From the NCBI GenBank assembly GCA_003223555.1, contig QHVM01000050.1:1-43796 (forward strand): a stretch of 43,796 nt of DNA. Reading direction: 5' to 3'. The position numbers and the translations under genes are program-made. This DNA is from Acidobacteriota bacterium. GTDB lineage: Bacteria; Acidobacteriota; Vicinamibacteria; Fen-336. The notes under the pieces are model-generated. The model did no database searches. It had not been told where the DNA came from and was given only the letters and a program-made list of their open reading frames with translations. Positions 1 to 43,796 of the stretch are shown here, piece by piece (positions within the stretch are counted from its first letter, which is position 1; every line of letters begins with the position of its first letter).

Positions 1-1007
<1,007 letters not shown>

Positions 1008-1058
1008 CCCGCCGGATCGTCGCCCGGCCGGTGTGAGCGTTGGCTTCCCCCGCGGGGG

Positions 1059-1073
1059 AAGGAGGCGACGATC
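1059..1073 (+). promoter_or_regulatory. Strong Shine-Dalgarno followed by a putative ATC start of folP
   Basis: AAGGAGG at 1059-1065 is followed by a 5-nt spacer and ATC at 1071-1073, in frame with folP. No ATG, GTG or TTG in the folP frame lies between the ftsH stop and 1152. The ribosome site is therefore ideally placed for initiation at ATC. The alternative is a base error in what should be an ATG or GTG. Confidence 0.55.
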
Positions 1074-1940
1074 GACCGGCCGGCTCCGAGGCCACGCTAC
1101 CCGATCCATCTCCGGGGAAAGACCGTCGTCCTCGGGCCGCGGACGTGGGTCATGGGCGTGCTCAACGTGACCCCCGACTCCTTCTCCGACGGCGGCCTCC
1201 ATGCCAGCGTCGATGCCGCGGTCGCCCACGGCCTCTCCCTCTTCGAGGCCGGAGCCGACATCGTCGACGTGGGAGGGGAGTCCACGCGCCCGGGGGCGGC
1301 GGCCGTCGACGCCGCGGAAGAGCGCCGCCGCGTGGTGCCGGTCGTGCGCGGCCTGCGCGCGCGGGGGGCCCGGACGCTTTCGGTGGACAGCACCAAGGCC
1401 GAAGTGGCGGCGGCCGCCCTCGACGCGGGCGCCGACATGGTCAACGACGTGAGCGGCCTCCGCTTCGATCCGGCCATGGGGCCGCTGGTCGCGGAGCGGG
1501 GCGTGCCCATCGTGCTCATGCACCTGCGGGGGGATTTCGAGACCATGCACCGCGAGCCGCGCTACCGGGACGTGATGGGCGAGGTGGTGGAGGAGCTGCG
1601 GACGGGCCTGGCGCGGGCCGCGTCGGCGGGCGTGCGCCCCGAGCAGACGATCGTCGATCCGGGCCTCGGCTTCGCCAAGGACGCCGGGCATTCGCTGGAA
1701 GTGCTGCGCCGGCTTCCCGAGCTGGCCGCGCTGCGCCGCCCGGTGCTGGTGGGCCCTTCGCGCAAGAGCTTCATCGGCCGGGTCCTGGAGCGGCCGGCGG
1801 GACAGCGGCTGGCGGGCACCGCGGCGGCGGTGGCCGCCTGCGTCCTGGCCGGGGCCCACCTGGTTCGCGTCCACGACGTGCGGGAGATGGCGGACGTCGT
1901 GCGCATGTGCGACGCCATCCGGGGAGAGGCGGCCCCGTGA
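1071..1940 (+). CDS. folP: Dihydropteroate synthase
   Basis: Joins 6-hydroxymethyl-dihydropterin diphosphate to p-aminobenzoate in folate synthesis. Family motifs in order are MGVLNVTPDSFSDGG, DVGGESTRPGA, VDSTKAEV, NDVSGL, LMHLRG, DPGLGFAKD and VGPSRKSFIG, covering the pterin and diphosphate sites of the TIM barrel. The first conventional start is ATG 1152, but this cuts off the first barrel strand. The frame stays open upstream and encodes a normal DHPS-like N-terminus ending GKTVVLGPRTWV, preceded by an ideal Shine-Dalgarno and an ATC at 1071. I therefore place the start at 1071 (289 aa); the conservative version is 1152-1940 (262 aa). The stop TGA overlaps the cdaA ATG. Function is certain; the start is not. 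Confidence 0.93.
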   Translation: MDRPAPRPRYPIHLRGKTVVLGPRTWVMGVLNVTPDSFSDGGLHASVDAAVAHGLSLFEAGADIVDVGGESTRPGAAAVDAAEERRRVVPVVRGLRARGARTLSVDSTKAEVAAAALDAGADMVNDVSGLRFDPAMGPLVAERGVPIVLMHLRGDFETMHREPRYRDVMGEVVEELRTGLARAASAGVRPEQTIVDPGLGFAKDAGHSLEVLRRLPELAALRRPVLVGPSRKSFIGRVLERPAGQRLAGTAAAVAACVLAGAHLVRVHDVREMADVVRMCDAIRGEAAP

Positions 1941-2767
1941 TGCCCGACCGCTTCGCCGCCGCGCTGCACGTCTCGCAGTTCTCCTGGCTGGACGTGGTGG
2001 ACATCCTCATCGTCGCCTTCATCGTCTACCAGCTCCTGCAGTTCATCCGGGGTACCCACGCCGTGCAGATGGCCCTGGGCGGGCTCGTCCTGGTGATCCT
2101 CTACTGGGCCTCCCAGTGGTTCAACCTGGAGACGGTGAACTGGCTGCTGCGGACGTTCCTGCCCTACGTGGTGTTCGGCATCATCGTCGTGTTCCAGGCC
2201 GAGATACGGAAGGTGCTCGCGCATCTCGGCAAGACCCCGCTGCTGGGGGCCTTCGCCACCCCCCGCACCGAGGAGGTCATCGACGAGATCGTGCTCGCCG
2301 CCACGACGCTGGCCGCCCAGCGCACGGGGGCCATCCTCGTCATCGAGCGCGAGATGGGCCTGCGCAGCTACATCGAGACCGGCATCGGCCTCGACGCGCT
2401 GCTCACCTACGACCTGCTCATCAGCATCTTCAACCCGGGCACGCCGCTGCACGACGGGGCGGTGGTGATCCAGGGCAACCGGGTGGCGGCCGCCGCGTGC
2501 TTCCTCCCCCTGACCGTGAACCCCGCTCTCTCCCGCGAGCTGGGCAGCCGGCACCGCGCGGCCATCGGCGTCACGGAGGACACCGACGCCCTGGCGGTCG
2601 TCGTCTCCGAGGAGACGGGCGGCATCTCGGTGGTGGTCGGCGGGCGCATCCGACGCAACGTCGACGGCCGGGCGCTGAAACAGGCGCTGCTCGAGGGCCT
2701 CGAGGTGCAGGAGGCGGCCGCCGAGCCCGAGGGCGCGCCCCACACGCTGCCCGCCCGGGACAAATAG
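1940..2767 (+). CDS. cdaA: Diadenylate cyclase CdaA (c-di-AMP synthase)
   Basis: Condenses two ATP to cyclic di-AMP, a second messenger controlling osmolyte and potassium uptake and wall homeostasis. The 275-aa protein has the CdaA layout: three N-terminal membrane helices (about residues 14-95) followed by a DAC domain. Both catalytic signatures are present: DGA at about residues 172-174 (in LHDGAVVIQGN) and RHR at 204-206 (in SRHRAAIGVTEDTDAL). The ATG at 1940 overlaps the folP stop, so the two are translationally coupled. cdaR and glmM follow, the conserved cdaA-cdaR-glmM arrangement in which CdaR and GlmM bind and modulate CdaA. Confidence 0.97.
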   Translation: MPDRFAAALHVSQFSWLDVVDILIVAFIVYQLLQFIRGTHAVQMALGGLVLVILYWASQWFNLETVNWLLRTFLPYVVFGIIVVFQAEIRKVLAHLGKTPLLGAFATPRTEEVIDEIVLAATTLAAQRTGAILVIEREMGLRSYIETGIGLDALLTYDLLISIFNPGTPLHDGAVVIQGNRVAAAACFLPLTVNPALSRELGSRHRAAIGVTEDTDALAVVVSEETGGISVVVGGRIRRNVDGRALKQALLEGLEVQEAAAEPEGAPHTLPARDK

Positions 2768-2770
2768 GCC

Positions 2771-3697
2771 ATGCGGCTCGGCGGCCTCGACAACCTGTCC
2801 CTGAAGCTGGCCAGCCTCGGCCTGGCCGTGCTCCTGTGGTTCGTGATCGCGGGGGAGAAGACCTCGGAGATGGGCCTGTCGGCGCCCGTGGAGCTGCAGA
2901 ACTTCCCCAAGGACCTGGAGCTGACCGGCGATCCGGTGAACACCGTCGAGGTGCGGCTTCGCGCCTCGCCCGGCATCATCCAGCGCCTCACCCCCGGGGA
3001 CGTCTCCGCGCACATCGACCTCGCCGACGCGCACGAGGGCGAGCGCATCGTGCACCTCACCGCGGATTCGGTGCGGGTGCCGTTCGGGGTGACGGTGGTC
3101 AAGATCTCGCCCGCCATCATCACCCTCAACCTCGAGCGCACGCTCCAGAAGAGCGTGCCGGTGCGGCCGCGGCTGCTCGGCCGCCCGGCCGCCGGCTACG
3201 AGGTGGCCGAGGTCGGCGCGGAGCCGGCCGAGGTGCGCATCGCCGGGCCGAAGAGCCGGGTGCAGGAGGTGGAGAGCGCCTTCACCGAGCCGGTGGTCGT
3301 GGACGGGGCGGAGACGACCGTCATGGAGCACGTCAACATCGGCCTCGAGGACCCCCTGCTCCGCATCCAGGGCAGCCCGCGGGTCCGGGTGAGCGTGCGC
3401 ATCCGGCAGGTCGAGCAGACCCGTACCTTCGACGGCCTGCCCCTGGAGGTGCGGGGAGGCAGCTTCACTGCCCGGCCGCCCCGGGTGACGGTCGTGCTCG
3501 GCGGCCCCGCCTCCGTGCTCGCGCAGGTGGAGGGCGGCTCGGTCCATCCCTACGTGGACGCCGGCCTGCTCGACGAGGCGGGCACGGCCCAGGTGGCCGT
3601 GGAGCTGGCATCGGGCCTCACCGGGGTCGAGGTCAAGGAGACGCAGCCCGCCGAGGTGGCCCTGCGGCCGGTGCGTGGAAGCCGGAAGAAGTCATAA
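2771..3697 (+). CDS. cdaR: YbbR-domain protein, CdaA regulator CdaR
   Basis: This 308-aa protein has one N-terminal membrane helix (about residues 10-27, KLASLGLAVLLWFVIAGE) followed by an extracytoplasmic region with several YbbR-like repeats. Examples are the segments starting near LTGDPVNTVEVRL, SVPVRPRLLGRPAAGYEV and RTFDGLPLEVRGG. YbbR/CdaR proteins bind the membrane diadenylate cyclase and tune its activity in other bacteria; that role is inferred here from family and position. It lies 3 bp after cdaA and 9 bp before glmM, so the three are co-transcribed. Confidence 0.93.
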   Translation: MRLGGLDNLSLKLASLGLAVLLWFVIAGEKTSEMGLSAPVELQNFPKDLELTGDPVNTVEVRLRASPGIIQRLTPGDVSAHIDLADAHEGERIVHLTADSVRVPFGVTVVKISPAIITLNLERTLQKSVPVRPRLLGRPAAGYEVAEVGAEPAEVRIAGPKSRVQEVESAFTEPVVVDGAETTVMEHVNIGLEDPLLRIQGSPRVRVSVRIRQVEQTRTFDGLPLEVRGGSFTARPPRVTVVLGGPASVLAQVEGGSVHPYVDAGLLDEAGTAQVAVELASGLTGVEVKETQPAEVALRPVRGSRKKS

Positions 3698-3706
3698 TGA
3701 AACGGC

Positions 3707-5047
3707 ATGGGCCGCTTCTTCGGGACTGACGGGATCCGCGGCCGCGCCGGCCAGCCGCCCCTCGACGACGCGACGGTCCAGAAGATCGGCCGCGCGATCG
3801 TGCGCGCGCTCGGCGTGCGGTCGCCCCGCGTCCTGCTCGGGCGCGACACGCGGGAGAGCGGGGCCCGCCTCGAGGCCCATCTGGCCGCCGGGCTCGCCGC
3901 CGAGGGCGCGGTGCCGGAATCGGCGGGCGTCCTGCCGACCCCCGCCATCGCCCACCTGGCCCGCCAGGGCGCCCGCGACCGGGAGGGCGGGTACGACCTC
4001 GGCGTCGTGCTGTCGGCGTCCCACAATCCGTACGAGGACAACGGCATCAAGGTCTTCGGGGGCGCGGGGCGGAAGTTCAGCCCCGAGCTGGAGGAGAAGA
4101 CGGAGGCCATCATCGCCGAGCTGGACTCTCCGCTGCTCGGGCCGCCCACCCTCGCCCAGCGCGACCTGACGCGCGCCTACCTCAGCCACCTCTCCGCTTG
4201 CTACCGCGGGCGCTCGCTGGAGGGGCGCCGGCTGGTCGTCGACTGCGCCAACGGCGCCACGTCGTTCCTCGCCCGGCGCCTCTTCGAGGGCCTGGGAGCG
4301 GACGTGACGGTCATCCACGACGCCCCGGACGGACGCAACATCAACCACGGCTGCGGGGCCACCGTGCCCCGCGAGGTGGCCGACGCGGTGGTGAGGCAGG
4401 GAGCGGAGATGGGGATGGCTTTCGACGGCGACGGCGACCGCTGCATCCTGGCCGACGCCGCCGGCCGCGTGGTCGACGGCGACCACGTGCTGTTCCTCGC
4501 CGCCCGCGACCTGAAGGCGCGGGACGCGCTCAAGGGTGGCGCGGTGGTGGCCACCATCATGAGCAACGTGGGCCTGGAGGTGGCGCTCGGCCAGCTCGGC
4601 ATCCCGCTCGTGCGGACCGCGGTGGGGGACCGCAACGTGCTCGAGGAGATGGAGCGGCGGGGAGCGAACCTCGGCGGAGAGCAGAGCGGCCACGTCATCT
4701 TCCGCGACCACGAGCCGACTGGCGACGGGCTGCTCACCGCGCTCAAGGTGCTGGAGGTGGTGGCCGCGGCCGGGCGCAGCCTGGCCGAGCTGGCCGCCGA
4801 GCTGCCGGTCTATCCCCAGGTCCTGCGCAACGCGCGCGTGCGGGACAAGGCCGACATCGAGGGCATCCCCGAGGTCCGGGCCGCCCTCGACGCCGCCCGC
4901 GCGGCCCTCGACGGCCGCGGCCGGCTGGTCGTGCGCTACTCCGGCACGGAGCCGGTGCTGCGGGTGATGGCCGAAGGGCCCGACGAGGCGGAGGTGACAC
5001 GCCTCGTCGAGCGCATCGTGCAGAGCGTCTCCCGGCAGCTCGGCTGA
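3707..5047 (+). CDS. glmM: Phosphoglucosamine mutase
   Basis: Interconverts glucosamine-6-phosphate and glucosamine-1-phosphate for UDP-GlcNAc, and so for peptidoglycan and LPS. The 446-aa length is normal. It begins [15 protein letters not shown]. The phosphoserine loop [12 protein letters not shown] has its catalytic serine at about residue 105, the metal loop is DGDGDRCIL, the sugar-specificity loop is GEQSGHVIF, and the C-terminal phosphate loop is [12 protein letters not shown]. It closes the cdaA-cdaR-glmM unit; GlmM is known to inhibit CdaA in some bacteria. The stop overlaps the pdxJ start (ATGA). Confidence 0.97.
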
Positions 5048-5769
5048 TGGCACCCCGCCTCGGCGTCAACATCGACCACGTGGCGACCCTCCGCCAGGCC
5101 CGCCGGGTGCCCGACCCCGACCCCGTGCAGGCCGCCATCCTGGCCGAGCTGGGAGGGGCGGACGGCATCACGGTGCACCTGCGGAGCGACCGGCGGCACA
5201 TCCAGGACCGCGACGTGGAGATCCTGCGCCAGGTGGTGAAGACGAGGCTGAACCTCGAGATGGCCTCCACCCAGGAGATGCTGAAGATCGCCCTCACCGC
5301 CAAGCCCCACCAGGTGACCCTCGTCCCCGAGCGGCGGGAGGAGCTCACCACCGAAGGGGGACTGGACGTGGTCCTCAACAGCGTACAGCTCAAGCCGGCG
5401 GTGAAGATGCTGGAGGAGGGCGGCATCCACGTGAGCCTCTTCGTCGATCCCGACCTCGAGCAGGTCAAGGAGGCGCACCGCATCGACGCCCACGCCGTCG
5501 AGATCAACACCGCCGCCTACGCCGACGCCCGCGACGGCGGGGGGCGGGAGGCCGCGCTGCGCAGGGCGGTGGACGCCGCCCGCCTGGGCCGCAAGCTCGG
5601 GCTGGCCGTCCACGCCGGCCACGGGCTCACCTACGAGAACGTCCGCGCCATAGCGGCGCTGCCGGAGATCAGCGAGCTGAACATCGGGCACAACATCGTG
5701 GCCCGGGCCGTGCTCGTGGGCATGGAGCGCGCGGTGCGCGAGATGCGCGAGGCCATGCGCCCTCGCTGA
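5047..5769 (+). CDS. pdxJ: Pyridoxine 5'-phosphate synthase
   Basis: Condenses 3-amino-2-oxopropyl phosphate with deoxyxylulose-5-phosphate to form pyridoxine 5'-phosphate in DXP-dependent vitamin B6 synthesis. The 240-aa TIM-barrel protein has the expected sequence: start [19 protein letters not shown], then [33 protein letters not shown] and [17 protein letters not shown]. The ATG at 5047 overlaps the glmM stop by 4 bp, so it is the last gene of the folP operon. Its substrate DXP is also used by dxr, encoded at 15174. A tandem repeat begins about 20 bp after the stop. Confidence 0.97.
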
Positions 5770-5790
5770 CGGACCGCCATTGCCTCTTGA

Positions 5791-5830
5791 CGCAGAGGCC
5801 GCGGAGAACGCGCAGAGGCCGCAGAGAACG
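5791..5830 (+). repeat. Tandem pair of a 20-nt unit of the CGCAGAGGCCGCGGAG repeat type
   Basis: Two adjacent 20-nt units, CGCAGAGGCCGCGGAGAACG (5791-5810) and CGCAGAGGCCGCAGAGAACG (5811-5830), differ at one base. The same core recurs as an inverted repeat at 27238-27336. It lies in the 281-bp gap between pdxJ and the phosphatase gene. The rest of the gap up to the promoter at 5992 is GC-rich with no gene seen. Confidence 0.8.
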
Positions 5831-5991
5831 GAGATGGAGCGTCAATCAGTAACGGAAGGCGCGCGCGTCTCGCGGAGCGCGCGACTGGTTGATGGATCCG
5901 ATCAGGACGGAGCGCGCGAAGCGATGACCGCGCGCCCTGCAAATGGACCGCGCTTCCCGCGCCCGCAGCCACGTCGGCGAACCTCAGACGA

Positions 5992-6020
5992 TTGACCGTC
6001 CCGACCAAACCCCGTATTCT
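5992..6020 (+). promoter_or_regulatory. Sigma70-type promoter of the PP2C-kinase pair
   Basis: TTGACC (5992-5997), a 17-bp spacer and TATTCT (6015-6020), ending 30 bp before the ATG at 6051. The box pair and spacing are identical to the promoter proposed for the actA operon at 31446-31474. Confidence 0.7.
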
Positions 6021-6050
6021 TGCCGCCGCAGTGGTTCCCGGAAAGGATCG

Positions 6051-6815
6051 ATGATCGAGTCGTTCGGCCAGACCGACGTGGGACGCCGCCGCAAGCTCAA
6101 CGAGGACAACTTCCTCGTCGACCCCCAGACGAGCCTCTTCGCCGTCTGCGACGGCATGGGCGGCCACAACGCGGGCGAGGTCGCCTCCAAGCTCGCCATC
6201 GAGACGCTGGCCGCCTTCATCCGCAAGAGCGCCGGGGAAGAGAAGGACATCACCTGGCCCTACGGCCTGGAGAAGGAGCTGTCCTTCGAGGCCAACCGGC
6301 TCAAGACCGCCATCAAGCTCGCCAACAAGAAGGTGTTCAAGGCCGCCGACAACCGCGAGGAGTACACCGGCATGGGGACGACGGTGGTGGCGGCGCTGGT
6401 GGCGGGCAGCGTGCTGACCGTGGGCTCGGCCGGCGACAGCCGCTGCTATCTCCTGAGCCGGGGCCAGCTCCGCCAGCTGACCCGGGACGACTCCTGGGTC
6501 TCGGCCGCGTGGGCGGAGGGGATCCTCAGCTCGGAGGAGATCGAGCGCCATCCCCTGCGCAACGTCATCACCAAGGCGGTGGGGGCGAAGGACAGCCTGG
6601 AGGTGGACGTGGTGGAGCACACCCTGAGCCCGGGCGACGTGGCCCTCCTGTGCTCGGACGGGCTCCACGCCATGATCAGCGACGAGGAGATCCTGCGCGC
6701 CCTCACGCCCAACCCCGACTCGCTGCCGGAGGCGGCCGGCCGCCTGATCGCCGCCGCCAACGGTGCCGGAGGCAAGGACAACGTCTCGGTCGTCCTCGTG
6801 CGCTACACGGTCTAG
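6051..6815 (+). CDS. PP2C-family serine/threonine protein phosphatase
   Basis: Metal-dependent phosphatase (254 aa) of the PstP/Stp type that reverses Hanks-kinase phosphorylation. Signatures in order are QTDVGRRRKLNEDNF, VCDGMGGHNAGE (metal-binding Asp), GMGTTVVAAL, VGSAGDSRCYLL, CSDGLHAMISDEE and GKDNVSVVLV. An insert of about 20 residues after SAGEEKDITW separates the first two conserved blocks. The start ATG 6051 has AAAGGA a few bases upstream and fits the family N-terminus; the frame is open further upstream but has no matching sequence. The kinase gene starts 11 bp downstream, so the two form a phosphatase/kinase pair. Confidence 0.95.
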   Translation: MIESFGQTDVGRRRKLNEDNFLVDPQTSLFAVCDGMGGHNAGEVASKLAIETLAAFIRKSAGEEKDITWPYGLEKELSFEANRLKTAIKLANKKVFKAADNREEYTGMGTTVVAALVAGSVLTVGSAGDSRCYLLSRGQLRQLTRDDSWVSAAWAEGILSSEEIERHPLRNVITKAVGAKDSLEVDVVEHTLSPGDVALLCSDGLHAMISDEEILRALTPNPDSLPEAAGRLIAAANGAGGKDNVSVVLVRYTV

Positions 6816-6826
6816 CTCCTCCGGCC

Positions 6827-8052
<1,226 letters not shown>

Positions 8053-8056
<4 letters not shown>

Positions 8057-8081
8057 CACCCCCTCGCCGGGGGCCTACCAT
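8053..8081 (+). promoter_or_regulatory. Sigma70-type promoter of the PilZ gene
   Basis: Perfect -35 TTGACA (8053-8058), a 17-bp spacer and -10 TACCAT (8076-8081). The -35 overlaps the kinase stop codon. Predicted transcription starts near 8088, giving a leader of about 110 nt that contains the 12-bp hairpin at 8126-8154. Confidence 0.65.
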
Positions 8082-8125
8082 CCGCTGGCTCTCGGCCCCT
8101 TCCGCCCGCAGGCCCGGCGCGCTGG

Positions 8126-8154
8126 GCCCTCGCGCGATTCACTCGCGCGAGGGC
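8126..8154 (+). repeat. 12-bp perfect hairpin with TTCAC loop in the PilZ leader
   Basis: Arms 8126-8137 and 8143-8154 are perfectly complementary (GCCCTCGCGCGA and TCGCGCGAGGGC) around the loop TTCAC (8138-8142). It lies inside the predicted leader of the PilZ gene, about 47 bp before its ATG. The GATTCACTC core recurs at 22665-22673 and 43513-43521. Confidence 0.8.
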
Positions 8155-8200
8155 AGGATGCACGTGACGCGCCGGGCCGAGGACGGTCAATGAAGAACGC

Positions 8201-8542
8201 ATGACAAGCGACGCTCGGCGCGAGAAGCGCGTGGGCCTCCGGCTCTCGGTGGACGTCAGCGGCCAGGACGCCGGCGGCGTCGCCTTCGCGCATTCGGCCC
8301 AGACGATCAACATCAGCGGCGGCGGCGTCTGCTTCGAGACACCGCGCCACCTGCTGGCGGGGACCCGCCTGCTGCTGAGCATCCAGATCCCGCCCGCCCT
8401 GCGGAGCCACTTCGGCGGGCAGGCCGTCTACCGCGCGCGGGCCGTGGTGTGCCGGGTGGAGCGCTTCGAGGGGCAGCCCTTGAGCCGCATCGGCGCGCGG
8501 TTCCTGGGCAACGCGGAGAGCGCGGCCCGGGAGCCGGCCTGA
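8201..8542 (+). CDS. Single-domain PilZ protein (probable c-di-GMP receptor)
   Basis: A 113-aa protein made almost entirely of one PilZ domain. Both c-di-GMP binding elements are present: the RxxxR switch (RREKR near residues 6-10) and the (D/N)xSxxG motif (NISGGG, about residues 31-36), followed by the usual barrel strands VCFETP, RLLLSIQIP and ARAVVCRVER. Retention of both motifs argues for real ligand binding; the output is unknown. It has its own promoter and a long structured leader. It lies between the kinase and a GAF-domain gene, suggesting a small signalling cluster. The start is ATG 8201, with only a weak ribosome site. Confidence 0.9.
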   Translation: MTSDARREKRVGLRLSVDVSGQDAGGVAFAHSAQTINISGGGVCFETPRHLLAGTRLLLSIQIPPALRSHFGGQAVYRARAVVCRVERFEGQPLSRIGARFLGNAESAAREPA

Positions 8543-8546
8543 GCGG

Positions 8547-8555
8547 TGATATAAT
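8547..8555 (+). promoter_or_regulatory. Extended -10 promoter before the GAF gene
   Basis: TGATATAAT matches the extended -10 consensus TGnTATAAT exactly (hexamer 8550-8555). No good -35 is seen, as expected for an extended -10 promoter. The leader to the GAF start would be about 125 nt. It contains a short open frame at 8661-8687 (nine codons including stop) that overlaps the gene's ribosome-site region. Confidence 0.55.
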
Positions 8556-8688
8556 CGGGAAGTTTCTCCCTGCCTGTTTCATGGCCGGCCCGAGATTCCC
8601 GGGACCAGGATCGTGGCGTCGTGGCCATGCGGCGCGTGGCTGCGCGTGAGGAGGACGCGGATGAACGAGAAGAGGAAGGAGACATGAG

Positions 8689-9210
8689 GTGAACATGGCG
8701 CTGTCGCGCGACGACGAGAAGCCGTGGAAGACGGACCTGGCCCGCAAGTCCGCGGCCCGGCGGGAGCAGGTCCTGCACGAGATCGAAGAGACGGTCCGCA
8801 AGGCCGGCTCGTTCGAGGACGCACTCCGGCAGGCCGCGGAGCTGATGAAGAAGCGCTTCGCGCGCTTCTCGGCGGTCACCGTGTACGTCGCCGACGGCGA
8901 GGACCTGGTCGTCCACACGTCGCTCGACCGCCCGGCCGGCCCCGAGCGCGTCTGGTCGGGCGGTGGCCCGCTGGCCGACGCCGCCCACGGGCACACCACG
9001 ACGGTGGTGTCGGACCTGGCCACCTCGCCCCAGTGGGGCGCGGTGGGGCTGGCGAAAGGCAGCGCCGCGGTGGCGCCCATCCGGACCGAGGCCGGGCTCT
9101 GGGCCACCCTCGAGATCTGGAGCGACTTCCGCGACGCTTTCACGCCCCACGACGTGAAGCTGCTCGACCGCGTAACCGCCGCGCTGGCCAAGAAGACGCC
9201 CGCGACCTAG
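8689..9210 (+). CDS. GAF-domain protein
   Basis: A 173-aa protein (171 aa if ATG 8695 is used instead of GTG 8689; AAGGAGA at 8676-8682 fits the GTG). Residues 12-60 form a charged helix (KSAARREQVLHEIEETVRKA, then LRQAAELMKKRF). A GAF-like fold follows: FSAVTVYVADGEDLVVHTSL, an A/G-rich loop, SAAVAPIRTEAGLWATLEIW and a closing helix FTPHDVKLLDRVTAAL. No output domain is attached. GAF domains bind small ligands or sense redox state; no Cys or His typical of haem or Fe-S sensing is visible. It is the last + strand gene before convergent - strand genes. The 87-bp gap after it is GC-rich with no clear terminator. Confidence 0.8.
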   Translation: MNMALSRDDEKPWKTDLARKSAARREQVLHEIEETVRKAGSFEDALRQAAELMKKRFARFSAVTVYVADGEDLVVHTSLDRPAGPERVWSGGGPLADAAHGHTTTVVSDLATSPQWGAVGLAKGSAAVAPIRTEAGLWATLEIWSDFRDAFTPHDVKLLDRVTAALAKKTPAT

Positions 9211-9297
9211 ACGCCGCGCCCGCGCGGCGAGCCGTCCTGCTCCCGTCGCGCCGTTCCGTTCCCACCGCGCCTTCCGGCGGCCGCCGCGAATCGCGCT

Positions 9298-10221
9298 TCA
9301 CGCCGCCTCCCCGGAAAAGGGCCCCCGCGGGTCCGCCGCCGTCGCCCGCGGCACCAGCACGCGCAACGCGCGCGGCTCGACGCCCACCTCCAGCCGCTCC
9401 GCGGGCCCGCCCGGCTCACCGTCGCAGTGGTGCGGAAAGGGCGCGGGAGCCGTGAGCACGGCCCGGGACGCGGGGAGACGGCGGTAGCCGCGGAAGCCCT
9501 CCAGCCCCCCCAGGTAGAGCCGGGGCGCCGCGGCGAGGATCTCGAAAGGGGCGGCCTGCTCGATCACGACGATCTCGAGCAGGCCGTCGTCGAGGCGGGC
9601 CCCGGGCGCGATCACCGCCGCGCCGCCGTATTGCCGGCCGTTGACGAAGGCCACCAGCCACGCCGCCCCCTCGAAGCGATGCTCGCCGGCCTCGAGCGCG
9701 AACCCGCCGCAGCGGTAGGTCCAGCTCATGGCGAAGGCGATGCGGGCATAGCTCATGACCCCGCGGCTTCCGCCGGCCAGGGCCCGGGTGTGGAAGGCCT
9801 GGCCCACCGCGGCGTCGAACCCGGCCCCGGCCACGTTCAGGAAAGGGCGGCCGTTGACTCGGCCCACGTCCATGCGCATCGTCGTCGCCGCCGCCAGCTC
9901 GCGCAGCGCGCGCGCCGGGTCCATCGGGATGCGCAGCGTGCGGGCCAGCCCGTTGCCGGAGCCGGCCGGCAACACGCCGAGGGCGGCCTTCGAGCCGAGC
10001 AGCCCTCCCGCGACCTCGTTGGCCGTCCCGTCGCCGCCCACCGCGAGGACCACGTCGAAGCCCTCCTCCACCGCGGTCCGGGCCAGCTCCCGCGCCTGGC
10101 CGGGGCCGGACGTCGTCCACACGTCCAGCTCGGGCCAGACCCGGGGGCTGAGCTTCATCGCTTCGATCGCCCGCCGGGCGGCCACGCCCGCCCGCGGGTT
10201 GGCGATGGCCACCGTCCTCAC
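9298..10221 (-). CDS. Diacylglycerol kinase-like lipid kinase (YegS/BmrU family)
   Basis: Phosphorylates diacylglycerol or a related lipid or sphingoid base at the membrane. The 307-aa protein has the two-domain layout: an N-terminal ATP domain with ANPRAG, VGGDGTANEVAGGLL (family GGDGTxNE motif) and PAGSGNGLARTL, then a beta-sandwich domain with DVGRVNGRPFLNVAGAGFDA and DDGLLEIVVI. The start is GTG at 10221 by homology (MRTVAIANPRAG) and overlaps the preceding glycosyltransferase stop as GTGA, so it is the third gene of a coupled operon. The company of two glycosyltransferases suggests envelope glycolipid synthesis or recycling; the substrate is not determined. Confidence 0.9.
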   Translation of the reverse strand: MRTVAIANPRAGVAARRAIEAMKLSPRVWPELDVWTTSGPGQARELARTAVEEGFDVVLAVGGDGTANEVAGGLLGSKAALGVLPAGSGNGLARTLRIPMDPARALRELAAATTMRMDVGRVNGRPFLNVAGAGFDAAVGQAFHTRALAGGSRGVMSYARIAFAMSWTYRCGGFALEAGEHRFEGAAWLVAFVNGRQYGGAAVIAPGARLDDGLLEIVVIEQAAPFEILAAAPRLYLGGLEGFRGYRRLPASRAVLTAPAPFPHHCDGEPGGPAERLEVGVEPRALRVLVPRATAADPRGPFSGEAA

Positions 10222-11291
10222 CGCAGCTCCCGGTAGACGGCCAGGGTCGTCTCCACCATCCGGTCGGCCGTGAAGCGCTCCTCGAAGCGACGGCGGCCGG
10301 CCGCGCCCCACGCCGCTCGGCGCTCGGGACTCTCGAGCGCCTCTACGAGGGCGGTGGCGAGCGCGTCCGGGTCGCGCGGGGGGACCAGGCGGCCGGTGAT
10401 GCCGTCCGACACGGCTTCGGGGATGCCCCCGGCGGCGGTAGCCACGATCGGAACCGCGAACGACATCGCGTCGAGGAGGGAGGTGCCGAGGCCCTCCATG
10501 TGCGAGGAGAGGCAGAAGACGGTGAAGGCGGGAACGAGGCGATCCAGGTCGTTCCGGAACCCGGCGAAGACGCAGCGCCCCTCCAGGCCCAGCGCGCGGG
10601 CCTGGGCGGCCAGCGACGGCTCGAGCTCGCCCTCGCCCACGATTACGAAGCGCGTCTCCGGACGGCGCGCCAGGACCCGGGCCGCCGCTGCCAGCAGGGT
10701 CGCGTGGTCCTTGTGGCCGGTGAGAGCGGCCACGTTGCCCACCACCGGCGCCTCACCCGAGATCCCCAGCTCGCGCAGGGCGTCCCGCCCGCCCGGCCGC
10801 GGCGGACGGTCGGGCACGCCCTCGTAGACGACGCGCAGGCGGTCCGGCGGAACGCCGTCGCGCCGGAGCACCCCGGCGATCGCCTCGCTGACCGCGACCA
10901 CGCGCCCGCAGGCGGCGTACTTCCAGCGCGAGAGCGCGCCCCGCAGCGCGAAGTCGACCCGGCGGGTGGCCACCGCGGGAGGCCGTCCCGCGAGACGGCA
11001 GGCGAGCAGGCCGGCCGCCACCGCATGGGGGTCGTGGAGCTGGACGACCTCCGGCCGGATCTCCCGCAGCGCCGCGCGCAAGGCCACCACCGCCCCCGGG
11101 GCCAGGTCGCCGCCGAAGGGCGTCTCGCGCACGTCGAGCCCGGCCGCCCGCGCCCGCCCGGCCAGCGCGCCGCGGGACTGGCAGACCAGCGTGACGTCGT
11201 GGCCCCGCGCGGCCATGCCTCGCGCGGTGAGGAGCACCTGGTTCTGGCCGCCTCGCCAGCCCCGGGCGGAATCGACGTGGAGCACCCTCAC
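10218..11291 (-). CDS. Glycosyltransferase family 4 (GT-B fold)
   Basis: Transfers a sugar from a nucleotide-sugar donor. The 357-aa protein begins MRVLHVDSARGWRGGQNQVL, the glycine-rich acceptor loop of GT4 enzymes. The C-terminal donor domain has VVGNVAALTGHKDHATLL, FVIVGEGELEPSL, VFAGFRNDLDRL and the E-x7-acidic region SHMEGLGTSLLDAMSFAVPI. The start is GTG 11291, which overlaps the GT2 stop (GTGA); its own stop overlaps the kinase-like gene. It resembles LPS-core or glycolipid mannosyl/heptosyl transferases, but donor and acceptor cannot be assigned from sequence alone. Confidence 0.9.
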   Translation of the reverse strand: MRVLHVDSARGWRGGQNQVLLTARGMAARGHDVTLVCQSRGALAGRARAAGLDVRETPFGGDLAPGAVVALRAALREIRPEVVQLHDPHAVAAGLLACRLAGRPPAVATRRVDFALRGALSRWKYAACGRVVAVSEAIAGVLRRDGVPPDRLRVVYEGVPDRPPRPGGRDALRELGISGEAPVVGNVAALTGHKDHATLLAAAARVLARRPETRFVIVGEGELEPSLAAQARALGLEGRCVFAGFRNDLDRLVPAFTVFCLSSHMEGLGTSLLDAMSFAVPIVATAAGGIPEAVSDGITGRLVPPRDPDALATALVEALESPERRAAWGAAGRRRFEERFTADRMVETTLAVYRELR

Positions 11292-12052
11292 CGGCCGGGG
11301 ACGACCCCCTGCTGCAGCTCGAGGAGCTTGGCCAGCTTCACGTACGTGTAGGTGGCGTTGAGGGTGGAGACGGTCAGGCCCGCCGAGCCCAGCAGCGCCC
11401 CGCGCCGCAGCACGTAGTTGCGGAAGAAGGCCCACGCGCAGGCGGCCACCGCCTCCAGCGGTCCGGTGCGCCGGCCCTCGGCGAAGGCCTGCCGGGCCCA
11501 CAGGGTCGTGTAGCTGTCGATGGTCCGCAGGTGGTCGGCGATGTCCTCGTAGGTGAGGTGCTCGAGCTCGTGGCGCAGCCGTCCCACGCTGCCGCTCACC
11601 TTCACCGACTCGTGGATGAGCGCGCCCTCCCAGCGGCCGCGGCGGCGGTCCCACAGCCGGAGCTGCGGGTCCGGGTACCAGTCGGTGCCGCGGATCCACC
11701 GCCCGAGGTAGCGCGCCACCCGGGGGATGCGGTAGCCGGCGTGGGTGAAGCCGGCCGCGCGCCGGCCCTGGATCTCCTGGCGCAGCCCGGGGCTGACGCG
11801 CTCGTCGGCGTCGACCGCGAGCAGCCAGTCGTGGCGGGCCGACTGGGCGGCGAAGTTGCGCTGGGCCACGAAGCCCGGCCAGGGCTCGTGCACGATCACC
11901 CGCGCCCCCGCCGCCTCGGCGATACGGCGCGTGCCGTCCCGGGAGCCGCAGTCGACGACCACGATCTCCTCGCAGAAGCGCACGCTGTCGAGCGCCGCCG
12001 GCAGGTGGCGCGCTTCGTCCTGAGTGATGAGCACGGCCGAGATCGGGACCAT
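11288..12052 (-). CDS. Glycosyltransferase family 2, WaaE/KdtX-like
   Basis: A 254-aa GT-A enzyme. Motifs: ISAVLITQDEARHLPAALDS at the N-terminus, VVVDCGSRDGTRRIA, the metal motif DADERVS, then DPQLRLWDRRRGRWEGALIH, typical of the WaaE-type LPS-core glucosyltransferase family. The C-terminus is helical (EAVAACAWAFFRNYVLRRG) and may associate with the membrane. It is the first gene of the GT2-GT4-lipid kinase operon. A -10-like TATACT lies at 12059-12064 on this strand only 6 nt before the ATG at 12052, so the transcript may be leaderless. The 52-bp gap is shared with divergent pyrE. Confidence 0.9.
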   Translation of the reverse strand: MVPISAVLITQDEARHLPAALDSVRFCEEIVVVDCGSRDGTRRIAEAAGARVIVHEPWPGFVAQRNFAAQSARHDWLLAVDADERVSPGLRQEIQGRRAAGFTHAGYRIPRVARYLGRWIRGTDWYPDPQLRLWDRRRGRWEGALIHESVKVSGSVGRLRHELEHLTYEDIADHLRTIDSYTTLWARQAFAEGRRTGPLEAVAACAWAFFRNYVLRRGALLGSAGLTVSTLNATYTYVKLAKLLELQQGVVPGR

Positions 12053-12104
12053 CGCGCGAGTATAGCGTTACCCCGCGCCGCGCCTCCGGCGTTACAGTCC
12101 ACCC

Positions 12105-12680
12105 ATGGCTGATTGGCTCGCCCTCTTCCAGGAGCGCGGGGCGGTGCTCGACGGCCATTTCCTTCTCTCCTCGGGCCTCCACTCTCCCCGTTACGTGCAG
12201 TGCGCGCGCGTGCTCATGGACCCCGAGCTGGCCACCCGGCTGGGCGCCGAGCTGGCGCGGGCGCTCGAGGGCGTCCTCGGCGGGACGCGGCCCACGGCCG
12301 TCGTGGCGCCCGCCCTCGGCGGGGTGATCGTCTCCCACGAGGTGGCCCGCGCCCTGGGGTGCCGGGCCCTCTTCACCGAGCGCGAGAACGGGATGACGAC
12401 GCTGCGGCGCGGCTTCACCCTCGAGCCCGCGGAGACGGTGGTCGTGGTGGAGGACGCCCTCACGACCGGCAAGTCCACCCGGGAGGTGATCGACGCCGTC
12501 GTCTCCCGCCAGGGCCGCGTGGCCGCCGTGGGCAGTCTCGTCGACCGCACCGCGGGCGACGTCGATTTCGGCGTGCCCCGGCGCAGCCTCCTCCGGCTCG
12601 AGGTGCCGGCCTGGGACGCGGCCGACTGCCCTCTGTGCGCCGCGGGCTCGCGGCCGGAGAAGCCCGGCTCGCGCCGCTGA
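12105..12680 (+). CDS. pyrE: Orotate phosphoribosyltransferase
   Basis: Forms orotidine 5'-phosphate from orotate and PRPP in pyrimidine synthesis. The 191-aa protein begins MADWLALFQERGAVLDGHFL and has the OPRT block LSSGLHSPRYVQCARVL, ALGGVIVSHEVARAL, a catalytic loop region ERENGMTTLRRGF, and the PRPP-binding motif VVVVEDALTTGKSTREVI at about residues 112-129. The C-terminus DCPLCAAG has two cysteines, seen in longer OPRTs of this group. There is no Shine-Dalgarno; TACAGT at 12093-12098 would make the message nearly leaderless. The stop overlaps truA (TGATG). Confidence 0.95.
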   Translation: MADWLALFQERGAVLDGHFLLSSGLHSPRYVQCARVLMDPELATRLGAELARALEGVLGGTRPTAVVAPALGGVIVSHEVARALGCRALFTERENGMTTLRRGFTLEPAETVVVVEDALTTGKSTREVIDAVVSRQGRVAAVGSLVDRTAGDVDFGVPRRSLLRLEVPAWDAADCPLCAAGSRPEKPGSRR

Positions 12681-13447
12681 TGGGGCGGTGGCGGATCACG
12701 CTCGCCTACGACGGCACGGACTTCGCGGGATGGCAGGTCCAGCGCGGCGCGCGGCCGCCATCTCCGCGCACGGTGCAGGGGACGCTGGAGGCGGCCCTCG
12801 GCCGCCTGGCCGACGGCGCACGAGTGAGCGTCGTCGCGGCCGGCCGCACCGACACCGGCGTCCATGCCCTCGGCCAGGTCGCTTCGTTCACGCTGGCGAG
12901 GGAGATGACGGCCCACGATCTGCAGCGTGCCCTCAACGCGCTGCTGCCGGCGGACGTGCGCGTGCTCGAGGTGGGGCCGGCTCCCCCCGACTTCCACGCG
13001 CGCACGAGCGCGCAGTCGAAGCTCTACCGCTACGAGCTGGACAGCGGTCCGGTGCAGCTGCCCACCCGGCGGCGCCTGGCCGGCCACGTGCCGTGGGTCC
13101 TCGACCAGCCGGCGGTGCGCGCGGCGGCCGAGCTCTACCGCGGACGGCACGACTTCGCGTCCCTGGCCTCGGCGGGCGGCTCGGCCAGGACCACCGTCCG
13201 TACGGTCCTGCGCTCCGAAGCGCTCTTCGCGAACGGCACGCTCATCTACGAGGTGGAAGCGGATGGGTTCCTGCGCCGCATGGTCCGCAGCCTCGTCGGC
13301 GGTCTCATCGCGGTCGGCCGGGGCACACTCGCCATCGACGACCTGCGGCGGGCCCTGCTGGCCCGCGACCGGCGCGCGTGGCCCCCGCCGGCCGACGCGC
13401 GCGGCCTCACCCTGGTCCGCGTCGCCTACCCGTCGTCCCCGATGTAG
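12680..13447 (+). CDS. truA: tRNA pseudouridine synthase A
   Basis: Converts uridines 38-40 in the tRNA anticodon stem to pseudouridine. The 255-aa protein begins WRITLAYDGTDFAGWQVQ and carries the catalytic motif AAGRTDTGVHALGQVASF, with nucleophile Asp about residue 58. It continues with FHARTSAQSKLYRYEL, RHDFASLASAGGSA and the C-terminal block FLRRMVRSLVGGLIAVGRG. The ATG at 12680 overlaps the pyrE stop, so the two are coupled. uppS begins 24 bp after it. Confidence 0.96.
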   Translation: MGRWRITLAYDGTDFAGWQVQRGARPPSPRTVQGTLEAALGRLADGARVSVVAAGRTDTGVHALGQVASFTLAREMTAHDLQRALNALLPADVRVLEVGPAPPDFHARTSAQSKLYRYELDSGPVQLPTRRRLAGHVPWVLDQPAVRAAAELYRGRHDFASLASAGGSARTTVRTVLRSEALFANGTLIYEVEADGFLRRMVRSLVGGLIAVGRGTLAIDDLRRALLARDRRAWPPPADARGLTLVRVAYPSSPM

Positions 13448-13471
13448 AATAGGTCTTTCCCTCCCCGCGGC

Positions 13472-14254
13472 ATGTCACGACAAGACCTGCTGGAAGTCGT
13501 CGCCTCCGGATCGGAGGAGCAGGCGCTCCTGCGCGCCATCGACTTCGCGCGCCTGCCCCGCCACGTGGCGGTGATCATGGACGGCAACGGCCGGTGGGCG
13601 AAGCTGCGCCACAAGCCGCGCGTGGAAGGGCACCGGGCCGGGATCGACTCGGTCCGGGACGTCGTGGAGACCTCCGCCCGCCTGGGCCTGCAGGTCCTCA
13701 CCCTCTACGCCTTCTCGGTCGAGAACTGGAAGCGGCCCCAGACCGAGGTGACGACGCTCATGGGCCTGTTGAAGCGCTACCTCCGCCTGGAGCTGGACAC
13801 TCTGCTCCGCAACAACATCCGCTTCCGGGTCATCGGCCGGATGAGCGAGCTGCCGCCGGACGTGCAGGAAGAGCTGCGCCGCGGCACCGAGAGGACGGCG
13901 GACCGCACGGGCCTCCTCTTCAACATCGCCCTGAACTACGGCGGCCGCACCGAGATCACCGACGCCGTCCGCCGCCTGGCCACCGACGTCGCCGCCGGCC
14001 GCCGCGACCCGGCCCGGATCGACGAGGACACGCTCTCGTCCTACCTCTACACGGCCGGCCTGCCCGATCCGGATCTGTTGATCAGAACCAGCGGCGAGAT
14101 GCGCGTGAGCAACTTCCTGCTCTGGCAGATCGCCTACGCCGAGATCTGGGTGACCGACGTGCTGTGGCCCGACTTCCGCCGCCGGCACCTGCTGCAGGCC
14201 ATCGCCGACTTCCAGAAGCGCGAGCGGAGGTACGGCGGCATCATGCCCACTTGA
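13472..14254 (+). CDS. uppS: Undecaprenyl diphosphate synthase
   Basis: Cis-prenyltransferase making C55 undecaprenyl diphosphate, the lipid carrier for peptidoglycan and O-antigen. The 260-aa protein has a roughly 29-residue extension before the core. Core motifs are HVAVIMDGNGRWAK (catalytic Asp about 37), EGHRAGIDSVRDVV, LTLYAFSVENWKRP, NIALNYGGRTEITDA, PDPDLLIRTSGEMRVSNFLL and YAEIWVTDVLWPDF. No clear ribosome site precedes the ATG; TAGAAT at 13445-13450 is a possible -10. The stop overlaps the cdsA TTG start. With cdsA, dxr and rseP it forms the widespread uppS-cdsA-dxr-rseP order. Confidence 0.97.
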   Translation: MSRQDLLEVVASGSEEQALLRAIDFARLPRHVAVIMDGNGRWAKLRHKPRVEGHRAGIDSVRDVVETSARLGLQVLTLYAFSVENWKRPQTEVTTLMGLLKRYLRLELDTLLRNNIRFRVIGRMSELPPDVQEELRRGTERTADRTGLLFNIALNYGGRTEITDAVRRLATDVAAGRRDPARIDEDTLSSYLYTAGLPDPDLLIRTSGEMRVSNFLLWQIAYAEIWVTDVLWPDFRRRHLLQAIADFQKRERRYGGIMPT

Positions 14255-15078
14255 GCCCCCCCGCGGGCTTCGGGGCGAACCTGGCCCGGCGGGTGGCCAC
14301 TGCCGCCGTGGCCCTGCCCCTGCTCCTGGCCGCCTTCTTCCTCGGTCCGCCACTGCTCGGGGCCGGCATCGCGGCCGCGGCGGTGATCATCGGCCTCTGG
14401 GAGTTCTTCGCCCTCATGCGGGCGCGCGGGCTGGTGCCCTTCCGCGCCACCGGCGTCGTGCTCCTGGCCGCGGTCTTCGTCGAGGTCGGACGGCCGGTGG
14501 CCCCGGCCTCGCTGTGGCCGGCGGTCGCGCTGTTGACCCTCGTCTCACTGCTGGCCCGCGGCGCGGACTTCGCCGCCACCGTCCCTTCCGCCGCCCTCAC
14601 GCTGCTCGGCGCGGCGTACCTGGGGGCGATGGGGGGCGCGATCGCCGCCCTGCGCCTGCTCGATCCCGAGCCGGCGGGGGCGTGGCGGCTGGTGCTGCTG
14701 CTCGCCATCGTGATGGCTTCCGATACCGCCGCGTTCTTCGTGGGCACCGCCGCCGGCCGGCGCCGGCTCGCCCCCGACATCTCGCCCGGGAAGACGGTCG
14801 AAGGCGCGGCGGGCGGCCTGGCCGGCGGGGTGGCGGGGGCGGCCGTGGTGAGGGTCCTGGGGCTGCCCTCGCTTCCCCTCGCCCATGCCCTGCTGCTGGG
14901 GCTGGCCGTGGCCGCGCTCGGCATCGCCGGCGACCTGTTGGAGAGCCTGCTGAAACGGTGGGCGGGGGTGAAGGACTCCGGCGTGCTTTTTCCCGGCCAC
15001 GGGGGCATGCTGGACCGGCTCGACAGCTTGCTCTTCGGCGCTCCCGTCCTGTACTATTACTTCAGTCTGTTGCGCTGA
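14251..15078 (+). CDS. cdsA: Phosphatidate cytidylyltransferase (CDP-diglyceride synthase)
   Basis: Makes CDP-diacylglycerol from CTP and phosphatidate, the branch point of phospholipid synthesis. The 275-aa membrane protein has about seven or eight hydrophobic helices, starting with VATAAVALPLLLAAFFLG. Family blocks are ASDTAAFFVGTAAGRRRLAP, SPGKTVEGAAGG and the C-terminal signature LLKRWAGVKDSG...FPGHGGMLDRLDS. No ATG fits; the TTG at 14251 overlaps the uppS stop (TTGA), giving translational coupling. The last base of its stop is the first base of a 9-bp stem-loop. Confidence 0.95.
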   Translation: MSPPAGFGANLARRVATAAVALPLLLAAFFLGPPLLGAGIAAAAVIIGLWEFFALMRARGLVPFRATGVVLLAAVFVEVGRPVAPASLWPAVALLTLVSLLARGADFAATVPSAALTLLGAAYLGAMGGAIAALRLLDPEPAGAWRLVLLLAIVMASDTAAFFVGTAAGRRRLAPDISPGKTVEGAAGGLAGGVAGAAVVRVLGLPSLPLAHALLLGLAVAALGIAGDLLESLLKRWAGVKDSGVLFPGHGGMLDRLDSLLFGAPVLYYYFSLLR

Positions 15079-15101
15079 ACGGCCCCCTCTCCGGGGCCGT
15101 T
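15078..15101 (+). terminator. 9-bp stem-loop after cdsA, possible terminator or attenuator
   Basis: AACGGCCCC (15078-15086) pairs perfectly with GGGGCCGTT (15093-15101) around a 6-nt loop. It starts in the cdsA stop codon. Only a short T run (TTT, 15100-15102) follows, so termination is probably partial, letting some transcripts enter dxr at 15174. Confidence 0.55.
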
Positions 15102-15173
15102 TCCGCTTGAGGGCTTGTTTTGTGACGGCAATGCGGTTGGAGCGCCCGCAGGCGGGACCTCCTTCTTGAATCG

Positions 15174-16343
15174 ATGAAAGGCCTCGCCATCCTCGGCTCC
15201 ACCGGGTCCGTGGGCACCAACGTGCTGCGGATCGTCGACGCGTTCCCCGAGCGGTTCGCGGTCGTGGGCCTCTCGGCCGGCGACAACGTCGAGAAGCTGG
15301 CCGAGCAGGTGGCCCGCTACCGGCCCCGGGTGGTGTCGGTGAAGAGCGCCGCGGCCCGGGAAGCGCTCGGCCGCCATCTCGACCTCCGCGCGCTGCGTGT
15401 GCTGGTCGGGGAGGAAGGCGCGGTGGAGGTGGCCACCCATCCCGACGCCCGCCTGGTGGTGGCCTCGGCGGTGGGCGCGGTGGGCCTCGTGCCCACCTAT
15501 CGGGCCCTGCAAGCGGGCAAGGACGTCGCCCTCGCCAACAAGGAGACGCTGGTCATGGCCGGGGAGCTGATGGTGGCCCAGGCCCGCGCCCGGGGGGGGA
15601 CGCTCCTGCCCATCGACAGCGAGCACTGCGCCCTGCACCAGTGCCTGGGCGGCCGCGCCGCCCGCGACGTGCGGCGGCTGGTCCTCACCGCCTCCGGCGG
15701 CCCCTTCCGCACGCGGGCGCGGGAGACCTTCGACCGCATCACGCCCGCCGAGGCCCTCGCCCATCCCACCTGGTCCATGGGCCGCAAGATCACGATCGAT
15801 TCGGCCACCCTGATGAACAAGGGACTGGAGGTGATCGAGGCCCGCTGGCTCTTCGGGGTGGGCGCGGACCGGGTGGAGGTCCTCATCCATCCGCAATCGG
15901 TCGTCCACTCGATGGTGGAGTTCGTGGACGGGACGGTGCTCGCGCAGATCGGCGTCACCGACATGCGCCTGCCCATCCAGTACGCCCTCAGCTACCCGGA
16001 GCGCTGGGAGGCGGCCATCCCGGGGATCGACTTCACGCGCGCCCTGCGGCTCGAGTTCGATTCCCCCGACCACGACCGCTTCCCCTGCCTGGGCCTGGCC
16101 TACCGGGCGCTGGAGGGAGGAGGGACGCTGCCCGCCGTGCTCAACGCCGCCAACGAGGAAGCCGTCGCCGCCTTCCTCGACGGCCGCATCGGCTTCTGCG
16201 CGATCCCCGACGCCATCCGCGAGGTGATGGACGACCACCCGGCCCGTCCGGTGGCCGCCCTCGACGACGTGCTGGCCGCCGACGGCTGGGCGCGGCAGCG
16301 GGCGCGGGCGGCGCTCAAGCGGCGGGCCATGGAGACGGTCTGA
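15174..16343 (+). CDS. dxr: 1-deoxy-D-xylulose 5-phosphate reductoisomerase
   Basis: NADPH-dependent conversion of DXP to MEP, the committed step of the non-mevalonate isoprenoid pathway that feeds uppS. The 389-aa protein starts MKGLAILGSTGSVGTNVLRI with the NADPH loop GSTGSVG at residues 8-14. LANKETLVMAG follows, then the metal/substrate motif PIDSEHCALHQCL, ASGGPFRT, HPTWSMGRKITIDSATLMNK, GLEVIEARWLFGV and PQSVVHSMVEF. All expected active-site residues (Asp/Glu metal ligands, the Lys and Glu of MNKGLEVIEA) are present. rseP starts directly after the stop. Confidence 0.97.
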   Translation: MKGLAILGSTGSVGTNVLRIVDAFPERFAVVGLSAGDNVEKLAEQVARYRPRVVSVKSAAAREALGRHLDLRALRVLVGEEGAVEVATHPDARLVVASAVGAVGLVPTYRALQAGKDVALANKETLVMAGELMVAQARARGGTLLPIDSEHCALHQCLGGRAARDVRRLVLTASGGPFRTRARETFDRITPAEALAHPTWSMGRKITIDSATLMNKGLEVIEARWLFGVGADRVEVLIHPQSVVHSMVEFVDGTVLAQIGVTDMRLPIQYALSYPERWEAAIPGIDFTRALRLEFDSPDHDRFPCLGLAYRALEGGGTLPAVLNAANEEAVAAFLDGRIGFCAIPDAIREVMDDHPARPVAALDDVLAADGWARQRARAALKRRAMETV

Positions 16344-17657
16344 ATGGGATCCCTGACCACCCCCCTCGCGTTCGTGTTCGTGCTCGGCGTCATCATCTTC
16401 TTCCACGAGTTCGGCCACTTCATTACCGCCAAGGCGTTCGGGATGCGCGTCTTCATCTTCTCCTTCGGCTTCGGCCCCCGTCTGGCCGGCTTCCGGTGGG
16501 GCGACACCGACTGTCGCGTGTCCGCGATCCCCCTGGGTGGCTACGTGAAGCTCGAAGGCGAGCCCGAGGACCACCTCAGCCCGGACACGGCCGCCCTCGG
16601 CGATGGCCGGGACTTCACGGGCCGCCCGCGGTGGCAGCGCTTCGTCGTCTACCTGGCCGGGCCGGTGATGAACGCCGTCCTGGCCGTGGCGGGATTCACC
16701 GCCCTCTACATGGTGGGCTACGGCGTCGACGCCGTGCTCAGCGACCCCCCGGTCATCGGCGCCCTCGAGCCCGGCTCGCCGGCGGAGGCGGCCGGCCTGT
16801 TGCCGGGCGACGAGATCGTCGCCATCGACGGCGCGCCCAAGACGAACTGGGAGGAGGCGCTCGTCGCGATCGTGGTCCGCCCGGACCGCAGCCTGCGGAT
16901 CCGGGTCCGCCGCGGCAGCGCGGAGAAGGAGTTCGCCGTCCAGTCCACGTCGTCCTCGACGCAGAAGCTGGGGCAGATCGGCGTCTCGCCCCTCGTCCGC
17001 ATCGGCCAGGTGCTGCCGGGGAGCCCGGCCGAGCGGGCCGGCCTGAAGCCCGACGACGGCATCCTGCGCGTGGCCGACAAGCCCGTCCAGTCCTTCCTCG
17101 ACATCCCGGAGATCATCCGCTCGGCGCCCAAGGGCCCCCTCGGGTTGAGCGTCCTGCGGCAGGGCTCGGCGTTCGACGTCACCGTGACCCCCGAGAACGG
17201 GCGCATCGGCATCGCGAACAAGACGATCGTGAAGAAGCTGGCCTTCGCTCCCGCCGTGCGCGAAGCCGTGTCGGCGACGTGGAACCTGGTGCGCCAGACC
17301 TTCCAGATCCTGAAGGGGCTGCTCACCGCGAGCATCTCGCCCAAGGCCGCCCTCACCGGTCCGCTCGGCATCGCCAAGGCGTCGGGCGACGCGGCCCGGA
17401 GCGGGGCCCGGGCCCTGCTGTTCCTGGTGGCCAGCCTCAGCATCAGCGTGGGGATCCTGAACCTCTTCCCGCTCCCGCCGCTCGACGGCGGCCACCTCGC
17501 GATCCTGGCCGGGGAAGGGCTGCGCCGCCGCGACTTCAGCGCCGCCGCCAAGAGCTGGATCCTGAACGCGGGCGCGATGGTCCTGTTCCTGCTGATCGGC
17601 CTGGTGCTCTACTCGGACCTCAGCAAGACGAGCTGGCTCGGGCGATACCTGCCCTGA
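16344..17657 (+). CDS. rseP: RIP metalloprotease RseP (site-2 protease family)
   Basis: Intramembrane zinc protease that cleaves membrane-spanning anti-sigma factors or signal-peptide remnants. The 437-aa protein has HEFGH at residues 21-25 in the first membrane helix. Two PDZ domains follow in the periplasmic part (VIGALEPGSPAEAAGLLPGD near 135 and IGQVLPGSPAERAGLKPDD near 220). The third zinc ligand is in the LDG motif NLFPLPPLDGGHLAIL (Asp about 381), and a last membrane helix is at the C-terminus. The start ATG immediately follows the dxr stop. It converges with the TPR-protein gene, with 3 bp between stops. Confidence 0.97.
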   Translation: MGSLTTPLAFVFVLGVIIFFHEFGHFITAKAFGMRVFIFSFGFGPRLAGFRWGDTDCRVSAIPLGGYVKLEGEPEDHLSPDTAALGDGRDFTGRPRWQRFVVYLAGPVMNAVLAVAGFTALYMVGYGVDAVLSDPPVIGALEPGSPAEAAGLLPGDEIVAIDGAPKTNWEEALVAIVVRPDRSLRIRVRRGSAEKEFAVQSTSSSTQKLGQIGVSPLVRIGQVLPGSPAERAGLKPDDGILRVADKPVQSFLDIPEIIRSAPKGPLGLSVLRQGSAFDVTVTPENGRIGIANKTIVKKLAFAPAVREAVSATWNLVRQTFQILKGLLTASISPKAALTGPLGIAKASGDAARSGARALLFLVASLSISVGILNLFPLPPLDGGHLAILAGEGLRRRDFSAAAKSWILNAGAMVLFLLIGLVLYSDLSKTSWLGRYLP

Positions 17658-17660
17658 CCG

Positions 17661-18161
17661 TCAGCTCTTCGCGGGGGGCCGGGCGGCCGGCGGCTTGGCC
17701 GCGGGCGGCTTCGCCGTGTGGCGCTTCGGAGCCGGCTTGCTGGCCGGCGCGGCCGCTTCCGCCGCCGGGGCTTCCGCCGCAGCGGGCCGGGCCCGGCGGG
17801 CACGCGGGGCTCCCGCCGAGGTCGACCAGACCGGCTTGAACTGCGGATCGAGCTCGTAGGCCTTGGCGAACAGCTCCGCCGCCTTCTGCTTGTCGGGATG
17901 GAAGGGCCGCTTGGGCTCCGCCATCTTGTAGTACGTGTAGCCCAGGTACCAGGTGGCGGCGGCGCTCTGCGGGTCGGCGTCGAGCGCCTTGCGGAACTCG
18001 ACCTCCGCCTGCCGGAACCGCTTCTTCTTGAAGGCGGCCAGACCGGCGTCGATGTGGGCGTCGGGCGACTCGGCGGTCGCCGCCCTGGCGGCCGGCGCGG
18101 GCGCCGGCTCCTGGGCCACCGGGCCGAGGAGGGCGGAGAGAAGGATGGCGGGGAGAACCAT
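17661..18161 (-). CDS. Secreted TPR-repeat protein with Ala/Pro/Lys-rich tail
   Basis: A 166-aa protein with a Sec-type signal peptide (MVLPAILLSALLGPVAQE). A TPR unit follows (AHIDAGLAAFKKKRFRQAEV, KALDADPQSAAATWYLGYTY) with a second helix pair AAELFAKAYELDPQFKPVW. The last 50 residues are a low-complexity, positively charged tail of AAEAP and AKPPAAKP repeats that could bind anionic polymers or nucleic acid. AAGGAGGAGG before the ATG is a strong ribosome site. It is likely periplasmic or outer-membrane associated. Specific function unknown. Confidence 0.8.
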   Translation of the reverse strand: MVLPAILLSALLGPVAQEPAPAPAARAATAESPDAHIDAGLAAFKKKRFRQAEVEFRKALDADPQSAAATWYLGYTYYKMAEPKRPFHPDKQKAAELFAKAYELDPQFKPVWSTSAGAPRARRARPAAAEAPAAEAAAPASKPAPKRHTAKPPAAKPPAARPPAKS

Positions 18162-18246
18162 GAGGGACCTCCTCCTTGCCCCGGGGACTCCCGGGACCGC
18201 TCAAGTCTAAACGATCGTCAAGGGCCCGGCGTGAGCGCGCTCACGC

Positions 18247-20196
18247 CTACGGCTCGCCCGAGCCTCCGGCCGCGGTGACCGGCGGCGGGGGGGGCGCGAG
18301 CAGGTGCAGACCGCCGCTGGGCGACGCGACCAGGATGTGCTCCGGCGCGGCCGGATCGAGGCCCAGCGTCCATACCCGGTCGGAGACGAGCCCCTCGGCG
18401 GGCAGCCGCTCCCAGGTCTCGCCCGCGTCCTGGCTGCGGAAGATCCCGCCCCAGGTGAAGTCGCTCGCATAGATCGTCCGGCCGTCGGGCCGCAGCGCGA
18501 GGCCGGTGATGTCGGAGAAGGGGATGCCACCGGTGACCTGGGACCACGTCGCTCCCTGGTCCCGCGAGCGGTAGAGCCCCCGCGGCGACGTGGCGTAGAC
18601 CACCCGGTCGTCGGCGGGCACGAAGGCGATCGTGCGGGCCTCGGCCGCTCCCAGCCCGCGCGACACGAGCACCCAGCGATCACCGCCGTCGGTGCTCTTG
18701 AAGAAGCCGAGCGGGGTGGCGGCCAGCACCAGGCCCAGGCTGCGGCTGGACAGGGCGAGGGCCGAGGCCGGTCCCCACATGCCGAGGCTGGGCCGGCGCC
18801 AGGTGGTGCCGCCGTCGATGCTGCGCAGGATGCCCTGGGGGCTGGCGGCGAGGAACGCCTGGTCGGAGAGGGTCACGATGTCCGTCACCCGCGGATGGAG
18901 GTCGACGCCGCCGATGAGCGCCGGCAGCCGGCGCCACGGCCCGCCCGCCACGGAGAGGAAGATCCCGTCGTCCGTGCCGGCCAGGACCTGCGCTCCGGCG
19001 ACCGCCAGCGAGAGCACCTCGCGCCCCTCGAGTCCGGGGCCGAGGCGCGTCCACGGTCCACGGGAGGAAGGCGCGCTGAACACACCCCCGTGGTAGCGGT
19101 CGCCCCAGATGCCGGCCAGCACCCGCCGGCCCGCCGGGTCGAAGACGATGCGGGAGACGAAGCGCTCGGAGAACCCCTGGTTCGACGCGATCCAGCTCCG
19201 CCCGCCGTCCGTGCTCCGCAGGACGCCGGCCCCCTCGCAGCCGAGCAGGAGCACGCCGCCCGGCAACGCCAGGACGGCGTTCACGACCAGCGACTTCGGC
19301 GTCGCCTGCCGCCAGGTGACCGTGCCGTCCTCGGAAATCCAGAGGCCTTCGGTGGTGCCGGCGTAGAAGACGTCCTGGTTGTCGGGGCTCTGGGCGAACG
19401 AGCGCGTGCGGCGCGACGAAGCGGGGATGCCCCGGATCCGCGTCCAGCGGCCCGCCCCGTCGTCCGAGCGGTAGATGCCGCTGCACGCCGTGGCGTAGAC
19501 CTTGTGGCCGTTCCACCGGTCGACGGCCATGGTGAACACGTCGGAGTCGTCGATCATCCCGGTGTGGATGAGCTCCCAGCTCGTGCCGCCGTCGGAGCTC
19601 TTCCAGGGCAGGTGCCAGGTCCCCACGTAGACGACGTCGGGACTCAGGGGGTCGATGGCCACCGACTCGACGTTGCGCAGCTCGGCCTGGTCCTCCGGGG
19701 TGATGCGCATCCAGCTCCGGCCGGCGTCGAGCGAGCGGAAGACGCCCCCCAGCGTGCCCGCCACCAGCACGTCCGGGTTCGCGGCGGCCTGGGCGAGGGC
19801 TCGCACGGACTGGCCGGCGATGCCGGGCAGCATGGCGAAGGTGCGCCCGCCGTCGTCGCTGCGGGCGATCCCGCCCCCGCTTCCCGCCACGTCCCAGAAG
19901 CCCACGAAGAGAGCGCCCCGCGGATCGACCACGATCTCGTCGAGGCTCGCGCCCCGCCGCGGGAAGCCGGGGCTCAGCCGGTGCCAATGCAGGCCGGCGT
20001 CATCGGACCGATACAGGACGCCGTCGGCCGTGCCGAGGTACAGACGGCGCGGCTCTCGGGAATCGGCGGCGAGCCCGCGCACGTCTCCCCCCGGCGGGCC
20101 GACCGGCACCCAGGTCTGCGCGTGGAGGCGAGGGGTTGCAAGAAGGATGAACGAGAGCAAGGCGAGGCACGTCGGAGGGCGCGTCGCGCGGAGCAT
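18247..20196 (-). CDS. Secreted Asp-box (BNR/sortilin-like) beta-propeller protein
   Basis: A 649-aa exported protein. The signal peptide is MLRATRPPTCLALLSFILLA with likely cleavage after LHA. The rest is a series of propeller blades marked by 11 recognisable Asp boxes of the form S-x-D-x-G-x-x-W/F, such as YRSDDAGLHW, FRSLDAGRSW, WKSSDGGTSW, LRSTDGGRSW and FRSQDAGETW. This matches WD40/YVTN or VPS10/sortilin-like glycosidase-fold proteins (Ycf48-like); no sialidase Arg triad or catalytic residue can be asserted. The start at 20196 is chosen because the signal peptide begins there. TACACT at 20208-20213 (complement) with TTCACA 18 bp upstream is a possible promoter. Role unknown; probably binding or scaffold. 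Confidence 0.85.
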   Translation of the reverse strand: MLRATRPPTCLALLSFILLATPRLHAQTWVPVGPPGGDVRGLAADSREPRRLYLGTADGVLYRSDDAGLHWHRLSPGFPRRGASLDEIVVDPRGALFVGFWDVAGSGGGIARSDDGGRTFAMLPGIAGQSVRALAQAAANPDVLVAGTLGGVFRSLDAGRSWMRITPEDQAELRNVESVAIDPLSPDVVYVGTWHLPWKSSDGGTSWELIHTGMIDDSDVFTMAVDRWNGHKVYATACSGIYRSDDGAGRWTRIRGIPASSRRTRSFAQSPDNQDVFYAGTTEGLWISEDGTVTWRQATPKSLVVNAVLALPGGVLLLGCEGAGVLRSTDGGRSWIASNQGFSERFVSRIVFDPAGRRVLAGIWGDRYHGGVFSAPSSRGPWTRLGPGLEGREVLSLAVAGAQVLAGTDDGIFLSVAGGPWRRLPALIGGVDLHPRVTDIVTLSDQAFLAASPQGILRSIDGGTTWRRPSLGMWGPASALALSSRSLGLVLAATPLGFFKSTDGGDRWVLVSRGLGAAEARTIAFVPADDRVVYATSPRGLYRSRDQGATWSQVTGGIPFSDITGLALRPDGRTIYASDFTWGGIFRSQDAGETWERLPAEGLVSDRVWTLGLDPAAPEHILVASPSGGLHLLAPPPPPVTAAGGSGEP

Positions 20197-20316
20197 GTCT
20201 CTACGCAAGTGTAACGGGTTCAGGCGCGATGTGTGAACCGCTTCCTCGCGATGCCTGTTAAACGCCCGTGAGTGCAGCAAAACCCGTGCCGCCTCGTCGG
20301 GCGCAGCCGGACCCGG

Positions 20317-22551
20317 CTATCGCTGGAAGGCGTAGGAGAGCTTGACGAACAGCTGGCGCTCCGTGCGGGCAAGCTGCTCGCGCTCGTCGAGAGCGCGCTC
20401 GTCCCCGTAGCCAAGGAACAGCGCCGTCTGCCAGTTGACGCGGTAGCTGAAGAGAGCGGAGCCCGAGAAGCCCGCGCTGTGGCCGGGAACCGAGACGAGG
20501 TACAGCGATGGATCCCGCCGGGTGCTGACGTACTGGCCGATGAGGCGGAGGAAGGTGCGCGCGTCGAAGTTGTAGGTGGCCTTCAGGCGCTGCACCTGCG
20601 CGGTGAAGAGGCGCGCGCGCCGGCCGGGCTCGCGGTCGACGTCGAGCCAGGACACCGCGCCGTTGGCGTCGAGCGTCAGGTGATCCGTGGGCCGCACGGT
20701 GGCGAAGGCCGTGACGCTCCCGCCCCGGCCGACCCGCACGTTGACGAGATCGACGGCCTGGCCCAGGAAGCCGCTCGCTCCCACCCGGGTGAAGCGGCGC
20801 GAGGGATCGACCTGCGCCAGGTAGGTGAAGCGAGTGGTGGAGAGGAGGCGGTCCGCGGTGCGCTCGCGGTGGAACAGGACCTGGAGCTGAGCCTGGAGGT
20901 TGTGGCGGCCGAAGAGGAAGAGGCCCGGCTCCGCCTGGCGGGTGATCAGCCCCCCCCGCCGGTCGGACGCCTGCTCCGCGTTCAGGAAGGGACGCACGAA
21001 GCTGAGGGATCCGCGGGGAAAGAACTTGTAGCCGGCATTGAGGAAACCTTCGCGGTAACCGACCTGGGGCACGAAGCCCTGGTCGGCCCGGAAGCCGTCC
21101 CCGAAGTCACGGTAACGGGTGAACCAGTCGATGCCCCGCGTGCTGTGGTTCCAGGAGGTCTCCAGGGCGTGGGAGGTGAGCCCGCGTCCGTCCCACTGCG
21201 GCGTCACTTCGACCCGCCGCGGCGTGATGGTGTCGCTCACGAGGAGCTGGCCGGCCACCGTCTCCTTGTCGTTCGGCCGCCACTGCGCGTCCGGGCCGAA
21301 GACGCGGTTGTGGCCGGCGCCTTCGTTCTCGCGTCCCGTGTAGAGCAGCCCCACGAACGAGCCGCCGAAGTCGCGGCGGACGCGCGCGATGCCCACCACG
21401 GAGGAGAAATCCTGGGGCGCGAAGTCGGAACCGGTCGGCCCGGGCAGGATCACGCTGCCGCCGCCCCGGTCCCGGGTGAGGAGAGCGGTGTAGGACGACG
21501 AGCCGAGCTTGCCCGTCGTCCGCGCTCCCCAGCCGGGCGAGGTGATGGTGCGGGTATAGACGGCCTGGATCGGGGTGTCGAACAGGTCGACGCCCTCCAG
21601 GAAGAAGGGGCGCTTCTCGGGGAAGAAGAGCGCGAACCGGTTGTTGACCGCGATCTGCGCCACGTCGGCCTCGACCTGCGAGAAGTCGGGGTTGACGGTC
21701 GCGTCGAGAGCGGTGCTCGCGCTGGGGTTCCACTTCACGTCGAGGCCGACGTTCTTGTCGGTGGGCCCGCGCCGGAGGGGCCGCCCGGGCTCGTCCGCGC
21801 GGGCCACGTCCTGGGCGCTCACGTAGGGAGCGACGACGAGGTGGCTGGAGGACGAAAGACCGGTGATGCCGGTCAGCTCGCGCGCCCGGCAGACGAGGCA
21901 GGTCGACCCCCGGGGCTGGGGGCTGCTGTAGATGGCGTAGCGGAACTCGCGCGGGTAGTTGCGCCACACGATGATCCCCCACTTCTGCGGGTCGGCCTTC
22001 GGATATCGCAGGGAGGAGAGCGGGATGCGGACCTCGGCCTGCCAGCCGGCCTCGGTGATCCGGGCGGCGGTGCTGTAATAGAAGTCGGGCGAGAAGTCCT
22101 CGTTGCCGTTCGCATCGTTGAACATCGCGTCGCCCTGGATGCCGCGGGGGCTCACCCGGAACTCCTGGGCCGAACGGCGGTCGTTGCGCGTGTCGAGGAA
22201 GATGGCCACGTTGTCGTCGGTGCCGATCACGTTGTCGCGGTCCACGTAGGGGGCGCGGATCTTGCGGGGCTCGGGGTCGTCGCAGCGGACGGCGACGTAG
22301 AAGTAGCGGTCGTCGTAGGTCACCCACGCCACCGTCTCGACCTCCGGGGCGCGGTTGTCGCCGAAGACCGTCTCGAAGAACGTGTCGATGACCGCGGCGG
22401 CCTTCCAACCGGGATCGGAGAGATCTCCGTCGACGACGATGGGCCCCGGGGCCCGGTGCAGGGGGAGGGGAGGCGGCACCGGCGGCGCCGGCTCTTCCGC
22501 GGCGGCGAGCATCGGCAGCCCGGCCAGGAGCAGGAAGGCCAGCCGCGCCAT
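20317..22551 (-). CDS. DUF5916 family outer-membrane protein with CBM9-like N-terminal domain
   Basis: A 744-aa exported protein. The signal peptide is MARLAFLLLAGLPMLAAAEE (ATG 22551; the open frame further upstream is repeat-derived and ignored). A CBM9/DOMON-like domain follows (IVVDGDLSDPGWKAAAVI, DDRYFYVAVRCDDPEP, DNVAIFLDTRNDRR, WQAEVRIPLSSLRY). The DUF5916 region has the hallmark GLDVKWNPSASTALDATVNP, DFSQVEADVAQIAVN and FFPEKRPFFLEGVDLFD. The C-terminal half is beta-strand rich and ends FVKLSYAFQR, a terminal Phe-containing barrel strand. A CxxC pair (CLVC) lies between the domains. DUF5916 proteins are common in Acidobacteriota, Gemmatimonadota and Bacteroidota; no function is established. 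Confidence 0.88.
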   Translation of the reverse strand: MARLAFLLLAGLPMLAAAEEPAPPVPPPLPLHRAPGPIVVDGDLSDPGWKAAAVIDTFFETVFGDNRAPEVETVAWVTYDDRYFYVAVRCDDPEPRKIRAPYVDRDNVIGTDDNVAIFLDTRNDRRSAQEFRVSPRGIQGDAMFNDANGNEDFSPDFYYSTAARITEAGWQAEVRIPLSSLRYPKADPQKWGIIVWRNYPREFRYAIYSSPQPRGSTCLVCRARELTGITGLSSSSHLVVAPYVSAQDVARADEPGRPLRRGPTDKNVGLDVKWNPSASTALDATVNPDFSQVEADVAQIAVNNRFALFFPEKRPFFLEGVDLFDTPIQAVYTRTITSPGWGARTTGKLGSSSYTALLTRDRGGGSVILPGPTGSDFAPQDFSSVVGIARVRRDFGGSFVGLLYTGRENEGAGHNRVFGPDAQWRPNDKETVAGQLLVSDTITPRRVEVTPQWDGRGLTSHALETSWNHSTRGIDWFTRYRDFGDGFRADQGFVPQVGYREGFLNAGYKFFPRGSLSFVRPFLNAEQASDRRGGLITRQAEPGLFLFGRHNLQAQLQVLFHRERTADRLLSTTRFTYLAQVDPSRRFTRVGASGFLGQAVDLVNVRVGRGGSVTAFATVRPTDHLTLDANGAVSWLDVDREPGRRARLFTAQVQRLKATYNFDARTFLRLIGQYVSTRRDPSLYLVSVPGHSAGFSGSALFSYRVNWQTALFLGYGDERALDEREQLARTERQLFVKLSYAFQR

Positions 22552-22630
22552 TGGCTTCAATCGTCCATAAGACGTTGCCCGGGGCCGGCGGGTTCTGAAA
22601 AGAGTTGTAGCGACGCCGCGATTCCACCGC

Positions 22631-22721
22631 CAGCACCCCCAAACAAAGGCTGCGAGCGGAGCGGGATTCACTCCCGCGGAGCGAGCGGGGGGGTCTGGGG
22701 GGTGCGCCGCTAGCACCCCCC
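22631..22721 (-). repeat. Dispersed GC-rich repeat with TTCAC-loop hairpin and alternative stems
   Basis: The centre is hairpin GCGGGA (22661-22666), loop TTCAC, TCCCGC (22672-22677). The segment 22697-22705 (GGGGGGTGC) can pair with 22713-22721 (perfect 9-bp stem, 7-nt loop) or with 22633-22640 (8 bp), so two folds exclude each other. It shares GCGAGCG, GGATTCACTCCCG, AGCGA and a G7 run, in that order, with 43502-43538. It lies in the 249-bp gap upstream of the DUF5916 gene, after the OmpA-gene terminator. Confidence 0.75.
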
Positions 22722-22743
22722 AGCTCGAGAAGAAAAGCAAAGG

Positions 22744-22772
22744 AAAAAGGGCGCGGCCTTGCGGCCGCGCCC
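22744..22772 (-). terminator. Intrinsic terminator of the OmpA-like gene
   Basis: Read on the - strand: a perfect 10-bp stem GGGCGCGGCC / GGCCGCGCCC (22772-22763 and 22758-22749) closed by a GCAA tetraloop and followed by TTTTTCC (22748 downwards). It lies about 28 bp beyond the stop codon at 22801. Textbook Rho-independent terminator. Confidence 0.9.
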
Positions 22773-22800
22773 CGTACGGATCCCTGGATGTCCCTGGTAT

Positions 22801-24570
22801 CTAGTCGTCGTCCTCCGGCACGGTTGCGCCCTCGGGGACGAAGATCACCTCGACCCGGCGGTTCTTCGCCCGGGCCATGGCGTCCGTACCCGTGTCGAGC
22901 GGCTTGGTGGCGCCGGCGCTCCGGGTCGTGATGCGGGATTCCTCGATGCCCTTCTCCTTGACCAGGTAGTCCTTCACCGCCTCCGCGCGCCGGCGGGCGA
23001 TGACCTCGGGGTAGCGCTCGCCGCTGTCGGCATGGCCGACGATGATGACGCGGCTGCGCGGGTCCTGCTTCAGGCGGGAGGCCACGTCGTCCAGGCACGC
23101 CTTGTCCACGTTGTTCAGGCGGGCCAGGTTGCGCGGGAAGCCGCCGGAGGTGCAGGTGATGGCCTCGGCCCGGACCTCGGGGGCCCGGACGCGCACGCTG
23201 CAGGTCGACTCCGCCGAGCCGCCCCGCCCGTCGGACACCCGGACGGTGATGGTGGCGGAGGAGCCGGGAGCCATCCCGGTGCTCTCGAAGGTGACGGACG
23301 AGCCGGTGCCCACGATGCGGCCGGCGGTGGTGCTCCACTCGTAGGTCAGGGTGTCGCCGTCGACGTCGGAGGCGTTGGCCCGCACGCGCACGCTCTCGCC
23401 GGGCGAGATGACTGATCGCTCGATCTCGCAGTTGACCGTCGGGTTGTGGTTTTCCGGAGGCGGTGGCGGCGGCGGCGGCGCGATCGCCATCGCGATCTCG
23501 CGGCAGCCGAAGCCGGGGTGCCAGCCGATGGAGATATGGCGGCCGGTCCAGCTCTTGGAGCTGGAGTTCAGGCCTCGGTCGTCGAAGTTCAGGTTCCACG
23601 AGATGGCCGGACGGATGAAGAAGCCGCGGATCCAGAACACGGGACCGACCACGAGGTCGAGGGGGTTCGTCTGCTTGAAATCGCTGTCACCCTTGTAGCT
23701 GGTCCCCATCAACTCGGCCTGGAGCTGCACGTTGGTGCACGCGGGCACGTTGAGGCCCACCGCCCACTTGAGGGCGTTGGCGAGGTTCACCCGCCGGGGC
23801 GAGTCGGGGTCGCCGTTCCACTGGTACCCGAGGGACCCGTGGATGTCCAGCTTCTCGTCGATGTCCTTGGACAGGATCAGGTCCACGCCGAAGGAGGACT
23901 TGCCGGTGCCGAGCCCCTTGTTCTCGTCGGCGGTGGGGATCTTCACGAAGCCGCGCACGGCCAGGCCGAGGGGATCGCCCATGTAGTCATTGAGGAAGCC
24001 GTACTTCAGGCCCAGCTTCAGGTCGCCCACGCCGGTCTCCCAGGGCGTGGCCACGAAGGGATAGTCGTTGAAATAGCCGGCCTGGAAGAGCGCATCCGCG
24101 TCGATGCGGTTCTGGATCCCGAAGTTGCCGTAGATCTCCAGCCGGCTGGTGGCCCCGAAGCCGAGCGACACGCCGTGGATCGAGATGTCCTCGTCCTTGG
24201 GATCGCGGTCCAGGTTGTCGCGGAAGAGGCTGAAAGAGAACTTCCCCTTGGGAAGCGTGTAGGCCGTGGGCATGTGGAAGAGCCCGGTCTCCCCCTCGTA
24301 GGCGGGCGTGGCCGGATGCACCTCGTACTCCTTGGAGTCGATGGTCATGGTCCACGTCTTGACGTCTTCCCTTCTCACGGTGTGACCGCTGCTGGTGGTC
24401 TCCGTCGTGGTGGTGGTCTGGGTGGTGGTGGTGGTCTGGGGGTCGGCGGAGGCGATCTTGGTCTTGTTCTTCGCCTGTCCTTCCTCGCCGGCCGGAGGCG
24501 TCTGGGCCCAGGCCGTGGCCGTGAGGGCGAGGAGCCCGCCGAGCAGCCCGGTCATCAATGGTCGTCTCAT
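22801..24570 (-). CDS. OmpA-family outer-membrane protein with beta-barrel and PKD-like domain
   Basis: A 589-aa protein with signal peptide MRRPLMTGLLGGLLALTATA. A Thr-rich linker follows (residues about 45-65). Residues 85-365 look like a porin-type barrel with alternating strands (FSFSLFRDNLD, LEIYGNFGIQNRI, GDLKLGLKYGFL). A proline run (near 370) leads to a PKD/Ig-like domain (NPTVNCEIERSVISPGE, DVDGDTLTYEWSTTAG). The C-terminal OmpA domain has VIIVGHADSGERYPEVIARR and RAKNRRVEVIFVPE and should bind peptidoglycan. AAAGGAGG precedes the ATG; the promoter carries a 16-bp palindrome and the gene ends in a strong terminator, so it is probably a monocistronic, abundant envelope protein. Confidence 0.9.
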   Translation of the reverse strand: MRRPLMTGLLGGLLALTATAWAQTPPAGEEGQAKNKTKIASADPQTTTTTQTTTTTETTSSGHTVRREDVKTWTMTIDSKEYEVHPATPAYEGETGLFHMPTAYTLPKGKFSFSLFRDNLDRDPKDEDISIHGVSLGFGATSRLEIYGNFGIQNRIDADALFQAGYFNDYPFVATPWETGVGDLKLGLKYGFLNDYMGDPLGLAVRGFVKIPTADENKGLGTGKSSFGVDLILSKDIDEKLDIHGSLGYQWNGDPDSPRRVNLANALKWAVGLNVPACTNVQLQAELMGTSYKGDSDFKQTNPLDLVVGPVFWIRGFFIRPAISWNLNFDDRGLNSSSKSWTGRHISIGWHPGFGCREIAMAIAPPPPPPPPENHNPTVNCEIERSVISPGESVRVRANASDVDGDTLTYEWSTTAGRIVGTGSSVTFESTGMAPGSSATITVRVSDGRGGSAESTCSVRVRAPEVRAEAITCTSGGFPRNLARLNNVDKACLDDVASRLKQDPRSRVIIVGHADSGERYPEVIARRRAEAVKDYLVKEKGIEESRITTRSAGATKPLDTGTDAMARAKNRRVEVIFVPEGATVPEDDD

Positions 24571-24598
24571 GGAACGTCCTCCTTTTACTGGCTCTTCA

Positions 24599-24615
24599 AT
24601 ACTAGATCTAGTATA
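24599..24615 (-). promoter_or_regulatory. Promoter overlapped by a perfect 16-bp palindrome (putative operator)
   Basis: ATACTAGATCTAGTAT at 24599-24614 is a perfect palindrome in an AT-rich patch. It overlaps a -10-like TATACT (24610-24615, - strand) upstream of the OmpA-like gene; the expected transcription start falls inside it. A weak -35-like CTGACC lies at the usual distance upstream. The placement fits a repressor site. Confidence 0.6.
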
Positions 24616-24722
24616 TCTCCAAGGGTAGGCGGGTCAGAGCCTCACCTCCAGCGCGTTGTCCACGGGCCCGCCGGCCGCGTCGCGGGCCAGAGCCCCGGCC
24701 AGGTCCTTCTCCGCCGCCGTCT

Positions 24723-25439
24723 TCACCTGCCCGCAAAGGACGACCCGCCCCCCCTCGTCGCGCACCTGCGCTTCACCGCCTGGGCGCGGTCGCCCGGCGC
24801 GGCCACCGGCGCCGTCCCGGGGGCGGCCGTGCTCGGGGCGGGCGCCGCCGCCTTCCCGCGCAGCTGGATCTGGTCGTCGACCTTGATCACGTCGGTCGTG
24901 TTGCCGGCCAGCTTGAGGGCGAGCTGGTGCTGCTCGGGCGTGTCGACGTCACCGCCGAGCGTGACCTCGCGGCGGTAGGCCCGCACCGAGATGTGGGTGC
25001 CGTCGAGCTGCTTGTTGAGCGAGAAGGCCAGCTGGACCTTGGCCTCCAGCGCCTTGTCATCGAAGTTCTCGCCCAGGGTGCGCCCACCCTCCGCCGGCGC
25101 GGGCAGCGCGGCGTTGATGCGCAGCTCGTTGCGCACCTCGCGCACGCCGGGCACCGCGGCGGCCACCTGGGCCGCCTCGGCCTTGAAGTCCTCGCGCGGC
25201 ACCTCGCCCTTCAGCGTCACCACGCCTTCGTTGGAGCCCACGTCGATCGAATAGGACTTGAGGTTGCGGTCCAGCTCGAGCGCGGCCTTCACCTCGCCGG
25301 TGGTCCTGGCCCCTCGCAGCTTCTCGCCGACCGATCCCAGGGCCTGCTGCGGGCTCTGTCCCGCGGGGCGATACTTCCAGTAGTAGAGTCCCACTCCGAC
25401 CAGGACGAGTAGCACCAGGAGCGCGAAGAACCGCCTCAT
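24723..25439 (-). CDS. Membrane-anchored BON-domain protein, apparently frameshifted near the C-terminus
   Basis: The 238-aa product as read starts with a membrane anchor (MRRFFALLVLLVLVGVGLYY). It has two BON domains: residues about 48-108 (SIDVGSNEGVVTLKGEVP, GVREVRNELRI) and about 125-192 (HISVRAYRREVTLGGDVDTP, DVIKVDDQIQL). An Ala/Pro linker follows and the frame ends in non-BON sequence. In a shifted frame, 24634-24780 encodes the end of another BON domain: AQVRDEGGRVVLCGQV, then KTAAEKDLAGALARD, ending VDNALEVRL and TGA at 24634-24636. One indel between about 24770 and 24850 would restore a third domain. BON domains bind phospholipid or envelope components. Confidence 0.85.
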   Translation of the reverse strand: MRRFFALLVLLVLVGVGLYYWKYRPAGQSPQQALGSVGEKLRGARTTGEVKAALELDRNLKSYSIDVGSNEGVVTLKGEVPREDFKAEAAQVAAAVPGVREVRNELRINAALPAPAEGGRTLGENFDDKALEAKVQLAFSLNKQLDGTHISVRAYRREVTLGGDVDTPEQHQLALKLAGNTTDVIKVDDQIQLRGKAAAPAPSTAAPGTAPVAAPGDRAQAVKRRCATRGGGSSFAGR

Positions 25440-25811
25440 GGCTGGTTCGCATCAATAGGAAGTTTCATAGTTGGCGGCTCGATCCAACAGGGCCTCGTCG
25501 ATGCAAGATTCGTGCGCAAAATGCCTTGCAGGGCACCCGCGGCACGGCCGCCGGCCCTCGTCGGGCGTCGTCGACACCGCCCCCCGCTGTGGCGGCGTGG
25601 CCGAGGGTCAACAAGTGGCTGTGGGAGCGCCGGCGCCGATCGGCGGCGATCGGCCGATCGCAGCGGCGCCTCCGAGTGCGTTGCGTCACTGGCCGATCGC
25701 CAGAGGGGCGATCCGATCAGCGTGGCCGCGGCGAGCACGCAGGCCTCTCAGCATGCGTCCTACACGTTCTCGCCACCTCCATTGTAGAATTTGCACCCAC
25801 CACACACGCGC
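25440..25811. promoter_or_regulatory. Divergent intergenic region with clustered CCGATCG palindromes
   Basis: This 372-bp gap separates the divergent BON and sthA genes. It holds GCCGATCGGC (25635-25644), a perfect 16-bp palindrome GCGATCGGCCGATCGC (25646-25661), the near-palindrome CTGGCCGATCGCCAG (25689-25703) and GCGATCCGATC (25708-25718). It also holds a possible -10 TAGAAT (25785-25790) for sthA. No convincing gene is present. It could be a regulator-binding array for one or both genes. Confidence 0.5.
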
Positions 25812-27227
25812 GTGATCGAGACCTTCGACCTGGTCGTCGTCGGCTCGGGGCCCGCCGGAGAGAAGGGGGCGGCCCAGGCGGCGTACTTCGGCAAGCGCGT
25901 GGCCCTCGTCGAGCGCTCGCCGCACCTCGGCGGCGCCGGGGTCAACACCGGCACCGTCCCCAGCAAGACGCTGCGCGAGACGGCCCTCTATTTCTCCGGC
26001 CTGCGCCAGCGGGGCCTCTACGGCATCGACTACACGGTGAAGCAGGACATCACGGTCCGCGACTTCATGTACCGCGAGCACGAGGTCGTGCATGCGCTGC
26101 GGGAGCTCATCGCCGACAACCTGGACCGCCACCGCATCGAGCGCGTCCCGGGCCAGGCGGCCTTCGAGGACCCGCACACGCTGCGCGTCACCGCCGCGGG
26201 CGGAAGCGAGCGCCGGCTCGGCGCGCCGGTGGTCCTCGTCGCGACCGGCTCACGTCCGGACTGGCCGGAGGGTGTCGCCCGCGATCCGGCGCGGCTGTAC
26301 GACAGCGACTCCATCCTGCACATGCGCCGCATTCCGCGCTCGATGGCGGTCGTGGGCGGCGGCGTCATCGGCTGCGAGTACGCGACGATGTTCCGCGCCC
26401 TCGGCGTGGAGGTGACGATCGTGGGCGGCCAGGACCGCCTGCTTCCGTTCCTGGACCGCGAGATCGCCGACCGGCTGCGGCTCCAGATCGAGCTGCTCGG
26501 GGTACGCGTCCGCGTCGACGTCAACGTCGACGAGGTGCGGCTCGACGCTCCCGACGTCGTCCTCCACCTGCGCGGAGGCGAGGACCTGCCGGCCGAATGC
26601 GTGCTCTTCGCCACCGGGCGCCTGGGCGCCACCGGGGGCCTGGCCCTCGACCGGGCCGGCCTCCGCGCCGGTCCCCGCGGCAACCTCCAGGTCAACGAGC
26701 ACTACCAGACCGCCGTGCCCCACATCTACGCGGCGGGAGACGTCATCGGGTTTCCGGCCCTCGCCTCGACCTCGATGGAGCAGGCGCGGGTCGCCATGTG
26801 CCATGCGTTCGACCTCAAGTACAAGTCGCGCGTGTCGCCGCTGCTGCCGATGGCGATCTACACCATCCCGGAGATCGCCACGGTCGGGGAGACCGAGGAG
26901 ACCTGCCGGGCGAAGGGGATCCCCTACGGCGTCGGCCGCGCGCTCTACCGCGACAACAGCCGGGGCCAGATCATCGGGGACCTGTCCGGGCTGGTGAAGC
27001 TGGTCTTCTCCTCCACCGACCTGAAGCTGCTCGGGGTCCACATCCTGGGCGAGATGGCCTCGGAGCTGGTCCACGTGGGACAGAGCTGCCTGCTCTTCGG
27101 CGGGACGATCGACGCGTTCATCCAATCGGTCTTCAACTACCCGACCCTGGGGGAGGCGTACAAGTACGCCGCGTACGACGGGCTCGGAAACCTCGCCCGC
27201 GCCCGCGGTGAGAACCAACGCAGCTAG
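25812..27227 (+). CDS. sthA: Si-specific NAD(P)+ transhydrogenase (soluble pyridine nucleotide transhydrogenase)
   Basis: FAD flavoprotein that exchanges reducing equivalents between NADPH and NAD. The 471-aa protein starts at GTG 25812 (METFDLVVV-like start; MIETFDLVVVGSGPAGEKGA, FAD Rossmann motif). It has the second dinucleotide motif MAVVGGGVIGCEYATMF, the FAD motif HIYAAGDVIGFPALAS and the dimerisation domain AIYTIPEIATVGETEE. The position of the redox disulfide in lipoamide dehydrogenases reads GGAGVNTGTVPSKTLRE and lacks both cysteines, which fits a transhydrogenase rather than a disulfide reductase. No Shine-Dalgarno is seen. It converges with the ankyrin gene across an inverted-repeat element. 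Confidence 0.92.
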   Translation: MIETFDLVVVGSGPAGEKGAAQAAYFGKRVALVERSPHLGGAGVNTGTVPSKTLRETALYFSGLRQRGLYGIDYTVKQDITVRDFMYREHEVVHALRELIADNLDRHRIERVPGQAAFEDPHTLRVTAAGGSERRLGAPVVLVATGSRPDWPEGVARDPARLYDSDSILHMRRIPRSMAVVGGGVIGCEYATMFRALGVEVTIVGGQDRLLPFLDREIADRLRLQIELLGVRVRVDVNVDEVRLDAPDVVLHLRGGEDLPAECVLFATGRLGATGGLALDRAGLRAGPRGNLQVNEHYQTAVPHIYAAGDVIGFPALASTSMEQARVAMCHAFDLKYKSRVSPLLPMAIYTIPEIATVGETEETCRAKGIPYGVGRALYRDNSRGQIIGDLSGLVKLVFSSTDLKLLGVHILGEMASELVHVGQSCLLFGGTIDAFIQSVFNYPTLGEAYKYAAYDGLGNLARARGENQRS

Positions 27228-27237
27228 CCCGGCCTTC

Positions 27238-27336
27238 AACGCAGAGGACGCGGAGGAGAACGGAGAGACGCAGAGAACATCCAGATTCGTCTCTGCGTCC
27301 TCGGGCTCGTCTGGCTACCTCCGCGACCTCTGCGTT
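27238..27336. repeat. 99-bp nested inverted repeat of the CGCAGAGG type
   Basis: Outer arms 27238-27256 (AACGCAGAGGACGCGGAGG) and 27318-27336 are complementary over 19 nt with one mismatch. Inner arms 27267-27276 (GACGCAGAGA) and 27290-27299 are perfectly complementary over 10 nt around a 13-nt loop. The core matches the tandem unit at 5791-5830. It sits between the convergent ends of sthA and the ankyrin gene and could act as a two-way terminator. Confidence 0.85.
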
Positions 27337-27354
27337 AAGAGGGCGCGCGTCGGC

Positions 27355-28032
27355 CTAGACGGGGCCCTGCTCGGCGCCTCGCTCGCGAAGGAACGCGGCC
27401 ACCTCTCGGCGGCCGTTCTCCTCGGCCAGGTCGAGCGGGGTGGTGCCGTCGTCGCTGCGCGGGCTGGCGCTCGCCCCGCGGTCGAGCAGCAGGCCGGCGA
27501 GGTCCAGCCGACCCGATTGGGCCGCCGAGTGGAGGGCCGTCCAGCCTCCGTGCTGGCGGGAATCGAGATCGGCCTTGGCCGTGGCGAGCAGCGTCACCGC
27601 CTCGATCCGGCCGGCCGCCGCCGCCGCGTGCAGCGGGGTGTTGGTCATCGCGTTGGAAGAGCGGGCGTGCACGTCGGCCCCGTGCTCGAGCAGCACCCGC
27701 ATCGTCTCCGTCCGGCCGAAATGCGCGGCGAGGTGGAGCGGCGTCCAGCCGTCCGGGCTGCGCTGGTCCACGAGGGTCGGGTCCGCGTCGAGCAGCGCCC
27801 GCACGCGCGACGTGTCCCCGGCCGCGGAGGCTTCGAACACGTCGAGCCGGATGCCACGGGCGACGAGGGCCTCCACCACGTCGTCGGCGCCGGAATAGAT
27901 CGCGAGCAGGGCCGGAGTCGTTCCGTCGGGGAACCGGCACGCGGCGAGGCTGGGATCGTCGCCGAGCAGGGCCCGCACCTTCCCAGCGTCCCGGGCCCGG
28001 ATGGCGGCTTTGAGCTCGTCGACGGTGGCCAT
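27355..28032 (-). CDS. Ankyrin-repeat protein
   Basis: A 225-aa protein of about six ankyrin repeats with no signal peptide. Repeat signatures include DGWTPLHLAAHFGRTETMRV, NTPLHAAAAAGRIEAVTLLA, GWTALHSAAQSGRLDLAGLL and DGTTPLDLAEENGRREVAAF; the first two (AIRARDAGKVRALLGDDP and VFEASAAGDTSRVRALLD) are degenerate. Ankyrin arrays mediate protein binding; the partner is unknown. It is transcribed away from the glycosidase-like gene across a 53-bp gap and ends 19 bp from the inverted-repeat element. Confidence 0.9.
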   Translation of the reverse strand: MATVDELKAAIRARDAGKVRALLGDDPSLAACRFPDGTTPALLAIYSGADDVVEALVARGIRLDVFEASAAGDTSRVRALLDADPTLVDQRSPDGWTPLHLAAHFGRTETMRVLLEHGADVHARSSNAMTNTPLHAAAAAGRIEAVTLLATAKADLDSRQHGGWTALHSAAQSGRLDLAGLLLDRGASASPRSDDGTTPLDLAEENGRREVAAFLRERGAEQGPV

Positions 28033-28085
28033 GCGCGTGATCGAGGGCCGAGCCTACCACGCGGCCGCGGGAGCTAGAATCCGCC

Positions 28086-29765
28086 GTGCCCGCCGGCCGC
28101 CGTCCCGTCCTCCTGGCCGTCCTCGCGCTCCTGGGGGAGCCGGGAGGCGCCCACGGTGAGGTCTCCCTGCGCCTGGGCGACCCGGCGCTCCAGGCCCTGT
28201 CCGGCCGCCTGGCCCCGACGCTCGAGGCCAACCGCAAGGAGCTCCGCGGGCGGACGGGGCTCGTGCGGGGCTTCGGGGCCGGCACGGCGTACCCGCAGAT
28301 CTGGCTTCGCGACAGCGCGACCCTCTTGCCGCTCGCGCGCTGGCTCTACCCGCGGGACTACCTCGATTCGTGGCTCGTCGAGCACCTCGCCCACCAGCGC
28401 GCGGACGGGGCGCTGCGGGACTGGATCGCCGCCGGGTGGCCCTCCGCCTTCCGCAGGGACGCGCCTGCGGTGGAGGCGGTGTACCGGGAGGGGCCGGTCG
28501 TCATCAGCGCAGACCGCAACACCACGGAGGCGGACCAGGAGGCGAGCGCGGTGGAGGCCGCTCACCAGGTCTTCCGGATCACCGCGGACCGGGCATGGCT
28601 GCGCGGCGCGGTGGCCGGCCGGCCGCTGGTCGACCGCCTCGACGCGGCCCTCGCTTTCGTGCTCCGCGCCCGCTTCAGCCGGCGCTACGGCCTCGTCACC
28701 AGCGCGTTCACGGCCGACTGGGGCGACGTGAGCCCCGTCTATGGCGACCAGCGTGCGATCTACCTCGACAACCGGACGCCCGTCGTCGCCGGCCTCTATA
28801 CGAACGCCCTCTTCTGCCAGGCCGCCCGCGACCTGGCGGCGCTGCTCGGCGCGGCCGGCCGCCCCGGGCGCGCGCGCTTCTGGGCCGAGCAGGCCCGGCG
28901 CGTGGCGGCGGCGGTCGGCCGCCAGTTGTGGCAGGACGAGCGCGGCTTCTATCGCCTCCACCTCGTCGAGTCGGCCCCGGTCGGCTGGGCGGCTCCCGAC
29001 GACGCCGACGTGTTCGCGCTGGGTGGCAATGCGGTGGCGGTGCTGGCGGGCCTCGCCGACGCGCGGCAGGCCGCGCGCATCTTCGCGGTGGCGGAGGAGC
29101 GCCGCCAGCGCTTCGGGCTGTCCACCGTCGCCGGCACGCTCCTTCCCCCCTACCCCCGGGGGGTCTTCCGGCATCCGATCCTGCGCGAGCCCTACACGTA
29201 CCAGAACGGCGGGCAGTGGGACTGGTTCGGCGGGCGGCTCGTCCAGGCCGAGTTCGAGCGCGGCCACGCCGGCCTGGCCCGCCGCCAGCTCGGCCAGATC
29301 GCGGGCCGGGCCGTGCGCAGCGGGGGAATGCGCGAATGGGCCACGCGCGACGGTGCGGGCCGGGGCAGCGCAGCCTACGCGGGCAGCGCGGGGGCGCTGG
29401 GGGCGGCCCTGATCGCCGGCCTGTTCGGGGTGGACCTGCACGACGGGCGGCTGGACCTGACCGTGCGCCTGGCCGAAGAAGAGGGCGAGCTGCGGCTGGC
29501 GGAGCCGGCGACCGGAACCGCCGTCGCCTGCTCGAGCGACTACGACGCGCGCTCCGGCACCCTGCGGGTGCGCTACTCGTCGGGCGCGCGCCGGCCGGGG
29601 ATCCTGCGGGTGCGGCTTCCGGAGCGGATGCGACCGGCCTCGACGACCCTCGACGGGCGCCCGGTACCGGGGCGGGTGGAGGCGGTGGGCGAAGACGCCT
29701 ACGTGCGGCTCACGACCAGCGCCGGGGACCACGAGCTGCGTGTGCAGCTCACGCCGGGGCGCTGA
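28086..29765 (+). CDS. Exported six-hairpin (alpha/alpha)6 glycoside hydrolase-like protein
   Basis: A 559-aa protein with a likely signal peptide (residues 1-24, cleaved near AHGEV). The core has features of (alpha/alpha)6-barrel glycosidases: YPQIWLRDSATLLPLARWLY, ADRNTTEADQEASAVEAAHQ, TSAFTADWGDVSPVYGDQRA, DADVFALGGNAVAVLAGL and PYTYQNGGQWDWFGGRLVQA. The paired acidic residues in WLRDS, TADWGD and WDWFGG are candidate catalytic sites. It resembles GH15/GH63 and amylo-alpha-1,6-glucosidase-like enzymes, but the family and substrate are unassigned. The C-terminal 110 residues form a beta-sandwich (GELRLAEPATG, GILRVRLPERM). Start GTG 28086 is only 5 nt after TAGAAT (28075-28080), suggesting a leaderless transcript. 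Confidence 0.75.
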   Translation: MPAGRRPVLLAVLALLGEPGGAHGEVSLRLGDPALQALSGRLAPTLEANRKELRGRTGLVRGFGAGTAYPQIWLRDSATLLPLARWLYPRDYLDSWLVEHLAHQRADGALRDWIAAGWPSAFRRDAPAVEAVYREGPVVISADRNTTEADQEASAVEAAHQVFRITADRAWLRGAVAGRPLVDRLDAALAFVLRARFSRRYGLVTSAFTADWGDVSPVYGDQRAIYLDNRTPVVAGLYTNALFCQAARDLAALLGAAGRPGRARFWAEQARRVAAAVGRQLWQDERGFYRLHLVESAPVGWAAPDDADVFALGGNAVAVLAGLADARQAARIFAVAEERRQRFGLSTVAGTLLPPYPRGVFRHPILREPYTYQNGGQWDWFGGRLVQAEFERGHAGLARRQLGQIAGRAVRSGGMREWATRDGAGRGSAAYAGSAGALGAALIAGLFGVDLHDGRLDLTVRLAEEEGELRLAEPATGTAVACSSDYDARSGTLRVRYSSGARRPGILRVRLPERMRPASTTLDGRPVPGRVEAVGEDAYVRLTTSAGDHELRVQLTPGR

Positions 29766-29769
29766 GTGC

Positions 29770-30054
29770 CTACGGCATCACCTTGCGGTGCCGGGCCACC
29801 TCTTCCTCGTAGTACTTGCGATAAAGGACGTCCCACTCGTCGGAGCCTTCCGGGATGGGACGCTTCTGGCTCTCGATCTTCCGCCGGACGAGGGCGTCGA
29901 TCGCCTCGTCGGCCCTCATCTCGTCCGAGATGATCTTGAAGATCTGCTGGCGGATTTCCTGGGGGTCGGCGTAGAACTCGACCTCCTCGTCGTGGTTGAG
30001 CTGGTTGAAGATGAGATGGGAGAGCCGGATCACCTTCTCGCGGGAGAGCTTCAC
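29770..30054 (-). CDS. DUF507 family protein (second of tandem pair)
   Basis: A 94-aa, highly charged helical protein: MKLSREKVIRLSHLIFNQLN, then EFYADPQEIRQQIFKIISDE and SDEWDVLYRKYYEEEVARHR. This is the DUF507 pattern known from Acidobacteriota, Deltaproteobacteria-type lineages and Aquificota. It lies 16 bp downstream of another DUF507 gene of the same length, so they are co-transcribed paralogues and may form a heterodimer. It converges with the glycosidase-like gene with 4 bp between stops. Function is not known. Confidence 0.9.
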   Translation of the reverse strand: MKLSREKVIRLSHLIFNQLNHDEEVEFYADPQEIRQQIFKIISDEMRADEAIDALVRRKIESQKRPIPEGSDEWDVLYRKYYEEEVARHRKVMP

Positions 30055-30070
30055 CGGCCCCCCTTCCCGC

Positions 30071-30349
30071 TCACAGGATGATGCCCTTCTCCCGCGCCAG
30101 CTTCTTCTTCACCATCTTGAACATCTCTGTATAGGTGACGTTCGAGCGCTCCATCTCGGAGGCGTGCTGGATGAGGACCTCGCGCACCTCCTCGTTCAGG
30201 CGGTCCTCGACCATCAGCTCCTCGGTGATCACCCGGCCGATGGCTTCCACCACGCGGGCCCCGGAGTCCAGCTCGAGCTTGCCTTCGGCGGTCAGGGTCT
30301 TGACGATCTTGCGGGCGATGTACTCGATCTCGTCCGAGGTCAGCCGCAT
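30071..30349 (-). CDS. DUF507 family protein (first of tandem pair)
   Basis: A 92-aa helical protein: MRLTSDEIEYIARKIVKTLT, then GARVVEAIGRVITEELMVED and EVREVLIQHASEMERSNVTY. It has the same family layout as its downstream neighbour but diverged sequence: the first is acidic and ends KKKLAREKGIIL; the second has an insertion with IPEGSDEWDVLY. A near-consensus extended -10 (TGTTATACT, - strand, hexamer 30359-30364) lies 9 nt before the ATG at 30349, so the message is probably leaderless or nearly so. Function unknown. Confidence 0.9.
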   Translation of the reverse strand: MRLTSDEIEYIARKIVKTLTAEGKLELDSGARVVEAIGRVITEELMVEDRLNEEVREVLIQHASEMERSNVTYTEMFKMVKKKLAREKGIIL

Positions 30350-30398
30350 CGAAGGGCCAGTATAACAGGGCGGGCGGGACGCCGCCGAAGCGGCCTCC

Positions 30399-30656
30399 TC
30401 ACTGCGGGCAGGGTCCCGGAATGGGCGCGTAGCCGGCCGTGGCCAGCCGCGCCTTGATCTCCGCGCAGAGGTCCTGGTCGGGGCCGTCGATGAAGACCGA
30501 CCAGCCCGGACGCAGCTCGTGGAGGATCACCGCCCATGGCTCCGACTGGGGCCGATCGCGGAGCGTCTCGCGCACGATGGCCTCCACCTGCTGCCGGTCC
30601 ATCTCGGTCCCCGCGTCGATGACGATCTGGGGGACCGGCCCCGCGTAGCTGCTCAC
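30399..30656 (-). CDS. Small conserved-looking protein of unknown function (85 aa)
   Basis: The start is GTG 30656, which has GGGAGGT 7 nt upstream on the - strand, an excellent ribosome site. The product begins MSSYAGPVPQIVIDAGTEMD and has a strand-helix-strand pattern: QQVEAIVRETLRDR, WAVILHELRPGWSVFIDGP, LCAEIKARLATAGYAPIPG. It has no signal peptide and no membrane segment. I do not recognise the family. It lies 49 bp upstream of the DUF507 pair on the same strand and is divergent from upp. Confidence 0.6.
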   Translation of the reverse strand: MSSYAGPVPQIVIDAGTEMDRQQVEAIVRETLRDRPQSEPWAVILHELRPGWSVFIDGPDQDLCAEIKARLATAGYAPIPGPCPQ

Positions 30657-30773
30657 GACCGGTACCTCCCGGCGCGCCGCGCCGACATAGGCATGGGCCG
30701 CTGCGACGGTACGCCGCCGCCTCTCCCGAGTCAATGCACGTCGCGCGCGGGCCCGGGGCCGACTGCGCGCGTG

Positions 30774-30782
30774 TGCTATCCT
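30774..30782 (+). promoter_or_regulatory. Extended -10 of upp (leaderless candidate)
   Basis: TGCTATCCT matches TGnTAtnnT (hexamer 30777-30782). It ends 10 nt before the upp ATG at 30793, and no Shine-Dalgarno lies between, so transcription would start within a few bases of the start codon. Confidence 0.5.
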
Positions 30783-30792
30783 CGCGCCGCCC

Positions 30793-31413
30793 ATGCCGCT
30801 CCGCCTGGTCGCCCACCCGCTGATCGAAGACAGCCTGGCCCGCCTGCGCGACCGCGAGACGCCCTGCGACGAGTTCCGGCGGCTGGCCCGACGGGTGAGC
30901 GTGCTGCTGGCCGCGGAAGCCACCCGCGACCTCGTCCTGGCCGAGACGGAGGTGGAGACGCCCCTCGAGCGCGCCGTCGTGCGGCGGATCTCCTCCCGCG
31001 TGGTGGCCGTCCCGGTCCTGCGCGCGGGCCTCGGCATGCTGGAGGCCTTCCTGGAGCTGGTGCCCGAGGCCCAGGTCGGCTACTTCGGCCTCGAGCGCAA
31101 CGAGGAGACCGCCGCGGCTCGCCGCTACTACGAGAAGGTGCCGAAGGACCTGGCGAGCGCGGTGGTGTTCCTGCTCGACCCCATGCTCGCCACCGGGGGG
31201 TCGGCCGCGATGGCGGTGGACGGCCTGCGCGGGCGGGGAGCGCGGCACGTGCGCCTGCTCTCGATCGTGGCCGCTCCCGAAGGCGTGGCCCATCTCGAGG
31301 CGACGGTACCGGAGGCGGTCGTCTACACGGCGGCCCTCGACCGCGAGCTGAACGACCGGAAGTACATCCTGCCCGGGCTCGGCGACTTCGGCGACAGGTT
31401 GTTCGGGACGTGA
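30793..31413 (+). CDS. upp: Uracil phosphoribosyltransferase
   Basis: Salvages uracil to UMP with PRPP. The 206-aa protein is of normal length. Motifs: HPLIEDSLARLRDRETPCDE at the N-terminus, VPVLRAGLGMLEAFLELVPE, GYFGLERNEETAAARRYY, the PRPP motif LLDPMLATGGSAAMAVDGL (about residue 127), APEGVAHLEATVPEAVVYTA and the uracil-binding C-terminus YILPGLGDFGDRLFGT. It stands alone between divergent small genes and the actA promoter and complements the de novo gene pyrE at 12105. Confidence 0.97.
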   Translation: MPLRLVAHPLIEDSLARLRDRETPCDEFRRLARRVSVLLAAEATRDLVLAETEVETPLERAVVRRISSRVVAVPVLRAGLGMLEAFLELVPEAQVGYFGLERNEETAAARRYYEKVPKDLASAVVFLLDPMLATGGSAAMAVDGLRGRGARHVRLLSIVAAPEGVAHLEATVPEAVVYTAALDRELNDRKYILPGLGDFGDRLFGT

Positions 31414-31445
31414 CTCCGGCTCGGCACCGATCAGGACGTGATTCC

Positions 31446-31474
31446 TTGACCACCGTCGATCGGTGACGTATTCT
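31446..31474 (+). promoter_or_regulatory. Promoter of the act-cox operon with flanking inverted repeat
   Basis: TTGACC (31446-31451), a 17-bp spacer and TATTCT (31469-31474), box-for-box identical to the promoter at 5992-6020. CACCGATC (31425-31432) and GATCGGTG (31458-31465) form an 8-bp inverted repeat whose right half lies in the spacer, a candidate operator. Leader to actA is about 47 nt. Confidence 0.65.
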
Positions 31475-31528
31475 TCGAGCCCGCGCGCAGCACCGGTCAC
31501 CTGAGAGAGGCTCTCGCGAGCCACCGGC

Positions 31529-32179
31529 ATGGCCCAGACCTTCCATCAGAGCACCAACACCCTTTCCAAGCTGAGCATCTTCGGGGCGCTGTTCCTGGTG
31601 CTGGGGGCGCTGTGGGTGACGGTGGAGGTGAACCGCGCGCCCTATGTCACCCAGGAGGGCGTGACCCGCGAGCAGCCGGTGCCCTTCAGCCACCAGCACC
31701 ACGTCGGAGGTCTGGGGATCGACTGCCGCTATTGCCATACCTCGGTCGAGGTCTCGGCGACCGCGGGCCTCCCGCCCACCAAGACCTGCATGAACTGCCA
31801 CTCGCAGATCTGGAGCAACTCCCCGACCCTGGAGCCGGTACGGGCCAGCTTCCGCAACGACACCTCGATCGAGTGGAACAAGGTCAACGACCTCCCGGAC
31901 TTCGTGTACTTCAACCACTCTGCCCACGTGAACCACGGGGTCGGCTGCTCCACCTGCCACGGGCGGGTGGACCGCATGCCGCTCATGGCCCAGGCCGCCT
32001 CGCTGCAGATGGAGTGGTGCCTGGAGTGCCACCGTCATCCCGAGCGCTACGTGCGGCCCCAGGCCGCGGTGTTCGACGCCGCCTATGAGCCTCCGGCCGA
32101 CCAGCTCGTCCAGGGATCGAGGCTCGTGGAGGACTACGGCATCCACACCCGCACGAGCTGCTCTACGTGCCACCGATGA
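31529..32179 (+). CDS. actA: Alternative complex III subunit ActA, pentahaem cytochrome c
   Basis: Electron-transfer subunit of alternative complex III (quinol:electron-acceptor oxidoreductase). The 216-aa protein has one N-terminal membrane anchor (residues about 17-35, IFGALFLVLGALWVTVEV). Five CxxCH haem c sites follow: CRYCH, CMNCH, CSTCH, CLECH and a C-terminal CSTCH, matching the five haems of ActA. Extra histidines (FSHQHH, FNHSAHVNH) are probable distal ligands. It is the first gene of the act operon; its stop overlaps actB. Confidence 0.96.
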   Translation: MAQTFHQSTNTLSKLSIFGALFLVLGALWVTVEVNRAPYVTQEGVTREQPVPFSHQHHVGGLGIDCRYCHTSVEVSATAGLPPTKTCMNCHSQIWSNSPTLEPVRASFRNDTSIEWNKVNDLPDFVYFNHSAHVNHGVGCSTCHGRVDRMPLMAQAASLQMEWCLECHRHPERYVRPQAAVFDAAYEPPADQLVQGSRLVEDYGIHTRTSCSTCHR

Positions 32180-35100
32180 GCCCCGAGGAGAAGGGGGTGG
32201 GGGAGCGGATCCGCTCCGCGCGGGCGAAGTCCCTTCGCGGGCGCGCGTACTGGAAGAGCCTCGAGGAGCTGGCCGGCGATCCGGTGGTCGAGGAGATGCT
32301 GCGCCGGGAATTCCCGGAGCAGGCCTCCGTCCTCGACGATCCCCGCGGCCGGCGGGAGTTCCTCACCCTCATGGGCGCCTCGCTCGCGCTGGCCGGCCTC
32401 GCTGGCTGCACGCGCCAGCCGGAAGAGAGGATCGTGCCCTACGTGAAGACGCCCGAAGACGCCGTCCCGGGACGGCCGCTCTTCTTCGCTACCGCGGTCC
32501 TCGACGGCGGATACGCCAAGGGCGTCCTCGTGGAGAGCCACCTCGGCCGCCCGACGAAGATCGAGGGCAACCCCGACCATCCGGCCAGCCTGGGAGCCAC
32601 CGATGCCCGCGGCCAGGCGGAGCTGCTCCAGCTCTACGACCCCGACCGGGCGCAGACCCTCACCTACCTGGGCGAGATCCGCCCCTGGGGCTCGTTCCTC
32701 GCCAGCATGAAGTCGGCCCTCGACGCGCAGCGGCCGCGGAGGGGCTCGGGCATGCGGCTCCTCACGGAGACCGTGACCTCGCCCACCCTGGCCGCGCAGA
32801 TCAAGGCGTTCCTGGCCGACTTCCCATCCGCGAAGTGGCACCAGTGGGAGCCGGCCGGCCGTGACGCGGCCCGCGCCGGCGCCGTGCTGGCCTTCGGCCA
32901 GCCGGTGGAGACGAGCTACCGGCTGGATGCGGCCGACGTCATCCTCTGCCTCGACGCCGACTTCGTCAGCGAGGGACCGGCCAACCTGCGCTGCATCCGG
33001 GAGTTCACCTCCCGGCGGAAGCTGGAGGGCGGCAAGAAGGAGATGAACCGCCTCTACGCGGTCGAGTGCACGCCGACGCTGGCCGGCGCGCTCGCCGACC
33101 ACCGCCTGCCCCTGCGGCCGTCGGAGCTGGAAGACTTCGCGCGGGCCGTGGCGGCGGGGGTGGGGGCCGCCGTCGACGCGGGCGCGGCCTTCGGCCCCGG
33201 CTCACCGCACGGCGCCTGGGCGGCGACCCTCGTGAAGGACCTGCTCGCGCACGCCGGGTCGTCGGTGGTGATTCCCGGCGAGCATCAGCCGCCCGCCGTC
33301 CATGCCCTGGCCCACGCGGCCAACGCGAAGCTCGGCGGCGTGGGACGGACCGTCATCTACACGGCGCCGGTCGAGGCGAGCCCGGTGGACCAGCTCGCCT
33401 CGCTCCGGGAGCTGGCGTCCGACATGGACGGCGGCGCCGTTTCGCTGCTCGTGATCCTGGGCGGCAACCCGGTCTTCACCGCTCCGGCCGACCTCGATTT
33501 CGCGGCGAAGCTGGACAAGGTGCCGCTGCGGGTCCACCTCGGGCTGCACGCCGAGGAGACCGCCGAGCGGTGCCACTGGCAGATCCCCCAGGCCCACAGC
33601 CTGGAGACGTGGAGCGATGCCCGCGCCTTCGACGGGACGGTCACCCTCGTCCAGCCGCTCATCGATCCCCTCTATCCCTCGGCGAAGTCCGCGCACGAGG
33701 TGCTGGCGGCGTTCTCGAGCCGGCCCGAGCGCTCCGGATACGACCTCCTCCGCGAGCACTGGAGCGCGCAGGCGCTGGGCGCAGACTTCGAGAAGGCGTG
33801 GCGCCGCGCGCTCCACGACGGGACGGTGGCGGGGCTTCCTGCCCCGGCTTCCATGACGCCCGGGGTGCGCGCGGGAGACTGGGCCCATCCGCCGGATCGG
33901 CCGAGGGCGGCGGGCCTGGAGGTCGCCTTCCGCCCCGACCCCACGGTCCACGACGGGCGCTACGCCGACAACGGCTGGCTGCAGGAGCTGCCGAAGCCGC
34001 TCACGAAGCTGACCTGGGACAACGCGGCCCTCATGGGTCCGGAGACCGGGCGCGGTCTGGGGGTCTCCATCGAGCGGGACAGCCTGGGATCCCACACCGA
34101 CGTGGTCGAGATCCGCCTCGGCGGCCGCAGCCTCCGCGCGCCGGCGTGGATCGTCCCCGGCCACCCCGAGGGCTCGATCACCCTCCACTTCGGATACGGC
34201 CGCCGGCGCGCGGGCCGGGTGGGGACGGGCGTCGGCTTCGACGCCTACGCGCTGCGCACGGGCGACGGAAGGTGGTGGGCGGCGGGGGCGGAGGCGCGCA
34301 AGACGGGCGAGCGCTATCGGATGGCCTGCACCCAGGACCATTGGAGCATGGAGGGCCGGCACCTCGTGCGCGCGGCCAGCCTCGGGGAGTACGACGAGCG
34401 GCCCGCCTTCGCGAAGGAGATGGGGGAGGTGCCGCCGCGCAGCCTCACGCTCTATCCGAGCTACCGCTACGAGGGCCACGCCTGGGCCATGAGCATCGAC
34501 CTCAACTCCTGCGTCGGCTGCAACGCGTGCATGGCCGCCTGCCAGGCCGAGAACAACGTGCCCGTGGTGGGCAAGGACCAGGTGGGCCGGGGACGGGAGA
34601 TGCACTGGATCCGCATCGACCGTTACTACGAAGGCGATCCCGCGAAGCCCGAGACGCTCGAGACCTACCACCAGCCGGTGCCGTGCATGCAGTGCGAGAA
34701 CGCCCCTTGCGAGGTGGTGTGCCCGGTCGCGGCCACCGTCCACAGCGACGAGGGCCTCAACGATCAGGTCTACAACCGCTGCGTGGGCACGCGCTACTGT
34801 TCCAACAACTGCCCGTACAAGGTGCGCCGGTTCAACTTCTTCCTCTACCAGGACTGGGACACGCCCACATTCAAGCTCATGCGCAACCCCGACGTCACCG
34901 TACGCAGCCGGGGGGTCATGGAGAAGTGCACCTACTGCGTGCAGCGGATCAACCGCGCCCGCATCGACGCCCGCAACGAGGGCCGTCCCCTCCGCGACGG
35001 CGGGATCAAGACCGCCTGCCAGCAGGCCTGCCCCGGAGAGGCCATCGTCTTCGGCGACCTCAACGACCCGCAGAGCCGGGTCTCGCGGCTGAAGGCCGAG

Positions 35101-35199
35101 CCGCGGGACTACGCGCTCCTGGCCGAGCTCAACACCCGGCCCCGCACGACCTACCTCGCCGCCGTGCGCAACCCCAACCCGGAGATGCCGCGTGGCTGA
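32176..35199 (+). CDS. actB: Alternative complex III subunit ActB, molybdopterin-like/iron-sulfur fusion
   Basis: A 1007-aa periplasmic-side subunit. The N-terminus has RREFLTLMGASLALAGLAGC, a Tat-like twin Arg with a lipobox Cys. Residues to about 740 resemble the molybdopterin oxidoreductase fold, which carries no Mo cofactor in characterised complexes. The C-terminal part binds Fe-S clusters: CVGCNACMAAC (near 779), PCMQCENAPCEVVC (near 836), CVGTRYCSNNCPY (near 868), CTYC (near 917) and CQQAC (near 948). Four clusters are expected. The ATG at 32176 overlaps the actA stop; an in-frame GTG at 32167 would add three residues. It overlaps actC by 8 bp. Confidence 0.96.
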   Translation: MSPEEKGVGERIRSARAKSLRGRAYWKSLEELAGDPVVEEMLRREFPEQASVLDDPRGRREFLTLMGASLALAGLAGCTRQPEERIVPYVKTPEDAVPGRPLFFATAVLDGGYAKGVLVESHLGRPTKIEGNPDHPASLGATDARGQAELLQLYDPDRAQTLTYLGEIRPWGSFLASMKSALDAQRPRRGSGMRLLTETVTSPTLAAQIKAFLADFPSAKWHQWEPAGRDAARAGAVLAFGQPVETSYRLDAADVILCLDADFVSEGPANLRCIREFTSRRKLEGGKKEMNRLYAVECTPTLAGALADHRLPLRPSELEDFARAVAAGVGAAVDAGAAFGPGSPHGAWAATLVKDLLAHAGSSVVIPGEHQPPAVHALAHAANAKLGGVGRTVIYTAPVEASPVDQLASLRELASDMDGGAVSLLVILGGNPVFTAPADLDFAAKLDKVPLRVHLGLHAEETAERCHWQIPQAHSLETWSDARAFDGTVTLVQPLIDPLYPSAKSAHEVLAAFSSRPERSGYDLLREHWSAQALGADFEKAWRRALHDGTVAGLPAPASMTPGVRAGDWAHPPDRPRAAGLEVAFRPDPTVHDGRYADNGWLQELPKPLTKLTWDNAALMGPETGRGLGVSIERDSLGSHTDVVEIRLGGRSLRAPAWIVPGHPEGSITLHFGYGRRRAGRVGTGVGFDAYALRTGDGRWWAAGAEARKTGERYRMACTQDHWSMEGRHLVRAASLGEYDERPAFAKEMGEVPPRSLTLYPSYRYEGHAWAMSIDLNSCVGCNACMAACQAENNVPVVGKDQVGRGREMHWIRIDRYYEGDPAKPETLETYHQPVPCMQCENAPCEVVCPVAATVHSDEGLNDQVYNRCVGTRYCSNNCPYKVRRFNFFLYQDWDTPTFKLMRNPDVTVRSRGVMEKCTYCVQRINRARIDARNEGRPLRDGGIKTACQQACPGEAIVFGDLNDPQSRVSRLKAEPRDYALLAELNTRPRTTYLAAVRNPNPEMPRG

Positions 35200-36595
35200 C
35201 GCGGCCGACCCCGGCCTGGCCCGCGACGCGACGCCGGCCCCGCCCCGCCGCGAGGAGCTGGTCGGGCCGGGCCACGACTTCGCCTCGGTCACCGAGAAGA
35301 TCAGCAGCATCGTCCTCCAGCGCCGGACGCCGTGGGGCTGGTTCGTGGGGTTCGCGATCGCCTTCGCGCTCCTGCAGGGAATGCTGCTCGCGGTGGGCTA
35401 CCTGCTCTTCGTCGGCATCGGGGTGTGGGGGGTGACCATCCCCATCGGCTGGGGGATGGACATCATCAATTTCGTCTGGTGGATCGGCATCGGCCACGCG
35501 GGCACTCTCATCTCGGCCATCCTGCTCCTGCTGCGCCAGGGCTGGCGGACCTCCATCAACCGGTTCGCGGAAGCGATGACGCTGTTCGCGGTGGCCTGCG
35601 CCGCGTTCTACCCGGTCTTCCACACCGGCCGGCCCTGGCTCGCGTACTGGCTCTTCCCCTACCCCAACACGATGGGCCTGTGGCCGAACTTCCGCAGCCC
35701 CCTCATCTGGGACGTCTTCGCCGTCTCCACCTACGGCACCGTCTCGCTGCTGTTCTGGTTCGTGGGACTCGTCCCGGACCTGGCCACCTTGCGCGACCGC
35801 GCCCGGAGCAAGCCGTGGAAGATCCTGTACGGCATCCTGGCCATGGGCTGGCGGGGCTCGGCCCGCCACTGGCACAACTACGACACCGCCTACCTGCTCC
35901 TGGCTGGACTGGCCACGCCGCTCGTCGTCTCCGTGCACACGGTGGTGAGCTTCGACTTCGCGATCGGGATCATTCCCGGCTGGCACGCCACGATCTTCCC
36001 GCCCTACTTCGTGGCCGGCGCCATCTACGCGGGCTTCGCGATGGTGCTGACGATCGCCATCCCGCTCCGGAAGTTCTACGCGCTCGAGGACTTCATCACG
36101 ATGAGGCACCTCGAGAACATGGCCAAGGTCATGCTCGCCACCGGCCTCATCGTGGCCTACGGCTACATGATGGAAGCCTTCATGGCCTGGTACAGCGCGG
36201 ACACGTACGAGCGCTTCGCGATCTGGAACCGGATGACCGGCCCGTACTGGAAGATGTACTGGGCCCTCATCCTCTGCAACGTCGTCGCCCCCAATACCCT
36301 CTGGGTCAAGAACCTGCGCACGAGCGTGCCCTACCTCTTCTTCATGTCGCTGGTGGTGAGCGTCGGCATGTGGCTGGAGCGCTTCGTCATCATCGTGACC
36401 AGTCTCCACCGCGACTTCCTGCCCTCTTCGTGGGGCATCTACCGCGGGACCTTCTTCGACTGGTCGGCCTTCATCGGCACCCTCGGCCTCTTCTCGACCC
36501 TGCTCTTCCTGTTCGTCCGCTTCCTGCCCGCCATCTCCATCTTCGAGATGCGCACGATCCTGCCCGGGGCCGAGGTCGAGGAGGAGCACCCGTGA
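35192..36595 (+). CDS. actC: Alternative complex III subunit ActC, NrfD/PsrC-like quinol-binding membrane protein
   Basis: A 467-aa integral membrane protein with about ten helices, e.g. WFVGFAIAFALLQGMLLAVG, NFVWWIGIGHAGTLISAILL, TPLVVSVHTVVSFDFAIGII and FFMSLVVSVGMWLERFVIIV. It belongs to the NrfD/PsrC family whose periplasmic-facing helix bundle oxidises quinol. Conserved blocks include WRTSINRFAEAMTLFAV, GRPWLAYWLFPYPN and HNYDTAYLLLAGLATPLVVS. The GTG start at 35192 lies within the actB end; its stop overlaps actD as GTGA. Confidence 0.96.
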   Translation: MADAADPGLARDATPAPPRREELVGPGHDFASVTEKISSIVLQRRTPWGWFVGFAIAFALLQGMLLAVGYLLFVGIGVWGVTIPIGWGMDIINFVWWIGIGHAGTLISAILLLLRQGWRTSINRFAEAMTLFAVACAAFYPVFHTGRPWLAYWLFPYPNTMGLWPNFRSPLIWDVFAVSTYGTVSLLFWFVGLVPDLATLRDRARSKPWKILYGILAMGWRGSARHWHNYDTAYLLLAGLATPLVVSVHTVVSFDFAIGIIPGWHATIFPPYFVAGAIYAGFAMVLTIAIPLRKFYALEDFITMRHLENMAKVMLATGLIVAYGYMMEAFMAWYSADTYERFAIWNRMTGPYWKMYWALILCNVVAPNTLWVKNLRTSVPYLFFMSLVVSVGMWLERFVIIVTSLHRDFLPSSWGIYRGTFFDWSAFIGTLGLFSTLLFLFVRFLPAISIFEMRTILPGAEVEEEHP

Positions 36596-37128
36596 CGCGG
36601 CCCGGCCTCTATGGGCTGATGGCCGAGTTCAGCGAGCCGGCGGCGGTGGTGGCCGCGGCAAGAAAGGTCCACGAGGCGGGCTACCGGAAGGTCGACGCGT
36701 TCTCGCCCTACCCGGTGGAGGCGCTGACGGAGGCGCTGGCCCTGCCGAGGTCCCGGCTGCCGCTCTTCGTGCTGCTGGGCGGGATCGCCGGCCTCGCCGC
36801 CGGCTACGGCCTGGAGTACTGGGCGTCGGTCATCGAGTACCCGATGAACATCGGCGGCAAGCCGTTCCACTCCTGGCCGGCGTTCGTCCCCCCCGCGTTC
36901 GAGACGACGATCCTCTTCGCCGCCCTCGCCGCGGTACTGGGGATGCTGGCCTTGAACGGCCTGCCCGAGCCCTATCACCCGGTCTTCAACGTGCCGACCT
37001 TCGCCCTCGCCACCAAGGACCGCTTCTTCCTGTGCGTCGAAGCGACCGACCCCCATTTCGACCTCGACCGCACCTGGAGCTTCCTCCTCAGCCTGGAACC
37101 GCGCGTCGTCTCGGAAGTCGAGCAATGA
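36592..37128 (+). CDS. actD: Alternative complex III subunit ActD (DUF3341)
   Basis: A 178-aa subunit with a soluble N-terminal domain (LYGLMAEFSEPAAVVAAARK, YRKVDAFSPYPVEAL) and two membrane helices (about residues 57-80 and 104-125). A C-terminal soluble segment follows (KDRFFLCVEATDPHFD). This is the DUF3341 pattern. It stabilises the complex and binds no cofactor. The GTG start at 36592 is fixed by the GTGA overlap with actC; the stop overlaps actE as ATGA. Confidence 0.94.
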   Translation: MTRPGLYGLMAEFSEPAAVVAAARKVHEAGYRKVDAFSPYPVEALTEALALPRSRLPLFVLLGGIAGLAAGYGLEYWASVIEYPMNIGGKPFHSWPAFVPPAFETTILFAALAAVLGMLALNGLPEPYHPVFNVPTFALATKDRFFLCVEATDPHFDLDRTWSFLLSLEPRVVSEVEQ

Positions 37129-37697
37129 GGCCGCTCTGCGTTCTCTGCGGGATGCTCGTGCTCGTGGGTTGCCGGCAGGACATGCACGACCAGCCCAAGT
37201 TCCGGCCTTATCGGCCCACCGACTTCTTCGGCGACGGTCGCTCGGCCCGGCCGCAGGTCGCCGGGACCGTGGCCCGCGGGCAGCTCGAGGAAGACACCCT
37301 GCTCTCCTCCGGCAAGACGGGCGCCGCCTTCGCGGACGCCTTCCCGGTGGAGGTGGACGAGAAGGTGCTCCGCCGCGGCGGGGAGCGCTTCCGCATCTAC
37401 TGCTCGCCCTGCCACGGAGCGCTCGGGCGCGGCGACGGGATGATCGTGCGCAGGGGCTACCGCCAGCCGTCCTCCTTCCACGTCGACCGGCTGCGGGCCC
37501 AGCCCGCCGGCTACTTCTTCGACGTGATCAGCCACGGCTTCGGGGCCATGCCGGATTACGCGGCCCAGATCCCGGTGAAGGATCGCTGGGCGATCGTGGC
37601 CTACGTGCGGGCCCTCCAGCTCAGCCAGAACGCGGCCATGGCCGACGTTCCCCCGGACAAGCGGGGCGAGCTCGAGCCAGCGCCGGAAACGCCATGA
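37125..37697 (+). CDS. actE: Alternative complex III subunit ActE, monohaem cytochrome c lipoprotein
   Basis: A 190-aa exported cytochrome. The lipoprotein signal MRPLCVLCGMLVLVGC ends at the acylated Cys16. After an ActE-type linker (PKFRPYRPTDFFGDGRSARP) comes a single haem c site CSPCH in YCSPCHGALGRGDG, with the probable axial Met in HGFGAMPDY. The final helix RWAIVAYVRALQLSQ is typical of class I cytochromes c. It passes electrons from ActA/ActB to the oxidase cytochrome domain. Overlaps actD and actF by 4 bp each. Confidence 0.95.
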   Translation: MRPLCVLCGMLVLVGCRQDMHDQPKFRPYRPTDFFGDGRSARPQVAGTVARGQLEEDTLLSSGKTGAAFADAFPVEVDEKVLRRGGERFRIYCSPCHGALGRGDGMIVRRGYRQPSSFHVDRLRAQPAGYFFDVISHGFGAMPDYAAQIPVKDRWAIVAYVRALQLSQNAAMADVPPDKRGELEPAPETP

Positions 37698-38887
37698 GCA
37701 CGCCGGCCTTCCCGGTGCCCGCGGAGGTGGACCGGCTGCAGCGGACGGCCCTCGTGGCGGGAGGCGCCGGCGTGGGCCTGAGCCTGCTGGGGGCGGTCTT
37801 CGACCTCGGCCAGTTCCTCCGCTCGTGGCTCTTCGCGGAGCTGTTCTGGACGGGTGTCGCGGTCGGCTGCCTGTCGCTGCTGATGATCAACCACATGACG
37901 GGGGGCGTGTGGGGCCTGGTCATCCGCCGCCTGCTGGAAGCGGGCGGGCGCACGGTGCCCCTCCTCGCAATCCTCTTCCTGCCCATCGCCCTCGGCCTGC
38001 CCCGCATCTACGAATGGGCGCGGCCCGAAGTGGTGGCCGCCGACCCCGTGCTCCAGATGAAGCGGCCGTACCTGAACGTCCCGTTCTTCCTCCTCCGGGC
38101 GGTGTTCTTCTTCGCCGCCTGGTCGGCGCTCGCGCACTTCCTCAGCCGATGGTCGGGGGAGCTGGACCGCACGGGCAGCCTGCGGGTCGCCCGCCGGCTG
38201 CGCGGCCTCTCCGGCGGCGGGCTCCTGATCCTCGGCCTGACCATCACGTTCTCGGCGGTGGACTGGGCCATGTCCCTCGACCCCCACTGGTTCTCCACGA
38301 TCTACGGCATCGTCTTCATGGTGGGCCAGGCGCTCTCGGCGATGGCCCTGGTGATCGTGCTCCTGGCCCGGTTGCGCGGCGAAGAGCCGTTCGCGGAGGC
38401 GGTCCGGCCCCAGGTGGTGCACGACCTCGGCAAGCTGATGCTCGCCTTCGTGATGCTGTGGGCCTACGTCAACTTCTCGCAGTTCCTCATCATCTGGTCG
38501 GGGAACCTGCCGGAAGAGGCGCCCTGGTACATCCTTCGGCTGCATGGCGGCTGGCAGGGGATCGCGCTCCTCGTCCTCCTCTTCCACTTCGTGCTTCCCT
38601 TCCTCCTCCTGCTGTCGCGAGACCTGAAGCGCAGCGCACCGACGCTGGCCAGGGTCGCCGGGGCGCTCTTCCTCGTCCGGCTCGTCGACCTCTACTGGCT
38701 GGTGGCGCCCGACCTCCACCACCACGGCGCCCTCCGCGTGAGCTGGACGGACGTGACCGCCCCGGTGGGGGTGGGCGGGATCTGGCTGTTCTGGCTCGCC
38801 CGCGAGCTGAGGGTCCGGCCCCTGCTGCCGCAGCGCGACCCCGACCTGGAGGAGTTCCTGGCCCAGCCGGCGGAAGGCCACGCGTGA
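37694..38887 (+). CDS. actF: Alternative complex III subunit ActF, membrane protein
   Basis: A 397-aa membrane protein with about ten helices (for example FWTGVAVGCLSLLMINHMTG, VPLLAILFLPIALGLPRIYE, LRAVFFFAAWSALAHFLSRW and LLVLLFHFVLPFLLLLSRDL). Characteristic blocks are MTGGVWGLVIRRLLEAGGRT, DWAMSLDPHWFSTIYGIVFM and FSQFLIIWSGNLPEEAPWY. It is a distant relative of ActC and the NrfD fold. The ATG overlaps the actE stop. Its own stop overlaps the next gene (GTGA). Confidence 0.95.
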   Translation: MSTPAFPVPAEVDRLQRTALVAGGAGVGLSLLGAVFDLGQFLRSWLFAELFWTGVAVGCLSLLMINHMTGGVWGLVIRRLLEAGGRTVPLLAILFLPIALGLPRIYEWARPEVVAADPVLQMKRPYLNVPFFLLRAVFFFAAWSALAHFLSRWSGELDRTGSLRVARRLRGLSGGGLLILGLTITFSAVDWAMSLDPHWFSTIYGIVFMVGQALSAMALVIVLLARLRGEEPFAEAVRPQVVHDLGKLMLAFVMLWAYVNFSQFLIIWSGNLPEEAPWYILRLHGGWQGIALLVLLFHFVLPFLLLLSRDLKRSAPTLARVAGALFLVRLVDLYWLVAPDLHHHGALRVSWTDVTAPVGVGGIWLFWLARELRVRPLLPQRDPDLEEFLAQPAEGHA

Positions 38888-39354
38888 GCGGCCCGGGGGA
38901 GACCCATCCGGAGCTGCGCTACGAGCAGCGCGACGCCAGCCCGGCCGCCATCGTGCGCTTCGCGATCGGCCTCGTGGTCGTGCTGGTGGTGGTGGCGTTC
39001 GTGCTGCTCGGCCTGTTCTCGCTCTTCGCGCGCCAGCAGCGGCGGCACGACCCGCCGCCGCCACCGCTCGCCCCCCAGGCGGGCCGGCTGCCGCCCGAGC
39101 CCCGTCTGCAGACGACGCCGCTCCAGGACCTGGAGCAGGTGCGGGCGCAGGAGGACAAGGAGCTGTCGAGCTACGGTTGGGTCGACCGGAAGGCGGGACG
39201 CGTGCGCATCCCGATCGACGAGGCCATCCGCATCGTGGCCCAGCGGGGCGTGCCCAGGGCAATCGTCCTGCCGTCGCCGTCTCCGGGCGCGCCGGCTTCT
39301 CCCGCCGCCGGCGGCCCGCCGGCCCCGGCTCCGTCCGCGGGGGGCCGGCGATGA
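38884..39354 (+). CDS. Small membrane-anchored protein of unknown function in the act-cox operon
   Basis: A 156-aa protein starting at GTG 38884, overlapping actF. A cytoplasmic N-terminus is followed by one membrane helix (about residues 22-45, AIVRFAIGLVVVLVVVAFVL), a proline-rich periplasmic linker (HDPPPPPLAPQ) and a compact segment with PLQDLEQVRAQEDKELSS and YGWVDRKAGRVRIPIDEAI. The tail is Pro/Ala-rich. The YGWVD...VRIPIDEA segment resembles a motif I recall from unnamed proteins beside act and cox genes. Its stop overlaps sco. A role in oxidase assembly or in coupling ACIII to the oxidase is inferred from position only. Confidence 0.8.
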   Translation: MSGPGETHPELRYEQRDASPAAIVRFAIGLVVVLVVVAFVLLGLFSLFARQQRRHDPPPPPLAPQAGRLPPEPRLQTTPLQDLEQVRAQEDKELSSYGWVDRKAGRVRIPIDEAIRIVAQRGVPRAIVLPSPSPGAPASPAAGGPPAPAPSAGGRR

Positions 39355-40148
39355 AGACTCCCGCGCTGGCCTCGCTCGTCGCGATGACGGCGGCGGCCGC
39401 GGTGGCCTCGGCCCAGCCGGCGCAGGAGCGGCCCCCGGTCCTGCGTGACGTCGGCTACGACCAGCGGCTGGGCGAGCGCGTGCCCCTCGACCTCGTCTTC
39501 CGCGACGAGTCGGGTCGAGGGGTGCGCCTGCGCGATCTCTTCCGGGGCCGCCCGGTCGTGCTGTCGCTCGTCTACTACCAGTGCCCGATGCTGTGCACGC
39601 TGACGCTCAACGGCCTCGCCAGCGCGCTCTCCGTCCTGACCTTTGACGTGGGCCGGGAGTTCGACGTGGTCACGGTCAGCTTCGAGCCGAAAGAGACGCC
39701 GGCGCTGGCCACGGCCAGGAAGAAAGCCGAGCTCGAACGCTACCGGCGGCCGACGGCCGAGGCGGGTTGGCATTTCCTGACCGGCGCGCCCGGCTCCATC
39801 GACGGCCTCACGCGAGCGGTGGGCTTCCGCTACGCCTGGGACGCGGAGACGCGGCAGTACGCGCACCCGGCCGGCCTGGTCGTCCTCACCCCCGACGGGC
39901 GCATCGCTCGCTACATGTACGGGGTGGAGTACGCGCCGCGCGACCTGCGGCTGGCCCTCGTCGAGGCCTCCCAGGGCCGCATCGGGAACCCGATCGACAG
40001 CGTGCTGCTCTACTGCTTCCGGTACGACCCCACGAGGGGCCGCTACGCGGCGTCGGTGCTCGGCATGGTGCGCCTGGGCGGGATCCTGACCGTCCTCGCC
40101 CTCGGCTCGTTCGTGCTGCTGTCGCTGCGCCGGGAGAGGGAGTCCTAG
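39351..40148 (+). CDS. sco: SCO1/SenC-family copper chaperone for cytochrome oxidase
   Basis: A thioredoxin-fold copper protein that delivers Cu to the CuA site of subunit II. The 265-aa protein has a signal peptide (MKTPALASLVAMTAAAAVAS). The metal motif CPMLC (CxxxC) is in YYQCPMLCTLTLNG, and the conserved distal His is in YAHPAGLVVLTPDGRI. A C-terminal membrane helix (GGILTVLALGSFVLLSL) anchors it. The ATG overlaps the preceding stop. It lies directly before coxB, its likely client. Confidence 0.94.
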   Translation: MKTPALASLVAMTAAAAVASAQPAQERPPVLRDVGYDQRLGERVPLDLVFRDESGRGVRLRDLFRGRPVVLSLVYYQCPMLCTLTLNGLASALSVLTFDVGREFDVVTVSFEPKETPALATARKKAELERYRRPTAEAGWHFLTGAPGSIDGLTRAVGFRYAWDAETRQYAHPAGLVVLTPDGRIARYMYGVEYAPRDLRLALVEASQGRIGNPIDSVLLYCFRYDPTRGRYAASVLGMVRLGGILTVLALGSFVLLSLRRERES

Positions 40149-40149
40149 C

Positions 40150-41123
40150 ATGGGTTCCGGCCTTCCCCTGTTTCCCGAGGCCGCCTCGACGATGGCGGGA
40201 CGGGTGGACGCCCTCTACCTCTTCCTCGTCCTGGTGAGCGTGTTCTTCGGCCTGCTCATCGCGACCCTGGTCGTGACCTTCGCCATCCGGTTCCGGCGCC
40301 GCTCCCGCGACGAACGGCCGCGGCCCATCCACGGCTCCGCCGTCCTGGAGCTGGCATGGACGCTCATCCCGTTCGGCATCGTGATGGTGATCTTCCTGTG
40401 GGGGGCGGAGGTGTTCTTCGCCATGGCCCGCGTGCCGCCGGGGGCGATGGAGATCTACGTGGTCGGCAAGCGGTGGATGTGGAAGACGCAGCACATGACC
40501 GGCCAGCGCGAGATCAACGAGCTGCACGTACCGGTGGGGATGCCGGTGAAGCTCACGCTGACCTCCGAGGACGTGATCCACAGCTTCTTCGTCCCCGCCT
40601 TCCGCATGAAGAAGGACGCGGTGCCCGGCCGGTACTCCACCGAGTGGTTCCAGGCCACCCGCGCCGGCACCTACCACCTCTTCTGCGCGGAGTACTGCGG
40701 GACCAAGCACTCGGGCATGATCGGGAACATCACCGTGATGGAGCCGGCCGCCTTCCAGGCCTGGCTCTCGGGCGGGGCCACCGGCACCTCGCTGGCCGCG
40801 GCGGGGGAGAAGCTCTTCCAGGACCTGGCCTGCATCACCTGCCACCGGTCCGACTCCGAGGGCCGAGGGCCCCGCCTGGAGGGGGTCTTCGGCCACCCGG
40901 TGTCGCTCGCCAGCGGCGAGCGGGTGATGGCCGACGAGGCCTACGTGCGCGAGTCGATCGTCAACCCCGCGGCCAGGGTCGTCGCCGGGTACCAGCCGGT
41001 GATGCCCACCTACCAGGGGCTGGTGAGCGAGGAGGGCCTGATGCAGCTCGTCGCCTACATCCAGAGCCTGGGCGGGCCCGCCACCGCCGGCCCGGGGGCG
41101 GCAAGCGAAGGGCGAGGCCAGCC

Positions 41124-41127
<4 letters not shown>
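40150..41127 (+). CDS. coxB: Cytochrome c oxidase subunit II with fused cytochrome c domain (caa3 type)
   Basis: A 325-aa protein with two membrane helices (residues about 22-50 and 70-92). A cupredoxin domain follows with the CuA ligands in [12 protein letters not shown] (Cys179, Cys183, His187, Met190) plus the upstream His in [18 protein letters not shown]-terminal class I cytochrome c domain has haem site CITCH (228-232) and probable axial Met in MPTYQG. The quinol-oxidase lineage is excluded by the intact CuA site. It accepts electrons from ActE/ActA. It overlaps coxA as ATGA. Confidence 0.97.
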
Positions 41128-42776
<1,649 letters not shown>

Positions 42777-42784
<8 letters not shown>

Positions 42785-43487
42785 CGTGGCCGACAGCGCG
42801 CGCGGGAGCGGGACGGGCCGCAGCGAGACGGGCCGCCACCCGGCCCTCGTCCACCACTTCGAGAGCCTGCCCGCCCAGAAGGAGGCGGCCACCCTCGGCA
42901 TGTGGGTGTTCCTGGTGACCGAGGTGATGTTCTTCGGGGGGCTGTTCCTCGCCTACACGGTCTATCGCAACCTGCATTTCCACGCCTTCGTCCAGTCCAG
43001 CCGCCACCTGAACCTCGCCCTGGGCGCCGTCAACACCGCGGTGCTCATCTGCAGCAGCCTGACGATGGCCATGGGCGTGCACGCTTCGGCGCTGGGCCGG
43101 CGGCGGGGGACGGTGGCGTGGCTGCTCCTCACCGTGGCCCTGGGCTCGGTGTTCCTCGGCATCAAGGCCATCGAGTACAAGGACAAGTTCGACCACCACC
43201 TGGTGCCGGGCGAGCGCTTCGACGCCGAGGAGCTGCACCTGGAGGGGGACGAGGCGCGACAGGCCCAGATCTTCTACGCGCTGTACTTCGCGATGACCGG
43301 CCTCCACGCCACCCACATGGTGGTGGGCATCCCGATCATCCTGACCGTGGCCGGGCTGGCCCACCGCCGCCGGTTCAGCCCCGAGTACCACACGCCGGTG
43401 GAGCTGACCGGCCTCTACTGGCACTTCGTGGACATCGTCTGGATCTTCCTCTTTCCGCTGCTATACCTGATCGGGAGGCACCACTAG
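42777..43487 (+). CDS. coxC: Cytochrome c oxidase subunit III
   Basis: A 236-aa membrane protein with about five helices, of the short subunit III type: [80 protein letters not shown] and [20 protein letters not shown]. The WHFVDIVW signature is diagnostic. TTG 42777 is chosen because GAGGAGG at 42761-42767 is correctly spaced from it; GTG 42786 is the alternative start and would remove three residues. It overlaps the coxA end by 8 bp. Confidence 0.95.
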
Positions 43488-43490
43488 CCA

Positions 43491-43796
43491 TGAGCGATAG
43501 CAGCGAGCGAAGGATTCACTCCCGAAGCGACTTGGGGGGGAGCGCGAATGACCATGTCGTCTCGCCCGCCGTCTACGTCACCGTCTTCGCGGCCTTGGTG
43601 CTCCTCACCGGGCTCACCGTCTTCGCCTCCACGGTGAACCTCGGGATGTGGAACACGCCGGTGGCCGTCGTCATCGCGGTGGTCAAGGCCGCGCTCGTGG
43701 TCCTCTTCTTCATGCACGTCAAGTATTCGAGCCGGCTGGTGTGGCTGGCGCTCGGAGGAGGGATGCTGTGGCTGCTGCTGATCATCGCCGGGGCGG
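43491..43796 (+). CDS. Cytochrome c oxidase subunit IV-like protein (3' end outside window)
   Basis: The frame is open from ATG 43491 to the window end (102 codons). After about 20 N-terminal residues (MSDSSERRIHSRSDLGG...) comes HVVSPAVYVTVFAALVLLTG, then TVNLGMWNTPVAVVIAVVKA, LVVLFFMHVKYSSRLVWLAL and a third helix. This is the COX4/CyoD-like small subunit with the FFMHVKYSSRL signature, normally the last gene of this cluster. The first 16 or so codons coincide with a copy of the dispersed TTCAC repeat, so the N-terminus seems repeat-derived. GGGAGG at 43474-43479 is 11 nt from the ATG. No other in-frame ATG or GTG lies before the conserved part. Confidence 0.88.
43502..43538 (+). repeat. 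TTCAC-type dispersed repeat inside the cox subunit IV N-terminus
   Basis: Shares, in the same order, GCGAGCG, GGATTCACTCCCG, AGCGA and a run of seven G with the element at 22652-22692. The hairpin is degenerate here (GGA / TCC around TTCAC). It is translated as part of the first codons of the subunit IV gene. Confidence 0.65.

Follow-up and report, generated by a model that had tools for sequence, protein, structure and literature searches.

The window, the whole 43,796-nt stretch of DNA that was analysed, ends within a cta/cox operon. Its last gene encodes cytochrome c oxidase subunit IV (cox4) and runs from ATG 43490 to the contig end, and the stop codon of cox3, TAG, lies at 43485-43487. 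In the preliminary description, the subunit IV assignment and the cox3-cox4 frame were correct (TIGR02229 caa3_sub_IV, E 2.5e-20; PF03626, E 3.2e-14). The ATG it gave is also real, but it had been placed one nucleotide off, at 43491. The locus contains the following features:

42777-43487, forward strand: cytochrome c oxidase subunit III gene (cox3), the upstream neighbour (PF00510, E 2.2e-19; ORF list)
43472-43478, forward strand: possible Shine-Dalgarno sequence CGGGAGG before the subunit IV ATG, within the end of cox3 (inferred from the sequence)
43490-43496, forward strand: original subunit IV start, ATGAGCG, coding for Met-Ser-Asp with codon 3 completed across the insert (empty-site frame and starts of relatives)
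43497-43550, forward strand: 54-nt in-frame insert, the 5' half of a type B TTCAC-hairpin element (nhmmer; same-genus orthologue without the insert)
43551-43796, forward strand: conserved body of the caa3-type oxidase subunit IV, truncated by the contig end (TIGR02229, PF03626)

The insert in the subunit IV gene

It had been noticed that GCGAGCG, AGCGA and a G run follow each other in the same order at the start of cox4 and at a non-coding site, 22652-22692. These string matches are real at both sites, and an exact GGATTCACTCCCG is found at 22664-22676 and again at 43512-43524, with no other mismatch-free site in the window. The upstream site is indeed non-coding and is part of an intergenic element. 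The two copies belong to different subfamilies: the copy at 22648-22725 is a full-length type A element, and the one at 43497-43550 is half of a type B element. An nhmmer profile of type B, built from 17 other copies with the window copies excluded, matched 43492-43550 with 53.5 bits (E 5.1e-16). The same profile scored 17.8 bits at 22645-22692, and the best match in the reversed window, used as a control, reached 7.8 bits. The match in cox4 ends at AATG, halfway along the element. Compared with the type B consensus core, the cox4 copy carries one G>A change and one 3-nt deletion, its only indel, and the 24-mer AGCGAGCGAAGGATTCACTCCCGA of the insert recurs exactly in the sister genome (G001:C4:17252).

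When the 54 nt at 43497-43550 are taken out, the frame reads MSDHVVSP. The subunit IV of the sister, which belongs to the same genus, opens with ATGTCCGAACACATTGTTTCC (MSEHIVSP) and has no repeat at this gene (MSEHIVSPGVYV), yet the sister genome has many copies elsewhere. In further family members, subunit IV starts with (M)SDHVVSP or MSDHIVSW. Therefore, the insertion follows codon 3, and the ATG does not come from the repeat. Judging from these alignments, half a type B element entered the subunit IV gene in frame after codon 3 and added 18 residues, predicted as SSERRIHSRSDLGGSAND; the borders of the insert are uncertain by 1-2 nt because GA is present on both sides. The repeat had been thought to supply the N-terminus of the protein. 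It does extend the N-terminal tail, and repeat-derived codons do run in frame into subunit IV, but the repeat part is 43497-43550, and Met-Ser-Asp belongs to the empty site. The copy in cox4 has no stable hairpin (fold z +0.88) and its codon usage is poor (-6.6 log units across the first 22 codons).

The TTCAC-hairpin family in two genomes of one genus

We searched this genome (G000; 5.39 Mb, 151 contigs, 98% complete) and its sister (G001; 94% complete), the sole other genome of the genus that was compared; both assemblies are fragmented. A genome-wide search for further copies bore out the description of the repeat as dispersed: a longer pattern was found at 63 places in G000 with up to 3 mismatches, and the reversed control pattern at 0. 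This pattern does not catch the cox4 copy, which belongs to subfamily B and has a different spacing. A gapped pattern gave 160 overlapping hits in G000 and 170 in the sister, with 0 in the controls; alternatives at one place are counted separately in these numbers, and the distinct places are fewer, about 100 or more. Of the 193 genomes of the class, those other than these two gave counts of 0-10 if they belonged to the same family and order, and background counts otherwise. The TTCAC-hairpin family is plentiful in G000 and its sister, and the other genomes of the class have few copies or none.

The loop ATTCACT does not vary, whereas the stem differs between copies on both sides (GGG/CCC, CGG/CCG, GCG/CGC, CCG/CGG, CGA/TCG). 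A perfect 3-bp stem surrounds the loop in 94 of 101 distinct copies; shuffled controls averaged 72 such copies and never exceeded 79. The hairpin structure is kept by compensating changes, with several stem types. Two further features of the window are of interest here:

22648-22725, forward strand: full-length type A element, intergenic, a TTCAC hairpin followed by a G-run/C-run hairpin (CTGGGGGGTGC...GCACCCCCCAG)
8132-8149, forward strand: possible degenerate family member, GCGCGATTCACTCGCGCG (nhmmer 5.2 bits, E 0.35, not secure)

Type A elements contain two hairpins, are mostly intergenic and often stand in tandem about 74-84 nt apart. The DNA fold of 22648-22730 has an energy of -26.4 kcal/mol (z -2.65), and an Rfam search of the type A copy returned sub-threshold chance hits only. 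Type B elements (AGCAGCGAGCGAGGGATTCACTCCCGAGCGAGCGACTTGGGGGGGAGCGCGAATGCGCGCGGGGGGGTGC...ACCCCCCCGAA) are intergenic and in some cases lie directly at a stop codon. Type C elements consist of the same modules in reversed order (...CCCCCCAGCTCAAAGAGCGAGCGAGGGATTCACTCCCGAGCGAGCGAARGAC) and are often within genes. The small hairpin at 8132-8149 lies in the gap that separates a protein-kinase-like ORF from the next gene; it is a lone 18-nt perfect hairpin with the same loop, too short for assignment.

Several intergenic arrangements were also observed. Type B copies (L187, L199, L188 and others) often begin at or just behind a stop codon, and their strong terminal G-run/C-run hairpin may terminate transcription or form the 3' end of an mRNA. 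Many intergenic copies stand in short arrays (74-84 nt). At L154 (G000:C17:11540-11700), a 69-nt tandem array of type C-like units ends just before an ATG.

Copies within other genes

The cox4 insertion is not a single case of landing at a gene start, since the same family also interrupts many genes in frame at internal positions. A codon-usage score trained on long ORFs of G000 was used to scan for coding signal. In 15 of the 134 distinct copies sampled from the two genomes, one open frame spans the copy and coding signal is present on either side of it; the sampled regions are biased to coding copies, and this fraction is not a rate. Open-frame peptide matches without coding signal (L155, L169, L235, L242, L245, L250 and others) were not counted. 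L170, where the gene call is on the opposite strand and lacks support on both sides, was left out.

Among the conserved genes with in-frame copies are those for DnaE, a second DnaE/ImuC-like polymerase, RsmA/KsgA, RlmN, MazG and a YyaL-like protein (L149, named by eye, as Pfam gave no hit for its segment). Further hosts are an RNase R-like RNB protein, a nitrilase-like CN_hydrolase and a molybdopterin-binding xanthine-dehydrogenase-like protein, while an agmatine-deiminase-like PAD_porph protein holds a copy in reverse orientation. In DnaE, the copy reads KNVGEGAVEAVLSARR[...]GPFASLFDFCERVD within the host protein. Compared with orthologues without the insert in the other genome, the net lengths are 72 nt in DnaE, 63 nt in the second polymerase, 81 nt in KsgA, 66 nt in the YyaL-like gene, 72 nt in RlmN and 69 nt in MazG. 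All are multiples of three and stop-free in the host frame. Homologues in the PDB align on either side and skip the insert in RlmN, RsmA/KsgA and DnaE (in E. coli DnaE between ARNKGG and YFRELFD). Copies occur in each of the three forward frames (ASEGFTPERAK; ERARDSLPRERK; SERRIHSRAS) as well as in reverse orientation. Besides cox4, the family is present in frame in at least a dozen genes of G000 and its sister, and it appears to lengthen essential proteins by short peptides.

Some loci had a more complicated arrangement. In G001, the dnaE gene (L260/L264) bears a different insert, about 129 nt long and likewise in frame without a stop, which lies 5' of the site occupied in G000 (L162) and contains a TTCAT-loop variant in reverse orientation. 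L152 and L244 (G001:C299) are at the same place of the same gene in both species, but the form and orientation of the element differ, and they represent either an old remodelled insertion or two independent hits. With an element in both species, they were excluded as a presence/absence case. At L191 (G001:C304:3578-3763), an ORF has four head-to-tail copies of 45 nt towards its end, which code for the peptide SKSERGIHSRASAPN in repeated form, a case of tandem growth within a coding region.

Interpretation and comparison with known systems

We consider it highly probable that the in-gene copies, including the one at 43497-43550, are tolerated insertions of a mobile hairpin that would be translated with the host and most likely be neutral. 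A GC-rich family, probably non-autonomous and mobile (MITE-like), has multiplied in one genus of Vicinamibacteria and inserted both between and inside genes. Its length and stop-poor, GC-rich sequence would leave some insertions open. The surviving in-gene copies have a net length divisible by three and no stop codon in the host frame, and lie mostly at protein ends or in length-variable loops; they would then be transcribed and translated within the host protein. Translation is suggested by the frame, the length and the kind of genes that carry copies. Several of these genes are essential or highly conserved in most bacteria. In cox4, a half type B element may have inserted, or a whole one may have been trimmed later, leaving an 18-residue polar tail before the first membrane helix with the original start codon still in use. 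As to the means of movement, a transposase search that covered the PF01797 (Y1_Tnp) family alone found it absent from G000 and G001, and a RAYT mobiliser was rejected on this ground. The in-gene junctions compared have no consistent target-site duplication, with at most GA at cox4.

It is unlikely that the working start has moved to TTG 43532 (MGGSANDHVVSP) and that most of the repeat in cox4 is an untranslated leader. Automatic start choice by codon usage does pick 43532, since the insert scores badly. However, no Shine-Dalgarno sequence was seen before this TTG, whereas ATG 43490 retains a plausible one and fits the Met-Ser-Asp of the relatives. Moreover, the insert is 54 nt with a sole indel of 3 nt relative to the consensus, and copies elsewhere are in the middle of genes, beyond rescue by a start shift. 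Another suggestion is exaptation, already raised when the repeat was first noticed; in its adaptive form, the subunit IV tail would be selected for a role in oxidase assembly or regulation. The coding frame is indeed open, with an indel of 3 nt only, and the hairpin has decayed while the frame was kept open. Nevertheless, a gained function is unsupported, as neutral toleration fits the data equally well and no conservation of the cox4 insert between species could be demonstrated. Peptides of this kind occur in many unrelated proteins, from three forward frames and from the reverse orientation, which fits toleration better, and we regard adaptation as improbable. Most likely, the cox4 insert is a tolerated selfish insertion rather than an acquired function, as has been proposed for Rickettsia palindromic elements.

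The inserts might also be skipped, by ribosomal bypass or RNA removal. Mobile bypassing elements exist in some yeast mitochondria, and here too hairpins are present within conserved genes. Skipped inserts need be neither multiples of three nor stop-free, but all the net lengths compared are both, and the cox4 copy has lost its stable fold, making this explanation very improbable. An origin by chance or assembly artefact is hardly credible. The sequence is GC-rich and the assembly is in 151 contigs, but chance similarity is already refuted because of the E value of 5e-16 and the 0 control hits, and the same phenomenon appears at many loci in two independent assemblies.

Whether a recently or currently active mobile palindrome of this genus, able to spread through coding genes because its sequence keeps several of its frames stop-free in GC-rich DNA, repeatedly adds peptides of roughly 18-27 residues to essential proteins is in our view evenly balanced. 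It would represent an origin of selfish DNA in protein genes that is independent of the Rickettsiales, in a free-living bacterium. The best-known in-frame coding palindromes are those of Rickettsia, where the reduced genome of an intracellular organism provides the obvious setting. If tolerated insertion is correct for this unrelated-looking family, the coding-palindrome strategy would also exist in soil bacteria with large genomes and would not be a by-product of intracellular life. DNA polymerase III and rRNA methyltransferases are among the genes bearing copies in this lineage of Acidobacteriota. These genes would be a natural insertion set for studying the tolerance of essential proteins to random peptides and the ways in which these peptides might acquire a use.

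Rickettsia palindromic elements (RPE) are short palindromic repeats found between genes and fused in frame within unrelated conserved genes, and a guanylate kinase that carries an RPE is both translated and active (PMC2229807). R. conorii has 44 intragenic RPE insertions (PMC10969869). The TTCAC family likewise lies between genes and in frame within unrelated conserved genes, and it shares with RPE the multicopy dispersal, the conserved palindrome and in-frame insertions that are absent from orthologues. In contrast, RPE are about 105-150 bp and belong to obligate intracellular Rickettsia, whereas the in-gene TTCAC copies are about 54-81 nt, GC-rich, with a TTCAC loop and two hairpin modules in different orders, and their host is a soil member of the Acidobacteriota, probably of the Vicinamibacteria, with Acidobacteria isolate AA35 as its best named match. 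ERIC/RU-1, RU-2, RU-3 and the 107-bp Correia/NEMIS are non-autonomous repeats with open frames fused to host frames (PMC2229807, PMC2759123), as in the TTCAC family. Terminal inverted repeats are present in most of these MITEs, and target-site duplications in many; the TTCAC junctions compared have no consistent duplication, and core replication and rRNA-modification enzymes are among the targets of the family. Similar to REP/BIME, the TTCAC elements are dispersed, sometimes tandem, GC-rich intergenic hairpins, and type A has GNAG before the stem. However, REPs are typically extragenic and REP/BIME are mobilised by RAYT (Y1 transposases), whose PF01797 domain is missing from the element-rich genomes here. 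A literature search that covered few subscription papers turned up no account of this family in the Acidobacteria. The kind is thus already known from RPE and open-frame MITEs, while the TTCAC family, which we liken to RPE by kind and not by sequence and do not claim as a member of the RPE families, is apparently an undescribed family of that kind.
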